From Thermoplasmata archaeon (GTDB lineage Archaea; Thermoplasmatota; Thermoplasmata; UBA10834), in contig JAOTTD010000006.1 in assembly GCA_029864565.1 (NCBI GenBank), positions 1-64,000 on the forward strand: a stretch of 64,000 nucleotides of DNA. Direction: 5' to 3'. Of this stretch, positions 1 to 64,000 are shown one piece after another. Below the pieces are notes generated by a model. The model saw nothing but the letters and a program-made list of their open reading frames with translations. It was not told the origin of the DNA and did not search any database. Each line of letters starts with the position of its first letter. Within the stretch, counting starts at the first letter, position 1. Both the position numbers and the translations under genes were made by a program.

Positions 1-393
1 CATGATCCGGACCAACATGGAAACCCCGATGAGCCCCATGAAGACGATTCCGACCCCGATGCCGACGCATATGCCGACTATAGCCATCACGACCGTGGCC
101 ATCATGACGTATGCGTAGTACTCCTCCGGCCTGATCTTCATGTGCGCCCTCAGGAGGTCATCATCCAGGCTCTGGCGTTCCTCCTCCTTTGAAGACGCGT
201 AACCTCCCATCACCCTCCAGCTCAGATCCTGGAAGGGCGTCAGCTTGATGTATTCCGGGAGGGCGCCCTTGGTCATCCTGATCATGTGCGGCCCCATCTT
301 CTCGCGTTCCTGGCCGATCCTTGTCCTGAGGTATTGCCCCTTCTTGACCTCGACGGTCTTGAACGGGTCCGTGACTTCAACCAGTGACGACAC
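1..393 (-). CDS. Type II secretion system F / TadC-like pilus assembly membrane protein, partial (runs off left edge)
   Basis: Reverse-strand translation from GTG at 393 (SLVEVTDPFKTVEVKKGQYLRTRIGQ...EYYAYVMMATVVMAIVGICVGIGVGIVFMGLIG) with a TM segment; start overlaps the stop of the upstream secretion ATPase. Confidence 0.6.
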   Translation of the reverse strand, partial: MSSLVEVTDPFKTVEVKKGQYLRTRIGQEREKMGPHMIRMTKGALPEYIKLTPFQDLSWRVMGGYASSKEEERQSLDDDLLRAHMKIRPEEYYAYVMMATVVMAIVGICVGIGVGIVFMGLIGVSMLVRIM

Positions 394-2131
394 CTCCTGA
401 CAGCTCTTCTCCGCTGGACGGCACGCCCATCTCTCTGCGCACTCTATCGGCGCACGCCTTCGGGTTCTTGTAATAGGCACGAATCAGGTTCCATATGTCC
501 CTGTGGTCGGACATGTCCTTTGAAAGCATGTACTTCACGATGTCCACCCTCCTCTGGAACTCGTCCATGAGCTCTTCGTGCGTGAGGTTCTTCATCTCCA
601 TGATCTTGTCGAATAGGAAGCTGTGGCCCTTGAACACGAACTTGTCAGACGCCTGGTCCCACTCGTAGACGGTATTGCTGATGAGTTCGTTGGTCTCGGG
701 CTCGAAACCGACGATCTCTATGACCTGCTTAATCCGCCTGACCATATTCATTCCCACCCTCGCGTGCGTCTGGATGAGCACATTCCTCAGCGCTGTCAGA
801 AGTATCCTCGGACAGTTGATGGGCGGGTTCTCGAGTCTGTTGACCATGCCTTTGACGGAGTCCGCGTGCATCGTCGAGTAGGTGGTGTGGCCGGTCGCCA
901 TCGCCTGGAACATCGTGTATGTCTCTTTGCCTCTGACCTCTCCGACGATGATGTAATTGGGACGTTGTCTGAGGGCCGCCCTGACTAGGTCATACATATC
1001 GATCTCACCGGCGGACTTTCCGTCCGGCCCCCTTTCACCAGTTCCAGACCTCGTGGTGCCGGGTATCCAGTTCTCATGGGGGAGGTTGATCTCCCTCGTG
1101 TCCTCCATCGTGACGACCTTCGCCCCCGGTGGTATGAACAGCGCAATCGCGTTGAGCGTTGCCGTCTTGCCGCTCGCAGTGCCGCCGCAGATGATCGCAG
1201 ATTCGCCGTGCTCCACGCTCAGCCACAAGTACGCAACGATCTCTTCCGAGGCAGTCCCGTACTTGATGAGTTCCACAGGCGTGAACGGCTTCTCCTTGAA
1301 CCGCCTTATGGTGAACGATGCGCCGCGCGTTGTGACCTCCCTTGCGTATGTGGCCTGCACTCTGTGCCCCTCGGGGGTCGTCCCATCGAGGATGGGGTTG
1401 GAGACGGACAGTTGTTTGCCGCATCTCTGCCCCAAGCTTATGACGAACGAATTCAACGTGTTCTCATCGTCGAACACAACGTTCGTCTTGATCGATTCGA
1501 ACTTGTTGTGAAACACGAATAGGGGTATGCCCACGCCGTCGCAGGACACATCCTCTATGTGTATGTCATTCATCAGCGCGTCGATCGGCCCATAGCCGAC
1601 GAAGTCGCGGCCGATGTAGTACTTTATCTTGTCCTCCGAGATCGGCTCGAGTGTTATGCCTCTCGTCTTGATGAAGCTGTCCACACTCTTCTCGAGGTAG
1701 GTCTTCTTGTCCATGATGTCGAGCTTCTCCCACTCGTAGTCAAGGGTCTTTTCCAACGTGCCCTTGATCATGTCGAGCGTCTCCTTCTCGTACTCGTCGA
1801 GCTCAGGTTCGATAGTGCTGAGTATGTAGTCGCTGCTGGTCTGGTTGTATGTGGAGCGGATGTAGCTGAACGGTTCGGTGACGCCGTAGAATCCGACCTC
1901 CTGGATCGCAGGATCGGTTATCGGCGGTATCTCGGTGTACGCGGACCCTCTGCCATGCTCCCATCGACGCCTCCTTGCCTCGGCGCCCTTGGCCTCCTTC
2001 ACGGGTATCGGCTTCGCCCTCAGCCTGCTCAGCGCGTTGAGGTATCCTCTGTACACCTTCGCGTAGAAGGGCTTCTCGGGCTTCTCTATCGGTATGTCCA
2101 TCTTGATCTTGGTTTCCGCAGCTTGGCTCAC
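377..2131 (-). CDS. Type II/IV secretion system ATPase (archaeal TadA/GspE/VirB11-like)
   Basis: 584-aa ORF; Walker A GGTASGKTATLNAIA, DTREINLPHENW, VRAALRQRPNYIIVGEVRGKE, GHTTYSTMHA. Confidence 0.92.
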   Translation of the reverse strand: MSQAAETKIKMDIPIEKPEKPFYAKVYRGYLNALSRLRAKPIPVKEAKGAEARRRRWEHGRGSAYTEIPPITDPAIQEVGFYGVTEPFSYIRSTYNQTSSDYILSTIEPELDEYEKETLDMIKGTLEKTLDYEWEKLDIMDKKTYLEKSVDSFIKTRGITLEPISEDKIKYYIGRDFVGYGPIDALMNDIHIEDVSCDGVGIPLFVFHNKFESIKTNVVFDDENTLNSFVISLGQRCGKQLSVSNPILDGTTPEGHRVQATYAREVTTRGASFTIRRFKEKPFTPVELIKYGTASEEIVAYLWLSVEHGESAIICGGTASGKTATLNAIALFIPPGAKVVTMEDTREINLPHENWIPGTTRSGTGERGPDGKSAGEIDMYDLVRAALRQRPNYIIVGEVRGKETYTMFQAMATGHTTYSTMHADSVKGMVNRLENPPINCPRILLTALRNVLIQTHARVGMNMVRRIKQVIEIVGFEPETNELISNTVYEWDQASDKFVFKGHSFLFDKIMEMKNLTHEELMDEFQRRVDIVKYMLSKDMSDHRDIWNLIRAYYKNPKACADRVRREMGVPSSGEELSGGVVTG

Positions 2132-2140
2132 CTGCTCACC

Positions 2141-3109
2141 TCATACCCCAAGCTCGCCTATCGACAGCTGGACCGAAGCCTTCGTGTGGTCGAAGACACC
2201 AACTCCGTAGACAGTGACAGTCACTATGTAGTAGTCGTTCACCGTGCCCGGAAAGTCGTACTTGGTTGGGTTCGGGACTACGAAGTCAGTGCCGTATGTG
2301 AGGTCCGCAGTCGTAGAGTTCAGTGCTTTCCTGAAGTAGTTCGCCCACGCGATGCCATGCTTAGTGGTGATCGTTACAGTCACATCCGTTGAAGCGCTAC
2401 CTTCGTACTCTATCGTGGAGGCATATAACAGGTTGGCGTTCACAGCCTTCGCGCCCGTGCCACCCACGGTCTTGTTCAGCCCAACGAGGGAGACCTGCGT
2501 CATCTGCATGACCTTCACACCGTTGTATTCCTTGACTGCAAGTGGGATGCCGGTGATGATAAACTCTCCGTCCGTCTGGTTGATGATGACAGCGCCCGCC
2601 TCATAGATGACATGCTGCTCCACGAAATATCTGTTCGGACAGTACAGACGCAAAGAGCCGCCGGAATGGCCGTCATCCGCCTCCAGGTCGACTGTGTAGT
2701 TCGTGTTGAAAGAAGGCCTTCCGACCATCGTCTCGGGGATGAAGGATAAGATGCCCGAAGTCGGAGCCGCGAAGACGGGTATGCCTGTCGCGCTCAGCAT
2801 CACAGGCACAACGATAGGTGTCGGAGCTATGAGGCTGTTCGCGTAGTCGACAATGAGGCCGTCGATGTCAGACTTGAGAGATATCATCTGCTGTACGGCC
2901 TGAGTCATGTGAGCACTCTCGTTGTCGCTCATCCAAGCGGGAACTATCTGACTCGTGAACACTCCCATGAACGTTAGAAACACAAGAATCGTCATTATCG
3001 TTCCGACGGTAGCGGCGACCCCTTCGTCATCGTCCCAACGCGGTGACTTTCTTACCTTTCTCTGCCTAGAGTTAGCACAGTATACAAAGTGTGAGGGTGA
3101 CAAATCCAT
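2141..3109 (-). CDS. Archaeal pilin/flagellin-like secreted protein, operonic with the secretion ATPase
   Basis: Start moved to internal Met (MDLSPSHF...) downstream of a TATA-like ATATTTAAA near 3158-3168; hydrophobic N-terminal helix DDDEGVAATVGTIMTILVFLTFMGVFTSQIVP typical of archaeal type IV pilin-like proteins. Confidence 0.6.
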   Translation of the reverse strand: MDLSPSHFVYCANSRQRKVRKSPRWDDDEGVAATVGTIMTILVFLTFMGVFTSQIVPAWMSDNESAHMTQAVQQMISLKSDIDGLIVDYANSLIAPTPIVVPVMLSATGIPVFAAPTSGILSFIPETMVGRPSFNTNYTVDLEADDGHSGGSLRLYCPNRYFVEQHVIYEAGAVIINQTDGEFIITGIPLAVKEYNGVKVMQMTQVSLVGLNKTVGGTGAKAVNANLLYASTIEYEGSASTDVTVTITTKHGIAWANYFRKALNSTTADLTYGTDFVVPNPTKYDFPGTVNDYYIVTVTVYGVGVFDHTKASVQLSIGELGV

Positions 3110-3358
3110 CCTACCACCGAAACTGGGGTGCCGAAGCAACCTAATCAGCACCTGGAACATATTTAAAAGTGTCGTTACTGGTATCGGACAAAATACGGTT
3201 CTGAAAAGACGCTTGAATCGGCCCATTCTAGGGCCGTGTTGTAGACCGTCGCGGAGCATGAGAAATGCCGCCCGCAATCGTATAGTTTCTGTCGACGCGG
3301 CTACTCCCCCCAAGGTTTAATACGGAGGTTTGCCTAACAGCATTCCCGCCCGACAGAA

Positions 3359-3431
3359 GCCGTGGTAACTCAGTTGGGAGAGTGCAAGACTGAAGATCTT
3401 GAAGTCGCCGGTTCAAGTCCGGCCCACGGCA
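3359..3431 (+). tRNA. tRNA-Phe (GAA)
   Basis: Cloverleaf by eye: GCCGTGG...CCACGGC acceptor, CAAGA-CTGAAGA-TCTTG anticodon arm, GCCGG-TTCAAGT-CCGGC T arm; followed by CC. Confidence 0.95.
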
Positions 3432-3539
3432 CCTTCGCACTCTCTCTTCTAACCGAATCGCAAGCGGACTATTCGCGCGTGCGGTGCATAGTTTAAAGTC
3501 GATGCAAGCTGTTCGAGCGGATAATAGGGGGACAACGAA

Positions 3540-3980
3540 GTGCCTATCAAGTCATTCGAGCTCAGCTCTATGGACGCCAAGAGGTTCACCAAACTCGGCG
3601 AGAGGGTCCCTCACCTGAGGGTGGACCAGAACACGGCGATTACCAGCATAACTGCGCTTTCCGATCGGGAGGCGATGATGGAGTTCAGATTTATCGTTAA
3701 CTACGTCGGCGTGGGCGTCATAAAGCTCGAGGGGAAGCTCGTGTGGGATGGTGAGGCGAAGGCGATCGCCGCTCAGTGGTCAGAGAAGCACACACTTCCC
3801 AACGAGGTGTTCGGTCCGGTTCTCGCGGCAGCGTATGCGAACTGCATGCCTGCGACTGTGACCGCAGCCAGGGACATAGGCCTTCCACCACCGCTCCCGC
3901 CGCCGCCCATGGCAGGACGGATGGCAGGGAGTACCCAGGGCAAGGGCAAGGACCACCGCTCGTCGATGGAAGTCGCTTGA
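3540..3980 (+). CDS. Conserved hypothetical protein with proline-rich C-terminus
   Basis: 146-aa ORF, no overlapping better candidate over its first two thirds; C-terminal LPPPLPPPPMAG. Confidence 0.55.
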   Translation: MPIKSFELSSMDAKRFTKLGERVPHLRVDQNTAITSITALSDREAMMEFRFIVNYVGVGVIKLEGKLVWDGEAKAIAAQWSEKHTLPNEVFGPVLAAAYANCMPATVTAARDIGLPPPLPPPPMAGRMAGSTQGKGKDHRSSMEVA

Positions 3981-4011
3981 AGAATACGCGCCTGCGGACC
4001 CAGCTTTCCGC

Positions 4012-6435
4012 TCATCTTATGTGGTCGAGTGAGAAAGATCCGATGTTGACGCCCTGCTTGGTCGCCGAGTACCTTATGAACGCCCTCGACTGGACATCCG
4101 ATATGCCCCTCACGGCGAGGAACGTGTTCAGATTCTCCACCTTGAACTCTATCATGCCGTCCATCAGCGACCCCAGCATCTGTATCTCCTGTTCTCCGTG
4201 GACACCCTTCTCTATCGTGTACATCGCGACAGCGCGGTCCCTCTTCCTCCGACCAGCTATTGGGCTGAGGAATCTGAATGCGGTATTCGGGTCGAGATAG
4301 GCGATCATGGTGGATATTGACCGGAATGCGAGCCTGTAGTACTGATGCGACTCCTTGAAAGTCTTCGCCGCTTTCTCCACAGCTCTCTGTATGGCTTCGT
4401 AGTCCGTCGGCGCATCGACGAACTCCGTGTACTCGTCGACCGTGTCGTCGCCCATGCTCCGGGAGTACGAGTCGACGTACCTCACTAGCCCCTTCTTCTC
4501 GTACTCCTCGTATCCCGAGAGGAGATACATCATCTCGTCTCTGATGTCCTTGGGCGGCTTCTCCGTGATGACCCATATGACTGGCACACCCATCTTGAGC
4601 CCCTCAGCGACGAAGGCGTTCACCAGGACCTCCTTGCCGGTGAACGGAGGCCCGTAGATGAGCACGTTTGTGCCGAACGGTATGCCTCCGAGGAGCAGGT
4701 CGTCAAGCCTCGATGTCCCCGACTTGACCTTCTCCAATTTCAGCTCGGCCATCCGGTCCAGGTCGCGCTTTTCGATCTCCTCGTCTATGAGGCCCTGCTC
4801 CCTTACGCGCAGCTCCTCCTCCTTCAGGTGGAGGTACTTCTCTTTGTTCCGTATCTCCTCCTCCTTGGCGGTCACCTGACCCTGGAGTTCCTCGAGCCTC
4901 TTCTTGAGCGTTATCTCATCCTGGCTTCCCATCTCATTCTGCATCTGAGTGAGCCTGCGGTTCTCCTCCGTCAGCAGCTTCTCGCGGTACATGAGGTCCT
5001 CCTCGCGGCGCAGCAACTCTTCCTCCTTGTAAGCGAGCGGCTCTTTGAGGCGCTTCGCCTCCTCTTCCCGGATCTTCAAATCCTCCCTGAGCCGTGCGAC
5101 CTCCTGCTCCCTTAGGACAAGGTTCCTCTCAACTCTTTGTGCCTCCTCCAGCTTGTCCATGACCTCTCTCTCAATATCCTTCGACGAGCCCTTTGACATC
5201 TCCGTCTTCTCGCTCATCTGCTTGAGATTTATCTGCGCCTGTGAAAGGTCCTTCTCGAGATCGTCGATCTTGGCACGCAGCTCGCGCTCTTTCGATATAT
5301 ATTCCTCAGTGATGTCCGCGGACGCCACAGCGTCGCTATGGACCGGCGTGGCGTAGCTAATAAGCCCGTCGGCGAAGGTTTCCTCCTTGATCCTCAGCTG
5401 CCTCTCCATCACGTCCAGCTTGGCCTGTCGCTCAGCTATCTCCATCTCCTTGCGCTTGAGCTCCTGTGCCTCCGGAGGCATGTCAGAGAGGCCGCTCTCG
5501 GCCTTCTCCCTGAGCGAGGTCAGTATGCTCTCCAGCTCGTTCACCTTGTGCTGCAGGGTCTCCTTCGTGGCCATCTCCTGTGCGAGTTTGTCCGCAAGGT
5601 TCTCGCCCTGAATCCCCGCCTCTTGCTGCTTCTTGATGAACTTGATAACGGCTATGCTGCCTCTCTTGACGTTCTCGAGCTCATCCTCCAAAATCGCGGA
5701 CTTCCTGCGCTCCGCTTCGAGCTCGGACTTCGCCTGAGTGATCTCGTCTAAGAGGGCCTTGGGGTCGAACTCCCCAGAGTCAATCTGTTTGATCTTCTCC
5801 AACAGGAAGTCGCGTAGTTGGCTGACCTCTGCCTCTCGACTCCTCAATTCCTTCTTGGAGACCGCCTTCTCCGGCCTCGCCATCTCGACGGTGTCATCGA
5901 GCCAGCTGTCTATGGACTCCTCCTCGCCAGCGAGCCATCTTGCGATGGTGGGATCGGACTTGACCTCGGGTGCCGCCACCGCTTCCGCAGGGGTGGACTC
6001 CACGCGGTCCTTCCCTGACAGCCATGCCGACAGATCGCCCTCCTCCCCCGAGAGCCAGTCAGCGAGATTCTTGTCACCACCAGCCGGCGCGCTGTCACGC
6101 GCATTATCGATGATTTTCTGGGCGAGGATCTGGCCTATTCCCTTGACGTTCGCGAGTTGGCCTGCATCCGCGTTCTGAATGTCCTCAATGGTACGGAAGC
6201 CCGCCTCGTGAAGCAGCTCGGCTTTCGCCCTCTTTATGCCAGGTAGCGTCATCAGCTCCTCGAGCTCCATGTCGGTCCTGGGCATCGGCTCGGGACCATT
6301 GGCTGCCTCAACCCTCTCATCCCCCTCTGGGCGAAGAGGCCGTCCGCACTGATCGCACTTTTCGGAATCAGCTGGGGATACGTGGTCGCAGACGGGGCAG
6401 GTGATGGTCTCGGCTTGCGTCCTCTTCTTTGTCAT
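4012..6435 (-). CDS. Zinc-ribbon / helix-hairpin-helix / coiled-coil / KaiC-RecA-like ATPase
   Basis: 807 aa: CPVC...CDQC zinc ribbon, HhH-like LPGIKRAKAELLHEAG and NVKGIGQILAQKI, long charged coiled coil, C-terminal GTSRLDDLLLGGIPFGTNVLIYGPPFTGKE. Confidence 0.8.
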   Translation of the reverse strand: MTKKRTQAETITCPVCDHVSPADSEKCDQCGRPLRPEGDERVEAANGPEPMPRTDMELEELMTLPGIKRAKAELLHEAGFRTIEDIQNADAGQLANVKGIGQILAQKIIDNARDSAPAGGDKNLADWLSGEEGDLSAWLSGKDRVESTPAEAVAAPEVKSDPTIARWLAGEEESIDSWLDDTVEMARPEKAVSKKELRSREAEVSQLRDFLLEKIKQIDSGEFDPKALLDEITQAKSELEAERRKSAILEDELENVKRGSIAVIKFIKKQQEAGIQGENLADKLAQEMATKETLQHKVNELESILTSLREKAESGLSDMPPEAQELKRKEMEIAERQAKLDVMERQLRIKEETFADGLISYATPVHSDAVASADITEEYISKERELRAKIDDLEKDLSQAQINLKQMSEKTEMSKGSSKDIEREVMDKLEEAQRVERNLVLREQEVARLREDLKIREEEAKRLKEPLAYKEEELLRREEDLMYREKLLTEENRRLTQMQNEMGSQDEITLKKRLEELQGQVTAKEEEIRNKEKYLHLKEEELRVREQGLIDEEIEKRDLDRMAELKLEKVKSGTSRLDDLLLGGIPFGTNVLIYGPPFTGKEVLVNAFVAEGLKMGVPVIWVITEKPPKDIRDEMMYLLSGYEEYEKKGLVRYVDSYSRSMGDDTVDEYTEFVDAPTDYEAIQRAVEKAAKTFKESHQYYRLAFRSISTMIAYLDPNTAFRFLSPIAGRRKRDRAVAMYTIEKGVHGEQEIQMLGSLMDGMIEFKVENLNTFLAVRGISDVQSRAFIRYSATKQGVNIGSFSLDHIR

Positions 6436-6701
6436 CGGGGCTCTCCGTTTATGCGGTCACACATGACAGTCAATTACAGATGGAGTGTCGCAATTTCTGT
6501 GGACATAGCATGATGCCCGAAGCCACACATTCGGCGTCGGAGCGCGTAGCTCCGATACTGGCCTGAGCGCTCTTAATAGCCTAACTGGGATATATATAAT
6601 TACTCGGCTCATTGTGCGGGTGTGTAAAGCCTCTTCACGAATGGCTCAGCCGCCGCTCACCAAAAAGAAGAATTACCGTGCGGTTCATCTTACTTCATCT
6701 C

Positions 6702-9104
6702 ATGGGTGAAGAATCTAAGAAGTCCAAGGAGGAACGAGTGGGCGTTTTCGTATGCCACTGCGGCACCAACATAGCAGGCACGGTGGACTGCAAGGCGGTG
6801 ACGGAGAGCTCTCTCGACATACCAGGCGTGGTCGTCAGCCGAGACAATGTCTACACGTGCTCAGAACCTGGTCAGAATGAGATAGTCGAGGAGATTAGGA
6901 AACACAACCTGACCAAGGTCGTCATCGCGTCATGTTCTCCGAAGATGCACGAACGCACTTTCAGGAAGACCCTGGAGAAGGCCGGACTGAACCCCTATCT
7001 GCTGGAAGTGGTGAACCTCAGGGAGCAGTGTTCCTGGGTTCACAAGGACAAGGCGGCGGCGACAAGGAAGGCGAAGGCACTCGTAAGGGGAGGCGTGCAG
7101 AGGGCGATCAATCTGGAGCCACTGCACCCCACAGAGATGGCCCTCTCCAAGGATGCCCTTGTGATTGGGGGTGGGATCGCAGGCATATCGGCGGCACTGC
7201 AGCTGGCCAACTCAGGTTACAAGGTCCACCTGGTGGAGCGAGAGGCCAGCATCGGAGGCAGGATGGCCCAGCTGAGCAAGACCTTCCCAACGCTGGATTG
7301 CGCACCATGCATCCTCAGCCCCAGGATGGTCGAGGCCGGCGCTCATCCAAACGTCGAACTCCTCACGAGGAGCGAGGTGATTCGAGTGACTGGTACCCCC
7401 GGCAATTACGAGGTCAGCGTCCGCGTGTCACCGAGAGGAGTGGACCCGAGCAAATGCACAGGTTGTGCGAAATGCGAGAAGGTCTGCAAGGTGATTGTGC
7501 CAAATGAGTTTGAAGAGGGGCTGTACGAGCGCAAGGCAATCCACAAGCCATTCCCTCAGGCAGTCCCCGCATCCCACGTGATTGATTTCGAGAGCTGCGA
7601 TGACTGTGGCCGCTGCGAGAAGGTCTGCGCTGCGAAGGCCATCAATTTCGATGAGGAGGAGAAGGTCGTCGACGTCAATGTGGGCGCCATTGTCATCGCA
7701 ACGGGCTTCGACGTCTTCGACGTGAATGCCCTCCGCGAGTACGACTTCTCACTTCCCGACGTCATAACCGGGACACAAATGGAGCGGCTGATGATCAACG
7801 AGTGCGGGGCGGGCATGGTTCTGAAGCGCAAGGCGGATGGCAAGCGGGTCAAGAAGGTAGCGTTCGTACTCTGCGCGGGCTCTAGAACGAGGAAGGTCGG
7901 CATGCCTTACTGCAGCAAGATATGCTGCAACTACGCCACCAAACAGGCGGTGATTCTGCGCAAGACATTCCCGTACATGCAGGTCTACGTTTACTACATC
8001 GACATGCGCACAGCGGGAAGGGGGTTCGAGGAGTTCTACGCTAGAGCCCAAGAGGAGTTCGGAGTGCGGTTCATCAACGGAAAGGTGGCGTCGATCCAGG
8101 CTGGCAAGAGCGGTGTCCTCCTGAGAGCTGAGGATGTGCCGCTGGGTGAGGTGATCGAGAACGAGTACGACCTCGTCGTGTTGTGTGCTGCCATGGTCCC
8201 CTCCAGAGGCACCGAGGAGCTGGCCAAGACGCTGAAGGTCCCGCTCGGCGAGGATGGTTTCATATCAGAGAAGCATCCGAAGCTAGACCCCGTCTCCACA
8301 CACAGGTCAGGGATATTCGCCGCGGGGGCGATCATGGGTCCCAAGGATGTCAGGGATAGCGTCGTTGACGGCCGCGGCACCGCATCGCATGTTATGGAGT
8401 TCCTGGGAGCCGGCAAGATGCTGCTCGACCCGGTGAAGGCGCAGGTGGTGAACGGTTCGAGATGCACGAAGTGCATGGCGTGCGAGGCGGTCTGCCCTGT
8501 CAGAGCGATATCTGTGGATCAGATGCCGATCATCGACCAGATCGCCTGCATCGGCTGTGGCGCGTGTGTTTCCGAGTGTCCCGTCGATGTGTTCGACTTG
8601 GCGCACTACACTGACCGACAGCTAAAAGCCGAGATAGAGGGCGTGCTTAGCGAGGAATCGGACGAGATAAGGACAATCGGCTTTTTCGGAGACATCCTCT
8701 CATATGTCGCTGCGGACTCGGCCGGGACTGCCAGGATGGAGTATCCACCGAGCATACACATCGTCCGTGTTCCGTCAGCCGCTCGCATCGCTAGGGCGGA
8801 GATACTGCTGGCATTCGCGGCGGGGGCGGACGGCGTTGTACTATCCGACGAGGAGGGAGGAGAGGCAGCACTCGTCGTTGAGAAGCGGATTGAAGCGATG
8901 GCCGACGAGTTGGATGCATTGGGCATCGGCAAGGACAGGTTGATATTCATACCGATGCTCCTGCCGATCTACAAGGTCCTGCCGAAGCGGATTGAGGCAT
9001 TCGAGAAGAAAGTAAAGCGCCTCGGCAAGCTCGGATCCGACGCTATTGCCAAGGCCCGTGAGGCGGCGGAGAAGCAGACGGACCCAGTCTTCGGGGCTGC
9101 ATGA
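6702..9104 (+). CDS. hdrA: HdrA-like heterodisulfide reductase subunit A (FAD, multiple 4Fe-4S) fused to an MvhD/FlpD-like C-terminal domain
   Basis: VGVFVCHCGTNIAG, VIGGGIAGISAALQLA, CTGCAKCEKVCK, CDDCGRCEKVC, CTKCMACEAVC, CIGCGACVSEC; start at ATG 6702 downstream of a TATATATAA box. Confidence 0.93.
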   Translation: MGEESKKSKEERVGVFVCHCGTNIAGTVDCKAVTESSLDIPGVVVSRDNVYTCSEPGQNEIVEEIRKHNLTKVVIASCSPKMHERTFRKTLEKAGLNPYLLEVVNLREQCSWVHKDKAAATRKAKALVRGGVQRAINLEPLHPTEMALSKDALVIGGGIAGISAALQLANSGYKVHLVEREASIGGRMAQLSKTFPTLDCAPCILSPRMVEAGAHPNVELLTRSEVIRVTGTPGNYEVSVRVSPRGVDPSKCTGCAKCEKVCKVIVPNEFEEGLYERKAIHKPFPQAVPASHVIDFESCDDCGRCEKVCAAKAINFDEEEKVVDVNVGAIVIATGFDVFDVNALREYDFSLPDVITGTQMERLMINECGAGMVLKRKADGKRVKKVAFVLCAGSRTRKVGMPYCSKICCNYATKQAVILRKTFPYMQVYVYYIDMRTAGRGFEEFYARAQEEFGVRFINGKVASIQAGKSGVLLRAEDVPLGEVIENEYDLVVLCAAMVPSRGTEELAKTLKVPLGEDGFISEKHPKLDPVSTHRSGIFAAGAIMGPKDVRDSVVDGRGTASHVMEFLGAGKMLLDPVKAQVVNGSRCTKCMACEAVCPVRAISVDQMPIIDQIACIGCGACVSECPVDVFDLAHYTDRQLKAEIEGVLSEESDEIRTIGFFGDILSYVAADSAGTARMEYPPSIHIVRVPSAARIARAEILLAFAAGADGVVLSDEEGGEAALVVEKRIEAMADELDALGIGKDRLIFIPMLLPIYKVLPKRIEAFEKKVKRLGKLGSDAIAKAREAAEKQTDPVFGAA

Positions 9105-9193
9105 TGGTTCGCGCCTGCGACAGTTGCGGGCGCATGCGCTGGCACACGCCCGCGCGTGTGGCTCGACCCTCGTGTAAACATATTTATACGGAT

Positions 9194-9412
9194 ATGTCGC
9201 ATTTGAAGACGTATCGTGCGCCTGGCTCGGGAATGTGGTTTGCGATGCAGAAGAGAGTTCTTGTCAAGATAAAGAAGGACCACACTGAACTGAGCTTGCG
9301 TGAGGTTCTCGAGAAGATACAGGAGCTACAGGCCCAGCATCCCGACGAGGACGTCTTCTTCGACGGCGACGAGTACGCGATTTGCGTCCGTCCGAGAAAG
9401 GCATCGCCGTAG
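9194..9412 (+). CDS. Small conserved archaeal protein
   Basis: Distinct TATA (ATTTATAC ~9179-9186); KRVLVKIKKDHTELSLREVLEKIQELQAQHPDEDVFFDGDEYAICVRPRK; start could be 9194, 9233 or 9245. Confidence 0.5.
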   Translation: MSHLKTYRAPGSGMWFAMQKRVLVKIKKDHTELSLREVLEKIQELQAQHPDEDVFFDGDEYAICVRPRKASP

Positions 9413-9456
9413 CTCGAGGATGCCGATACGATTTGTCCACGAGGTGGTTTCCGCCG

Positions 9457-9987
9457 ATGCCTGGAAGAGCGACCATAGGCCTCTACAACTCTTACGATCC
9501 TGTGAAGTTCCACGAGGCGCATCGCAGGGCGATCGCCCGTGCCGGCCCCATCGCATTGGCGTTCGGCTGCAACCTCGCGACGTTCGGTTTCCCGTTCGAC
9601 AGAGTTCTGTCGACCCCAGCAGAAATATCACGCTGGGTCGCGTCCACAACCAGCATTGGGGAGAGTGGCAAGTACTTCATCGAGTTGGCCGAAAAGGGCC
9701 GATATTCCCGCTTCGACTTTCCGAAAAAGGGGTTCCCGCCCCAACTGGGCCATCCGGTCGTGACGACTCGCAAGCCAGACCCATCGAAGCGGGTCACCGC
9801 CGATGAGCTCAGGGAGATGTTGGATTCGGGCCGGTCTATACTCCTTGTTTTCGGCCTGGGACCACACGGTCTGCCCAAGGAATTGTTTCTTATGAGCAAG
9901 CAGCACTTGGACATATCTGGGCAGGGATTGTCGCTGGAGACATGCACCGCCATGGGCGCGGTCGTCGGCTCGATACTGGGAAGGTAA
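9457..9987 (+). CDS. DUF531 family protein (putative SPOUT-like methyltransferase)
   Basis: GLYNSYDPVKFHEAHRRAIARAGPIALAFGCNLATFGFPF ... LLVFGLGPHGLPKELF...LDISGQGLSLETCTAMGAV. Confidence 0.8.
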   Translation: MPGRATIGLYNSYDPVKFHEAHRRAIARAGPIALAFGCNLATFGFPFDRVLSTPAEISRWVASTTSIGESGKYFIELAEKGRYSRFDFPKKGFPPQLGHPVVTTRKPDPSKRVTADELREMLDSGRSILLVFGLGPHGLPKELFLMSKQHLDISGQGLSLETCTAMGAVVGSILGR

Positions 9988-9995
9988 TCCTGGCG

Positions 9996-11018
9996 TCAGT
10001 ATCGATTGTATTCGATTGACAGTGACGGCACCTTCACGCACCCGCCTTTCACTGCGCGCCCTATAACCTTGGCACCTTTTCCAAGGGCCTTCACCACATC
10101 GTCGGAGTCCGTATCGCTCGCAACGATCGAGAACCCCATCCCCATGTTGAAGGTCTGATACATCTCCTTGTCCGAGATCCCTCCGAGCTCCTGCAGGACT
10201 CCGAAGACAGGGTGCGGGCGCATCGGAGCGTCGATCTCGAACCCAGTCCCCTTCCTCAATCTGAGTAGATTTCTCAACCCTCCCCCCGTGATGTTCGCCA
10301 TCCCGTGCACGTCGAAATCGTCGAGGATGTCCAATACTCGCCCCACGTAGATTTCCGTGGGCTGCAGCAATTCCGCGCCTATCGAGCGCCGCAGTCCCTT
10401 CACCCTGCTTTTCATGGTGAGGCCGTTGGCGCATACCACCTTCCGTGCGAGCGTCAGGCCGTTCGAATGCACGCCCGTGCTCGGAAGGCCTATAAGCACA
10501 TCGCCCGGCCCGACGTCCTTCCCGGTGATGAGTCTCTTCTTCTCCACGACTCCTAGGCAGGTGCCTGCAAGGTCCAAACCGTTGACTATCTCAGGGAGGA
10601 CGGCTATCTCGCCACCCACAATCGTCATATTCGCCATGCGAGCGCCAGTCTCTAGGCCAGCACCTATCTGAGCGGTCACTTTGCTGTCCGGTTTGTCCAT
10701 CGCGATATAATCCACGAAGGCTATAGGCTCCGCCCCGGCACAAATCGTGTCGTTGACGTTCATGGCTATGCAGTCGATTCCTACGGTATCCCATTTCCTC
10801 ATCTCGCCGGCCACGATCAATTTCGTGCCCACGCCGTCCGTGCACAGCGTCAGAGCCATATCGCCGAAGTCGATTAGCCCCGCGAAGTGCCCCTCGAGTT
10901 TCAGAGGTTTTCCGAACCCCTTCCTCCTGAAGGCCAACTGCCCCACGAGAGCGGCTATGCTGTCAGACTTCTTGTCTATGTCTACTCCCGCTTTGGCATA
11001 GGTCATTTGCTTCGGCAT
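9996..11018 (-). CDS. purM: Phosphoribosylformylglycinamidine cyclo-ligase
   Basis: MTYAKAGVDIDKKSD, CTDGVGTKL, GIDCIAMNVNDTICAGAEPIAFVDYIA, GGEIAVLPE, GLPSTGVHSNGLTLAR. Confidence 0.95.
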   Translation of the reverse strand: MPKQMTYAKAGVDIDKKSDSIAALVGQLAFRRKGFGKPLKLEGHFAGLIDFGDMALTLCTDGVGTKLIVAGEMRKWDTVGIDCIAMNVNDTICAGAEPIAFVDYIAMDKPDSKVTAQIGAGLETGARMANMTIVGGEIAVLPEIVNGLDLAGTCLGVVEKKRLITGKDVGPGDVLIGLPSTGVHSNGLTLARKVVCANGLTMKSRVKGLRRSIGAELLQPTEIYVGRVLDILDDFDVHGMANITGGGLRNLLRLRKGTGFEIDAPMRPHPVFGVLQELGGISDKEMYQTFNMGMGFSIVASDTDSDDVVKALGKGAKVIGRAVKGGCVKVPSLSIEYNRY

Positions 11019-11128
11019 GCTGCACCACCTCGGACGCGTCTGGTCGATGGATGAGGCAGCCCTTTACCTTTTGCGTGCGCGTGCCCGGGCGAAACAAGTA
11101 TATCTGTGTGCGCGCGCATTGGCGGGTC

Positions 11129-11764
11129 GTGACAAAGAGCTGGCGGTCGGCGAGACGGAAGGACCGTTACTATCGCAAGGCCAAGAGGGAGGACTACAGG
11201 AGCAGGGCTGCATACAAGCTGCAGCAGCTCGACTTCAAGTACGACATCATCAGTTCTGGCAATATAGTGGTCGATCTCGGCGCCTCGCCAGGAGGATGGT
11301 CTCAGATAGCGCTGGAACAGGTGGGGAAGGGAGGCAAGGTCGTCGCACTCGACATCGATCGGTTCCCGCCCATCGAGGGCGTGACCTTCATCAGAGGCGA
11401 CATCAGGAAGGAAGAGGTCATGGCGAAGCTTCTGGAGCTGCTGCCCGAAGGGGCCGATGTGGTCATTTCAGACATGTCGCCCAACATAAGCGGCAACTAC
11501 TCCTACGATCACGCGCTCTCCATCGACCTCTGTGAGAACGCCCTGAGGTTCGCCTCCAAGGTCTTGAAACCAGGCGGCAACTTCGTCGTAAAGATGTTCT
11601 ACGGTGATATGAGCAAGGGGTTCGTGTCGTTGGCGAGGAGAAGCTTCCACGAGGTCCACGTGACACATCCCGAAGCCAGCCGTCCAACGAGCTCGGAAGT
11701 GTACGTGATAGGACTCGGCTTCAAGACAAGCCGTCAGTCCCAGAAACGCTTCGTCCTCGCGTAG
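11129..11764 (+). CDS. rlmE: RlmE/FtsJ-type rRNA 2'-O-methyltransferase
   Basis: RSARRKDRYYRKAKREDYRSRAAYKLQQLDFKY, VVDLGASPGGWSQIA, DMSPNISGNYSYDHALSIDL; likely GTG start at 11129 (ORF open from 11051). Confidence 0.92.
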   Translation: MTKSWRSARRKDRYYRKAKREDYRSRAAYKLQQLDFKYDIISSGNIVVDLGASPGGWSQIALEQVGKGGKVVALDIDRFPPIEGVTFIRGDIRKEEVMAKLLELLPEGADVVISDMSPNISGNYSYDHALSIDLCENALRFASKVLKPGGNFVVKMFYGDMSKGFVSLARRSFHEVHVTHPEASRPTSSEVYVIGLGFKTSRQSQKRFVLA

Positions 11765-14478
11765 TTCACTTCCGCTTCGAGGATGTCCTTTAGGAACTCG
11801 TATTCCTCGACGTGATACCTCGCCAGTATCCTTCCGGCCGTGTCGGGGCCGACTCCTCTTCCGACCAGGGCCATCACCGCCTTTCGCCCGTGCGCCATGA
11901 CCAGATTCGCGTTCTTGTAGACCCTCTTCAGGATTTTCATGTCGTCCTCGCTCGCGGCGCCTTTCCTGAGGACGGCGAGTTCCTGCTTGGCATATGGCCG
12001 TATTGCCGCTATGACGACTCCTCCGCACTTAGCGCAATTGACGCGCTCCGAGAGGCTTCCGACACTCTCCCTCTTCCGAGTCCTGCAGTTCATGCAAACG
12101 AGTACGATGTCCTCGGCCATCAGCCTCGCCTTCAGTGCAGACAGTATCGTTTTGTCCGCTCTTCGAGGCTGCATAAGTTCCTGTCTCTTGCCGATCGCCT
12201 GGTCGCCCATCGGCGATAGTGGTCCGGTAGTTACCTCTATCGCGCCCTCCTGAATCCTCCGCAGGACGGCCGCGGTCGTGTCGACGTCCATATTCTCCCA
12301 TAATGTCTTCGCGATGGCCTCCTCGAAGATGGGCGTGTGCTCGAACACGTCCATCAGACGTGAGATGTTGAGCATCTTGTAGTCCGCGTCCTTACGGACC
12401 GCACCGAACTTCTTGGCGACGTGGATGAATTGCCAGCGCAGGTACGACGAGTTGCGCAGCACGATTCTCATGAGCTGCCCGAGCGTCTCTGGTTCCGTTT
12501 CTTTTAGCACCTTCAGAACATCCGCACCCCTCAGTCCTCTCGGGGTTTCGAGGACGATGTGGTACGGCTCGGTCTGAACACCGATGCTCTCTCCGAACCG
12601 AGCAGTCAGGAGCGAGGTTATGAGCTTCGACAGGGTCTCGTTCACCTTCGACCCGAAGCAGCAGTTGATTACAATGACTCCATCACCCTGTTCGATGGTC
12701 ATGCGTTTGTCGGTAGGCAACGGGAGCCCATTCTGTGAGTCTATCCAGCGGATCACCTCCTCCTTCGCGTTATCGTCAGCAGGATACATGTCCAACGTTC
12801 GAAGCCTTCGCATCGCGCCGACCTCCTGGGCGACCTCGAACGGCACGGGTATTTCCTCCCCCACCCACGATGGTGTCGCTCCTATCTCCAAAATCTCTTC
12901 CACGAGGACTTCGTCCTCCTCCACCTCGACCACTCGCCATGTCCTTCCACGTGCCACGAAGGCCGCGTACGGCTCGGCGTAGGATGCAACGAAGCTCTCG
13001 TCAAGAGTGCCGATAATCCCGCGCGAGGAGACTTCGCGTATCTTGTAGGTCCTCTCGTCGGGTATCATCGAGATGTTGTCGTAGAAGTACTTCCTTCCAC
13101 TGGTCTTCCGTCTGAATGTGTCATCGTCGTTCCATACCATGTGCAGCTCCGATAGGAGCCTGAGCACTTCGTCGAAGTCCGCCCTCTTCAAGTGCCTGAA
13201 TGGATAGGCCCTGGTGACGGTGTCGAACGCAGAGTCCTTGTCGACCAAGGGCTGCGTCAAGGCCATCGCGACGAGTTGGTTCGCCAGCACGCCTAGGGGG
13301 TTGTCCCGGATGATGAACTTCTCCAGCTCCTCCACCATCGCCCGTCGGGATATGACGAGGCTTTCCGCCGTCTCCGCGGGTGCAGTATTGATTATGGTGC
13401 CGTAGGAGACCGCATCGTATCTGTGGCCTGACCGCCCCACCCTTTGGATTAGCCGCGTCACCTGTCTCGGGGAGTTGAACTGTATTGTGAAATCCGCCGA
13501 CCCGACGTCTATGCCCAATTCCAACGAGGACGTGCAGATCAATGCCTTCAATTGTTGCGACTTGAAATCGTCCTCCATCTGCACTCTGATGGCTTTTGAC
13601 AGCGACCCGTGATGTACGCCTACCGGAAACGAATCGTCCCAGAGATGATATCGAACGCCCAGTGCCTCTGCTGAATCACGAGTGTTAACGAAGAATAGAG
13701 TCGATTGGTGCGATTCGATGAGCTCCCTGCATCTACTCATGCATGCGAGGTGCTTAGTGTCTGTCTGGAGGTGGTTGGCGAGCTTCTGATCATTCGTCTT
13801 CGCGGGAGGACTCTCCACACCTATCCTCATGTCTTTGACCGCGGACACCTTCAGAGTCGTGACTTCACGACCTCTGCCTGCGAGGTAACCGGATATCTCA
13901 CCAACAGAGCCAACAGTGGCCGACAGACCCACCCTTTGATACTCGCCAGCTGTGTTTGCCAGTCTTTCGAGAGCGATAGACAATTGTGCCCCACGCTCGT
14001 CCTCTGCTAGCTCATGTATCTCATCAATGACCACATGCCGGACGTGCGAGAGGTGCCTTCGCAGATTCTTCCCAGTGAACATGATTTGGAGCGTCTCCGG
14101 AGTCGTGATGATGACATCCGGGGGATTCTTCGATTGCGCGGTCCGCTCGGCCTGAGGCGTGTCTCCGTGCCTGACGGCCACTTTGAGGTCCAGTGCATCG
14201 CAGAGCTCATGCAGCCTGAGGAGCAGGTCTCGATTGAGCGCCCTCAGCGGAGTCACGTAGACGCATCTTATGCCATCCGGGTTCGCCTCGCTGAGACGAT
14301 GAAGGATCGGGAGCATCGCAGCTTCGGTCTTCCCGATGCCCGTCGGTGCGACTAGTAGGACGTGCTTTCCGGAAAGGATTGCAGGTATGGCCATGCGCTG
14401 CGGTTCGGTCGGTTCGGTGATGTTTCTATTGGATAGGCAGCTCCGCAATCGAGCGTCCAGGTTATCGAATTCGTTCAT
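11734..14478 (-). CDS. Lhr-family large ATP-dependent helicase
   Basis: APTGIGKTEAAMLPIL, PLRALNRDL, DEIHEL, GLSATVG, ICTSSLELGIDVG, RLIQRVGRSGHR; C-terminal CMNC...CAKC zinc finger; start moved to MNEFDNLDAR at 14478. Confidence 0.9.
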   Translation of the reverse strand: MNEFDNLDARLRSCLSNRNITEPTEPQRMAIPAILSGKHVLLVAPTGIGKTEAAMLPILHRLSEANPDGIRCVYVTPLRALNRDLLLRLHELCDALDLKVAVRHGDTPQAERTAQSKNPPDVIITTPETLQIMFTGKNLRRHLSHVRHVVIDEIHELAEDERGAQLSIALERLANTAGEYQRVGLSATVGSVGEISGYLAGRGREVTTLKVSAVKDMRIGVESPPAKTNDQKLANHLQTDTKHLACMSRCRELIESHQSTLFFVNTRDSAEALGVRYHLWDDSFPVGVHHGSLSKAIRVQMEDDFKSQQLKALICTSSLELGIDVGSADFTIQFNSPRQVTRLIQRVGRSGHRYDAVSYGTIINTAPAETAESLVISRRAMVEELEKFIIRDNPLGVLANQLVAMALTQPLVDKDSAFDTVTRAYPFRHLKRADFDEVLRLLSELHMVWNDDDTFRRKTSGRKYFYDNISMIPDERTYKIREVSSRGIIGTLDESFVASYAEPYAAFVARGRTWRVVEVEEDEVLVEEILEIGATPSWVGEEIPVPFEVAQEVGAMRRLRTLDMYPADDNAKEEVIRWIDSQNGLPLPTDKRMTIEQGDGVIVINCCFGSKVNETLSKLITSLLTARFGESIGVQTEPYHIVLETPRGLRGADVLKVLKETEPETLGQLMRIVLRNSSYLRWQFIHVAKKFGAVRKDADYKMLNISRLMDVFEHTPIFEEAIAKTLWENMDVDTTAAVLRRIQEGAIEVTTGPLSPMGDQAIGKRQELMQPRRADKTILSALKARLMAEDIVLVCMNCRTRKRESVGSLSERVNCAKCGGVVIAAIRPYAKQELAVLRKGAASEDDMKILKRVYKNANLVMAHGRKAVMALVGRGVGPDTAGRILARYHVEEYEFLKDILEAEVNYARTKRFWD

Positions 14479-14913
14479 TCCTCCACATTGCAGAAAGAGA
14501 ATCGTATTAATCCTTTGGGCTTGGGAGTTCCCTTGAGGTGAGTATGATTCAGGCAAGTCCTCCGTGATGGGCGTCTGGCAGAATCCGTGGTCAATGGCTC
14601 GCCACTTCCTTGGAGTGGCCCACAATGGCGAAAACCATGCATTACGGTTGAAATAGGCTCGAAACACATCACCTGGCCAGAGCGGAGGATGGGATGATGG
14701 TCGACGCTGGCCTGTATGTCCACCCTTGCGCTTTGCTCGATTGCCATGTCCATTGCTTGTTGTGCTCATAGTCTAATATCGACACTCGAATCATCAGTCT
14801 GCGGCTTCCGGCTAAGCATTCTCTTAAGCATGTCAAGCGATTCCAGGTTCCTCCGTTCTGTCCGCGCCTCTGCGCAATTTCATCCTCGTCGCTCTCCTTC
14901 TCTTCTGGCATAA

Positions 14914-16347
<1,434 letters not shown>

Positions 16348-16619
16348 CATGTCCAGAGCAAAGGCGATACGCGGGAAGGTCGGCCACACATCGAGCGGAT
16401 AAATGGTCAATTGACCAGTATACGAGTCATAAATGAGACACACTCGCGGAACATAGTCCGAAATGGAACACAATGATGATTTAGGGCCGCGTGAATTGTA
16501 ACATAGTCGATGGTGGATGGTTGGCGGGGCACGTCGTTTCGAAACTTACACTGCATGCACTCGGATCGCCTTTCGTGAGTCGTGCCTGCCGAAGCCGTCC
16601 TCCCCATCGTAAATAGTCA

Positions 16620-17927
16620 ATGGTGATTCCAATGAACCTACGTTACAACGAAACGGCTCTTTATCCAATCCAGATGGACGAGGAATTCGCTGATTTGGAT
16701 GCAGCCGCGAGCGACAGGAAGACGCTGGGAGATGTGCGTTTGGTCGATACGACCTGCAGGGACGGCGAACAGATGCCCGGCATCTCGTTCAACGTTGAAG
16801 AGAAGTTGGAGATCGCGCGCATGCTGGACGACATGGGCGTGGAGCAACTCGAGACATTCGCCACCTATAACGAAAGCGACAGGAGGTGTGCCCGACTTCT
16901 TGCCCAGAGGCGTCGCGACATCTCCATAATGGGATGGAACCGAATGGTCAATAAGGACGTCGAGGACTCCATCACCAGCAACATCGATGCAGTGTCCGTC
17001 TCAACCGACACATCCGACCTGGCGCTTGAGCAGAAACTAAAGATGTCCAGGGAGAAACAGATCGAGAAGCTGATCGACTGCGTCGAGTTCGCAAAATCTC
17101 ACGGCTTGTACGTTTGTTTTAACGCAGGGGATGCGACCAGGACCGATGTGGACTACCTCGTGAGGTTCGCCCAAGCCGGGAAGGACGCCGGGGCAGACAG
17201 ATTCAGGATATGCGACACGGTCGGCGTGCTCACTCCGTCCGCGTCATCGAAGCTCATAGGCACGGTCATGTCAAACGTGGACATCGATGTCGAGTTCCAC
17301 GCGCACAACGACTTCGGACTGGCAGTCGCAAATGCCCTGGCCGCGTGTGAGGCGGCTGCGCCCTTCGAGAACAGAGCCCTTTGGGTATCGACCACTATTA
17401 ACGGCCTCGGGGAGAGGGCGGGGAACGTCCCACTCGAGGTGCTCGTCATGAACCTGCACACTCACTACGGCGTCGACAAGTACGAGACGAAGAAGATTCT
17501 CACTCTGTCGAAACTCGTGGAGGCAGCGTCGGGCCAGACGATACCGCTCAACTATCCTGTCGTCGGCGGGAATGTGTTCACCCACAAGTCGGGAATCCAT
17601 GTCGATGGTGTGTTGAAGAATCCGAAGCTGTACGAAGCGATAGACCCTGAGAAGATAGGCGCTGTCCGGAAGATAGCGCTGGGAAAACACTCGGGGAAGG
17701 CCGCTATCAAGCACAAGTTGGATCAGATGAACCTCATTGCAGGCGCGGAGAAGATAGAGATTCTCAGGCTGGAGATCAACAAGATCGCCGAAAACAGGAA
17801 ATCGGACCTTTCCGATGACGATTTCATGAATTTGTACAACAGGGTGGCAGGCTCACCCGAGATGTCTAAGAAGACCATTGTAGGAGACGCTGGACTGCTC
17901 GGTGGCGGCAAATCGTCGGGTCACTGA
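16620..17927 (+). CDS. LeuA/homocitrate synthase superfamily condensing enzyme; probable Re-citrate synthase or homocitrate synthase
   Basis: LVDTTCRDGEQMPGISF, EFHAHNDFGLAVANALAA, STTINGLGERAGN, HKSGIHVDGVLK; lacks the long LeuA regulatory domain; first gene of a four-gene operon ending in icd. Alternative starts at 16632/16674. Confidence 0.8.
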   Translation: MVIPMNLRYNETALYPIQMDEEFADLDAAASDRKTLGDVRLVDTTCRDGEQMPGISFNVEEKLEIARMLDDMGVEQLETFATYNESDRRCARLLAQRRRDISIMGWNRMVNKDVEDSITSNIDAVSVSTDTSDLALEQKLKMSREKQIEKLIDCVEFAKSHGLYVCFNAGDATRTDVDYLVRFAQAGKDAGADRFRICDTVGVLTPSASSKLIGTVMSNVDIDVEFHAHNDFGLAVANALAACEAAAPFENRALWVSTTINGLGERAGNVPLEVLVMNLHTHYGVDKYETKKILTLSKLVEAASGQTIPLNYPVVGGNVFTHKSGIHVDGVLKNPKLYEAIDPEKIGAVRKIALGKHSGKAAIKHKLDQMNLIAGAEKIEILRLEINKIAENRKSDLSDDDFMNLYNRVAGSPEMSKKTIVGDAGLLGGGKSSGH

Positions 17928-17939
17928 GGAGGCCAGTCA

Positions 17940-19193
17940 ATGGGCAAGACGATCGTCGAGAAGATATTATCATACAATTCGTGCTCCGATTGTTGGGCCG
18001 GCGACGTAGTCGTCGCTTCCGTGGATTACTGCATGGCTCAAGATGGGACAAGCAAGCTTATGATTGGCGATCTGGACACTCTGGGATTCGAGACACCGAA
18101 GACAAGGAATGGTATGGCGGTGGTTCTGGACCACAGTTCGCCGAGCCCGTCAGCAGAGGTATCGAGAATACACGGGGAGATTCGTCGGTTCGCCAACAAT
18201 CATGGCATCACCGTCCACGACGTGGGCGACGGCGTGTGCCATCAGCTTGTGCCAGAGTCCGGTCTCATACTCCCGGGCAACCTTGTGGTCGGGGCGGACT
18301 CGCATACCTGCACTTATGGCGCTCTCAACCTTTGCTCCACCGGATTAGGCTCAGCGGATGTCGCCGCCGCCGCCCATACGGGCAAGTTGTGGTTCAGGGT
18401 ACCAGAGACGCACAAGATACGGATAGATGGGTCCCTCGGAAAGTGCACTGGTGCGAAGGACTTGATATTGGCTCTGATCGGCGGGATCGGCGCAGACGGC
18501 GCAACATACAAATCGACCGAGTTCTGCGGGGAGACGATATCATCGATGAGCATGGACGGCAGGATGACCATGGCGAACATGGTAGTGGAGATGGGCGCGA
18601 AGTTCGGCCCATTTCCATATGATGGCGTGACTGCCAGCTGGTACAAGTCCATCGGCATCACCTCCGATGGCGGTGTCGACAGCGATGACGATGCTCAATT
18701 CGAGAAGGGAATGGACGTCGACGCCTCAGATGTTGTCCCGAAGGTCGCCGCCCCGCACCGGGTGGACAACGTGAGCGATGTGTCCGAGTATTCGGGTGTT
18801 GAGGTTCAGCAGGCGTTCCTGGGAACGTGCACGAATGGGCGTCTCGAAGATCTCACCGTCGCGGCGAAGATGCTCAAGGGAAGGCATGTGAGCCGGGGAG
18901 TTAGAATGATCGTGGCGCCAGCATCCCGGCGAATACTCATCGAGGCTGTGAAGGCGGGGGTCGCAGAGTCGTTGTTGTCGGCGGGGGCGGTGATTGTAGT
19001 TCCAGGCTGTGGCCCCTGCGTAGGCACGCACGCGGGCGTTCCATCCGATGGCGAGAACGTCGTATCCACGGCCAACAGGAACTTCATGGGACGCATGGGC
19101 AACAACAAGGATGTGTCGATATACTTGGCATCTCCACAGACGGTCGCCGCGTCGGCGATTTGCGGGCGAATAACAGACCCGAGGGAATTGTGA
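17940..19193 (+). CDS. Aconitase-family large subunit (LeuC/HacA-like)
   Basis: DHSSPSPSAEVSRIHGEIRRFANNHGI, LVVGADSHTCTYGAL, FLGTCTNGRLEDL, VPGCGPCVGTHAG. Confidence 0.9.
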   Translation: MGKTIVEKILSYNSCSDCWAGDVVVASVDYCMAQDGTSKLMIGDLDTLGFETPKTRNGMAVVLDHSSPSPSAEVSRIHGEIRRFANNHGITVHDVGDGVCHQLVPESGLILPGNLVVGADSHTCTYGALNLCSTGLGSADVAAAAHTGKLWFRVPETHKIRIDGSLGKCTGAKDLILALIGGIGADGATYKSTEFCGETISSMSMDGRMTMANMVVEMGAKFGPFPYDGVTASWYKSIGITSDGGVDSDDDAQFEKGMDVDASDVVPKVAAPHRVDNVSDVSEYSGVEVQQAFLGTCTNGRLEDLTVAAKMLKGRHVSRGVRMIVAPASRRILIEAVKAGVAESLLSAGAVIVVPGCGPCVGTHAGVPSDGENVVSTANRNFMGRMGNNKDVSIYLASPQTVAASAICGRITDPREL

Positions 19194-19203
19194 GGTAACG
19201 GTC

Positions 19204-19710
19204 ATGAGATTGGAGGGGCGCGCTCACAGGTTCAAACCCAACGACGACATCAACACGGACTATATCATCTCGGGGAGGTACAAGTTCAAGATCAGCGACA
19301 TGGACGAGCTAGCGAAGCACGTGATGGAAGACATCTCTCCGGACTTCGCCATCAGAGTTCGAGAGGGAGATATGGTCATTGCGGGATACAACTTCGGCTG
19401 CGGTTCGAGTCGCGAGCAGGCGCCAAGAGCTTTGAAGGCTGCCGGAATCGCAGCGATTGTCGCGAAATCATACGCGAGGATATTCTATCGGAACTCGTTC
19501 AACATCGGCCTGCCGCTTGTCACATGTGACACTGACTGGATAATCGACGGGGAGGTCGTAACTGTCGACTTCGAGAACGGCAAGGTATCCGGAGCTGGTT
19601 CCGGAGGAAGCGCCGAATTCCGCCCTTTGCCCAAGACGATGCAAGTCCTTCTTGAGGACGGAGGACTGATTCCACATATCAAGAAGCATGGAGGTTTCTC
19701 CTTCGAATGA
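19204..19710 (+). CDS. Aconitase-family small subunit (LeuD/HacB-like)
   Basis: NDDINTDYIISGRYKFKI, GYNFGCGSSREQAPRALKAAGIAAIVAKSYARIFYRNSFNIGLP. Confidence 0.92.
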   Translation: MRLEGRAHRFKPNDDINTDYIISGRYKFKISDMDELAKHVMEDISPDFAIRVREGDMVIAGYNFGCGSSREQAPRALKAAGIAAIVAKSYARIFYRNSFNIGLPLVTCDTDWIIDGEVVTVDFENGKVSGAGSGGSAEFRPLPKTMQVLLEDGGLIPHIKKHGGFSFE

Positions 19711-19725
19711 TGGGAGGTGAGATGT

Positions 19726-20910
19726 ATGGGTGACATTGCCAAGGAGATCTTGATACCCTACATTCCAGGGGACGGAATTGGGCCAGACATCATGTCCGCG
19801 ACCGTGCGCGTCCTCGACGTTGCGATGAGGGCTGCAACTGCCGGAGGCGTGAAGCTTCACTGGGAGGAGGTGCTTGCCGGGGAGAAGGCGTTCAAGAAGA
19901 CGGGTTGCTGGCTGCCCGAAGAGACGCTATCGGTCATCGAGCAGCGAGGCGTCGCCATCAAAGGCCCATTGACCACACCTGTTGGTGGGGGCATACGCAG
20001 CCTCAACGTCACCATACGACAGTCCCTAGATTTGTACGCATCTGTCAGACCAGCGAGGCATTATGCTGGCGTTCCGAGTCCTGTCAAGCACCCAGAGAAG
20101 CTGAATGTCGTGATATTCCGTGAGAACACCGAGGACGTGTACAAAGGCATCGAATGGAAGAGGGGCTCAGAGGAGGCAAAAAGCCTCATCGCGTATCTAC
20201 GCTCCGAGTTTGGTGTGGAACTCGGATCTGACTGCGGACTCGGATTGAAGCCTATTTCGGAGTCAGCCACGAAACGCTTGGTTCGATCAGCCATGGAATA
20301 TGCAGTGCGCAAAGGCAGAAAAGTCGTGACTTTCGTTCACAAGGGCAACATAATGAAGCACACCGAGGGGGCGTTCAGGGAATGGGGCTACGAGTTGGTT
20401 CGAGATGAATTCTCAGACCACGTCGTGTTCGAGAGCGAAATGCCACAGAAGGATTTGGCCTCGATTCCGAAAGGCATGATAATGGTCAACGACAGAATCG
20501 CCGACAACATGCTTCAGCAGATACTGACTCGACCCGAGGAGTACTCGGTGCTCGTCGCGCCGAATCTGAACGGCGATTACCTGGCGGATGCATGCGCTGC
20601 ACAGGTCGGCGGACTGGGGTTCGCCCCCGGAGCGAACATAGGAGATGGCGTTGCGGTATTCGAACCCGTCCACGGCACTGCCCCCAAGTACGCAGGCAGG
20701 AACATTGCGAACCCTTGCGCCTTGATTCTGTCGGGGTCGATGATGCTCGAGTATCTGGGTTATACCAACGCGTCCTCGCTGGTTGAAAAGGCGGTCGAGG
20801 GCGCCTTGGCGCATGGCGTGATGACGAGGGACTTTGCGAAATTGGCGGGGTTGCAGTCACACGTCGGCACGAGTGAGTTCGCGGATGCAGTCATCGATAG
20901 GATGGCCTGA
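19726..20910 (+). CDS. icd: Isocitrate dehydrogenase (Icd-type)
   Basis: IPGDGIGPDIM, KGPLTTPVGGGIRSLNVTIRQSLDLYASVRP, VIFRENTEDVYKGIEW, VHKGNIMKHTEGAFREWGYEL, NLNGDYLADACAAQVGGLG; RBS GGAGGTGA upstream of ATG 19726. Confidence 0.88.
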   Translation: MGDIAKEILIPYIPGDGIGPDIMSATVRVLDVAMRAATAGGVKLHWEEVLAGEKAFKKTGCWLPEETLSVIEQRGVAIKGPLTTPVGGGIRSLNVTIRQSLDLYASVRPARHYAGVPSPVKHPEKLNVVIFRENTEDVYKGIEWKRGSEEAKSLIAYLRSEFGVELGSDCGLGLKPISESATKRLVRSAMEYAVRKGRKVVTFVHKGNIMKHTEGAFREWGYELVRDEFSDHVVFESEMPQKDLASIPKGMIMVNDRIADNMLQQILTRPEEYSVLVAPNLNGDYLADACAAQVGGLGFAPGANIGDGVAVFEPVHGTAPKYAGRNIANPCALILSGSMMLEYLGYTNASSLVEKAVEGALAHGVMTRDFAKLAGLQSHVGTSEFADAVIDRMA

Positions 20911-22231
20911 GGTCTTCGATGTCATCGACATCCTTCTGCAGGTTGTTCATGAGGCTATCTCTCAAGTCGGTTCTCTGCTTTCGGTCGATCTTTCTCTCCG
21001 TCATGAAGCTGAATATCGTCGCGAGAAGAGTCGTTCCAAGAATGACGACCAGGGTGGTGTTGAGGAACAGAAGGCCAAGGTCATCGCTCCAAACATCCAA
21101 TCCAGCGAGCTGGACCGCAGGCAATGTTGCCAGGACCGCGGCTGCAAGTCCCCGAGGCATCAACGCGAAAACGGCAGACTCCTCTGATTTTTCGAGTTCT
21201 CCCATCCTGGAGGCCAAGCTCGCCGTCAGTTTCCTTGCCAGGACTGCGAGGCTGATGACGAATACGCCGACAACCAGATGCTCTGCGGTGAATGTGGAGA
21301 ACCTGAATGACAGCCCGAGATACACGAAGAAGAAGGTCCTGACGAAGAATGTGATCTCCGAGTGGAAGTAGTGGATATGCTCGTCGGAGAGAGTTGTAAG
21401 CGAGAGGGACGTTAGGCGCCTCTTCACGAAGCGACGGTTGCCCATGGCGAGGCCGAACGCGAGGGCAGCGACAGCCCCTGAACTGCTGATGGGTGGCAGT
21501 TCCACAACCGCCGCGATTATGAACAACGCTGCAACTGTGATCATGTAGGACAGAGGCTGGTTTCTGAGCTTCTCCAGCACAAAAAGCCATCCAATGCCCG
21601 CAGCAAACCCCACAGCTCCGCCGACCAAGAATTTAACCGACAACTCTCGGATGATCGCCCATATGCTGAACTCGTCGAGTTTTATGACAGAGATGAGGCT
21701 CAGAGTCGCGACTATGACGAGGACGTCCGTGATGACGCTCTCCATGATCAGCATCGTCTTCGTGCGTTCCTTTATCCTCATCCTCCTAGCGATGGGTATC
21801 ACGACAGCTCCAGTCGTACCGCCCACGATCGAGCCGAGGGCGAGTGCTACGAGGAAGTCTATGCCCATGATGAAGTGGAGAGATGCTCCCACCGCGAGCG
21901 CGAGAAGTACGAAGTTACTCACCGCGAGCAGGACTGAGATTTTCATCGACGCGGCGACGGTCTTCAGATCCAGCGAGAGTCCCCCGTCAAAGAGAATTAT
22001 CACGAGGGCCGCAGAGAGGAATATGTCCTTGAACCGGTCGATATCCGCCATGGCGTTGTAGGTGACTATGTCGAATCTGGTACCTAGTATCTCGGGGCCG
22101 ATAATCATGCCCAGAGCAATGAGCAGCAGGACATCGGGGATTCTGAACTTGTTGAAGATAGTGTTCCCAAAGAACCCGATGAATATGATAGAACCTATCG
22201 CCAGGAAGGCCGTTATCGTATCCGGTTCCAT
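20891..22231 (-). CDS. Cation:proton antiporter (CPA family)
   Basis: 446-aa multi-TM ORF; LLLIALGMIIGPEILGT, VIILFDGGLSLD, GSIVGGTTGAVVIP, ESVITDVLVIV. Confidence 0.85.
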   Translation of the reverse strand: MEPDTITAFLAIGSIIFIGFFGNTIFNKFRIPDVLLLIALGMIIGPEILGTRFDIVTYNAMADIDRFKDIFLSAALVIILFDGGLSLDLKTVAASMKISVLLAVSNFVLLALAVGASLHFIMGIDFLVALALGSIVGGTTGAVVIPIARRMRIKERTKTMLIMESVITDVLVIVATLSLISVIKLDEFSIWAIIRELSVKFLVGGAVGFAAGIGWLFVLEKLRNQPLSYMITVAALFIIAAVVELPPISSSGAVAALAFGLAMGNRRFVKRRLTSLSLTTLSDEHIHYFHSEITFFVRTFFFVYLGLSFRFSTFTAEHLVVGVFVISLAVLARKLTASLASRMGELEKSEESAVFALMPRGLAAAVLATLPAVQLAGLDVWSDDLGLLFLNTTLVVILGTTLLATIFSFMTERKIDRKQRTDLRDSLMNNLQKDVDDIEDLRPSYR

Positions 22232-22407
22232 CTACTCGCGCACCCCATCCATCTTAACGCCGCCAGCTAGGCAAAGATGCCCATCTGAGGTGAGCGGCGT
22301 CACTTTGAGATTGACCGGACACTATTTCATAATATTGTATGTAGAATTGGCCCAAAGCCGGCCCTTTAACTAATTGTTTATACGACCTTTGCGGATTTCC
22401 CTGTGCG

Positions 22408-23385
22408 ATGGCTATCACGGATGACACTGGTGGCTCCGGTGAGGCGAGTTCACATGGAGACTACGACCTCATTATCGTCGGAGCCGGTCCAGCGGGTCTG
22501 TCAGCGGGTATATATGCCCGGAGAGCGGGGCTGTCGTGCGTGATTCTCGAGAAGGGGGTGCCTGGCGGCCAGGTGCTGACCAGTCCAAAGATAGAGAACT
22601 ACCCCGGCTTCCAAGAGATCGAGGGCATGAAGTTGATGGAGGTCATGGCTGAGCACGCCCGGGCATATGTCGACATTCGCGAGGGCGAGGAAGTCATCCG
22701 AGTCACGAGAGTGGACGACCGGTTCGAGCTCGCCACAACGACCGGCAAGTTCTCCTCAAGGGCAATAATCCTGGCGACGGGATCGTACCACAGGCATCTC
22801 GGAGTCCCAGGAGAAAACAGACTCTCTGGACGGGGGGTGAGCTATTGTGCGACATGCGACGGATTCTTCTTCAAGAAGCGTGCTGTGGTCGTCGTGGGCG
22901 GCGGAAACACTGCGCTCACGGACGCCCTATATCTGCACTCCATAGGATGCACCGTCACAATCGTTCACAGGAGGGACGCGTTCAGGGCAGACAAGCATCT
23001 TCAGGACAGCATTTCTGAGAGAGGGGCGGAAGTTCTATTCGATACGGTCGTGGACGAGATCATGGGGGCAGAGGAGGTCGACGCCGTAAAGCTCAGGAAC
23101 GTCAAGACCGGCGCTGTCGACACGAAAGCTGTGAGCGGTGTCTTCGTAGCCGTGGGCGAGGTCCCGAGCAGCCAGCTTGCGGCTGAGCTCGGGGTTAAGA
23201 TGGATCCCGGAGGATTCGTCACGGTCGACATGTCGTTCAGGACCAACGTTCCATATGTCTACGCAGCCGGCGACGTCGCGGGAGGTATTAGACAGATTGT
23301 CGCCGCGGTCCATGGAGGCGCCGCTGCCGCGTTGTCAGCCTTCGAGGACTTGGCGAAGCCGTATTTCTCCCGCTACAGCGGATAA
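22408..23385 (+). CDS. trxB: Thioredoxin reductase
   Basis: IVGAGPAGLSAGIYARRAG, SYCATCDGFFFK, VVGGGNTALTDALYL, HRRDAFRAD, YAAGDVAGG. Confidence 0.93.
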   Translation: MAITDDTGGSGEASSHGDYDLIIVGAGPAGLSAGIYARRAGLSCVILEKGVPGGQVLTSPKIENYPGFQEIEGMKLMEVMAEHARAYVDIREGEEVIRVTRVDDRFELATTTGKFSSRAIILATGSYHRHLGVPGENRLSGRGVSYCATCDGFFFKKRAVVVVGGGNTALTDALYLHSIGCTVTIVHRRDAFRADKHLQDSISERGAEVLFDTVVDEIMGAEEVDAVKLRNVKTGAVDTKAVSGVFVAVGEVPSSQLAAELGVKMDPGGFVTVDMSFRTNVPYVYAAGDVAGGIRQIVAAVHGGAAAALSAFEDLAKPYFSRYSG

Positions 23386-25179
23386 TCACTCCGCTATGCG
23401 CTTGTCTAGGAATCGCACGGATCTCTCGTACAGGTCTCTCAGGTTCTTTCGCTTACGCGGCCAGTGGCCCTCGTCCTTGTACTCGTGATACTCGTAGTCC
23501 TTCCCCATCTTCTCGAGCCTCCGCACGACCTCCCTTGTCTCCGTAGGCGGGCACCTCACATCGCGCGCGGACGCAGTAAGCAGGATCGGTGCTCTGAGGT
23601 TTTCCATGAAGTTTATAGGAGACCTATCCCAGTATAGCTCAGGGTTGTCCTTCGGATCTCCCATCTTGCTCAGGTCATACGCTTTGAGATAACCTCTCTC
23701 GCTCTCGAACTCTGTTACGCAATCGAAATAGCCAACGATTGACACTCCAGCGGCCCACATGTCAGGAGCCTTCGTAAGCGCAAGCATGCACAAATATCCG
23801 CCATAGCTCGCTCCCCAGAATCCCAACTTGTCCTCGTCCGCGAAGCCGGTTCTCACCAGATACCTTCCGCCGTGTATGACGTCTTTGAGGTCTCCTCCTC
23901 CAAGGTCCTTGTTGTGCAGGTGAAGAAACTCCCGGCCGTATCCAGTGGAGCCGCGGTAGTTGGGCAGGATCACCGAGAACCCCTTTATGACAAACATCTG
24001 GACGATCTGGTCCCAGAGGTTCAGCGACTGCATCTCTGGCCCTCCATGAGGTATCACAACCCCGCGTCCTGTGGGACCGCCTTTAGGAAGGAAGAGCATG
24101 GCCGATATCCGTCTTCCATCGAATGAACGATACTTAACGACTCTCGGCTGTGCGAACGCATGTGTTGGGAGGTCGGTGCTCTGAAACCTCGTCAGGCGCT
24201 TTGGTCTGCCTCTCCTGACGATGAACATCTCCTCCGGTCTCATGGATGATCCGTTGATGAAGACAATGCCCGAGTCATCAGGCAGCCAATGGTGGCTTCT
24301 CGAGACGCCGGTCTTGTTTGAGACCGTGTGCGTCCTACCTTTCTCCTTCACCTTGACGACTATGTTCGGATCCTCAACCTCCAGATAGGCCAGCTTCGCC
24401 CCATCACTGGACCACTGGGGGCTGTATTTGTCGTTCGCCGAGCGCGCCAACCAACGTTGTCTCCTGGTGACAATCTCTAGCATGCCTATGTCATTGGAGT
24501 CGTATTCGTTGGACACGAACAGCAGCTTTGAGCCATCGGCGGACCATTGCATGGGTTTGGCGCCGTAGCCCCAGATGCCGTAGTCGACGTTCTTCTTGGA
24601 CAGAATGCGCTTCGTCTTGCGGTTCAACGCGTCTACGGTCGAGATGTAGTCTCCATCGCTTATGCCTGCTCCATACGCGATTGTGCGCCCATCGGGAGAC
24701 CATGCGAATTCTCTGACGGGCAGTTCTTCGTCAGTGAGACGCGTAAGCTCTCCGCCCTCAGAGTCCACGACGTAGAGGTTCTCCATATCGTCCTTGCGGT
24801 TGGAGATGAACGCGATTCTCTTGCCATCGGGGGAGAACTGGGGGCTCTCGTTGTCAGCGACACTGTCCGTGACCTTCTTCGGATTCCTTCCATTGCCATC
24901 GACGACGAAAACATCGTAGTCTTCGTCCCCCTCGAAGTCCGCTTGATAAGCAATCCTCGTTCCGCATGGTGAGTATGTAGGAGACAGAAGGGCCTGATCT
25001 CCGGACATGATCCTCCTGATCTTCCCGTCCGTGAGGTTCATGATCGCGAGTTCGTAGTTGTGACCCTTGTTCACGGAACATACCGCTTTCGCGCCGTCCG
25101 GGTGTATGCTGTACTCCTGCACCTCTATGGCCTTGAACAGCCCAGAAGTGTTGACTCGGTCCACTCGTCTGGATGACAT
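23386..25179 (-). CDS. S9-family prolyl oligopeptidase / acylaminoacyl-peptidase-like with TolB-type beta-propeller
   Basis: Repeated SPDGKRIAF..., catalytic GFWGASYGGYLCMLAL, C-terminal DEGHWPRKRKN; start at MSSRRVDRVNT (25179). Confidence 0.88.
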   Translation of the reverse strand: MSSRRVDRVNTSGLFKAIEVQEYSIHPDGAKAVCSVNKGHNYELAIMNLTDGKIRRIMSGDQALLSPTYSPCGTRIAYQADFEGDEDYDVFVVDGNGRNPKKVTDSVADNESPQFSPDGKRIAFISNRKDDMENLYVVDSEGGELTRLTDEELPVREFAWSPDGRTIAYGAGISDGDYISTVDALNRKTKRILSKKNVDYGIWGYGAKPMQWSADGSKLLFVSNEYDSNDIGMLEIVTRRQRWLARSANDKYSPQWSSDGAKLAYLEVEDPNIVVKVKEKGRTHTVSNKTGVSRSHHWLPDDSGIVFINGSSMRPEEMFIVRRGRPKRLTRFQSTDLPTHAFAQPRVVKYRSFDGRRISAMLFLPKGGPTGRGVVIPHGGPEMQSLNLWDQIVQMFVIKGFSVILPNYRGSTGYGREFLHLHNKDLGGGDLKDVIHGGRYLVRTGFADEDKLGFWGASYGGYLCMLALTKAPDMWAAGVSIVGYFDCVTEFESERGYLKAYDLSKMGDPKDNPELYWDRSPINFMENLRAPILLTASARDVRCPPTETREVVRRLEKMGKDYEYHEYKDEGHWPRKRKNLRDLYERSVRFLDKRIAE

Positions 25180-25247
25180 TTCAATCGACCCTGTTCGACG
25201 GAAGGCTCTCTTTCGATTTGAGACTTTTGGCCGGGCGGAAGCTGCGG

Positions 25248-26048
25248 TCACAACCGTAGTTGCAGAAGCTGTATCTCGGATCTCGGGAGCTGCTCGGATG
25301 CTAAGATTCCGCAGCCGACGAATCCCTTTTCCAAGAACCACTTCGACGGGCCGTTCGGGAAGGTGAGTTCGTCGGACGATGCTACGGAGAGGGTATCGTA
25401 CCCACTCTCTCGAAGATGCTCCACCAGCGCATTGAGAGGATGCGTCCGATAGTCGTGCTCGTCGTCAGAAGCGAACGAACATGTAAGAAATGCGTTCTTA
25501 TCCCTCTTGTTTGGGATGGGATATGGCACCTTCGTGGATGGGAGATATTCAGCTCCGCCTACGCATCCACCATCGACCATGTGCAGAAAGCCCAGATGGT
25601 CTGCGTTGATGTCCTCCAGCATCTCTTTCACCCATTCGGCCTTCCCGCGACATATGCCCGTGTCGCATGATCTCAAACACGGCTCGCAGGTAGACAACAC
25701 GCTGTCTGGCGTGATCGGAACGAGATCGCCCTTCACGACTTTGCCGCCAATATTTGCTCTGCTCTGTCTGGGTGCGAAGTCCTCGTCGTAGAGCATCGCC
25801 AGGACCTCCTCGTTGGAGAATGGCCCCTGCCATCTGTATCTATCGTTGACGATCAACATTGTTGGCGAGAATATGGCATACTCTTCACATGCACTATCGT
25901 CGACGGAGACGTCGTGCAGATGAAGGGTCACCGACTCCTTCCATGCAATCGTCTTGATCCGCGCCAGGAGGTAGACATTGTGCAGGCACTGATAGCCGAA
26001 GTAGAAGAACCTGAAACTGCGGGGCATATCTCTCGGAAGGAAAGCCAA
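25248..26048 (-). CDS. Uncharacterised protein; possible thioredoxin-fold plus GNAT-like two-domain protein with a four-cysteine cluster
   Basis: FRFFYFGYQCLHNVYLL...FSPTMLIVNDRYRWQGPFSNEEVLAML; STCEPCLRSCDTGICRGKAEW; HPLNALVEHLRESGYDTLSV...GPSKWFLEKGF. Confidence 0.45.
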   Translation of the reverse strand: MAFLPRDMPRSFRFFYFGYQCLHNVYLLARIKTIAWKESVTLHLHDVSVDDSACEEYAIFSPTMLIVNDRYRWQGPFSNEEVLAMLYDEDFAPRQSRANIGGKVVKGDLVPITPDSVLSTCEPCLRSCDTGICRGKAEWVKEMLEDINADHLGFLHMVDGGCVGGAEYLPSTKVPYPIPNKRDKNAFLTCSFASDDEHDYRTHPLNALVEHLRESGYDTLSVASSDELTFPNGPSKWFLEKGFVGCGILASEQLPRSEIQLLQLRL

Positions 26049-26136
26049 TCGAACGCGCTTATGGTTTTCGCCATTCTCGTTTGGGACAAGTATTAATTCG
26101 CTTCAATCAATCTGGACCTCGGAGGAGGTGAGCTGT

Positions 26137-26256
26137 TTGGTCAAAGGTATGCTCGGCAAGACCTATCATTGCGACATCTGCGGTCAAGAGGTTAACGTGA
26201 CCGAGGAAGGTGTCGGAGTTCTCGTGTGCTGCAACAAGCCAATGAGGGTGCTGTGA
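26137..26256 (+). CDS. Desulforedoxin-like 39-aa protein (missed by ORF track)
   Basis: TTG start 12 nt after GGAGGAGGTGA RBS; LVKGMLGKTYHCDICGQEVNVTEEGVGVLVCCNKPMRVL matches the CxxC...CC desulforedoxin/desulfoferrodoxin N-domain pattern. Confidence 0.75.
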   Translation: MVKGMLGKTYHCDICGQEVNVTEEGVGVLVCCNKPMRVL

Positions 26257-26294
26257 ACAGATTGTGCGACGCGCCCTATTCCGATCAGAAGGAG

Positions 26295-26391
26295 TGGGCC
26301 CGATCGGATTCGAACCGATGACCAATTGGTCACTCAGGGGCGAGATCACCCCATATGAGCCAATCGCTCCGCCGGACTAAGCTACGGGCCC
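26295..26391 (-). tRNA. tRNA with CAT anticodon (Met or Ile2), containing a ~23-nt intron (about 26331-26353)
   Basis: GGGCCCG...CGGGCCC acceptor; ATTGG-CTCATA-[intron TGGGGTGATCTCGCCCCTGAGTG]-A-CCAAT; T arm ATCGG-TTCGAAT-CCGAT. Confidence 0.88.
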
Positions 26392-26471
26392 GTGTGAAAT
26401 CTCCTAAACACCCGAGGTCTTATTAGGGTTTCTGTTTCTCTCGCAGGATCGAGGTCTGGACCAGCGGACTC

Positions 26472-27029
26472 TCAGTATCTGTAGGTTCTAGACTTCCCCT
26501 TCTCCAATTCCACGCCGAGCCCGAGGGAGATTCGGTTGGACAGGTTGAAATACGCTGCAATGAGGTTAGCCCTCAATATCTCCTTATCCGTGAGACCTGC
26601 ATCCCGCAGGTCGTTTATGTCTTCCTCGGTGATGTCCTTCGGGTCGAGTGTGAGCTTCGCGGAGTATGCCAGTAGCGCTTTGTTCCTCGGTGTCTCGTGC
26701 TTCGACAGATATTCCTCGAGGAGCTGTCTGAGCGCCTCGGGGTCGTTCCCTACGAATTCCAGGGCTTCGGAGTGGTGCACCACACCATAGGCGCATTTGT
26801 TCGCTGCGGAGACAACTACCGCAATCATCTCGCGCTCGCCTCTCGACAGAGGGCCGGCCCCCATCATCAGGTGTTCGTATATGTCGACCTGTCGGTCTAG
26901 GACATCGGGCTCCATGCCCTCCGCCACGAAGACATTGGCAATGTGTCCGCGCTCTCTGTCGATCCGCTCAAAGACTTCCTTTGTCCTGCCAGTTGCCGTT
27001 TCCGGGTCTGTTGTTTTTATCCAGGTCAT
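26472..27029 (-). CDS. AhpD/carboxymuconolactone decarboxylase-like peroxidase-related protein
   Basis: MTWIKTTDPETATGRTKEVFERIDRERG...PLSRGEREMIAVVVSAANKCAYGVVHHSEAL. Confidence 0.85.
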   Translation of the reverse strand: MTWIKTTDPETATGRTKEVFERIDRERGHIANVFVAEGMEPDVLDRQVDIYEHLMMGAGPLSRGEREMIAVVVSAANKCAYGVVHHSEALEFVGNDPEALRQLLEEYLSKHETPRNKALLAYSAKLTLDPKDITEEDINDLRDAGLTDKEILRANLIAAYFNLSNRISLGLGVELEKGKSRTYRY

Positions 27030-27229
27030 CTTGCTCTGCCTCAAACGACGTTGGGTCAGATGGTACAGAAGTGCGCAGGCTAAAAGCCTTGTCGTTCGAC
27101 ATTCAGCGAGCCGCTCCGACTGTGAGCGTGACCGGAGCGCTCAATACTCGAACACGCTCAGTATTCCGAGAATGCCTTCCGTCACTCGAACCGCCCCAAC
27201 CATGAGCGGGTCGATTTGAGAATGATTGG

Positions 27230-27302
27230 CGCCGTCGAACGGGTTCGAACCGTTGACCTTCCGCTTAACAGGCGGACGCTCTACCGACTGAGCTACGACG
27301 GC
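27230..27302 (-). tRNA. tRNA-Asn (GTT)
   Basis: GCCGTCG...CGACGGC acceptor; TCCGC-CTGTTAA-GCGGA anticodon arm; T arm with TTCGAAC. Confidence 0.94.
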
Positions 27303-27395
27303 ATAGGGGTGCGAGCCGCAGTTAATCTGAGGTGGATAATAAGCCTTTTGCAGGTCCCTTCGCACTTCTGGCCAGAACTATGGTGGCGGGGGCGT

Positions 27396-27713
27396 CTACT
27401 CCAGCGACCCCCGCAGCTCGTTGACAGTATTGCTCATGCTCTCAAGCGTTTCCTTCAGGCCGTCCAGGAACTCCTGTATCTTCTCCGTGGTCACGGCACC
27501 ATCTGGCGACGGCTCGATCAGTTCCTCCTGTTCCAGTATTCTCAGGGAATACCGAACCTTGTGCTGAGGGTACTGCAACATCTCGGAGAGTCTTATGATG
27601 CCGATGGGCTCGTTGTCCATGATTGCCTTGAGCATCTCGACGTGTCTCTGCAGAAGCTCCATCTCAGCTTCTATCTTGCTCGTGAGAATCGATCTGCCTA
27701 TCTTCGCTGTCAT
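27396..27713 (-). CDS. Small winged-helix predicted transcriptional regulator
   Basis: PIGIIRLSEMLQYPQHKVRYSLRILEQEELIEPSPDGAVTTEK. Confidence 0.7.
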   Translation of the reverse strand: MTAKIGRSILTSKIEAEMELLQRHVEMLKAIMDNEPIGIIRLSEMLQYPQHKVRYSLRILEQEELIEPSPDGAVTTEKIQEFLDGLKETLESMSNTVNELRGSLE

Positions 27714-27866
27714 CTCTGATTCCTTCTTGTGATCTCGGCTATGGTCCGTCAGGTCGTGCTACTTGATAGCACTCGGTCCTATATAACCCGAAAGGCCGAA
27801 CCAACTCGCTGGTAGCCTCTCGACCAGACAAGCTTAAAATAACATCTCGGGATAGTGTCTCTCCTA

Positions 27867-28598
27867 ATGCCCGTCATTGAAGCGAAGGACATCATCAAGG
27901 ATTTTGGGGCGATTAGGGCGCTTGACGACGTGTCGCTCGAAGTGCGTGAAGGAGACTTCTTCGGGTTCTTCGGGCCGAACGGCGCAGGAAAGACCACTCT
28001 TCTGAGGATCCTGACCGGGCAGCTGCAGCCGTCATCGGGCTCCGTCCGGGTCATGGGTACTGACGCCGTTGAGGACCCCATCGGCGTAAAGGAACTCGTT
28101 GGTATCGTCCCTGAGGTTGAGAGCCCGCCGACGTACCTGACTGGATATGAGTATCTGTATTTCGTCGGCAAGGTGAGGAAGCTGGAGAACCTGGAGAACA
28201 GGATCGATAAATGGCTCAAGTTCTTCGATCTCGAGAGCAAGAAGGGAGTCATATGCAAGGACCTGTCGAAGGGGATGAGGCAGAAATTGATGATAGCATC
28301 CGCCTTTATACATGACCCTCAGCTGGTATTCCTGGACGAGCCTTTCATCAATCTCGACCCGATATACCAGAAGATCCTTAGAGAGTTCCTACAGGACTAC
28401 GTTTCTAACGGGGGCACTGTGTTCATGTGCTCCCACATACTCGAGATATCCGAGAGGCTCTGTAACCGCCTCGCCATTGTCGATTCTGGCAGGGTCGTCG
28501 CCTCCGGCGACAAGAGCGCCCTCGTCAAGGATGGTGAGGGGCTCGAGGAGTTCTTCCTCAGGTCAATAGGGGGCGGTCGTAAACGAGAACGCTTCTGA
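27867..28598 (+). CDS. ABC transporter ATP-binding protein (ABC-2 type exporter)
   Basis: FGFFGPNGAGKTTLLRILTG, DLSKGMRQKLMIASAF, LVFLDEPFINLDP. Confidence 0.95.
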   Translation: MPVIEAKDIIKDFGAIRALDDVSLEVREGDFFGFFGPNGAGKTTLLRILTGQLQPSSGSVRVMGTDAVEDPIGVKELVGIVPEVESPPTYLTGYEYLYFVGKVRKLENLENRIDKWLKFFDLESKKGVICKDLSKGMRQKLMIASAFIHDPQLVFLDEPFINLDPIYQKILREFLQDYVSNGGTVFMCSHILEISERLCNRLAIVDSGRVVASGDKSALVKDGEGLEEFFLRSIGGGRKRERF

Positions 28599-28600
28599 GT

Positions 28601-30052
28601 ATGATGCTGAGGGAGGAGTTCAGAAGCCACGCTGCCTACTCGGGCAAGGAGCGTTTCCTGACCTTCCCCGTGTTCGTCTTCTTTCTCTCCACAATCGTAG
28701 GGCTGACACTCGAAAGGATATCTGAGACCGTCACCCTCGAGGAGCTGGCCACGTTCGCCCACTTGTCGGCGTTCATCTATGGGCTAAGCGTCGGAGCGTT
28801 CGGGCTGATGGGACGCCAGTACTTGGAGAGGCGATATGGGAGAAACAACTATCTCGTGACCCTGCCGTACTTGCTGCCGTTCTCGTTCCGGTCTGCCTTC
28901 TTGGGGATATTCCTGAGGGATGCGCTTTTCTATGTAGTCCTCCTTCTTGTCCCCGCCACTATCGGGCTCGTGGTGGTCATCCCGGTCATGGGCTTCTCGC
29001 TCGTCAGCATACTCCTGTTCTTCGTCGCTGTCCTGGCCACTTTCATGATGGGCTTGTCGTTGAGCTTCTTCGCGTCGGTGCTGTACATCCGAAGTTCTCT
29101 GCTGTTCCTCGGCCTCACCGGAGCTGTCGCCGGGGCATTCCTAATGCATCTCATCACGGGCGTGCCCTCTCTCGCCACTCTCATACCGCCGCTCGAGTTC
29201 CAGATGAACGTGAGGCCTTTCGGCGGGGATGCGTCCGCAGCGTTAGCGAGCATCGCGTTGGCAATAGCCGCGATCGTCGCGATGACATGCGCCGCCTGCG
29301 CCGCGGTCTCCGTTCACATAGAGACATCGAGCCAGATGCACCCAGTTAGGCTCCCTTCATACATCGCCCGCGTCCCAATCATAAAGGGACTGAGCCTTGT
29401 GCTCGTGTCAAAAGAGCTGGTCGACCTGCGCAGGAGTGGTACTGTGGCGAAGATGTTCTTCTCATTGGTGCTTCCGTTGCTATTTCTGTCGTTTGCAGCC
29501 TGGTTCATCAACAACGGCCTGGCGATCCCGGTCGGGTTCAACACCGTGTTCTATGCGGCGATGGTGGGATTCGTCGGCATACTGATGTACTCCTGGCTGA
29601 ACAACATCGACCTCTCCGAGTACTACTCGTTGATACCGGTCACGGTCCCACAACTAATCAGGGTGAGGGTCATCATCTTCCTGATGCTCACGCTGGGAAT
29701 CTCCGCGTTCTTCGTGGTCGGCATCTCAATCATAAACGGCGACACCGATCTGCTTTGGCTTGCTCTAATCGTCATGTTCGTGACGTCGTTATACATGGCG
29801 GCGCTGACCGCCTATCTCACAGGGCTCAAGACGAACACCTTTCTGTTCGACACCAGCGTACTAGCCAAGTTCAGCGTCATGTCGTTCCTGCCGGATGTCT
29901 GCCTGACGATCCTATCCTTCAGCCTTCTGTCTGATTGGCTCGCTGCATTGGTCGGAATCCTGATAGTGCTCTTCGTGATGCTGCTCACAACAATGATACT
30001 CTACCGAGGGATTGAGACTAAGTGGTCAGGGTTCAGTTTCGCGGCCGCTTGA
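28601..30052 (+). CDS. ABC-2 type transporter permease
   Basis: 483-aa polytopic membrane ORF immediately following the ATPase. Confidence 0.75.
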   Translation: MMLREEFRSHAAYSGKERFLTFPVFVFFLSTIVGLTLERISETVTLEELATFAHLSAFIYGLSVGAFGLMGRQYLERRYGRNNYLVTLPYLLPFSFRSAFLGIFLRDALFYVVLLLVPATIGLVVVIPVMGFSLVSILLFFVAVLATFMMGLSLSFFASVLYIRSSLLFLGLTGAVAGAFLMHLITGVPSLATLIPPLEFQMNVRPFGGDASAALASIALAIAAIVAMTCAACAAVSVHIETSSQMHPVRLPSYIARVPIIKGLSLVLVSKELVDLRRSGTVAKMFFSLVLPLLFLSFAAWFINNGLAIPVGFNTVFYAAMVGFVGILMYSWLNNIDLSEYYSLIPVTVPQLIRVRVIIFLMLTLGISAFFVVGISIINGDTDLLWLALIVMFVTSLYMAALTAYLTGLKTNTFLFDTSVLAKFSVMSFLPDVCLTILSFSLLSDWLAALVGILIVLFVMLLTTMILYRGIETKWSGFSFAAA

Positions 30053-30092
30053 CGCGAGCGCGCGAGGTCATCGGATGTGACGTATTGAGGAG

Positions 30093-30677
30093 GTGCAGGA
30101 CACGGACCGGGGCATCGTGCTGAGAAGAATGGCGCACTCACTCATAGCGCTGGCGCCTCTGTACTATCTACTCCCGGTGGAGATGCCAGTCTCCCCCATC
30201 AGGAGGTGGCATCTCCTGATAGCGTTTTTCATCATCATCATGATCTTAGAGGCGGTGCGACTGCGGAGAGGCATCACATTCCTCGGCCTCCGCCCACACG
30301 AAGCCCACTCGATAGCCTCATTTGTCTGGGCCGCGGCGGGGATTACCTTCGCGCTTTGGCTCATGCCGATGGACATCGCCGTGCCCGTCCTAATCGGAAT
30401 GGGCCTCGTGGATCCGCTCGTGGGCGAGTTGAGGCGAACAGGCGCACGTCCGGCGGCCTCGATATCGGCGCCGCTGCTGGTGTATGCCTTGATATGTGTC
30501 GCAACGCTGCTTATGATGACGGAAAAAGACCTCGTTACGATTCTGGCAGTATCCTGTTTCGGCGCGTTCCTCGCAGTCGGAGCAGAGCGGCTCGATTTGC
30601 CCGTGATTGACGACGATTTCCTCATGATCGTCGTGCCCGGCAGTCTCATGAGCTTCATGTGGCTCTATGCACTGTAG
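30093..30677 (+). CDS. Dolichol kinase/CTP-transferase-like membrane protein (tentative)
   Basis: 194-aa polytopic ORF: LRRMAHSLIALAPLYYLLP...EAVRLRRGITFLGLRPHEAHSIASFVWAAAG...GMGLVDPLVGELRR. Confidence 0.5.
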   Translation: MQDTDRGIVLRRMAHSLIALAPLYYLLPVEMPVSPIRRWHLLIAFFIIIMILEAVRLRRGITFLGLRPHEAHSIASFVWAAAGITFALWLMPMDIAVPVLIGMGLVDPLVGELRRTGARPAASISAPLLVYALICVATLLMMTEKDLVTILAVSCFGAFLAVGAERLDLPVIDDDFLMIVVPGSLMSFMWLYAL

Positions 30678-30696
30678 AGCACATCATCCGTGCGGT

Positions 30697-30996
30697 TTAC
30701 TGGTCGAGCAATTCGAGTTTGCCGTACTTCCCGGTGCTCACCTGGAGCTGGTTCTTGAAAGACGACACCCACCCGTTGGTGATCTTGATCTTCGCGTTGA
30801 CTTCGACTCTGTCTATGTCTTCGTTCCATAGGGTGAGGTTCACATTCTCGCCTTCCTCGTCCTGTCCAAGTGCGTCGCAGACCCTTCCGGAAGCGCCGCT
30901 CCATTTGGATTGGAATTCTCTCGGCTCGCTTTTCTCCACGATCGTCAGAACGATCTCCTCGATTTTCGACCGGTCCTTGAGGTCCTTGGCCAACAT
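30697..30996 (-). CDS. OB-fold single-stranded nucleic-acid-binding protein (RPA/aSSB-like)
   Basis: MLAKDLKDRSKIEEIVLTIVEKSEPREFQ...VCDALGQDEEGENVNLTLWNEDIDRVEVNAKIKITNGWVSSFKNQLQVSTGKYGKLEL. Confidence 0.8.
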   Translation of the reverse strand: MLAKDLKDRSKIEEIVLTIVEKSEPREFQSKWSGASGRVCDALGQDEEGENVNLTLWNEDIDRVEVNAKIKITNGWVSSFKNQLQVSTGKYGKLELLDQ

Positions 30997-31181
30997 AGTT
31001 ATCGCCTGTGGTCGCCCCCAAGGAACTCCTCTTACTAAAAAGCCTTTCCCTCTCGCGGACGCCCGCGCGCAGTGTCGAAGAGCGACTCCAAACCCTGATT
31101 TTCGTACCGAGCCAGACCTTCGCACGATGATGATTTCCCCCCAATTAGTCTTATATTCTCACACTCAGATAGGGGCCGTCT

Positions 31182-31679
31182 ATGACCAGGATTAAGGTTA
31201 TCACTGAGCCGGCTGAACTCGTTCCAATGTTTCGGGCGGTGGACACTAAAGTCAAACGTGAGGTCCTTAAACTGGTCACACTCGAGTGGCACACGGTGCG
31301 AGACATCGAGAAGCAATTCGGGTCCGAGGGAAAGGAGGCACTCTTGTTTTTCGAGAAGATGAAGTTGGTCGAAACGCGATGGCAGACATCCGTTGATCAA
31401 CAACCTGAGAAGGCGTATCACACGTATTACACATCCTTTCACATCAACGCCTCATGGCCTGTTTATGAGATCAGCGATGTCCTCGCAGCCGCCGTAATGC
31501 CTGAGAAGGACTTCTTGAAGGTGGAGAAGCAGACCTACGACCTCGTTGGCACATCTGGCAAGTTCGCCGGTGACGTGGCAGAGGTCCTCGGTGTGACGTT
31601 CACAATGTTGAAGAGCCTGGTCAAGAGGAGCACCAGGCTCGACTACCGTGGCCACAGAATCGAGCGCGTCAAGGATTGA
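31182..31679 (+). CDS. ArsR-like HTH transcriptional regulator
   Basis: 165 aa; DTKVKREVLKLVTLEWHTVRDIEKQFGSEGKEALLFFEKMKLVET; TATA upstream (TCTTATATTC). Confidence 0.7.
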   Translation: MTRIKVITEPAELVPMFRAVDTKVKREVLKLVTLEWHTVRDIEKQFGSEGKEALLFFEKMKLVETRWQTSVDQQPEKAYHTYYTSFHINASWPVYEISDVLAAAVMPEKDFLKVEKQTYDLVGTSGKFAGDVAEVLGVTFTMLKSLVKRSTRLDYRGHRIERVKD

Positions 31680-31686
31680 GTGATGT

Positions 31687-32241
31687 GTGGGTGAGTTCCT
31701 TTTGATAGTCGTTCTGAGGCTCGGCCATCGCCCGTCGAGAGACAAACGGGTCACAACGCATGTGGCGCTTACCGCACGCGCCTTCGGCGCCCAAGAGGTC
31801 TGGGTGTCGACAAAGGACGCTGCCTTGGAGAAGACGGTCGAGTCGATAGTGACGCGGTTCGGAGGGGAATTCGCGATCAAGACCGGCATGAAGTGGCGGG
31901 AGGCCATCCGATCCTGGAAAGGGAAGGTCGTTCACCTGACGATGTATGGTGAACGCCTAGACGACGTGTTGCCGTCAATCGCGAAGGAGGACCTGCTCAT
32001 CGTCGTGGGGGCTGAGAAGGTTCCGCGGGAGGTCTATGAGCTCGCTGACGTAAACGTCTCAGTTGGGAACCAGCCGCATTCAGAGATTGCCGCCCTGGCC
32101 GTATTGATGGACCGAATTGCTGACGATGATACACTTTACATGAATCTGGATGGTCGATTGACCGTGTTGCCGAACCCCAGGGGGAAGACCGTAATTGACA
32201 ACACCAAAGAGAAAGGGCAAGGCCGTGCCCGACCACGATGA
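31687..32241 (+). CDS. tRNA (cytidine(56)-2'-O)-methyltransferase (aTrm56)
   Basis: VVLRLGHRPSRDKRVTTHVALTARAFGAQEV...VHLTMYGERLDD...LLIVVGAEKVPREVYELADVNVSVGNQPHSEIAALAV. Confidence 0.92.
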   Translation: MGEFLLIVVLRLGHRPSRDKRVTTHVALTARAFGAQEVWVSTKDAALEKTVESIVTRFGGEFAIKTGMKWREAIRSWKGKVVHLTMYGERLDDVLPSIAKEDLLIVVGAEKVPREVYELADVNVSVGNQPHSEIAALAVLMDRIADDDTLYMNLDGRLTVLPNPRGKTVIDNTKEKGQGRARPR

Positions 32242-32737
32242 ATGCATCCGCATCCTTAGAGAATGCGGGTGTGACGAGGGCGTGATAGCGCATTGCGAAG
32301 CTGTCTGCCAGGCGGCTTTGAGCATCGGCCGCCGTTGCGGGGCAAGGCTGCCTCTCGTGGAGGCGGGTTCGCTCCTGCATGATTTGGGCAGATGCAGAAC
32401 GCATTCGATTCGTCACGCGGTCGAGGGAGCGGCCATCGCCAGGGAGCTCGGCCTCCCTGATGAGATAGCTCTCATCATCGAACGGCACGTAGGTGCTGGC
32501 ATCGCAGAGGCAGAAGCTGTTGCCCTTGGCCTGCCAACGAGGAATTACCTCCCTGAGACGTTGGAAGAGAAAGTCGTCGCCCACGCTGATAACCTCGTGG
32601 ACAACATAAACAGGGTCAGTGTCAATAAAGCGGTGGCTGATTTCGCCAGACAGGGGCTGAACGAAGCGGCCAAGAGGACCATCAACTTGCACGACGAGCT
32701 CTCAAGAATTGCCGGCGTCGATCTGGATGCACTGTGA
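32195..32737 (+). CDS. HDIG/HD-domain hydrolase
   Basis: CEAVCQAALSIGRR, AGSLLHDLGRCRTHSIRHAVEGA, IIERHVGAGI, VAHADNLVD; start may be GTG 32225. Confidence 0.85.
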   Translation: MTTPKRKGKAVPDHDECIRILRECGCDEGVIAHCEAVCQAALSIGRRCGARLPLVEAGSLLHDLGRCRTHSIRHAVEGAAIARELGLPDEIALIIERHVGAGIAEAEAVALGLPTRNYLPETLEEKVVAHADNLVDNINRVSVNKAVADFARQGLNEAAKRTINLHDELSRIAGVDLDAL

Positions 32738-32748
32738 TAGTATACTCA

Positions 32749-33276
32749 TCACTTTTCGTAGGAATCAGTCGGGCGGAATCGCTTGAATTCCCCTCTCTTG
32801 TGAGCCTGAGCAAGTGCAATGTATTCCTCCGCATTTGTCTTCGCGGCATCGGCAAGAGACGGATCGCCTTGCCTGATGACTTTGGCAGGAACCCCGACCA
32901 CGAGGCTGCCTTCAGGGACGACCATACCTTCCTTGACGAGCGCGTTAGCACCGATTATTGAACCGTTGCCTATTTGGGCGCCGTCCAGAACGGATGCGTT
33001 CATGCCAACAATCACGTAATCACCTATCCAGGCTGCGTGGACGATTGCACCGTGCCCAAGCGTAACGAACTTGCCGATGACCGTGGGTTTGCCCGGATTG
33101 CCGTGAATCTGGCAGTGCTCCTGGATGCTTGTCCCCTCACCGATCCTGACCTCAGACAGATCGGCCCTTATCACGGCGAACGGCCAAACGCTGCTATCCC
33201 GCTCGACGACGACGTCGCCGACCACTATCGCCTCAGGGGCAACGTAGCAGCTGGGATCCACTGATGGTTCGGTCAC
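32749..33276 (-). CDS. Gamma-carbonic anhydrase-like (left-handed beta-helix) protein
   Basis: VVERDSSVWPFAVIRADLSEVRIGEGTSIQEHCQIHG, VTLGHGAIVHAAWIGDYVIVGMNASVLDGAQIG. Confidence 0.9.
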   Translation of the reverse strand: MTEPSVDPSCYVAPEAIVVGDVVVERDSSVWPFAVIRADLSEVRIGEGTSIQEHCQIHGNPGKPTVIGKFVTLGHGAIVHAAWIGDYVIVGMNASVLDGAQIGNGSIIGANALVKEGMVVPEGSLVVGVPAKVIRQGDPSLADAAKTNAEEYIALAQAHKRGEFKRFRPTDSYEK

Positions 33277-33312
33277 AAAGCGCAGGAGCGAGAGACCGGG
33301 TAAAAACCTTTG

Positions 33313-33600
33313 CTACTCATCTGCTGGCTTCTGGGCCTTCTTCGGCTTGGCGCCCTTCTTCAAAGCCACTCTCTTCGGGAAGTACTTGAGGATGATCACA
33401 TCCCCTATAGCTCCGATCCATCTGTACGGGACGTTGACAGATTTCGATCCTTCGACCAGCATCGGATTCGTGTTGCTGATGAACAATCCCTGGACCTTAT
33501 TGTCGTCGACTTCGACGACCAAGTTCGATACATTCCCCAAGAATATCGCTTGGTTAGTGTAAACCTGCATACCTATCATTTCAGAAGCTTCTTCGAGCAT
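33313..33600 (-). CDS. PRC-barrel domain protein
   Basis: EMIGMQVYTNQAIFLGNVSNLVVEVDDNKVQGLFISNTNP...VNVPYRWIGAIGDVIIL. Confidence 0.8.
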   Translation of the reverse strand: MLEEASEMIGMQVYTNQAIFLGNVSNLVVEVDDNKVQGLFISNTNPMLVEGSKSVNVPYRWIGAIGDVIILKYFPKRVALKKGAKPKKAQKPADE

Positions 33601-33784
33601 CCGGCATCCCTGCCGACCGTATCGCAATCAAATCTTTAAATAATTTGTCTTGTCCAGTATTTCGCTCGAGCGCACGTGCATGGGCGTGACAACCCCCGTC
33701 GGGGTTCGTCGTTATACTTAAGTATCGAGAGCGCAATCGATAATGCGGAAATAATGCACAATCGTGCAGAAACGGCGATGAGAA

Positions 33785-34195
33785 ATGCCAGACGAGATTG
33801 AGGAGATAAGGCAGAAGAAGCTCGACAAGATGATAGCCGGCAGCAGCTCTGGCGCCCCATCAAATGAATTCCCTGACGCCCCCGTCAAGGTGACGGACTC
33901 TGATTTCGAGAAGTTCATAGGCCGATACGAGAACGTTGTGGTGGATTGTTGGGCACCTTGGTGTGCTCCATGCCGCGTGTTGTCCACGACGATTGACACT
34001 ATGGCGAAGGAACACAAGGGCAAGATCGTGTTCGGCAAGTTGAACACAGACGAGAACTTTGAGACTGCAAGCAAGTTCGGTATCATGAGCATCCCCACAC
34101 TACTGTATTTCCGGAAAGGCGATCTGGTAAGCAAAACGATCGGCGCCCTTCCGCGCGACGCAATCGAGGAGCATATCCAATCCTTGAAATCATGA
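33785..34195 (+). CDS. Thioredoxin with N-terminal charged extension
   Basis: VVDCWAPWCAPCRVLSTTIDTMAKEHKGKIVFGKLNTDEN...SIPTLLYFRKGD. Confidence 0.93.
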   Translation: MPDEIEEIRQKKLDKMIAGSSSGAPSNEFPDAPVKVTDSDFEKFIGRYENVVVDCWAPWCAPCRVLSTTIDTMAKEHKGKIVFGKLNTDENFETASKFGIMSIPTLLYFRKGDLVSKTIGALPRDAIEEHIQSLKS

Positions 34196-34366
34196 TGAAG
34201 TGAGACTTCCCTCTCACCGCCCACTTTTCGTCTTTCCTTCCTCTTGCGGCTCGCTGCACTTCGCATATTCCTGCGAAATGCAACCTATAAATCGCCAGAC
34301 ATCTCTCCACGCGCAATGCCTATGGATTTCGAGACAGCACTCGATTAGGTCAGGAGAGCTCTTACT

Positions 34367-35107
34367 ATGTGCAGAATGGTCGGCGTGGTGTTCAAGGGCG
34401 CGTTTCCAATGCGTTCACTCATGGACCTGAGGCATTTCGCAGAGATTGGCAAAGTGCCAGACCAAGGGATCGAATTGGACGGTCACAGGGACGGATGGGG
34501 GATGGTATCTTTTAGCAACGGCTCACCGTACTACCTTGGAAGGAGCCCTCGCCCGATCCACATGGACCCGTCGTTCGATTCCGCGTTGACCGGCATAGCC
34601 GGATTGGAACGTCCTAATGTGTTGATTTGCCATGCCAGACGAGGGTCGGAGGGCGAGGTGAACCTCCAAAACACCCATCCATTCATCAGCTCCGGGGTAA
34701 CCTTTGCGCACAACGGCGGGGTCAAGGAGTTCCATCCTCGAACGTCGTATATTCCGAGAGGAACCACCGATAGCGAGAGGCTTTTCGCCCTCTTCATTGA
34801 CAGATATGAGCGGCTGGGCGATGTCGGAACCGCGATCGAGTCGATTCTCGAGGACGACGTTCGCAAGCACGAGTTCACAGGCCTGATCTTCCTGGTCTCC
34901 GATGGCAGGCATCTGTATGGCTACAGGGAACATGGCAAAGGTCGCGACAGCAGCTACTACAACTTGAAGTATCTCGTCGGCGACGATAACGTGGTGGTTT
35001 ATCAGGAATCCTGCTCTGATGACGATGGCAGAGCCATCCAAGTGGACAACGGCTCTCTGATCAAGGTTGGTATGGACTTAGAAGTCGATACTAAGAAGCT
35101 GAACTAG
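34367..35107 (+). CDS. Class II glutamine amidotransferase-like protein
   Basis: MCRMVGVVFKG (Cys2), DGWGMVSF, ICHARRGSEGEVNLQNTHPF, TFAHNGGVKEF, TDSERLFALF. Confidence 0.9.
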   Translation: MCRMVGVVFKGAFPMRSLMDLRHFAEIGKVPDQGIELDGHRDGWGMVSFSNGSPYYLGRSPRPIHMDPSFDSALTGIAGLERPNVLICHARRGSEGEVNLQNTHPFISSGVTFAHNGGVKEFHPRTSYIPRGTTDSERLFALFIDRYERLGDVGTAIESILEDDVRKHEFTGLIFLVSDGRHLYGYREHGKGRDSSYYNLKYLVGDDNVVVYQESCSDDDGRAIQVDNGSLIKVGMDLEVDTKKLN

Positions 35108-35625
35108 ATCCCCGACTTCCGCGCTGCCAGCCTGATGGCCTCCGTAACACTATCCCTTGGCATGATCGTGGCTATTGGAATGTCGACCACTCGCTCGATG
35201 GTGGCGCTCACGATGGGCGCGCAGACGATTGCCTTCGCGCCGTCTCTCTCTGCACGAACCGATGCTACAATCGCATCCTCCAGCGTCGTCGCGGGATACT
35301 CGATAGTCAGGATCTCCTTTCCTTCTATCGTAATCGACCGCTCCACAACTTCCGCCAACACATGTCTGGCTGCTATGACAGCAATGAAATCGCCTGGTTC
35401 GCTCCTTTCGATTCCTCCTACGGCTCTAAGAATCCTCCTAAGTACATCCAGGCTTGGCGAACGTTCTCCCCCGATCATCTTGTAGAGGGTGCTAGGGGAT
35501 ATTCCGGAACTCTCCGCGAACTCCTTTATGGTCATGCCCAGGTCTGACAACACCAGTCTCAGAGTCTTGCTGAACGCTTCGTCGGATTGGGCGGCAGCCC
35601 GCAGCAATTTTCCGCTATTGTCCAT
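35104..35625 (-). CDS. XRE-type HTH regulator with C-terminal ligand/sensor-like domain, divergent from the ABC transporter
   Basis: LSDLGMTIKEFAESSGISPSTLYKMIGGERSPSLDVLRRIL; C-terminal GAKAIVCAPIVSATIERVVDIPIATIMPRDSVTEAI. Confidence 0.8.
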   Translation of the reverse strand: MDNSGKLLRAAAQSDEAFSKTLRLVLSDLGMTIKEFAESSGISPSTLYKMIGGERSPSLDVLRRILRAVGGIERSEPGDFIAVIAARHVLAEVVERSITIEGKEILTIEYPATTLEDAIVASVRAERDGAKAIVCAPIVSATIERVVDIPIATIMPRDSVTEAIRLAARKSGI

Positions 35626-35666
35626 TCAATTGCCCTCAATAGGCAAATGAAGGGGCCAATATTTAT

Positions 35667-35686
35667 ACAATTGTGCAATCGATTGC
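35667..35686. promoter_or_regulatory. Adjacent perfect palindromes ACAATTGT and GCAATCGATTGC in the divergent regulator/ABC-transporter promoter region
   Basis: Read directly: ...ATTTATACAATTGTGCAATCGATTGCGCG...; abuts TATA-like AATATTTATA. Confidence 0.55.
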
Positions 35687-35746
35687 GCGTTTATGTGGTA
35701 AGACTTATTATACGCTTCAGACTAACCGATTGATAGGGCTGAGACG

Positions 35747-36874
35747 ATGGAGAGGATGACTGTCATAGTCGCAATAGCGATGGCCGTTGCACTCGTGGTC
35801 GGCGTTTTTGCCGTCTATGTTGTGCTCGATTCGAATGATGGGGACGGGGCCACCAATGTGGTCTATTACACAGTGGTGCCACCGGCGAGCATGAAGGGAG
35901 CACTCGCGGCCGGCCAGATCGACGGTTACATTGCCTGGGAACCGTTTGTCTCGGATTCCGTCGTCGGCGGAGTGGGCAAGGTTCTGGAGTGGTCAGAAGA
36001 GATAGCCCCGAACCACCCGTGCTGCGTCGTGGCGGTGCACAACCCGTTCGTGTCTGATCAGGAAGGGCAGGAGCTGGCAGCGCGCTTCATGAGGGCACAC
36101 ATGGACGCGACGGATTGGATCAACGCGGCAATGGCGGACAAGGAAAGCGCTGAGTACGACCTGTTGAAGAACATCTCAGTCGAATTCACGATGAGGAACG
36201 AATCGGTTGTCGAGGAAGCGCTACAGCATATGCAGTTCAGATACGTCATGGACGACCAATTTTCAACCGCCCTCGAGAACTTCACCGGGATGTACATGGA
36301 TATAGGTGTCGTTGATGAGGAGAAGATTGCCGGTGGTGGTTACGAGAACGTAACGGATTTCATCGACCACTACGTGAATGAGAGCTACCTTGGGCTGGCC
36401 ACTTCCGTGGAGCCGAGCGACACGATATTGAACCCGGATTCTGCGATACGGCTTGGCTTCCTGCTGGGAGACATTCACCAATTGGCTCAGGCAGTGGCCA
36501 GCAGCACCGATGTTTTGGTCAACGGCAAGAGCATGTTCGAGGATTACGGCCTGAATGTCGAGAACGCGATCGGAGCCCCGTTCGCTAACGGTGGAGCCGT
36601 CATGGACGCATTCGCCGGAGGCTATGTCGATATCGGCTACCTCGGGAGCCCACCCGCAATCCTCAAGCACCTGAACGCCGAGATTGATACCACCATCGTC
36701 GCCCAAGCCAACAGCGAGGGGAGCGCGATCGTGGTGGAGGCCGGCTCTGGGATCACGAGCCTCGAAGGCCTCGCTGGGAAGACAGTTGCCACTCCTGGCG
36801 AGAGCTCGATACAATTCCTGCTCCTGAAGATGGCTCTTCAGTGGGAGGGCATGGAGCTGAAGATCAAGACCTGA
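35747..36874 (+). CDS. NitT/TauT-type ABC transporter substrate-binding protein with circularly permuted half-domains
   Basis: N-terminal TM anchor, then VVPPASMKGALAAGQIDGYIAWEPF...NHPCCVVAVHN (normally the second half), then AIRLGFLLGDIHQLAQ...GGYVDIGYLGSPPAILKHLN...LAGKTVATPGESSIQFLLLKMAL (normally the first half). Confidence 0.8.
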   Translation: MERMTVIVAIAMAVALVVGVFAVYVVLDSNDGDGATNVVYYTVVPPASMKGALAAGQIDGYIAWEPFVSDSVVGGVGKVLEWSEEIAPNHPCCVVAVHNPFVSDQEGQELAARFMRAHMDATDWINAAMADKESAEYDLLKNISVEFTMRNESVVEEALQHMQFRYVMDDQFSTALENFTGMYMDIGVVDEEKIAGGGYENVTDFIDHYVNESYLGLATSVEPSDTILNPDSAIRLGFLLGDIHQLAQAVASSTDVLVNGKSMFEDYGLNVENAIGAPFANGGAVMDAFAGGYVDIGYLGSPPAILKHLNAEIDTTIVAQANSEGSAIVVEAGSGITSLEGLAGKTVATPGESSIQFLLLKMALQWEGMELKIKT

Positions 36875-36928
36875 CCTTCTCTCCAAACATCTAATCCTGT
36901 TCCGCGCCATCCAGGTTGAGGAGAATGC

Positions 36929-37750
36929 ATGAAGTCGATTGTTCGATTGGCCAGGGGAGTCATGAGCCGCAACTGGAGGCGTGTGCTCCTTGGCGGTCTC
37001 TCGATTGCGGTGTTCATCGGCGCGTGGCAGGCGTACTCCTGGTACCTGAATGCGAACGATTACGGATACGCTGCCTACATCCCCTATCCCGGAGAGGTCG
37101 CTGAAGCCTTCCTCGATTCGTTCGTGACAACAGACGCAACGGGCCTACTGATGATGGACCACATCTTCGCAAGCCTCAAGAGGATATTCCTGGGATTCAC
37201 GCTCGCATTCGTCATCGCTCTTCCGGCTGGGTTGTTGATGGGCAGCTATCAGACCTCCGAAGGTCTCGGGATGCCTATCGTCGAGATATTCAGGCCCATA
37301 CCCCCGCTCGCTTGGATACCGATATTCCTCGTGGTTCTTGGCCACCTTTGGGGGCCAGTAGCTATTGTCTTTTTCGGGATATTCTTCCCCATACTGTTCA
37401 ACGTTATGCTCGGCGTCAAGAGGGTGGATCCGATCCTTATCGACGCGGCCAAGACGCTGGGCGCAGGAAGACAGCACATCTTCTTCAAGGTGGTCCTGCC
37501 TTTCACCACACCCTACCTGATGACGGGAATCAAGGTCGGCCTCGGCATCGGGTGGATGTGTATCGTGGCCGCGGAAATGGTCGGCCAGTATGGCGGTGGC
37601 GTGGGCTATTACATCTGGGCCATGAACGAGTTCTCCCTTTACGATTACGTCTTCGCGGGCATAGCGGTGATCGCCATACTGGGTATACTGACCACCGGCG
37701 TCGCCGGTCAAATCGAGAGGAGGTTGTACATTTGGATGGGGATGAAGTAA
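36929..37750 (+). CDS. NitT/TauT/SsuC-type ABC transporter permease
   Basis: [66 protein letters not shown]. Confidence 0.93.
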
Positions 37751-37758
37751 ACATTCGA

Positions 37759-38544
37759 ATGGAGAACCTCCTCAAGGTGTTCAAGGAGGACACCAGGGAG
37801 ATAGTCGCACTCAAGGGATTCAGTCTGGACGTGGTCGATGGTGAGTTAGTCTGCTTACTGGGCCCATCGGGCTGCGGAAAGACAACGGTTCTCAGGATTG
37901 CGGCGGGCCTCGAGACCAAAAGCGGTGGACACGTTTCCGTGAGCGGCGAGGAAGTCTCTGGCGCCGGGCCGAACAGAGGAGTGGTGTTCCAGGAATTCGC
38001 CCTCTTCCCTTGGCGCACCGTGAGAAAGAACATCGAGTTCGGCCTTGAGATTAAGAAGATGTCAGCGGACGAGAGAGAGGCGATATCGTCGAAGTACATC
38101 GACCTCGTGAATCTCGAGGGGTTCGAGAACGTTCATCCCCAAAAGCTCTCTGGTGGGATGAAGCAGCGCGTCGGAATCGCAAGAGCGTTGGCGAACGACC
38201 CTGCGGTTCTGCTCATGGATGAGCCTTTTGGCGCCCTCGACGCACAGACCAGGAACCTAATGCAGAAGGAGTTGTTGAGGATTTGGTCGGCGACCAAGAA
38301 GACGGTGCTGTTCGTGACACACTCCGTCGACGAGGCGGTGTTCCTTGCAGATAGAATAGTCGTGATGACCGCGAGACCGGGGATGGTCAAGAAGATCATC
38401 TCTGTGGCCCTCCCGCGCCCTCGCGAGAGGACGAGCGCCGACTTCATCACCATCCGAAGCGAGGTCCTGCAGGTCCTCGAAGCCGAGTTCAAGAAGACGA
38501 TGATGCGGGAAATGTCTGATGGCGGAGTGGAGCACAAGGCTTAA
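37759..38544 (+). CDS. NitT/TauT/SsuB-type ABC transporter ATP-binding protein
   Basis: [72 protein letters not shown]; start inside the long ORF (alternative TTG at 37732). Confidence 0.93.
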
Positions 38545-38558
38545 TTCTTCTATACTCG

Positions 38559-39050
38559 ATGCAGAAATTCATGAGCTTCGAGCTAAATGTAGTCAATAAT
38601 ACGCCACTGACGCCGCTATCCGACATCGAGGAGGTGGCCATCCTGTTTCTGAACCAGATAGGCTACTTCCCGAAGGGCTACGATCCAAAGACGGAGGCGA
38701 CCGACATTCGCGACAGCGTGCCCTACAGACTCGTAATAGACAATTTCCTGGGCAGGCCCGACAAGGCGTGGGTCGTCGAGGACCTCGCCGCTTCCCTCGG
38801 GACGACGAAGACGACCGTGTACAGGCACATAAACAAGCTGAAGGGCTTCGACTTGTTGGAGGAGGCTAGCGTCGATAGGCCAGGCGGCTCCTCCAAGAAG
38901 GGGTATAGGATCAGGTACGGCAATCTGAGCAAGGCCTGGAACTTCACCGAGGCTCACGTACAAGTGGCGATGGAGAACTATCGCAAGACCGTCGACCATA
39001 TGCAGGAACTCATTCAGAAGAAGGGGTATAAACATGCCAAAAAAAGGTGA
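38559..39050 (+). CDS. Archaeal HTH (ArsR/winged-helix) regulator
   Basis: WVVEDLAASLGTTKTTVYRHINKLKGFDLLEEASVDRPGGSSKKGYRIRYG. Confidence 0.75.
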   Translation: MQKFMSFELNVVNNTPLTPLSDIEEVAILFLNQIGYFPKGYDPKTEATDIRDSVPYRLVIDNFLGRPDKAWVVEDLAASLGTTKTTVYRHINKLKGFDLLEEASVDRPGGSSKKGYRIRYGNLSKAWNFTEAHVQVAMENYRKTVDHMQELIQKKGYKHAKKR

Positions 39051-39318
39051 AGCGATCACCCTTACGGAAGGGTCTGAGTACAGGATTAAAAGCCTCGAGG
39101 CGAGGGACAAACCGATGGAGACCATAGGGTTCTTCAAGGGATATGCGGCGATCGCACACGACACCGCCATGGTCATGGAGATCGAGTCCCCCGTAGGCGA
39201 GCACAAGTCGATGTTGAGGTTGATACCGTCTCACATGGTCATATCTATAGACGTGCTCAAGGCGGGAGAGGAGAAGAAGGAGAAAGGCCCAGAAGGAGAC
39301 CCAATCTACTTCGGATGA
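39034..39318 (+). CDS. Conserved small archaeal protein, possible SH3-like/Sm-like barrel
   Basis: Overlaps the upstream HTH gene by 17 nt; ETIGFFKGYAAIAHDTAMVMEIE...LRLIPSHMVISIDVL. Confidence 0.6.
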   Translation: MPKKGEAITLTEGSEYRIKSLEARDKPMETIGFFKGYAAIAHDTAMVMEIESPVGEHKSMLRLIPSHMVISIDVLKAGEEKKEKGPEGDPIYFG

Positions 39319-39614
39319 GAGCGGCGCGTGAAATGACCGTCAGATTGAACACGATTGAGGCCCGCATTGTGGAGATACTCAGGCGGCGATATCCAATCAC
39401 CGTTGAGGAGCTTCGCGAGGAGATGTCCATCAGACGCGACACGCTTAGACTAGCGCTCAAGTCTCTCGAATCGAAAGGAGTGCTCGCCCTAGAGCCACTT
39501 CCGGATAAGACGTATGTACGCTTGTTGACAGGCGTGGTGGAGTCCGGGACTGTGCCCCAGCAAGCAGAAGGCTGGACGCGTGACCAAGATGACATCGACA
39601 TGGCGTATCGGTGA
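39315..39614 (+). CDS. Small HTH protein
   Basis: RIVEILRRRYPITVEELREEMSIRRDTLRLALKSLESKGVLALEPLPDKTYVRLL; overlaps the preceding stop by 4 nt. Confidence 0.6.
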   Translation: MRAAREMTVRLNTIEARIVEILRRRYPITVEELREEMSIRRDTLRLALKSLESKGVLALEPLPDKTYVRLLTGVVESGTVPQQAEGWTRDQDDIDMAYR

Positions 39615-39686
39615 AGGTGGGCAAAGGGGCGTGTTTGACTGACAGAAACGGAAGCAGACGCCTTACCTATCGCTTATATCGACGAT

Positions 39687-41225
39687 TTGCTGGAAATGCT
39701 CGCGCGAGGCGAGATAGTCAGCAGAGACGGCGTTCTCAGGGCCAAGGCCGCTCTGTGCAAGAAGTACGGGTTGTCGCAGGTACCGACCAATTACGAGATC
39801 CTCGAACATGTTCCGGATGACCTGAGGATGTCGGTGGCCCCACTACTGCGAAACAAGCCGGGAAGGACCATCAGCGGCGTAGCTCCTGTGGCGGTAATGA
39901 CGAGCCCGTTCGACTGCCCTCACGGGCGGTGCTCCTACTGCCCCGGTGGCGTGTCCAACGATAGCCCTCAATCGTACACTGGAAGAGAGCCAGCGGCGTT
40001 GAGGGCATCCATGTACGAATACGATCCTTACAGACAGACCAGTGCCCGTCTCAAGCAGTTGACGGCGATTGGCCACCGAACGGACAAGGTCGACTTGATA
40101 ATCATGGGTGGGACGTTCACAGCTCGCCCGTCGGAGTACCAGGAACAGTTCGTCAAGAGATGTTTCGACGCCATGAACTCACGGGAGTCTCCTGATCTCC
40201 AGTCCGCCCACAGTGTGAACGAGAGTGCACCGTCTCGATGCGTGGGACTGACGGTTGAGACGCGGCCTGATTGGTTCCTGGACGAACACGTTGTCCGTTC
40301 GATGTCAATGGGGGCAACGAAGGTCGAACTCGGGGTTCAGATACTTGACGATGACGTGCTCGATGGCGTCAAGCGAGGGCACCATGTGAGGGACATCGCT
40401 GACGCTACAGCCCGTGCGAGGAAGGCCGGTCTGAAGGTGTGCTATCATGTGATGCCTGGGCTACCTGGTAGTAGCGCGGACAACGATCTCCGGTCGTTCT
40501 CGTTGATGTTCGAGGACGAGAGGTTCAGGCCCGACATGCTCAAGATTTACCCCACCTTGGTCGTCAAAGGGACAGAGTTGTATGATTGGTGGAGGGCGGG
40601 AGATTACGTGCCCATGTCCCTCGAGGAGACAACCGCCCTTGTGGTGAAGATGAAGGAACGCGTTCCTCCATGGGTGCGCATACTCAGAGTGCAGAGGGAT
40701 ATCCCTGTCCAGCTGATAGAAGCTGGCGTGCGCAAGAGTCATCTCAGAGAGCTCGCATCGTGGAAGCTCAAGCGCGGCGGCCATAGATGTGCCTGCATCC
40801 GCTGTCGGGAGGTGGGGCGCATGGGAGTCCGCCGAGACATGGTGGAGGAGGATGTCAGGCTCTCCGAACTCTCTTACAGGGCGGGCGGTGGCACCGAGTT
40901 CTTCTTCAGCTACTCTACGACGGAGAGCGATAGCCTTATCGGATATGCCCGGTTGAGATGTGCTGACGACCCGTCAAGGCATCCTGCCAGGGTCAGGGAG
41001 TTGCATGTCTACGGTGAGATGGCTCCCATCGACGAGAATCCCGTAAGCGCTTGGCAGCACAAAGGGTTTGGAGAGGGCCTGCTGTCCCATTGTGAAGCAA
41101 AGGCCGCCTCCCTTGGGCACGGGTCTGTGAGCGTCACAAGCGGTGTCGGCGCGAGGAACTACTACAGACGCCTTGGCTACGAGCTGACGGATATGTACAT
41201 GTCGAAAGTGGTTGGAAGAGCATAA
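39687..41225 (+). CDS. elp3: Elp3-type radical SAM/GNAT tRNA uridine-34 modification enzyme
   Basis: VAVMTSPFDCPHGRCSYCPGG, IIMGGTFTARPSEYQ, GLTVETRPDW, VELGVQILDDDVLDGVKRGH; C-terminal GNAT; a TTG start slightly upstream is possible. Confidence 0.95.
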   Translation: MLEMLARGEIVSRDGVLRAKAALCKKYGLSQVPTNYEILEHVPDDLRMSVAPLLRNKPGRTISGVAPVAVMTSPFDCPHGRCSYCPGGVSNDSPQSYTGREPAALRASMYEYDPYRQTSARLKQLTAIGHRTDKVDLIIMGGTFTARPSEYQEQFVKRCFDAMNSRESPDLQSAHSVNESAPSRCVGLTVETRPDWFLDEHVVRSMSMGATKVELGVQILDDDVLDGVKRGHHVRDIADATARARKAGLKVCYHVMPGLPGSSADNDLRSFSLMFEDERFRPDMLKIYPTLVVKGTELYDWWRAGDYVPMSLEETTALVVKMKERVPPWVRILRVQRDIPVQLIEAGVRKSHLRELASWKLKRGGHRCACIRCREVGRMGVRRDMVEEDVRLSELSYRAGGGTEFFFSYSTTESDSLIGYARLRCADDPSRHPARVRELHVYGEMAPIDENPVSAWQHKGFGEGLLSHCEAKAASLGHGSVSVTSGVGARNYYRRLGYELTDMYMSKVVGRA

Positions 41226-41286
41226 ACTCCCGGCGGTATGATTATATCAAAAAACCCATATCGGTTTCCGTCGGAGGAGACACGGG

Positions 41287-43173
41287 TTGTCATGCCTCAA
41301 GTGTGAGAGTGAATGCGAAGAGGGCGCGCTTATATGCGGAGATTGCGCCGATGTGTGCTTCAGGGAAGCGCGGTTCTTCTTGACCCCTGTTCTAATCGGC
41401 CCGAGCCTCTACGCTAGACTCAGGTCCGAAGGGTCTATTGCCAGCATGTTGGGACCGACTGCCGATCGGGATGTTTCGCTCATCGCCTCTGCAGATGTCA
41501 GGAGGACCCTTCTGGACACGGCTATAGAGGGGCTGACCAAAGATGAGGCGAGGACTCTCGTAGATCTGTGCAACCGTACGCTCGCGCACATGGGCGTACC
41601 GCTCAAATACGAACCTCCAATGATGGCGTTGACAGAGGATGCTGCAGACACTATAATGACAGTGATTCGTCTGATTGATGCACTGTCCGAAAGCGATGCC
41701 GATTTGCTGTCCAGCGATATCTGCCTGCGCCTGGGCGTCGTCTATTGGACCGCGTCGCACGGGGTATTGCTCAGGACCGCGAGCCGGTCATGGAGGGCTG
41801 AGAAGAAGGCCTATCTTGTAGGTCGCGCGAAGGACTACTTCTCGAGGGTCGATGAGCGCGACGACCTCTTCTCCATCGCTGTCTGGAATCTAGGGATGCT
41901 GTGTTCTGAGAACGACGACTGGGAAGAGGCCAAGCAGTATCTCGAGAAGACGCGGATGCACTTCCCGAGCGACAACAAGATTGCGGAGCGCTTGGTTAAG
42001 GCCGAACTCGAGCTCGGCAACCCTGTCGAAGCGTTGTCAATGGTGGACGAGATACTGGTCCAGTCAGTTTCAGCGCAGCTTTGGCTGCTGAAAGGGGACA
42101 TACTGCTTAAGGTCGGCAGGAGCGAAGAGGCGCTCGAGTGCTTCAATCAGTCTCTCTCCTTGGACCCAGGTCTCATTGATGCTCACAACAGGCTGATTGC
42201 ATCCCTCAGAACGATGGGCAGGGACGAGGAGGCGACGTTGGCGGAGAGGCAGAGGATGATTTCGAGGACGCCTGGCATCGAAGAGAAGGTTCTGGACGTC
42301 ATCGGAGAGCTCACCCGCGCCCCCTCTCAGCCCACGCTGGCAAGGGCGCACATCAGGCAGATGGCCCGCGTCAAGAAGGACCTGGATGAGCCTATTGCCC
42401 CCCCTGTCACGGAATCACCGTTGTCTCTGGCAATCGCCGCCCTCGAAGCGAAGGATTACGACCTCGCGATTCAACGCTCTCAGCATATTGTGGACGCCGA
42501 TCCGAGCTCGAGGGAGGCAAACCTCCTGCTCATCGAGGCCATGGTGGAGGTTGGAGACTTATCTGGCGCTTCCGAACGTGTCCATGCGTTCTACGAGAGG
42601 AATCGAAACGACCCGTACGCATGGTACTGGCGCGGAATTGTAGCGGAGAAGGAGAGCAAGTGGGGCGCGGCGGTGCAGTACTTCAGCAAGGCCGTGACCA
42701 TTGACCCTGAGCTGGCAGAGGCGTGGGCCGCCATGGGCGACACTTTGTTGGCCAACGAGAAGTACAACGGCGCAGATGAGAGCTACTCAAGAGCCTTGCA
42801 GATCGACGCCGACAACGCGAAGGCATGGCTGGGAAAAGGGAAGACTATGCGCGCTCTCGGGAGATGGGGCGCGGCGATACAGTGTCTCGACAAGTACAAC
42901 TCGATAGTGCCCAACGACAGACAGGCATGGCTGCTCAAGGCGGACACACTCTTGGAGAAGGAGAAGTACCGTAGGGCTATTGACGCCTACAACAAGTACC
43001 TTGAGCTTTACCAGGACGACTCATATGCACTTGGACGAAAGGGGGCCGCTCTGAACTCAGTCGGCATGGTCGATGAGGCCATAGCCTGCCTGGAAGAGAG
43101 TGTGCGACTTGACCCGAACAACAAGGACGCGCTGAAGTTGCTCCGCGCGATAACCGACGGGGGGAGTGTGTAA
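41287..43173 (+). CDS. Zinc-binding N-terminus plus TPR-repeat protein
   Basis: CLKCESECEEGALICGDCADVC; many TPR units such as AVTIDPELAEAWAAMGDTLLANEKYNGADESYSRALQID. Confidence 0.8.
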   Translation: MSCLKCESECEEGALICGDCADVCFREARFFLTPVLIGPSLYARLRSEGSIASMLGPTADRDVSLIASADVRRTLLDTAIEGLTKDEARTLVDLCNRTLAHMGVPLKYEPPMMALTEDAADTIMTVIRLIDALSESDADLLSSDICLRLGVVYWTASHGVLLRTASRSWRAEKKAYLVGRAKDYFSRVDERDDLFSIAVWNLGMLCSENDDWEEAKQYLEKTRMHFPSDNKIAERLVKAELELGNPVEALSMVDEILVQSVSAQLWLLKGDILLKVGRSEEALECFNQSLSLDPGLIDAHNRLIASLRTMGRDEEATLAERQRMISRTPGIEEKVLDVIGELTRAPSQPTLARAHIRQMARVKKDLDEPIAPPVTESPLSLAIAALEAKDYDLAIQRSQHIVDADPSSREANLLLIEAMVEVGDLSGASERVHAFYERNRNDPYAWYWRGIVAEKESKWGAAVQYFSKAVTIDPELAEAWAAMGDTLLANEKYNGADESYSRALQIDADNAKAWLGKGKTMRALGRWGAAIQCLDKYNSIVPNDRQAWLLKADTLLEKEKYRRAIDAYNKYLELYQDDSYALGRKGAALNSVGMVDEAIACLEESVRLDPNNKDALKLLRAITDGGSV

Positions 43174-45776
43174 TGGTCGAGTTGGACCGCATTCTGAGCG
43201 AACGGTCTGACGAGCGAATACTGGCGGCCCTGCACGCCGTCTCCGATTCGGAGTTCTACAGATTCGCCGAGCGCGTGCTAGGCTACATCGGCCTCAAGAT
43301 AATGAAGAAACGCACCAAAGGGGATTTCATCATCGCGGATTGCGTACACAGGCCGGATGGCGAAAACTACGTGGCATTCCTGTCCAGGCGCCACGAGCCG
43401 GTCTCGAAACAGTCCGTCGAAAGCCTCGTCTCCTACATGAAGAGAGTGGGCGCCTCGAAGGGATTGGTTTTGTCATCCTCGTCGATAGTGAGCGGCGCGG
43501 TCAAGGTGGCCGAGGCAAATGACGTAGAGGTCGCCGACGGGCCAAAACTCGCGGCTCTGATACGCCGGTTCGATCTGGACCGGGAGTTGGCTAAGGGGGC
43601 GGAGATAGCTAGCGAGCACAGCGCGAGGTTTGGGGAATCAGAGGATTTGGAGGAATCGGTCGCCCAGAAGATGGCAGACGGCTTTGACGCACTGTCCAAC
43701 AAGAATTTCCTCAAGGCATTGGAGTACGTCGACCAAGTGATTCTATCCAACGATGATCTCGATACGGCTTGGCGATTCAAGGCAACCGTCCTGGACGAGA
43801 TGGGTTATCACGAGCAGGCACTTGAATGCTACAGACACGCCCTGGACATCAATAGGGACAGCGACGAGACCTGGTTCGCGCTGGCCAACTGCCTCTTCTC
43901 CCTGTCAAGACACGAGGAGGAGCTGAAATGCTACAGCCGAGCGCTCGCGCTCAACCCTCTCAACCTCAAAGCGCTAATCAACAAAGGATTTACCCTTCAT
44001 AGACTCGGCAGATACCAGGAGGCGCTGGACGTATATGACGAGGTGCTCAGGAGGAACTATCGCCTGGAGAAGGTCCACAACAACCGAGGAGTCACCCTTC
44101 ATAGACTGGGCCGTCTAGATGACTCATTGGAGGCCTACGATCACGCCCTGGCGCTTCGCCATGGGTATGTCGAAGCGCTTGTGAACCGGGGCAACCTGCT
44201 GGTCGAAATGGAGCGATTCGAAGACGCTTTGGCCGCATTCACTCAGGTGACAGAGGTCCAGCCAGACATGCCAAGAGGATGGCGCTTGCGAGGAGCCGTC
44301 GCGCTCAAGCTCGAAAGGAAGTCCGATGCGAAGAGATCTTTCGAGGAGGCGCTCAGACTCGACGAGGGCGACGCAGAGGCCAAGATGGCGCTCGAGGAGC
44401 TCAAGAGCACCGCCGATGGCAGGTTCGTGGAAGCACCGAGGCTCGTGGAAGAGATATTCTCACTGAAGGCGGAAGAGGCTTCTTCCGAACCTTTGGAGCC
44501 CGAGCCAGCAGCCGAGGACTTGCTGTTAGATGAGAAGACCGGACCGATTGAGCAGCTCGTCGAGGAGCTCTATGGCGACCGCGCGGAACTTCTACTTCTT
44601 CTTGGAAGATTGGACGAGGCTCACGATTACCTGAGCAAATCATTGAGGCTGGAGGGAGAGAATCCACGTCTTTTGACCGCAGCCGGAAACGTGCTCTTCA
44701 GGCAGGGCAGGTTCGAGGCGGCGATAAAGACCTACGAGCAAGCATACGCGGCAGATCATGGCTTCGTACCCGCCCTCTACAACCTTCATATGGCCCTTCT
44801 AGTCGCGGGTGAGAGTGAGTGGGCCGTCAGGGTGAGCAAGTCGCTTAGGGAGTCTTCCCGGGGATGGCAGGCCCGCGCGGCGTCGGCGATAGAGGCTGTG
44901 AAGCGCAAGGACTACAATCGCGCCATCGAGGATGTCGAAGTGGCCCTCGCAATTGAGAATCTGTCCACGTTGCGCAATTTCAAAGGAGTGCTGCAACTCC
45001 TCTCGGATGATTATGATGGCGCCATCGAGACATTCACAAGGCTCACAACCGGGGCCTTCGATCCATCAGAAGCCCACAACAACCTTGGAGTCGTGATTCT
45101 CAAGAAGGGTGATTGGGAGGACGCAGGTGCGCAATTCGAAAGGTCCATGAAGCTGCGCAAGGGCAACCCCACGGCGTGGAACAACCGTGGGTGTGTGCTG
45201 TACAAGGAGGAGCGACTCAGGGAGGCGATAGCGTGCTTTGAGGAGTCTCTCGTGATCAACCCGACGACGGTCGCGATGAACAACAAGGGCTTCACGCAGC
45301 TGTCGTTGGACATGCTCGAGGACGCAGTCAGATCGTTCGAGCAGTCCCTCAAGATAATGGAGACTCCAGAGGCGTTCAACAGCAAAGGAATCGCCCTCGT
45401 TAGACTGAACCGTTTCGACGAAGCCATAGTGGCGTTTAGGGAGGCTCTCAGGATCGCACCTGAGTTCGATGATGCGAATGCAAATCTCCGTGACGCGCTC
45501 GTGCAGAGGTCGGCGCCAATTCCCGAGGTGAAGGAACCCCTTCCGCCTCCACCTCCGCCCCCGCCGCTCCCAGCACCCGTTAGGGTTAAGAAGCGCGTGG
45601 ACTACAACAAGGCGAAGATGGAGCTACTGAGATATGAAAACGCGAAGACCCTGAAGGATAAGAAGAAGTCCGAGCTCGAGGCCATGTGCATAGCGGTCGA
45701 TGCGAGCTCAAGAGGGACCAAGAAGGAGCTAGTAGGGCGCCTGCTGAAAGAGAAGAGGCGACTGCTAAAGAGGTAG
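43173..45776 (+). CDS. Mrr-like (degenerate) N-domain plus TPR array plus C-terminal SAP-like domain
   Basis: KGDFIIADCVHRPDGENYVAFLSRRHEPVSKQSVESLVSYMKRVGASKGLVLSSSSIVSGAVKVAEANDVEVADG; long TPR; PPPPPPPLP linker; LKDKKKSELEAMCIAVDASSRGTKKELVGRLLKEKR. Confidence 0.78.
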   Translation: MVELDRILSERSDERILAALHAVSDSEFYRFAERVLGYIGLKIMKKRTKGDFIIADCVHRPDGENYVAFLSRRHEPVSKQSVESLVSYMKRVGASKGLVLSSSSIVSGAVKVAEANDVEVADGPKLAALIRRFDLDRELAKGAEIASEHSARFGESEDLEESVAQKMADGFDALSNKNFLKALEYVDQVILSNDDLDTAWRFKATVLDEMGYHEQALECYRHALDINRDSDETWFALANCLFSLSRHEEELKCYSRALALNPLNLKALINKGFTLHRLGRYQEALDVYDEVLRRNYRLEKVHNNRGVTLHRLGRLDDSLEAYDHALALRHGYVEALVNRGNLLVEMERFEDALAAFTQVTEVQPDMPRGWRLRGAVALKLERKSDAKRSFEEALRLDEGDAEAKMALEELKSTADGRFVEAPRLVEEIFSLKAEEASSEPLEPEPAAEDLLLDEKTGPIEQLVEELYGDRAELLLLLGRLDEAHDYLSKSLRLEGENPRLLTAAGNVLFRQGRFEAAIKTYEQAYAADHGFVPALYNLHMALLVAGESEWAVRVSKSLRESSRGWQARAASAIEAVKRKDYNRAIEDVEVALAIENLSTLRNFKGVLQLLSDDYDGAIETFTRLTTGAFDPSEAHNNLGVVILKKGDWEDAGAQFERSMKLRKGNPTAWNNRGCVLYKEERLREAIACFEESLVINPTTVAMNNKGFTQLSLDMLEDAVRSFEQSLKIMETPEAFNSKGIALVRLNRFDEAIVAFREALRIAPEFDDANANLRDALVQRSAPIPEVKEPLPPPPPPPPLPAPVRVKKRVDYNKAKMELLRYENAKTLKDKKKSELEAMCIAVDASSRGTKKELVGRLLKEKRRLLKR

Positions 45777-45810
45777 CCGAAATCGCCCGCTCGTCAAAAC
45801 GGCGAAAGTC

Positions 45811-46056
45811 CTACGCGATGTTCATAACGACGACGTCTCGCACCGCCCTCATTTCGCTGAAAGGCAGCACGAGTCTACCGTCGGAATCCGTCTTGAACAG
45901 TCTCGGCTCTATCTCCTCGGCCGGAATGACGAGAACGTTCTGCAGCTCGCCCGTCTTCGTGTCTATGAGGAAATTCTCTATCATGCCGAGTATCTGGCCA
46001 TCGTTTGTCATCACTGTCTTGCCCTTCAGCTCGGTAATGAACTTGCGCATTGTCAT
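45811..46056 (-). CDS. PRC-barrel domain protein
   Basis: MRKFITELKGKTVMTNDGQILGMIENFLIDTKTGELQNVLVIPAEE...LPFSEMRAVRDVVVMN. Confidence 0.85.
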   Translation of the reverse strand: MTMRKFITELKGKTVMTNDGQILGMIENFLIDTKTGELQNVLVIPAEEIEPRLFKTDSDGRLVLPFSEMRAVRDVVVMNIA

Positions 46057-46068
46057 CCCATCTCCAAA

Positions 46069-48291
46069 CTACCTGTAGTAGCCAAGGCTGTTATCATCTT
46101 TGGCCCTCTTAGACATTGCGGTCGTCATCTCCTGGACGAGTGATTCGTAGATTTTGGCGGTCTCCTTGTCCGTTGAAGCTCTAACGAGCTTCATGGCTCC
46201 CTCGAAGTGATCCGGTGTCACAGTCTTCGCCTCTCTGTTCTCTCGCAGAGAGATCATAGCCGCCTCGCGGCAGAGATTCTCTATGTCCGCGCCCACGTAT
46301 CCTTCGAGGCGGCTTGCGAGGGATTTCAGGTCCACATTCTTCAGGGGCATGTCTCGAGTATGTACTTCGAGTATCTTCAGCCTCGTCTCCTCCTCAGGGA
46401 GCGGCGTCAGAAGCAGCTTGTCGAACCTTCCAGGGCGCAGGAGCGCCTTGTCGAGTATGTCTGGCCTGTTCGTGGCCGCTATGACGAACACCCCGCTCAT
46501 CGTTTCCAGTCCGTCCATGGAGGTCAGCAGTTGGTTGACCACTCGCTCGGTCGCGCCCGAATCGAAATGGCTTCCGCGTCGTGGGGCGATTGCGTCGATC
46601 TCGTCCAGGAACACAATGGATGGGGCCACTTGCTTGGCCTTCTTGAATATCATCCTTATTGCCTTCTCACTCTCCCCGACCCATTTGGACATCATCTCCG
46701 GACCTTTGATCGAGATGAAGTTCGCCTTAGACTCGTTTGCCACTGCGCGGGCGATCAAGGTCTTGCCAGTTCCAGGTGCGCCGAAGAGCAAGATTCCGCT
46801 GGGCGGCCGTATCCCAAGGCGGGAGAACGCCTCTGGGTCTTCGAGGGGCAGCTCTATAGCCTCGTTCAGCGCCTCCTTCACGCTGCCCAGACCGCCAACG
46901 TCTTCCCACGACACCTTTGGTATCTCAACCAGGACTTCGCGCATTGCACTCGGCTCTATCTCCCTGAGGGCGTCCATGAAGTCCTGAGCGGTCACCCGCA
47001 TCTTCTCCAGTATCTCGGTAGATATGGGTTTGCCGAATTCGATATCAGGGAGATAACGCCTCAGCGCGCGCATGGCGCTCTCCCGGGCTAGCGCTGCCAG
47101 GTCCGCACCAACGAATCCGTGTGTGATCTCAGCAATCCTGTCCAGCTTCACATCCTTCTCGAGCGGCATGCCTCTAGTGTGAATCATAAGGATCTCCAGT
47201 CGTCCTTCCGCCGTGGGCACACCTATTTCGATTTCTCTGTCGAATCTTCCGGGCCTTCTCAGGGCCGGATCGATCGCACCCTCTCTGTTTGTCGCAGCTA
47301 TGACTATCACATTGCCTCTCGATGTGAGGCCGTCCATGAGCGTCAGCAGCTGAGCCACCACGCGGCGTTCAACCTCGCCTTGGACCTCGTCTCTCTTGGG
47401 CGCGATCGAGTCCACCTCATCGATGAATATCACTGACGGCGCGTTCTTCTCCGCCTCCGCGAACATCTCGCGGAGCCGTTCCTCGCTTTGGCCGTAAAAT
47501 TTCGACATTATCTCCGGACCCTGTATTGCGTGGAAGTTGGCCCCCGCCTCGCTTGCGACAGCCCTGGCGATGAGCGTCTTGCCTGTCCCCGGAGAGCCGT
47601 AGAGCAGAATTCCCTTCGGAGGATCGATACCGAGTCTGGAGAATATCTCAGGGTGCTTGAGCGGGAGCTCGATCATCTCCCTTATCCTGAGCAGCTCACC
47701 CTCGAGTCCTCCCACGTCCTCGTATGTGACAGAGGGTCTTGTGAGTTCGGAGACCTCGATTGGCTCGGTTCGCACGGACAGTTCCGTGAAATCTCCAATC
47801 TGGACGATTCCATTTGGCGTCGTCGAAGCCACGACAAACGGCAGGAATCCTCCCATCAACGCTATGTTGGGGATTATGATCTCGTCGCCTTTCACAACCG
47901 CACGGTTGAGAAGCCCTTTCTTGAAGAGCCCTTCGACACCCTGTCCGAATCTGACCCTCTTGCCGTGCGGTATCTTCGGTGCAACTATGACCTTCTTCGC
48001 TGAGTTTGCATCCGCCTTCTTCACAGCGACCTTCTCACCAATGGACACGCCGGCGTTGCCTCGAATCATGCCGTCGATCCTTATGATGCTCTTCCCCTCG
48101 TCCTCGTGCGCCGCGCGGAAGACCTTCGCTGCCGTCTTCTTCTTGCCGATTATCTCGATGATCTCTCCGACGTCGATATTGAGAACCTTTCTCGTATCGC
48201 CGTCAATACGTGCACGCCCAAGGCCGACTTCCGATTGATGATGTGCACGCGCCACCTTCAACGTGACAGCGTCCACGGGTTTCTTCGTCAT
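46069..48291 (-). CDS. CDC48/p97-family AAA ATPase
   Basis: Double [26 protein letters not shown] and [50 protein letters not shown]; start moved to [13 protein letters not shown] (48291). Confidence 0.97.
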
Positions 48292-48536
48292 CTGACGCGT
48301 AATCCTTCGGCCTGTCCAAAAACCTTTGGATGTCTCGCAGCCTAGCGATGGACGGTCGTAGGGGCGTAGTTTGCCGCCCTCCGATGCCCGCATTTCGTCG
48401 ATATTGGTGCACCATTTTGCCGCAGTATGTCGCAGACATCCGTGGCCGTTTAACTTCCTAATCCATCAGCTTGTTCAGGGTTGGTTAGAAAGTCTTAAAA
48501 TGCCACCACCTATTCGAAAGGTAACGAGGCTTTAGG

Positions 48537-49421
48537 ATGTACGAGGTTCGTTTCCACGGCCGAGGCGGCCAAGGGGCGGTGATGGCCGCACAGGCGCTCG
48601 CAAGTGCGGCGCACGCGGAGGGGGGATATGCAACTGCCTTTCCCTTCTTCGGTGCTGAGAGACGCGGAGCACCAGTTCTTGCCTTCACACGGATAGATGA
48701 GAAGAGGATCTATCGGAAGACACAGGTCTACGAACCTGATTTCGTGGTGGTATTGGACGAAGGCCTTCTCGAATCTGTCAATGTGGTCGAGGGGCTCAAA
48801 AAGGGCGGTGTGGTCCTCGTCAATTCCACTAGAAAACCAGAAGAGATCGATGTGGGAATCGACACGAAACTCGCTACCGTTGACGCGACTAGTGTCGCGC
48901 TCGAGGTCCTCAAGCAGCCGGCGACCAACTCCTCCATTCTTGGAGCATTGGCAAAGGCGACCGGTCTGGTCAAGATAGAGTCCATAGAGATGGGGATAAT
49001 GCAGGTCTTCGGCGACAGACTAGGACCGAAGATAGGGGAAAAGAACGCCAGAGCCGCACGCGTCGCTTTTGAGAGGACTGTCGTCGGAGAGTCTCATGGA
49101 AAGCGAGTCCTGAAAACCGCTGAGAAGTGGCTCCCTGACGTGAACAATCTCCCAATGGGCGTCGCGGGCGTCGCAATGAAGACGACCGCCGGAGCGGTCG
49201 GCCCTGGTTCGTTCTTGGAGAACAAGACGGGCAGTTGGAAGGTGTTCAAGCCTGAATACGACGAGGAGAAGTGCACCATGTGCAACTTCTGCTGGTTCTA
49301 CTGCCCTGAGGGGTGCATATACAGGAAAGACGACCGGATGGAGTTCGATATGGATTACTGCAAGGGCTGCGGAATCTGTGCGAACGAGTGCCCAGCCGAG
49401 GCAATCAATATGGTGAGGTGA
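48537..49421 (+). CDS. 2-oxoacid (probably pyruvate):ferredoxin oxidoreductase, fused gamma-delta subunit
   Basis: [21 protein letters not shown]...[38 protein letters not shown]. Confidence 0.92.
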
Positions 49422-49426
49422 GGTTG

Positions 49427-50608
49427 GTGGTATCTAAGATATGCACCGGTAACTACGCAGCTGCCTACGGGTCAATGCGGTCCAGGGCCAGAACCGTAGC
49501 GGCATATCCAATCACGCCTCAGACGTTCATAGTTGAGCACATATCAGAGTTCATAAACAACGGAGAGATGGACTGCGAGTATATCGAGGTGGAAAGCGAA
49601 CACTCCGCCATGAGCGCTTGCGTGTCTGCGAGCGCCTCTGGAGTGCGGACATTCACGGCGACTTCCTCTCAGGGACTCGCGCTGATGCACGAGATTCTCC
49701 CGATAGCTAGCGGCATGAGGTTGCCCGTGGTTATGGCCGTCGTCAACCGGGCCATCGCCGCGCCTATCAACATCTGGGTCGAGCACAACGACATCATGCC
49801 CGAGAGGGACTCAGGATGGATCCAGGTGTTCTGCGACAACAACCAAGAAGTCCAGGACATGGTCCTACAAGCTTATCGGATTGCGGAGGACAAGCGCGTG
49901 TCACTACCTATGGCAGTCTGTCTGGATGCGTTCATATTGTCGCATACGGTCGAGCCGGTCCATCTGATCGACCAGGATGCGGCCGACAAGTTCGTGCCTC
50001 AGTACAAACCCACAGGACCGATACTGGATCCTGATGATGTTGCCGCCGTCGGCGTCTTCACTCCGCCAGATTACATGATGGAATGCAGGTGGCAGACGGA
50101 CAAGGCAATGAGGGACGCGGTTGCGGTTATCAAGGAAGTCAACGACACGTTCGCAAAGCAGTTCGGCCGGGATCACGGTGGCATGATAGACCCGTACTTG
50201 GTCGACGACGCTGAGGTGGTGCTGATTACCATGGGCACAGCGAGTTCGACGGCTCACGAAGTCGTGGACGATCTGAGGGCAGAGGGAAAGAAGGTCGGCC
50301 TCGTCAAACTGCGGTTCTGGCGCCCCTATCCTACGGACGATCTCAGAAAGATCGCCGAGAAGGTCAAGGCGGTCGGTGTGTTCGATCGGGCTGTTTCATA
50401 CGGCGTAGGTGGCCCTTCATTCGTGGAGTTCAAGAGTGCCGCGTTCGGCTTAAACCTGCCAGTTATGAACTTCATAGGCGGGTTGGGCGGCAGAGACGTG
50501 TCGTTGCAGGACGTTCGGTTCATGTACGAACAGCTGCTTGAAGCGGCGAAGACCGGTAAGGCCAAACGCGATATCACTTGGATCGGAACGCGGGGGGTGG
50601 AGCAGTGA
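49427..50608 (+). CDS. porA: 2-oxoacid (probably pyruvate):ferredoxin oxidoreductase alpha subunit
   Basis: AAYPITPQTFIVEHISEFI, EYIEVESEHSAMSACVSASASGVRTFTATSSQGLALMHEIL; GTG start inferred from GAGGTGA upstream. Confidence 0.92.
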   Translation: MVSKICTGNYAAAYGSMRSRARTVAAYPITPQTFIVEHISEFINNGEMDCEYIEVESEHSAMSACVSASASGVRTFTATSSQGLALMHEILPIASGMRLPVVMAVVNRAIAAPINIWVEHNDIMPERDSGWIQVFCDNNQEVQDMVLQAYRIAEDKRVSLPMAVCLDAFILSHTVEPVHLIDQDAADKFVPQYKPTGPILDPDDVAAVGVFTPPDYMMECRWQTDKAMRDAVAVIKEVNDTFAKQFGRDHGGMIDPYLVDDAEVVLITMGTASSTAHEVVDDLRAEGKKVGLVKLRFWRPYPTDDLRKIAEKVKAVGVFDRAVSYGVGGPSFVEFKSAAFGLNLPVMNFIGGLGGRDVSLQDVRFMYEQLLEAAKTGKAKRDITWIGTRGVEQ

Positions 50609-51495
50609 AGCTCAAGGAATTGCCCGATGAGGAACTGTTCACGCGCGGACACACCGCTTGCGCGGGCTGTGGGGCGGCAACCGCCGTCCGCAACCTCATG
50701 AAGATTCTCGGAAAGAACACGATGGTCGTCAATCCCGCCTGTTGCCTGCTCATATTCGGCGCGACTTATCCGTACCTCGCTTGGAAGGTTCCGTTCCATC
50801 ACGTAGCGTTCGAGAACACCGCGGCATGCGCGACTGGCATGACCAGGGCCTTGAGGGTGAGAGGAAAGGAAGACACGTTGGTGATGGGCATCGCTGGCGA
50901 CGGCGGGACTGCAGACATCGGGATACAGGCGCTTTCAGGAGCAGCAGAGAGAAATGAGGACATGTTGTACGTCATGTACGACAACGAGGCCTACATGAAC
51001 ACTGGGATTCAGCGTTCCGGCTCGACACCGTTCGGCGCATGGACGACCACGACCCCTGTTGGCAAGGTCAAGGCTGGAAAAGCCGATTTCAAGAAGGATA
51101 TGCCCCTGATCATGATGGCCCACAATGTGCCCTATGTCGCGACGGCCTCCGTAGGCAACATACAGGATTTCATCAACAAGTTCGAGAAGGCCAAGAAGAT
51201 GAAGGGTTTCAGATACATCCAGATCTTCACGCCGTGTCCCACGGGATGGAGGCACGACACCGCCAAGACGATAGAGATAGCCAAGCTGGCGGTCGAAACC
51301 GGCATGTGGACTCTGTATGAGTGCGAGAACGGCAAGGTCAAGATAAACCGCAAGCCGAAGATGACTCCGATATCGGAGTATCTGAAGCTCCAGGGTCGTT
51401 TCAGACACATGAAGGAGGACGACATCAAGAAGCTGCAGGACTGGGTCACTCGCAAGTGGGAAGCGGACGAGAAGTACGCACAATGTAGACAGTAG
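50605..51495 (+). CDS. porB: 2-oxoacid (probably pyruvate):ferredoxin oxidoreductase beta subunit
   Basis: GHTACAGCGAATAVRNLMKILG, GIAGDGGTADIGIQALSGAAERNEDMLYVMYDNEAYMNTGIQRSGSTPFGAWTTTTP; GTGA overlap with porA stop. Confidence 0.95.
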   Translation: MKLKELPDEELFTRGHTACAGCGAATAVRNLMKILGKNTMVVNPACCLLIFGATYPYLAWKVPFHHVAFENTAACATGMTRALRVRGKEDTLVMGIAGDGGTADIGIQALSGAAERNEDMLYVMYDNEAYMNTGIQRSGSTPFGAWTTTTPVGKVKAGKADFKKDMPLIMMAHNVPYVATASVGNIQDFINKFEKAKKMKGFRYIQIFTPCPTGWRHDTAKTIEIAKLAVETGMWTLYECENGKVKINRKPKMTPISEYLKLQGRFRHMKEDDIKKLQDWVTRKWEADEKYAQCRQ

Positions 51496-51521
51496 AAACC
51501 AGTCAATCGCCTCGGCCGATA

Positions 51522-52382
51522 TCAACGTATGGACTTCTTCATCTCAAATTGCTTCAGAGTGACTGCGAAGTCAAACTTATCGAGCATCCTACGCGTAGCC
51601 ATGTCATCGTTCACGTTGTATATCGCGATCTTGAAAGCACCAAGCTCCCATAGCCTGTTGATAGCGAACTTGGCCAGTGATGTGCCCACGCCTCGCCGTC
51701 TCATGTCGGGCAGAACCCCTATGAATGGTATGAACCCCGTCGTTCCTGCCCGTCTCAGCATGACGAACCCGCCATCGACGGCATAGGTTTCGCAAGTCCT
51801 GCCAGACTCTGCCAGTGCTGCAGACTTTCTCCTCTGCCAGCAATTATCGGTGTAGATGAGCCTGTGGCTCTCCTCTACGTCTTCGAGTCTGCCCCTCTCC
51901 GGCGCCGGGCCGAATCCAGCAAACCGGGCCGATTGCCCCTCTGCAGATAGATAGGTTCTTCGTTCCGTGTATCCCAAGTTGTGATACAGGTTCAAGGCCG
52001 GTGTGTTTCCGTCGATGACCTCAAGGAGTATTTCTTCCGCGCCCCTTTCGCGGACGTCCTCCTCGGCGGCACGCATCAGTCGCTTGCCGATGCCAGATCC
52101 GCGGTACTCGGGAATCACTCCCAGCCCGCCTATCCAGGCCTCCTTGTCATCGACGATGGGGTTGACATAACCGACGATTGCCCCGTTGTGAACTGCAACA
52201 ATCACATCCTCAATATTGCCCCCGACTGAACGAGTGAAATCCTGGAAGAACTGCACCGAAGACTTCAGGGGGATGATGTAGTCTGCGAAGATCTTGTTCT
52301 GAGCGTCTACGAGGTCCTCCAGTGGCCTTTTGTCGAGATGAGAGATCTCCAGATTATCCACTTTGATGTCGCGAGCAATCAT
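51522..52382 (-). CDS. GNAT acetyltransferase with two GNAT-like halves
   Basis: IGGLGVIPEYRGSGIGKRLMRAAEEDVRERGAEEILLEV and IGVLPDMRRRGVGTSLAKFAINRLWELG. Confidence 0.88.
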   Translation of the reverse strand: MIARDIKVDNLEISHLDKRPLEDLVDAQNKIFADYIIPLKSSVQFFQDFTRSVGGNIEDVIVAVHNGAIVGYVNPIVDDKEAWIGGLGVIPEYRGSGIGKRLMRAAEEDVRERGAEEILLEVIDGNTPALNLYHNLGYTERRTYLSAEGQSARFAGFGPAPERGRLEDVEESHRLIYTDNCWQRRKSAALAESGRTCETYAVDGGFVMLRRAGTTGFIPFIGVLPDMRRRGVGTSLAKFAINRLWELGAFKIAIYNVNDDMATRRMLDKFDFAVTLKQFEMKKSIR

Positions 52383-53863
52383 GCGATGTCCGGCCTCATG
52401 TGGGGGAACAGGATGACTTCTTTGATTGACGGAGCGTTAGTCACGATCATGGCGAACCTGTCGATGCCAATGCCCAACCCTCCGGTCGGCGGCAGGCCAT
52501 ATTCCAGCGCCCGCACGTAGTCCGTATCTATGGGATGAGTCTCCTCGTCACCTCCCTTCTTTAGACGGTCCTGCTCCCTGAACCTCTGCTCCTGCTCGAC
52601 CGGGTCGTTGAGTTCGGAGAATGCATTTGCGAATTCCCAGCCGTTGATGAACAACTCGAACCGTTCCACAAGGTGTGGCGCGCCCCTCTTCCTCTTGGCT
52701 AGAGGCGACACCTCTATCGGATGGTCTATGATGAATACCGGGTTTATGAGTTCGGGCTGGACCTTCTGGTCGAATATCTGCGAGACTACCTTGCCGGCGT
52801 CCAAGCAATCATCGATGTCCCTGACTCCGAGTCCTCGAGCGGCCTCCTTCGCCTTGTCAACGGTGTCTAGCGTGGAGACATCCAGACCGGTGTACTTCTC
52901 TATAGCCTCACCCATGGTTATCCTGGGCCATGGCTTCGCGAAGTTCAGGGTTCTCTCCCCGTACTCGAACATCTCGGTTCCCACGATATGCATCGCTGTG
53001 TCGTAGAGAAGCGATTCCGTCAGGTCCATTATGTCGTTGTAGTCTACATAGGCCTGATAGAGCTCCATCGAAGTGTATTCTGGATAGTGCTGGGCGTCGA
53101 TGTCCTCGTTCCTGAAGTTCTTCCCTATCTCGTACACGGCCTCGAGCGTGCCAACGATGCATCTTTTGTGATAGAGTTCTGGCGCTATCCTGAGATACAG
53201 GTCTATGTCGAGGTAGTTGTGGTGTGTGACAAAGGGTTTGGCCAACGCTCCGCCGTATAACGGTTGGAGGATCGGCGTCTCGACCTCTATGAATCCCTTC
53301 TCATTGAGCCAGTCACGAATGAAAGCTATCATCCTGCTCCTCTTGATGAACCGCGAGCGGACATCTTCGTTCATGAGGAGGTCCAAGTACCGCTGTCTGT
53401 ACCTCATCTGGACATCCTGAAGTCCATGGAACTTCTCAGGCAAAGGTGTCAGCGCCTTGCTGAGGACCTGGAACTCCGTGACGGCCACGGTAATCTCACC
53501 AGTCTTGGTCCTGAACACATTGCCCTTGGAACCTACGATGTCGCCTCGATCCATGGTCTGGAAGAGTTTCCACTGCTTGTCGCCGATGTCGTTCATGCGG
53601 AAGTAGAGCTGGATTTTCCCGTTTCGGTCCACCAGGTCGGCGAAGCCGGCCTTCCCATGAATCCTCTTCGCCATGATCCTTCCCGCAACAGAGACGACAT
53701 CCGTGCTCCTTTCGGAACCCATGTCGGCGTACTCCTCCGCGACCTTCGCTGAGGAGTGGGTGCGGTCATATCTGTAGATCTTGTAGGGGTCGAATCCCTC
53801 TCTCTGCATGTTCTCAAGGTTCTTCCTCAATTGGGCCTTGAGGTCGCTATCCTGCTCTGGCAT
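52379..53863 (-). CDS. lysS: Lysyl-tRNA synthetase, class II
   Basis: VAGRIMAKRIHGKAGFADLVDRNGKIQLYF, QVRYRQRYLDLL-like, FIEVETPILQPLYGGALAKPFVTHHN, YTSMELYQAY, GLGIGIDRFAMI. Confidence 0.95.
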   Translation of the reverse strand: MPEQDSDLKAQLRKNLENMQREGFDPYKIYRYDRTHSSAKVAEEYADMGSERSTDVVSVAGRIMAKRIHGKAGFADLVDRNGKIQLYFRMNDIGDKQWKLFQTMDRGDIVGSKGNVFRTKTGEITVAVTEFQVLSKALTPLPEKFHGLQDVQMRYRQRYLDLLMNEDVRSRFIKRSRMIAFIRDWLNEKGFIEVETPILQPLYGGALAKPFVTHHNYLDIDLYLRIAPELYHKRCIVGTLEAVYEIGKNFRNEDIDAQHYPEYTSMELYQAYVDYNDIMDLTESLLYDTAMHIVGTEMFEYGERTLNFAKPWPRITMGEAIEKYTGLDVSTLDTVDKAKEAARGLGVRDIDDCLDAGKVVSQIFDQKVQPELINPVFIIDHPIEVSPLAKRKRGAPHLVERFELFINGWEFANAFSELNDPVEQEQRFREQDRLKKGGDEETHPIDTDYVRALEYGLPPTGGLGIGIDRFAMIVTNAPSIKEVILFPHMRPDIA

Positions 53864-54019
53864 CAGGCATCTCCTCCGCTGGGTACGCTCTCATATCCTG
53901 AGGGCGTACTTAAAAGTAATCGCCCTCTGTCTCCTGCCGACGTCCACAACACTCTCCGTGTGACTGACATTCCACTCACCAGAACTCCGTCGAAACCCGT
54001 GCAATGCGCGCGGGTCTCG

Positions 54020-54385
54020 CTAAGGCTTCTTCCTTTTCTTCTCAGCATCCTCGATTGCCGCGAGAAGTTCTTCGATTCTGAACGGCTTCAGCAAGAAACC
54101 TTTGGCACCAGCAGCAAGAGCCTCCTTTTCTATGTGGAGATCCGCGCTTCCGAAGAAGATGGCGGCATCGGGGTTGATGCGGAGAATCTCCTGCGTCGCG
54201 CTCACGCCATCCCTGACAGGCATTCTCTGGTCCATGATGATTACTACCGGCTTCTCCTTCATCTTCTTGTACTTTCGGACGGCTTCCTCACCGTCAGAAG
54301 CCACATCAATGACCTCGTGACCGTGGGCTTCGAGGATGTCCCTGTACAATTCGACGATGAACTTTTCGTCGTCTACAAGAAACAC
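54020..54385 (-). CDS. Single-domain response regulator (CheY-like)
   Basis: FLVDDEKFIVELYRDILEAHGHEV, VIIMDQRMPVRDGV, GAKGFLLKPFRIEEL; GTG start. Confidence 0.92.
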   Translation of the reverse strand: MFLVDDEKFIVELYRDILEAHGHEVIDVASDGEEAVRKYKKMKEKPVVIIMDQRMPVRDGVSATQEILRINPDAAIFFGSADLHIEKEALAAGAKGFLLKPFRIEELLAAIEDAEKKRKKP

Positions 54386-54628
54386 GGTCGCGATGATATA
54401 ACCTCCAATCGTACTCCCTCAAACGGCAGAGTTTGCGATGTCCCGGCGACGACGCTGATTACAGACCGTTAACAGGCACGGGTAGCCAGGCAGGAATACG
54501 CTAATTATACTGTGACTTATATAATGATTTTCCTAAAGTCGCAGATGGCGCTGGACTCGATTCGGCCTAAGCGCTGACGCAGCTAAACACTTAAATACAA
54601 AAACCTGCAATTGAGCATGCGAGCATCC

Positions 54629-54796
54629 ATGGCGAAGAACAAGAAGAACGAGGGCTTCCACTCGGCCGCGGGGCTGATTCGATACTTCGATTCCGAGGAC
54701 GACAAGGCACTCAAGGTTAACCCTTGGATCGTTGTGGGCCTCTGTATCGGCGTGTCTGCTCTAGTACTCGTGCTCGGGGCTATCTACCCGACCTGA
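54629..54796 (+). CDS. Preprotein translocase Sec61beta/SecG homolog
   Basis: MAKNKKNEGFHSAAGLIRYFDSEDDKALKVNPWIVVGLCIGVSALVLVLGAIYPT; TATA CTTAAATAC upstream. Confidence 0.9.
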   Translation: MAKNKKNEGFHSAAGLIRYFDSEDDKALKVNPWIVVGLCIGVSALVLVLGAIYPT

Positions 54797-54887
54797 ATCA
54801 GTCAGGGGTCGGATAGCTGCGAATCATTTGTTGCCTAGTCCATTTACCGCTCACTTGTGTACATCAAATGTCCGAAATCTGACGAAA

Positions 54888-55085
54888 TCAATAAATATCA
54901 TCTTTGCCCTCGCTCGGTCGCTCGAGGAATCGAACATGGTGCAACACAAAGCCGTGTTTGGTAGTCTTCATGCGTAATCTCGCATGTGCCAGTTTGACTC
55001 CTAGAGATTTTGCAGACCCACAGACGCAGCTTAGCGAAGGCTACGTTGAGGAGTTCAGTGCGGTCGCCGCCGAACCAGAGGAGGA
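54888..55085 (+). promoter_or_regulatory. his operon promoter (AATAAATAT TATA-like box) and unusually long structured leader
   Basis: TATA-like box ~54888-54898; hairpin CATGCG-TAATCT-CGCATG at 54969-54986; short overlapping ORFs upstream of hisG. Confidence 0.45.
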
Positions 55086-55958
55086 ATGTTGTTGACTCTG
55101 CTGAGAATAGCTATACCAAACAAGGGGAGACTGAACCAGCCAGCTGTGCGCCTCATGAACCGAATAGGTTTTCCAGTGCCTGACTCCAACAGCCGGACGC
55201 TGATAGCCGAGTTCAGGAAAGGGAGATACCAAATACTCTTGGCGAGGGCTCAGGACATCCCTGAGTTTGTCGAGATGGGTGTCGCCGACCTGGGCATCAC
55301 GGGGCTGGACCTAATACTTGAAACGAAGCGAAATGTGGTCAAGATTCGCGAACTTGATTTCGGACGGTGCAGGCTGGTCGTGGCGGTTCCTGACGAATCC
55401 GATATCCAGAATGCATCGGAAGTGCGGAGCGAGTCCACGGTCGCCACTTCGTTCCCGAAGCTTACGGAAGAGTACTTCAAAGGACTCGGGAAGGAAGTCA
55501 AGATAGCTACTGTCACGGGGGCCACGGAGATGACCCCTCAGATCGGGCTTGCCGATGTCATCACCGACCTCACCGAGACTGGGTCGACCCTGAAGCTCAA
55601 CCACCTCAGAGAGGTAGGAGTGGTTCTCGAGTCTACCGCTGTTCTGGTCGCGAACAGCGGGTCTCTGTCCAGCAAGGGCAGCCGCATAAAAGAGATAACG
55701 AGCGCGATTGACAGCGTCATCGGAGCGTCGCGAAAGAGATATCTGATGGCCAACGTCCCGAGGACCACATTGTCCAACCTTGAGAGCCTCCTGCCCGGCA
55801 TCTCAGGCCCGACCATCATGAATATCATAGGGCGCGAGGACATCGTGGCAATACACGCCGTCGTCAACGATGACGAGGTCAACGGGATCATCGCGGTGCT
55901 CAAGGACATTGGAGGAACAGGCATACTAATCTGCCCGATCGAAAGGATGGTACTCTGA
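55086..55958 (+). CDS. hisG: ATP phosphoribosyltransferase (long form)
   Basis: IPNKGRLNQPAVRLMNRIG, VADLGITGLDLILE, TVTGATEMTPQIGLADVITDLTETGSTL, C-terminal ACT-like domain. Confidence 0.96.
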   Translation: MLLTLLRIAIPNKGRLNQPAVRLMNRIGFPVPDSNSRTLIAEFRKGRYQILLARAQDIPEFVEMGVADLGITGLDLILETKRNVVKIRELDFGRCRLVVAVPDESDIQNASEVRSESTVATSFPKLTEEYFKGLGKEVKIATVTGATEMTPQIGLADVITDLTETGSTLKLNHLREVGVVLESTAVLVANSGSLSSKGSRIKEITSAIDSVIGASRKRYLMANVPRTTLSNLESLLPGISGPTIMNIIGREDIVAIHAVVNDDEVNGIIAVLKDIGGTGILICPIERMVL

Positions 55959-55959
55959 C

Positions 55960-57246
55960 ATGCTGTCATATGACATCGAGACGGTCACGCCAGAGGAGAT
56001 CAAACAGATAGTCAACAGAGGAGAGGCAGCGCTTGAATCGTCTCTCGAGCGAGCACGCCCGATAGTCGAGACAGTTCGCAAGGACGGAGACGCTGCTGTC
56101 ATTCGATATGCCAAAGAGTTCGACGGGTTCGGAGGCGGCTCGTTCACTGTTCCACCAAGTACCATCAGGAGCGCCCCGTCTCGCATACCGTCGGCGTTGC
56201 TGTCCGCAATCAAGGATAGCAGGCGACGGATCGAGGCCTATCACATCAAGCAGAAGCTGAAAGGGTTCGAGTTCAAAGATTCATGCGGCGTGTTCGGGCA
56301 GAAGGTGGTCCCGTTGGAGCGGGTGGGGATATACGCCCCTGGCGGGACAGCCAGCTATGCATCATCTGTGTTGATGACAGCCGTCCCCGCGAGAGTGGCG
56401 GGGGTAGAGGAGATCGTTCTCTGCACGCCGTCCAAGAACGGCGTTGTTGACGATGTCGTGTTGGCCGCAGCGAGTATTGTGGGCATCGAAGAGGTATATG
56501 CCATCGGAGGTGCCCAGGCGATTGGAGCAATGGCATACGGCACAGAAACCGTGCGGCGAGTCGCGAAGATGGTAGGTCCTGGCGGTGCGATCGTCACGGC
56601 TGCGAAGCTCCTCGTCAGGAAAGACTGCGAAATCGATTTCCTCGCCGGGCCTTCGGAAGTTCTGATAATTACAGACAGTAGCACCGATCCGGCGCTCGTC
56701 GCGGTGGAGATGCTAGCCCAGCTCGAACACGACCCCAACGCCATCGCTCTGGCAATCTCCACATCGAACAAGGTGATTGGAGAATCGATGAATCTGTTGG
56801 GCGGGATGATACAGAAGGCCGAGAGGAAGGATGTGATCGAAGTGGCCGCAAAGAAGGGTGCTATATTCATTAAGGTCCGCAACCTCCGACAGGCCTTGCA
56901 GATATCCAACGATTTCGCCCCAGAACACTTGGTGATAGATACAAGGGATCCCGAGGCTCTACTGGATGAGGTCCGAGCCGCCGGATCGGTGTTCTTGGGC
57001 AAATGGTCGTCCGTCGCCTTCGGAGACTACTGTGCGGGCACGAACCATGTCCTGCCGACGATGGGCATGGCTCGGTCGCGATCGGCTCTATCAGTCTACG
57101 ACTTTGTCAGGACAATTCCATATCAAGAACTGACCCGGAAGGGCGCGGAGAGGTTGGCCCCTGTTGCGGCTAAGATGGCCGAGGCCGAGGGATTGCCAGC
57201 TCACGCGTCAGCGGCAAATGCGAGAACTGGTGGTGATGACAGGTGA
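55960..57246 (+). CDS. hisD: Histidinol dehydrogenase
   Basis: VPLERVGIYAPGGTASYASSVLMTAVPARVAGVEEIVLCTP, IDFLAGPSEVLIITD, AQLEHDPNA, GTNHVLPT. Confidence 0.97.
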   Translation: MLSYDIETVTPEEIKQIVNRGEAALESSLERARPIVETVRKDGDAAVIRYAKEFDGFGGGSFTVPPSTIRSAPSRIPSALLSAIKDSRRRIEAYHIKQKLKGFEFKDSCGVFGQKVVPLERVGIYAPGGTASYASSVLMTAVPARVAGVEEIVLCTPSKNGVVDDVVLAAASIVGIEEVYAIGGAQAIGAMAYGTETVRRVAKMVGPGGAIVTAAKLLVRKDCEIDFLAGPSEVLIITDSSTDPALVAVEMLAQLEHDPNAIALAISTSNKVIGESMNLLGGMIQKAERKDVIEVAAKKGAIFIKVRNLRQALQISNDFAPEHLVIDTRDPEALLDEVRAAGSVFLGKWSSVAFGDYCAGTNHVLPTMGMARSRSALSVYDFVRTIPYQELTRKGAERLAPVAAKMAEAEGLPAHASAANARTGGDDR

Positions 57247-58307
57247 CGTCAATGGGCGAGTTGAGGAGGCGGTCGCTCGAGCTGCTGAGCCGCCCGTCAT
57301 ATTGCCTCGTCGACAAGGAACTGTTGATACTGAACAACAACGCGAATCTGTTCGGCATGAACCCTGCCGTTCAAGAGGTGGCGGACTCTTTCGATTTCGG
57401 CAAGCTGTGGTCGTACCCGAGCGAGAACTCCGACCTCCTGAGAGAACGCATCGCATCCGAGTTGTCAACCTCGCCTGACGAGGTCATCGTCGGAAACGGG
57501 TCCGACGAGCTTCTGGATATCGTGTCGAAGACGTTCATCAACCCCGGAGATACGTTCTGTCAAGCCATTCCGACGTTCCGTATGTACAAATTCTACGCCA
57601 TGGTGAATATGGCGACCGTCGAGGAGAAGATGTTGCTCGGAGATTTCGCCTTGCCTACAGAGGATATCTTGAACGAAGAGGCGAAGATGGTCGCGCTCTG
57701 TCAACCCAACAACCCGACGGGCAATCTGCTCGACAGAGATGATGTCGAACGGATATTGGCGGAATCCGATGGCATAGTGCTTCTGGATGAGGCATACAGC
57801 GACTTCTGCGATTCGAACATGCTCAGTGAGGTGCTGGCGTCAGAGCACGGCATCGATGTCAGAACCTTTTCCAAGGCCTACGGGATCGCGGGCCTCAGGG
57901 CAGGCTTCGCAATAGCCAGGAAAGAGATTGTGGACGAATTGAGACACGTCCGCACACCGTTTGGACTGAATTCGCTCACGGAGGCCGTCGCCGTGGCAGC
58001 GTTGGATCACAAGGACTGGGTGGATGCCAAGGTGGCGGAGATGAAGTCCGAACGTGAATTCCTCACAAACAAGATGCGTGCGCTCGGCTTCAAGGTGTAT
58101 CCCTCGGAATGCAACTTCATACTGTGCAAGGCTCCGGTCAGCAGCGCGGGTCTCGTTAGTGCCCTTATTGAGAAGGGGATTGCCATCAGAGATTTCGGAG
58201 CTTATCCTCTTCTTGAGGACCATGTCAGAGTGACTATCGGACCGAGAGAATACATGAACATGCTGTTGGAGGCCGTCGCGCCTCTGGTCAACGGAGAACC
58301 ATCATGA
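57243..58307 (+). CDS. hisC: Histidinol-phosphate aminotransferase
   Basis: LNNNANLFGMNPAV, VGNGSDELLDIV, CQPNNPTGNLL, LLDEAYSDF, RTFSKAYGIAGLRAGFAIA. Confidence 0.95.
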   Translation: MTSMGELRRRSLELLSRPSYCLVDKELLILNNNANLFGMNPAVQEVADSFDFGKLWSYPSENSDLLRERIASELSTSPDEVIVGNGSDELLDIVSKTFINPGDTFCQAIPTFRMYKFYAMVNMATVEEKMLLGDFALPTEDILNEEAKMVALCQPNNPTGNLLDRDDVERILAESDGIVLLDEAYSDFCDSNMLSEVLASEHGIDVRTFSKAYGIAGLRAGFAIARKEIVDELRHVRTPFGLNSLTEAVAVAALDHKDWVDAKVAEMKSEREFLTNKMRALGFKVYPSECNFILCKAPVSSAGLVSALIEKGIAIRDFGAYPLLEDHVRVTIGPREYMNMLLEAVAPLVNGEPS

Positions 58308-58903
58308 AGATCACAGTTGTCGACTACGGAGTAGGAAACCTGCACAGCATATCGAAGGGGCTTGAGCGTGCGGGGGCGAGCGTGCAGGTATCATCCTCAC
58401 CTAGAGAGATTGCCGAGGCGCGATGCATCGTCTTCCCCGGTGTCGGGGCATTCGGTGCGGCGATGGAAGTACTCCGTCCGGGAATCGACGAGCTACGATC
58501 GGCCATCTCCGGAGGCGTTCCCACGCTAGGCATATGTCTTGGCATGCAGGTTCTCTTCGAACGGAGTGAGGAGTCGCATGGTGACGGCCTTGCAGTGCTC
58601 GGAGGGTCAGCCGTGCGATTGAACGCCCCGCGAGTCCCGCACATGGGCTGGAACAATGTGTCGGACTCAGACGACGGACTCTTCGAAGGAATCAACCCCG
58701 ATGATCAGTTCTACTTCGCAAATTCATACGTGTGCCGTCCGACCGAAAGAGTCACAATCTCGGAAACTGAATACGGTGAGAGGTTCCCTGCTGCAGTCAG
58801 GAAGGGCGCTATATGCGGAACGCAGTTCCACCCGGAGAAGAGCAGCGCTCCAGGCCTTAGGCTGCTTTCGAACTTCATCAGGATCTCGGAGGAGACAGCA
58901 TGA
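58304..58903 (+). CDS. hisH: Imidazole glycerol phosphate synthase subunit HisH
   Basis: VDYGVGNLHSISKGLERAGA, FPGVGAFGAAM, GICLGMQVLFE, THFHPEKSS-like GTQFHPEKSS. Confidence 0.96.
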   Translation: MKITVVDYGVGNLHSISKGLERAGASVQVSSSPREIAEARCIVFPGVGAFGAAMEVLRPGIDELRSAISGGVPTLGICLGMQVLFERSEESHGDGLAVLGGSAVRLNAPRVPHMGWNNVSDSDDGLFEGINPDDQFYFANSYVCRPTERVTISETEYGERFPAAVRKGAICGTQFHPEKSSAPGLRLLSNFIRISEETA

Positions 58904-59610
58904 AAGTGATACCGGCGATTGACGTGAAGGGCGGTAAAACCGTCCAACTCATAGGTGGCAAACCAGGGACGGAGCGCTTCGAGATTAAGGACGTGACTGG
59001 GATTGCCCGCAGGTGGCAAGACGAGGGCGCTGAGATGATCCACATCATCGACCTCGATTCCGCAATGGGAGTCGGCAGCAACGAGGAACTGATTGAGAAC
59101 ATCATCGGAGCTCTGTCGGTCCCGGTTCAGGTAGGAGGTGGCATCAGAACCCCGGAGAAGATTCACAGGCTCTTCGAGATAGGCTGTGAGAGGGTGATCG
59201 TGGGCACACGGGCCATTCAAGAAAGATCCTTTGTCGAGGACATGTCGCAACAGTACACTGACGGAATTGTGGTGGCGTTGGATTCAGCCGACGACAAGGT
59301 ATTGATAAAGGGCTGGCAGGAAAGCTCAGGGAAGGACATATACGATGTAGCCAAGAACCTCGAGTCCCTCCCTATCTGGGGCTTCCTGTACACGAACGTT
59401 GAAGTCGAGGGGCGTCTCGAAGGGATAAACCCCGCCCCCATAGAGAAGCTAATCAAGGCCACGAGCAAGCCCGTCATCGTGTCTGGCGGCATAACCACTC
59501 CAGCAGATCTGATGACGCTCCAGCGGATGGGCGTGGATTCCGTCGTGGTTGGTACTGCGATATACACAGGACGCATCCATTTCAAGAGGGCCGTGAGGGA
59601 ATTCTCATGA
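58900..59610 (+). CDS. hisA: HisA (phosphoribosylformimino-AICAR-P isomerase)
   Basis: VIPAIDVKGGKTVQLIGGKPGTERFEI, VQVGGGIRTPEKIHRL, VIVSGGITTPADL. Confidence 0.94.
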   Translation: MKVIPAIDVKGGKTVQLIGGKPGTERFEIKDVTGIARRWQDEGAEMIHIIDLDSAMGVGSNEELIENIIGALSVPVQVGGGIRTPEKIHRLFEIGCERVIVGTRAIQERSFVEDMSQQYTDGIVVALDSADDKVLIKGWQESSGKDIYDVAKNLESLPIWGFLYTNVEVEGRLEGINPAPIEKLIKATSKPVIVSGGITTPADLMTLQRMGVDSVVVGTAIYTGRIHFKRAVREFS

Positions 59611-60173
59611 GCCAAACCGGCCAAGTGCGCTGCGCGAACGTCACTAGGGAGACCGGGGAAACCGAGGTGCGTGTCAGACTAGGCATCGACGGCCCCAGTA
59701 GAACTGAGTGTGACATAACCGATGAGTTCCTTCGCCACATGGTCGAAACACTGGCGAGGTATTCAGGCGTGGATCTTGAGATATCGGCGAGAGGGGACAT
59801 CGACCACCATCTCATCGAGGACGTGGCGATTACACTCGGCCGAGCCTACAGGGAAGCCATCGGGGAATCACCCATCATGCGAATCGCCAGCGCAGTCGTG
59901 CCGATGGACGAAGCGCTCGTCCAAGCGACGGTCGATTTGATAGATCGCCCGTTCGTGCACTTGGAGCTCCCGGATGAGATGTACACCCACTTCGTTAGAT
60001 CGTTCGCGATGGAGTTGAGGGCGACGGTCCACACGATAGTCCTGAGAGGAAAGAACAATCACCACATCGTGGAGGCGACGTTCAAAGCCCTTGGTACGGC
60101 GCTGGGTCAGGCAATGTTGCGGACAGGTTCGGCCTTGTCCACAAAATCGTCTGTAAAATGGGGTGTCGAGTGA
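59607..60173 (+). CDS. hisB: Imidazoleglycerol-phosphate dehydratase
   Basis: DHHLIEDVAITLGRAYREAIG, RPFVHLELP, KNNHHIVEATFKALGTALGQA. Confidence 0.95.
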   Translation: MSQTGQVRCANVTRETGETEVRVRLGIDGPSRTECDITDEFLRHMVETLARYSGVDLEISARGDIDHHLIEDVAITLGRAYREAIGESPIMRIASAVVPMDEALVQATVDLIDRPFVHLELPDEMYTHFVRSFAMELRATVHTIVLRGKNNHHIVEATFKALGTALGQAMLRTGSALSTKSSVKWGVE

Positions 60174-60937
60174 TGCCTCTGACCAAGAGGATTATACCCT
60201 GCCTCGACGTGAAAGGCGGCGTGGTGGTGAAGGGAGTGCGTTTTAAGGGACTGACGGATGTGGGAGATCCTCCAACACTCGCAGTTAGGTACCAGGAACA
60301 AGGGGCGGATGAGATCGTGTTCCTGGATGTCAATGCCTCAGTCGCGGGAGCGGAGACGCTGAGAGCAGCTGTCCAGAAGACCGCCGAGCAGCTGTTCATT
60401 CCTCTTACCGTGGGCGGCGGCGTCAGGACGTTCGAGGATGTTAGAAGGATGCTGAGAGTGGGAGCGGACAAGGTATCGATCAACACCGCTGCAGTAGCGA
60501 AACCTTCGCTCATTACAGAGTGTGCGAATGCTTTTGGAAGCCAGTGTGTGGTGGTTGCGATAGACGCCAAACGGTCCGATGACGGATGGAAGGTGCACAC
60601 ACACTCCGGAACGCAACCCGCTCAGAGGGACGTTGTCGAGTGGGCAAGAGAGGTCTGCGAGCTAGGAGCCGGGGAGATATTGCTCACGAGCATGGACTGC
60701 GACGGCGTCAAGGAAGGCTACGATCTCGACCTGACACGACGAGTGGTCAGGGAAGTGGGTGTTCCAGTGATAGCGTCAGGTGGATGCGGCAGCTTAGACC
60801 ACATCGTCAAGGTGCTTTCCGATGGCGAGGCGGACGCCGCTTTGGCCGCGTCGATTTTCCATTTCGACGAGCATACGGTCAGAGACGTCAAGAAAGAACT
60901 AGTAGCGAAGGGTATACCTGTGAGGTGGTGCGGATGA
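60173..60937 (+). CDS. hisF: Imidazole glycerol phosphate synthase subunit HisF
   Basis: LTKRIIPCLDVKGGVVVKGVRFKGLTDVGDP, FLDVNAS, LTVGGGVRTFEDVRRML, DKVSINTAAV. Confidence 0.97.
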   Translation: MPLTKRIIPCLDVKGGVVVKGVRFKGLTDVGDPPTLAVRYQEQGADEIVFLDVNASVAGAETLRAAVQKTAEQLFIPLTVGGGVRTFEDVRRMLRVGADKVSINTAAVAKPSLITECANAFGSQCVVVAIDAKRSDDGWKVHTHSGTQPAQRDVVEWAREVCELGAGEILLTSMDCDGVKEGYDLDLTRRVVREVGVPVIASGGCGSLDHIVKVLSDGEADAALAASIFHFDEHTVRDVKKELVAKGIPVRWCG

Positions 60938-61512
60938 ATCCAGAAAATGCGCTGATACCGGTCGTGGTCCAGGATGTGAAGAACAACAATGTGTTGATGG
61001 TAGCGTTCACGAACGACGAGGCGCTCGAGCTGACCAAGAAGACTGGATACATGCATTATTGGAGCCGTTCTAGGCAGAAGATATGGAAGAAAGGCGAGAC
61101 CTCCGGCAACGTCCAGAAGGTAATCGAGCTGCTGACCGATTGCGATGATGACGCGATACTCGCGAGAGTGGAACAGGCCGGCGTCGCTTGCCACCAGGGT
61201 ACATACTCCTGTTTCCTGGACCGCCCCGTAGCCGCGAACGACATCATCTCCGAGCTGTGGCGTGTGTTCGAGGAGCGGAAGCAGGGACAGAGCGAATCAT
61301 CGTACACGTGCCGTCTCTTCAACAATCGCAACCTCCTGCTAAAGAAGATCGCCGAGGAGAGTTCGGAGGTTATCATCGCCGCCAAGGATAAGAAGCGCGA
61401 GGAGATTGTCTACGAGGCAGCGGATCTCATGTTTCACCTCATGGTGTTGCTGTTCGACGAGGGTGTTCTTATGCAGGACATCTACAAGGAACTGGAGGGC
61501 AGGAGGAAATGA
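60934..61512 (+). CDS. hisI: Bifunctional phosphoribosyl-AMP cyclohydrolase / phosphoribosyl-ATP pyrophosphatase
   Basis: VVVQDVKNNNVLMVAFTNDEALELTKKTGYMHYWSRSRQKIWKKGETSGN, CHQGTYSCF; LLKKIAEESSEVIIAAKDKKREEIVYEAADLMFHLMVLL (HisE part). Confidence 0.96.
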   Translation: MNPENALIPVVVQDVKNNNVLMVAFTNDEALELTKKTGYMHYWSRSRQKIWKKGETSGNVQKVIELLTDCDDDAILARVEQAGVACHQGTYSCFLDRPVAANDIISELWRVFEERKQGQSESSYTCRLFNNRNLLLKKIAEESSEVIIAAKDKKREEIVYEAADLMFHLMVLLFDEGVLMQDIYKELEGRRK

Positions 61513-62177
61513 GGGCTAGACGCAGCGATTTCCACACTCACACGGTGTTCAGCGATGGCGAGCTGCTGCCGATGGAGCTGATACGCCGCGCGGCAGTCGC
61601 AGACCATCGTGCGATTGCGATTACCGATCACGCTTCGTTCTCGAACATCGATTGGTTAGTGCGTAATGTTGCGAAGGACTGTGCCAAAGCTGACGCATGG
61701 GGAATTGAAGCCATTACCGGCGTAGAGATTACCCACGTGCCCGTAAAATACATCGACGAAGCAGTGAAGTTGGCAAGGGACTCTGGGGCCGAACTCGTGG
61801 TGGTTCACGGTGAGACTACGGCGGAGCCAGTAGAACAGGGAACCAACAATGCCGCTGTCTCGAACCCTGACGTAGACATTCTGGCCCATCCAGGCATGAT
61901 ATCCGAGGAGGACGCGAGGAAGGCGGCGGAGAACGGCGTTTACCTTGAGATATCCTGCAGAAGAGGACACTCAGCCGCGAACGGACATGTCTCTTCAGTT
62001 GCGAAGGCGGCAGGGGCGAGGATGCTTGTTAACACAGACGCGCACTCTCCGGAGGACCTCAGTAGCATGGCAATTGCCACTAACATTGCCAGGGGCTCTG
62101 GCCTGGACGCGGACGCCATCAGGATGGCCCTTGTGACCAACCCGGAATCGCTGCTGGGCAAGCTCGGAAGGCTATGA
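61509..62177 (+). CDS. PHP-domain phosphatase, candidate histidinol-phosphatase
   Basis: DFHTHTVFSDGELLPMELIRRAAVADHRAIAITDHASF, VVHGE, ILAHPG, NTDAHSPEDL; 4-nt overlap with hisIE. Confidence 0.85.
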   Translation: MRARRSDFHTHTVFSDGELLPMELIRRAAVADHRAIAITDHASFSNIDWLVRNVAKDCAKADAWGIEAITGVEITHVPVKYIDEAVKLARDSGAELVVVHGETTAEPVEQGTNNAAVSNPDVDILAHPGMISEEDARKAAENGVYLEISCRRGHSAANGHVSSVAKAAGARMLVNTDAHSPEDLSSMAIATNIARGSGLDADAIRMALVTNPESLLGKLGRL

Positions 62178-62235
62178 GGTATGAATCATCACAGCTAGCG
62201 AAAAGAGTTGATAACTGAGATATAGCGCATCGGCA

Positions 62236-62247
62236 GATACCAGTATC
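62236..62247. promoter_or_regulatory. Inverted repeat GATAC-CA-GTATC immediately upstream of the NikR-like gene; candidate operator
   Basis: Read directly, 7 nt upstream of ATG 62255. Confidence 0.3.
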
Positions 62248-62254
62248 GAAATAC

Positions 62255-62647
62255 ATGATCGTGAGTCTGTCAATCCCCGAGGAGCTGCTGGTCCGGTTCG
62301 ACGAGGTGCTGACCTCCAAAGGCTTCAATTCGCGATCCGACGCGATGAGGGAGGCGATGCGCTCCTTTGTCGACGAGGCTGAGTGGGAGAGCATGGACGG
62401 TGACAATCAGCTCGTCATAACCGCTATATACAGCGAGCATGGGCCCAGGGGGGAGCTGTCAGTTCTTCAGCACAGGTACGAGGAGATACAGATGATGCTA
62501 CATCTTCACCTCGAACGTGGGCAGTGCATGGAGCTGATAATCGCCAGGGGTCCCAATACTGTTCTCAGGGAGATACTCGGCAAGGTGAGAAAGGTCAGGG
62601 GCATCCGCTCCATCCGCTTCATATCGACCTCTCGCCCGATAGGGTAG
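62255..62647 (+). CDS. NikR-like ribbon-helix-helix metal-responsive regulator
   Basis: RHH N-terminus MIVSLSIPEELLVRFDEVLTSKGFNSRSDAMREAMRSFV; metal-site pattern LQHRYEEIQMMLHLHLERGQCMELIIARG. Confidence 0.92.
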   Translation: MIVSLSIPEELLVRFDEVLTSKGFNSRSDAMREAMRSFVDEAEWESMDGDNQLVITAIYSEHGPRGELSVLQHRYEEIQMMLHLHLERGQCMELIIARGPNTVLREILGKVRKVRGIRSIRFISTSRPIG

Positions 62648-62667
62648 GCGAGTATACGCGCTGCACA

Positions 62668-63873
62668 TCACTTCGTTGGGAACCAACCGCACGTGACGCG
62701 GTTGTACTCGTACAGGAAATCTCCCCAAGCCGTCTCGGTCGCGAATGGGACGTTGTTCATGTAGTCCATCCAGTACAACCTCCATTCCCAATTGTGATAG
62801 CCCCAATACATTGAGACCCCCGCGCAGGCGGCCTTCGTATCCGGGTTGTACATGGCGACGACAGAGTTCGAGACGGCCTCCATCATGTCCTCGGTGGCTG
62901 CAACGAACTCCTGGTCATCGGCGATGGTCGGGCTCGACATCAGTTGTCTGCCAAGGTCGACCATGTCGAATTGATAGTGCGCTATGCACGATACCCACTC
63001 ACAGTCTCTCAGGGCCTTTCGGTACTCGTAGCGGTAGGATGGCAACCTGTCAAGCATCAGCTCCGTCCAGTGGGCGATCTCATCGACGTTGTTATGAATC
63101 GCGCCGGCATCGACCGCACTGAGGGTCGCATACCATCCCCAGGTGATCTCGGAGTAGTATGCCTCCCATCCGTCAATCATGTCGGAGGCGACCTGGAGGG
63201 GCGTTCTACTTGCATCCTCGGCGAGTGGAGCAAACATCAGGTCGTACGGGAACCCATCGCCAGCTACCAGCTCTTCCGACCCCACTACAAGGTCTACAAG
63301 TCCCGTCGTCGCCACAGAGTAGATCGTCTCGACGCTCGCCATGGCGCAGGCGTCGAACCCTATTATGTCGATGTGAACATTGGCCGCAACGATGGCCGCA
63401 TACAGCTCATCGAGATACATCCAGTCATCCGACGTGTCGTCGCCACAGAAACCATTCCACGCACTTCCGTGGTCCCACGCGATCATCGCGAGGTGCTCCG
63501 ACGGATATCTCGTTGAGACATCGCTGAGCGCCCATTGCAGAGTCTCATCATCGGCAAAGTTCTTCTCCTCCAGAGTCTCGACCGCCTCCCATTCCCCGCC
63601 GTCAATCTCGACAATCTGCGTACCCAGAGTGCTGAAGAGGTCTACGTAGGCGACGAAGTTGACCGCGTCAGTGCTAGGCAAGTCCAGAAGCATCGCAAGG
63701 CTCGCGCCTTCCCAATAACTCTCAAGATTGTTATCCGCGGCCGCATATATCATGACGGTCCATGTGCCCGTGTCGTTGGCTGGCGGACCATTCATTCCCT
63801 GAACCATGCTCGTAGAGATCAATGTACAGACCGCAATCACGGCTGCGAGACTGAGGCTCCTCTTCATTTGCAT
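62668..63873 (-). CDS. Secreted clostripain-like (C11) cysteine protease
   Basis: Signal peptide MKRSLSLAAVIAVCTLISTSMVQG; WTVMIYAAADNNLE; AMIAWDHGSAWNG; IDIIGFDACAMASVETIY (His/Cys dyad). Confidence 0.9.
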   Translation of the reverse strand: MQMKRSLSLAAVIAVCTLISTSMVQGMNGPPANDTGTWTVMIYAAADNNLESYWEGASLAMLLDLPSTDAVNFVAYVDLFSTLGTQIVEIDGGEWEAVETLEEKNFADDETLQWALSDVSTRYPSEHLAMIAWDHGSAWNGFCGDDTSDDWMYLDELYAAIVAANVHIDIIGFDACAMASVETIYSVATTGLVDLVVGSEELVAGDGFPYDLMFAPLAEDASRTPLQVASDMIDGWEAYYSEITWGWYATLSAVDAGAIHNNVDEIAHWTELMLDRLPSYRYEYRKALRDCEWVSCIAHYQFDMVDLGRQLMSSPTIADDQEFVAATEDMMEAVSNSVVAMYNPDTKAACAGVSMYWGYHNWEWRLYWMDYMNNVPFATETAWGDFLYEYNRVTCGWFPTK

Positions 63874-64000
63874 TTGCCTCCCCCCTGAGTGATGTATCAG
63901 TTCTAGATACTGACCTCTTCTATGATGACAAAGGTCGTAGAAAATACTTGCCCATGCATCGAGAGATGGAAAATAGGAAAGGATGGGGCAGGTCTGCCCC

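Follow-up and report, generated by a model that had tools for sequence, protein, structure and literature searches.

The C-terminal tail of an HdrA encoded by a Thermoplasmata archaeon is an MvhD/FlpD domain that has lost every cysteine, and this cysteine-free fusion is a real and conserved variant of the known HdrA-MvhD fusion. It is encoded in a stretch of 64,000 nucleotides (hereafter the window), belonging to contig C22 of an archaeal genome of 1.93 Mb that is 86% complete. We denote the fused MvhD/FlpD domain without cysteine MvhD*, and an HdrA bearing it HdrA*. Published classes of MvhD-fused HdrA presume a [2Fe-2S] cluster, and a widespread cysteine-free subclass has been overlooked, so that annotation of HdrA-MvhD proteins as hydrogen- or formate-linked may err in many Bathyarchaeia and Thermoplasmatota. 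A search of openly accessible papers found no description of cysteine-free MvhD fusions, which is not proof of their being undescribed, since subscription papers and supplements lie outside that search. A natural HdrA clade devoid of the [2Fe-2S] cluster, with the rest of the protein intact, also provides a direct test of the cluster's necessity.

The fused MvhD domain and the intact HdrA core

Positions of the gene and its parts are listed in Table 1. The reading frame opens at TTG 6612, the ATG at 6702 being the likelier start. The protein shares 44% identity with 5odc_A and matches its fold over the full length (E 4.7e-80; pLDDT of the AF2 model 90).

Table 1. Parts of the HdrA-MvhD* gene, in positions of the window
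Feature	Position	Strand	Remarks
HdrA-MvhD* gene	6702..9104	+	800-830 aa plus stop; ORF 6612-9101, stop 9102-9104
HdrA core	6753..7943	+	column-by-column comparison with 5odc_A
N-terminal Cys motif CHCG	6753	+	HdrA core
FAD/thioredoxin-reductase domain with DCAPC (C197 equivalent)	7296-7316	+	HdrA core
Inserted ferredoxin	7452-7628	+	HdrA core
E356 equivalent	7773-7790	+	HdrA core
K409 equivalent, last residue of ICCNYATK	7943	+	HdrA core
C-terminal 2[4Fe-4S] ferredoxin domain	8460..8582	+	all eight Cys present in the window
MvhD* (fused MvhD/FlpD, zero cysteines)	8676..9026	+	PF02662, fold, Cys count
Former CCxxC site, now FFGDILSY	8676..8717	+	alignment
Former MCSGR site, now RVPSAAR (Cys to Ser)	8766..8786	+	alignment
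Former GCHxxDCHY site, now LSDEEGGE	8841..8864	+	alignment; second Cys is a gap
PMLLPIYKVLPK motif	8952..8987	+	alignment; replaces WISAAEGEKF region of intact MvhD

The tail is a true MvhD/FlpD domain. Residues 689-805 (about 117 C-terminal residues) cover positions 2-123 of the 123 in the PF02662 profile and score 71.4 bits when the genome is searched and 68.2 in the scan, the cut-off being 22.3; the peptide quoted in the initial annotation corresponds to residues 689-773 of the 830 in the ORF. Single-sequence phmmer retrieved MvhD chains of the PDB with E-values from 1.9e-12 to 1.3e-7 (8rvu_F 1.9e-12, 5odc_D 2.6e-11). The AF2 model of the tail (pLDDT 92, pTM 0.88) was matched by Foldseek to 5odc_D (E 2.9e-11, TM 0.81) and, together with 8rvu_F and 7bkb_F, in the range 2.9e-11 to 4.9e-9. 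VIA-align superimposed the tail on solved MvhD with Z 18.2 (rmsd 1.9, 129 residues) and gave Z 17.6-18.2 for the three chains against 8.4 for the next fold, a fold test not fully independent of homology because the AF2 input alignment contained intact MvhDs. Among unrelated folds, lumazine synthases come closest, which we ascribe to a common alpha/beta arrangement. Profile, PDB sequence and fold matches together rule out a chance resemblance or a tail of other origin, and the homology asserted in the initial annotation, for which structure prediction had been proposed as a check, is thereby confirmed.

Aligned with an intact MvhD of the same genome, the window's tail has F, G, L, S and E at five of the six cysteine columns and a gap at the remaining one. 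The last 150 residues contain no cysteine and one histidine, which leaves neither a shifted cysteine nor a histidine pair and rules out a Rieske-like His/Cys site. The replacements originally read by eye (CNWC to GDIL, MCSGR to PSAAR, GCHPGDCHY to SDEEGGEAA) are right within one or two columns. The two statements built on them, that all Fe-S cysteines of the tail are lost (none of six aligned, none at shifted positions) and that the tail cannot hold a Cys-ligated [2Fe-2S] cluster, stand as well.

Substitutions at the former ligand sites follow a pattern. Among 64 cysteine-free tails, the former cysteine of the MCSGR site is Ser or Thr in 97%, the Gly preceding a former cysteine of the GCHxxDCHY site is Asp or Glu in 98%, and a third former cysteine column is acidic (Asp/Glu) in 77%, the window having Gly there. 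The Pro of the PMLLPIYKVLPK motif is common to 62 of the 64. Tails retaining two cysteines carry the same replacements, with Asp or Glu at one pocket position in all rows. Judged by these alignments, the site looks like one that has been re-used and not like the product of neutral decay.

The HdrA core retains all [4Fe-4S] cysteines of 5odc_A together with K409, E356 and C197, residues tied to bifurcation and dimerisation (PMC12054007, PMC9012536). Only reference cysteines 83, 326 and 541 (5odc_A numbering) differ; of the other aligned relatives, none has Cys at 326 or 541, and only L124-L126 have it at 83. With its cluster ligands and these three residues intact, the gene is not a decayed one. 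The open frame, the intact core and the same state in independent genomes rule out a pseudogene, a frameshift or an assembly error. Where synonymous sites were not saturated, dN/dS was about 0.09-0.13 for the tail and 0.04-0.11 for the core. The predicted fold of MvhD* is kept and the tail is under purifying selection, consistent with a role in structure or docking.

A further cysteine is missing in six HdrA* orthologs (L012-L016, L115), where C587 (5odc_A numbering) of the C-terminal ferredoxin domain is replaced by Trp (CxxWxxC). This is possibly a second step of erosion; the window retains all eight cysteines.

Distribution, phylogeny and genomic context of the relatives

The tail is carried by 15 of the 21 genomes of the window's order, at 63-100% identity; two of the remaining six belong to another family and four are incomplete MAGs. 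Every full-length relative from Thermoplasmatota-type genomes that was read (L009-L020, L115) is cysteine-free, as is the fragment L042. Their HdrA* genes lie among genes for KaiC-like, DUF531, AIR-synthase-like, FtsJ methyltransferase and helicase proteins, and no redox gene occurs among these conserved neighbours.

Beyond the order, the class draw of Bathyarchaeia yielded matches to the cysteine-free tail in 83 of 201 genomes (E 1e-12 or better), the cysteine state being read for the fetched matches. Among 80 distinct fused HdrAs, 64 have none of the six MvhD cysteines, seven have two and nine have four to six; since the sample was gathered by likeness to cysteine-free tails, these numbers are no frequency in nature. 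The initial annotation presented the tail as a single oddity. Instead, it marks a widespread subclass, mainly of single origin. In an HdrA tree built on the core alone, a supported (starred) branch sets apart 62 cysteine-free rows from Thermoplasmatota and Bathyarchaeia, and a second starred group comprises the two-Cys rows. The free tree suggests a separate origin of the two-Cys group, but a single origin with the main group is not rejected (p-AU 0.364), and we do not adopt the separate origin. One cysteine-free-type HdrA-MvhD (L125, 8275-10590) lies elsewhere in the tree on a long branch. It adjoins HdrB and HdrC, its E356 is replaced by Ala and one cysteine of its C-terminal ferredoxin by Leu.

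The window's group is sister (99, starred) to Bathyarchaeia HdrAs encoded in HdrC-HdrB-HdrA* operons (clade 3). In Bathyarchaeia clade 1, HdrA* stands with fumarase, HdrC, HdrB, TfrB-like and TfrA-like proteins and malic enzyme; in clade 2 it is accompanied by EtfAB, acyl-CoA dehydrogenase and an HdrD-like CCG protein, in some members also by a FAD fumarate-reductase-like protein. The two-Cys fusions of Thermoplasmatota occur with KorABC or MvhGA, together with HdrBC and TfrAB. Some intact fusions are found next to MvhAG (L202), KorABC (L201) and, as read by eye, a molybdopterin-type oxidoreductase (L191, L192). The contrast between operons of cysteine-free and intact fusions is suggestive and not clean: a cysteine-free HdrA* can also have hydrogenase genes beside it, as in L183 (2860-7631), where it adjoins MvhA and MvhG and the 12 kb stretch bears no gene labelled MvhD.

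The window's HdrA is closest to type Ia HdrA, the class defined by a C-terminal MvhD fusion (PMC12054007), which it possesses, and to HdrA2 of Methanosarcina acetivorans. HdrA2/type Ia (NF040770) has the same domain order, the same 4Fe-4S and FAD core and the C-terminal MvhD (PMC5296606, PMC12054007), but its MvhD bears a [2Fe-2S] cluster, whereas the window's HdrA* has no MvhD cysteine and is not encoded beside HdrB2C2. NF040770 is its best NCBIfam match (849 bits over residues 42-809), below the cut-off of 1100 that three intact fusions exceed with 1214-1267 bits. HdrA of the HdrABC-MvhAGD complex from Methanothermococcus thermolithotrophicus (PDB 5ODC) has a core 44% identical to that of the window's HdrA, with the shared residues described above, but its MvhD is a separate, cluster-bearing protein, whereas MvhD* is part of HdrA itself and lacks the cluster. 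The ElpC/MvhD proteins found in the Elp-Hdr and Fdh-Hdr complexes (PDB 8RVU, 7BKB; PMC12350162) have the same fold as the tail and hold a [2Fe-2S] cluster next to the bifurcating FAD, which the tail cannot. Finally, the two-Cys fusions of other Thermoplasmatota (L116-L122) share the eroded MvhD tail with its acidic and Ser replacements, but differ in keeping two of six cysteines, in their KorABC/MvhAG operons with HdrBC and TfrAB and in their separate place in the free tree. In all members of this group that were read, Cys103 (5odc numbering) is replaced by Ser. For a QmoB-type reading of the window's protein, the papers searched gave no specific support.

Candidate partners in the host genome

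As originally noted for the flanking genes, no hdrB or hdrC lies beside HdrA*, and this holds for the entire window contig, in which no PF02754 (HdrB-type) match and no further FlpD match was found. No donor module adjoins HdrA* in the window's lineage.

The question whether the genome has another intact MvhD can be answered positively. It encodes eight other FlpD domains, those aligned keeping their Cys motifs, some only in part, so the organism cannot be regarded as one without intact MvhD. As read by eye, one of the eight adjoins a formate-dehydrogenase-like gene, and four share a single cluster with HdrBC, MvhAG and more than one gene for HdrA. This Hdr/Mvh cluster spans more than 20 kb of contig C32 (L089 4582 to L090 5894) and contains several HdrA genes, two of them longer than 900 aa, four FlpD, HdrBC, MvhG, MvhA and a hydrogenase-maturation-like gene. 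One of its HdrAs is of the normal, unfused kind and is already provided with HdrBC and MvhD there.

An orphan HdrC-HdrB pair is located on contig C27 (L205 5471-6803, genome G000) with no HdrA beside it; the preceding gene has the apparent start of an HTH regulator. The pair is present in 17 of 19 genomes of the family at 82-93% identity, and is closest (52-54%) to the pair flanking the cysteine-free HdrA of L183. Strict co-occurrence with HdrA* was not found: two genomes of a neighbouring family (MAGs 86-89% complete) also have the pair, with no HdrA* found, so the pairing is not a strict one. The HdrB tree leaves it without resolution. The C27 pair is the likeliest candidate for the partner of the window's HdrA*.

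Two partners known from the relatives can be rejected as local ones. EtfAB is rejected as no ETF domain was found in the 86% complete genome, and TfrAB because the only candidate is a distant SdhA (30%) in an apparent SdhABCD operon.

Electron route and alternative explanations

According to the structures of the Elp-Hdr and Fdh-Hdr complexes, electrons pass from the donor through the HdrA clusters to the [2Fe-2S] cluster of MvhD/ElpC, which is the last relay; the bifurcating FAD that follows belongs to the other HdrA. How they go on from the [2Fe-2S] cluster to FAD is called unknown by the authors, and the arm then swings (PMC12350162). Loss of the last relay must change access to that FAD. 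We consider it probable, though by a modest measure, that HdrA* is a FAD-competent, MvhD-fused HdrA (type Ia, HdrA2-like) whose MvhD now serves, without a cluster, as an arm or a docking domain, and in which electrons enter or leave by another route. HdrA* would still bifurcate or confurcate at the flavin, acting with an HdrBC pair, in the window's organism presumably that of contig C27. Electrons would bypass the [2Fe-2S] gate that normally feeds the bifurcating FAD. They might reach or leave FAD directly from a docked flavoprotein or a soluble hydride carrier, or alternatively travel via the remaining [4Fe-4S] clusters, with MvhD* retained either within the mobile arm or to seat a partner. 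Of the interpretation in the initial annotation, a real MvhD with no cluster and with its fold kept has been borne out and dN/dS fits the structural or docking role; the altered electron route is, as before, something we infer.

The occurrence of the cysteine-free form in dozens of other archaea suggests a way of electron feeding not yet described. A bolder version, which we put forward tentatively and hold to be rather doubtful, is that a large archaeal Hdr clade has abandoned the MvhD [2Fe-2S] gate altogether, its FAD being reduced or oxidised directly by docked TfrAB, EtfAB or a hydride carrier and the dead MvhD serving as the docking arm. If this is true, Hdr bifurcation would be linked directly with fumarate/succinate or acyl-CoA couples.

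HdrA* might instead pair with a different HdrA in an asymmetric dimer and be fed by that partner's intact MvhD, its own dead arm merely occupying the place. The MvhD cluster of one arm does feed FAD' of the other protomer (PMC12350162), C197, which completes the partner's N-terminal cluster, is kept, and possible partners exist among the eight other FlpD domains, four of which are clustered with HdrA genes, HdrBC and MvhAG. Nevertheless, no other HdrA gene lies near that of HdrA*, the sister operons of Bathyarchaeia contain a single HdrA* with HdrBC, and the normal unfused HdrA of the Hdr/Mvh cluster is already provided with HdrBC and MvhD. We hold such a dimer to be unlikely.

We regard it as quite unlikely that the pocket of the tail has been rebuilt for a divalent metal, a nucleotide or a small ligand, turning the domain into a putative sensor or regulator. 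The near-invariant acid (two-Cys rows included), the frequent second acid and the Ser/Thr column would suit a new ligand, and lumazine synthases are the nearest unrelated folds. Charged replacements would equally fit a surface that is merely solvent-exposed, however, Z near 8 may reflect only a common arrangement, and the second acid is absent from the window, where Gly stands in its place.

The tail could also be a functionless vestige of an old fusion; loss of C587 in the six orthologs looks as if the input branch were still eroding. This explanation is nonetheless very improbable in view of dN/dS of about 0.1, the intact predicted fold and the patterned residues conserved over two phyla.

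That HdrA* is an ordinary HdrA2-type enzyme, taking F420H2 directly at FAD with its MvhD cluster dispensable, as direct F420H2 use has been proposed for type Ia HdrA (PMC12054007, PMC5296606) and HdrA2 is the best NCBIfam match, is hardly credible given a score below the cut-off that three intact fusions exceed and a genome, 86% complete, in which no match to CofD (TIGR01819) was found. F420H2, the reported donor of HdrA2, is accordingly an unlikely one in the window's organism.

An alternative electron feeder could be a protein of about 402 aa encoded near cysteine-free HdrA* (L174 8922-10127, also L175 and L179), which contains two ferredoxin and two FlpD stretches with their cysteines.

Follow-up and report, generated by a model that had tools for sequence, protein, structure and literature searches.

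The gene at positions 35747-36874 (plus strand) of contig JAOTTD010000006.1 from a Thermoplasmata archaeon raises the question whether a binding protein with exchanged halves represents a natural circular permutation or an assembly artefact. All positions refer to the window, i.e. the complete 64,000-nt stretch that was analysed.

Segment order and predicted fold

The ORF starts with ATG and encodes 375 aa. Pfam profile NMT1_2 matched the protein with an E-value of 6.6e-28 for the whole protein (98.6 bits, cut-off 24.7), profile positions 130-249 corresponding to ORF residues 14-136, and positions 15-118 of NMT1 (35.3 bits, cut-off 20.5) aligned to residues 263-370. In a search of the genome DNA, NMT1_2 positions 127-249 come first and 24-149 second, which is the reversed order; this protein is the sole NMT1_2 match in the whole genome. 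The SsuA structure 3uif is likewise matched in two parts, with chain residues 23-143 corresponding to ORF residues 250-369 and 154-240 to 45-134. The ORF thus reads as in the original prediction, which had also described an N-terminal transmembrane anchor; the two Pfam profiles and the 3uif match show that the canonical second half precedes the first. With TIGR01728 the score of 114.5 stayed below the cut-off of 163.5, the match being split into two stretches, and Pfam OpuAC gave 12.5 bits (cut-off 21.2, E 0.11), which by this test places the protein outside the OpuAC/ProX glycine-betaine family. Judged by its sequence, the ORF is confirmed as a NitT/TauT-type (SsuA-like, type II) binding protein with segments in rotated order. 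It shares with the NitT/TauT/SsuA-type proteins (NMT1, NMT1_2; TIGR01728; PDB 3uif, 2x26, 6ssy) the same segments, motifs, predicted secondary structure and an operon with one permease and one ATPase, but the order of segments is rotated. As in natural permutants, the same segments are found rotated and homologous to those of unrotated proteins.

Along the plus strand, the chain opens with a putative membrane anchor and linker (aa 1-37, 35747-35857), for which the AlphaFold2 (AF2) secondary structure has a predicted helix at residues 2-29 and a linker of low pLDDT at 29-34; in some relatives a lipobox replaces the N-terminal helix. Segment X (aa 38-216, 35858-36394), the canonical second part with the WEPF and HPCC motifs, begins at the break termed cut A and is delimited by the matches to NMT1_2 130-249 and 3uif 154-240 and by the HMM order. 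A linker (aa 217-232, 36395-36442) connects the ancestral C- and N-termini; the corresponding linker between Xb and Y1 (see below for the division of X) comprises 14-35 residues in cut-A proteins. It is followed by segment Y1 (aa 233-311, 36443-36679), the canonical first part from lobe I with the motif DIGYLGSPPA, assigned by NMT1, 3uif 23-143 and the HMM order. Segment Y2 (aa 312-375, 36680-36871) contains a crossover strand and the GKTVATPG motif and ends at cut A with GMELKIKT; NMT1 extends to residue 370, and the C-terminal end is conserved in cut-A members. The HMM order is X-Y1-Y2 and not the canonical one, in which the start of lobe I and GKT.ATPG precede PP..M..WEP.

An AF2 monomer model of the 375-aa protein (P0001), computed from an alignment of 37 natural cut-A sequences, reached a pLDDT of 92 and a pTM of 0.84, and the canonical-order relative L068 from a Baldrarchaeota MAG, modelled alike, a pLDDT of 94.8. 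When secondary structures are compared, the confident model of the permuted protein has the strands and helices of the canonical relative in rotated order: the second half of L068, from the strand at 167 onward, corresponds to P0001 from the strand at 38 onward, and the first half of L068 to P0001 from the strand at 234 onward. The linker bridges the ancestral termini, and P0001 has an extra short C-terminal strand (370-373) compared with L068. The break had been proposed to lie between GMELKIKT and VVPPAS near the inter-lobe hinge. The rotation holds, but not the location at the hinge: on our reading of the secondary-structure order in both models and of the established type II topology, cut A would fall within lobe II, separating the two crossover strands that run between the lobes. 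Because of this position, we infer that cut A moved the anchor from lobe I to lobe II.

A Foldseek search of the PDB with the permuted model gave no collinear match, the TM-score being at most 0.29 in all 50 matches listed, whereas the canonical L068 model matched SsuA, TauA and NrtA with TM-scores of up to 0.85. At E<=0.001, 1367 matches were found for the L068 model versus 11 for the permuted one. For the permuted model only glutamate-receptor chains were listed (rmsd about 30, TM <0.3), which we take to mean nothing more than that a collinear match is absent.

Conservation of the permuted order and of the operon

The same order is present in the same genus, in the same family and in further phyla. 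Genomes G002, G004 and G006 of the same genus contain an end-to-end or near match with 71-75% identity, and about a dozen genomes of the same family match the protein end to end or nearly so. Among the named relatives with permuted order are proteins of Thermoplasmata, Methanomassiliicoccales, Ca. Mnemosynella, Archaeoglobi-like MAGs and Bacillota such as Thermincola MAGs; in the Thermincola class, several of the ten genomes searched encode a full-length permuted protein. On contig JAENYP010000025.1 of one Thermincola MAG, two operons with a permuted binding protein (L056 and L058) are separated by about 14 kb. Dozens of genomes, assembled independently of one another, share the permuted order. 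It had been considered that the order might stem from a misjoin or a collapsed tandem repeat, and the source MAG does consist of 76 contigs. However, the order is found over the whole length in about 15 independent assemblies from the same genus or family, two of them (G002 and G006) single contigs, it recurs in distant phyla, and the flanking genes are conserved as well. We regard an assembly artefact as ruled out for all practical purposes because independent genomes, single-contig ones included, share the order.

The gap downstream of the gene (36875-36928, 54 bp) contains no complementary half, as had been stated at the outset. It is followed by an ABC permease (BPD_transp_1, 36929-37750, plus strand; Pfam E 3.6e-24) and a SaoA/TauB/NrtD-like ABC ATPase (37756-38544, plus strand, start codon inferred; Pfam ABC_tran 2.7e-30, best NCBIfam match SaoA, below cut-off), both syntenic in relatives. 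The binding-protein gene thus shares its operon with a single BPD permease and a single ATPase of the Ssu/Tau/Nrt kind, and both adjoin the permuted gene in nearly all relatives. On the opposite strand, a divergent XRE-type regulator was assigned at 35104-35625 (Pfam HTH_3 and synteny). A relative of this regulator also adjoins the transporter of L068, whose binding protein has the canonical order, and the arrangement XRE-SBP-permease-ATPase is common to the permuted and some canonical forms. Further downstream in the window (38559-41225) there are an HTH gene, a small unknown protein, a second HTH gene and an Elp3-like gene, which adjoin the operon in many relatives.

Judged by family and synteny, the protein most likely serves a three-gene ABC importer as its binding subunit, and the ligand would be small and anion-like. 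An assignment to a Sao-family substrate was dropped, since the scores lie under the curated cut-offs, and a search with Rfam of the loci of 20 relatives found no riboswitch that would name the substrate. Most likely, the N-terminal helix would hold the protein at the membrane, and the permuted chain would fold into a two-lobed clamp that feeds the downstream permease; we infer a monomeric clamp in vivo and a small anion-like ligand.

Cut sites, tandem fusions and linker scars in relatives

Profiles of the segments X, Y1 and Y2, with X subsequently divided into Xa and Xb, were used to sort the relatives by order. Besides the canonical order Y1-Y2-X (39 distinct sequences), we found cut A (X-Y1-Y2; 56 sequences), cut B (Y2-X-Y1; 32) and cut D (Xb-Y1-Y2-Xa; 5), as well as a single sequence with cut C, which splits Y2, in Theionarchaea. 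Another genome (G451) also has cut C, in a sequence with 86% identity. Cuts B and D were found in one Thermoplasmata family. The family thus has at least four cut sites, of which the original prediction had described one. A search around the Theionarchaea genome also yielded L185 (G461), a distant 403-aa ORF with the HPCC motif and cut-A order. Given L185, the permuted group may extend beyond the members surveyed.

Some relatives carry two units in one reading frame. L049 (JAKPZB010000063.1, ORF from position 1825, 731 aa) is an A-A fusion behind a single anchor, the first unit of which is degenerate and has lost WEP and HPCC (HPGS instead). L134 and L135 (G209 and G242) are in-frame fusions of two similar B units with open frames of 790 and 793 aa; the two units of L134 are almost identical, which suggests a recent duplication or gene conversion. 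In all three, the stretch across the join has an order that differs from that of the single units. This joined stretch provides the intermediate that a change of cut requires, and tandem fused intermediates as expected for permutation by duplication therefore exist in the family. As a separate observation, L150 and L151 (G032 and G117), read by eye, carry a YPCC-containing SBP-like domain behind a fused HTH-like N-terminus; from its sequence, this looks like a binding protein turned regulator.

A permutant derived from fused copies should retain the old terminal tails as extra linker residues at the closed cut, and such scars amount to about 6-21 residues. At the closed cut A, each of the 36 ordinary canonical proteins has a linker of exactly 3 residues, whereas its length is 12-24 in B, 14-17 in D, 15 in the B-B fusion and 12 in L126. 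At the closed cut B, it has 3 residues in canonical proteins, a median of 3 and a maximum of 14 in A, 9-14 in D and 16 in the B-B fusions. These differences correspond to Mann-Whitney p-values of 9e-15 and 3e-10, which overstate the evidence, as related sequences are not independent. In a few cut-A proteins the Y1-Y2 linker is long (up to 14), so that scar length alone is no proof in a single case. Because the linkers are lengthened at the closed cuts A and B, it appears that B and D descend from A, and D from B. L126 has canonical order but is nested among cut-A members of family f20, and its junction reads like a cut-A tail joined to a cut-A leader; this lineage has apparently rotated from cut A back to the canonical order.

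In a tree built from de-permuted alignments, with distant canonical proteins as the root, every A, B and D member groups with three canonical proteins in one clade (support 97/97). The B members form one group inside A, and D falls at two places inside B, a single origin of D being rejected. Together with the scars, the tree supports the order of steps canonical to A to B to D, with D arising twice. The AU test rejected a tree in which the permuted proteins make up one clade free of canonical members (p 0.0002, or 0.0094 if the likely revertant L126 is allowed in). This raises the question whether cut A arose only once and was later reverted, or had separate origins in the Archaeoglobi/Bacillota group and in Thermoplasmata. 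The canonical proteins L147 (linker of 3) and L024 (linker of 7), without a clear scar, belong to the permuted clade and branch close to the base of its Thermoplasmata group, and the AU test that rejects moving them out (p 0.0094) speaks for two origins. On the other hand, the position of the cut is identical and the whole group is one clade (97/97), and L024, L147 and L043 are placed with low support (86/56 and below), long branches weakening the tree in this region. We consider independent origins possible, with the odds leaning somewhat against them; cut A may have arisen twice, or L024 and L147 may have reverted without trace.

Origin, working unit and significance of the permutation

The best explanation, to which we assign a probability of roughly 0.88, is that the gene encodes the permuted type II binding subunit of a three-gene importer, with cut A produced by duplication and loss of the outer parts, and that this process was repeated in relatives. 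An in-frame tandem duplication would have been followed by loss of the outer parts with the N-terminal anchor kept. The same process would have led from A to B, from B to D twice, from A back to canonical once and from canonical to C. A natural permutation through tandem duplication with subsequent loss of the outer halves, one of two possibilities named in the original prediction, is supported by the conservation of the order and the fused units L049, L134 and L135; the tandem fusions, junction scars and ordered steps in relatives argue for duplication as the route.

Two further readings concern the state of the gene product. Decay of a non-functional remnant of a tandem duplication could be suspected from frameshifts inside the permuted gene of the relatives L018/L109 (G008) and L125 (G351), which may reflect sequencing error or decay, and from the loss of WEP and HPCC in the first unit of L049. 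Nevertheless, WEP, HPCC and other residues are invariant in 37 diverse cut-A sequences, permease and ATPase are adjacent in nearly all cases, and the genome encodes only this one NMT1_2 protein, which makes decay very improbable. It is also conceivable that the permuted protein works as a domain-swapped dimer or polymer, with each chain's segment X completing segment Y of its neighbour. Tandem fusions would suit an assembly of this kind, and an engineered lobe of ribose-binding protein forms a segment-swapped dimer (PMC9815098), but the AF2 monomer model is confident across both lobes, and the linker of 14-35 residues between the old termini of cut-A proteins is probably long enough to close the monomer. 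We thus consider a swapped assembly unlikely and favour the monomeric permuted subunit.

Type II binding proteins are already known to include natural circular permutants, as reported for OpuAC versus ProX and the molybdate-binding proteins (CPSARST, PMC2395249), a precedent that the original prediction did not name. Those are deep relationships with <24% identity that were recognised by structure, whereas here many permuted and canonical forms occur in the same operon, with several cuts, scars and tandem intermediates. The route of duplication, fusion and truncation is likewise known, with intermediates, from DNA methyltransferases and saposin/swaposin (reviewed in PMC3320104); by comparison, scars within one transporter gene allow the succession canonical-A-B-D and a likely return to be put in order here. 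Engineered circularly permuted halves of ribose-binding protein indicate that binding-protein lobes tolerate permutation (PMC9815098), but these are single lobes of the type I fold, unlike the natural type II permutant described here. In the open-access papers searched, we found no earlier report of permutation in the present family. As far as the literature searched shows, the new elements are serial rotation in one transporter family, tandem intermediates, ordered scars, a cut that originated more than once and a probable return.

Searches that assume collinear sequence or structure, such as those with curated cut-offs or Foldseek, give permuted proteins of this kind too low a score or overlook them. 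For permutation by duplication, the usual evidence is a pair of end states, whereas here the path can be reconstructed step by step because the canonical order, four cut sites, fused copies and linker scars coexist in one family. It is tempting, if rather speculative, to suppose that serial rotation through fused tandem copies, including the return to canonical order and two origins of one cut, has been selected because it changes which lobe is tethered. If this were true, the binding lobes would be the constant of the family and the point of membrane attachment its evolving trait.
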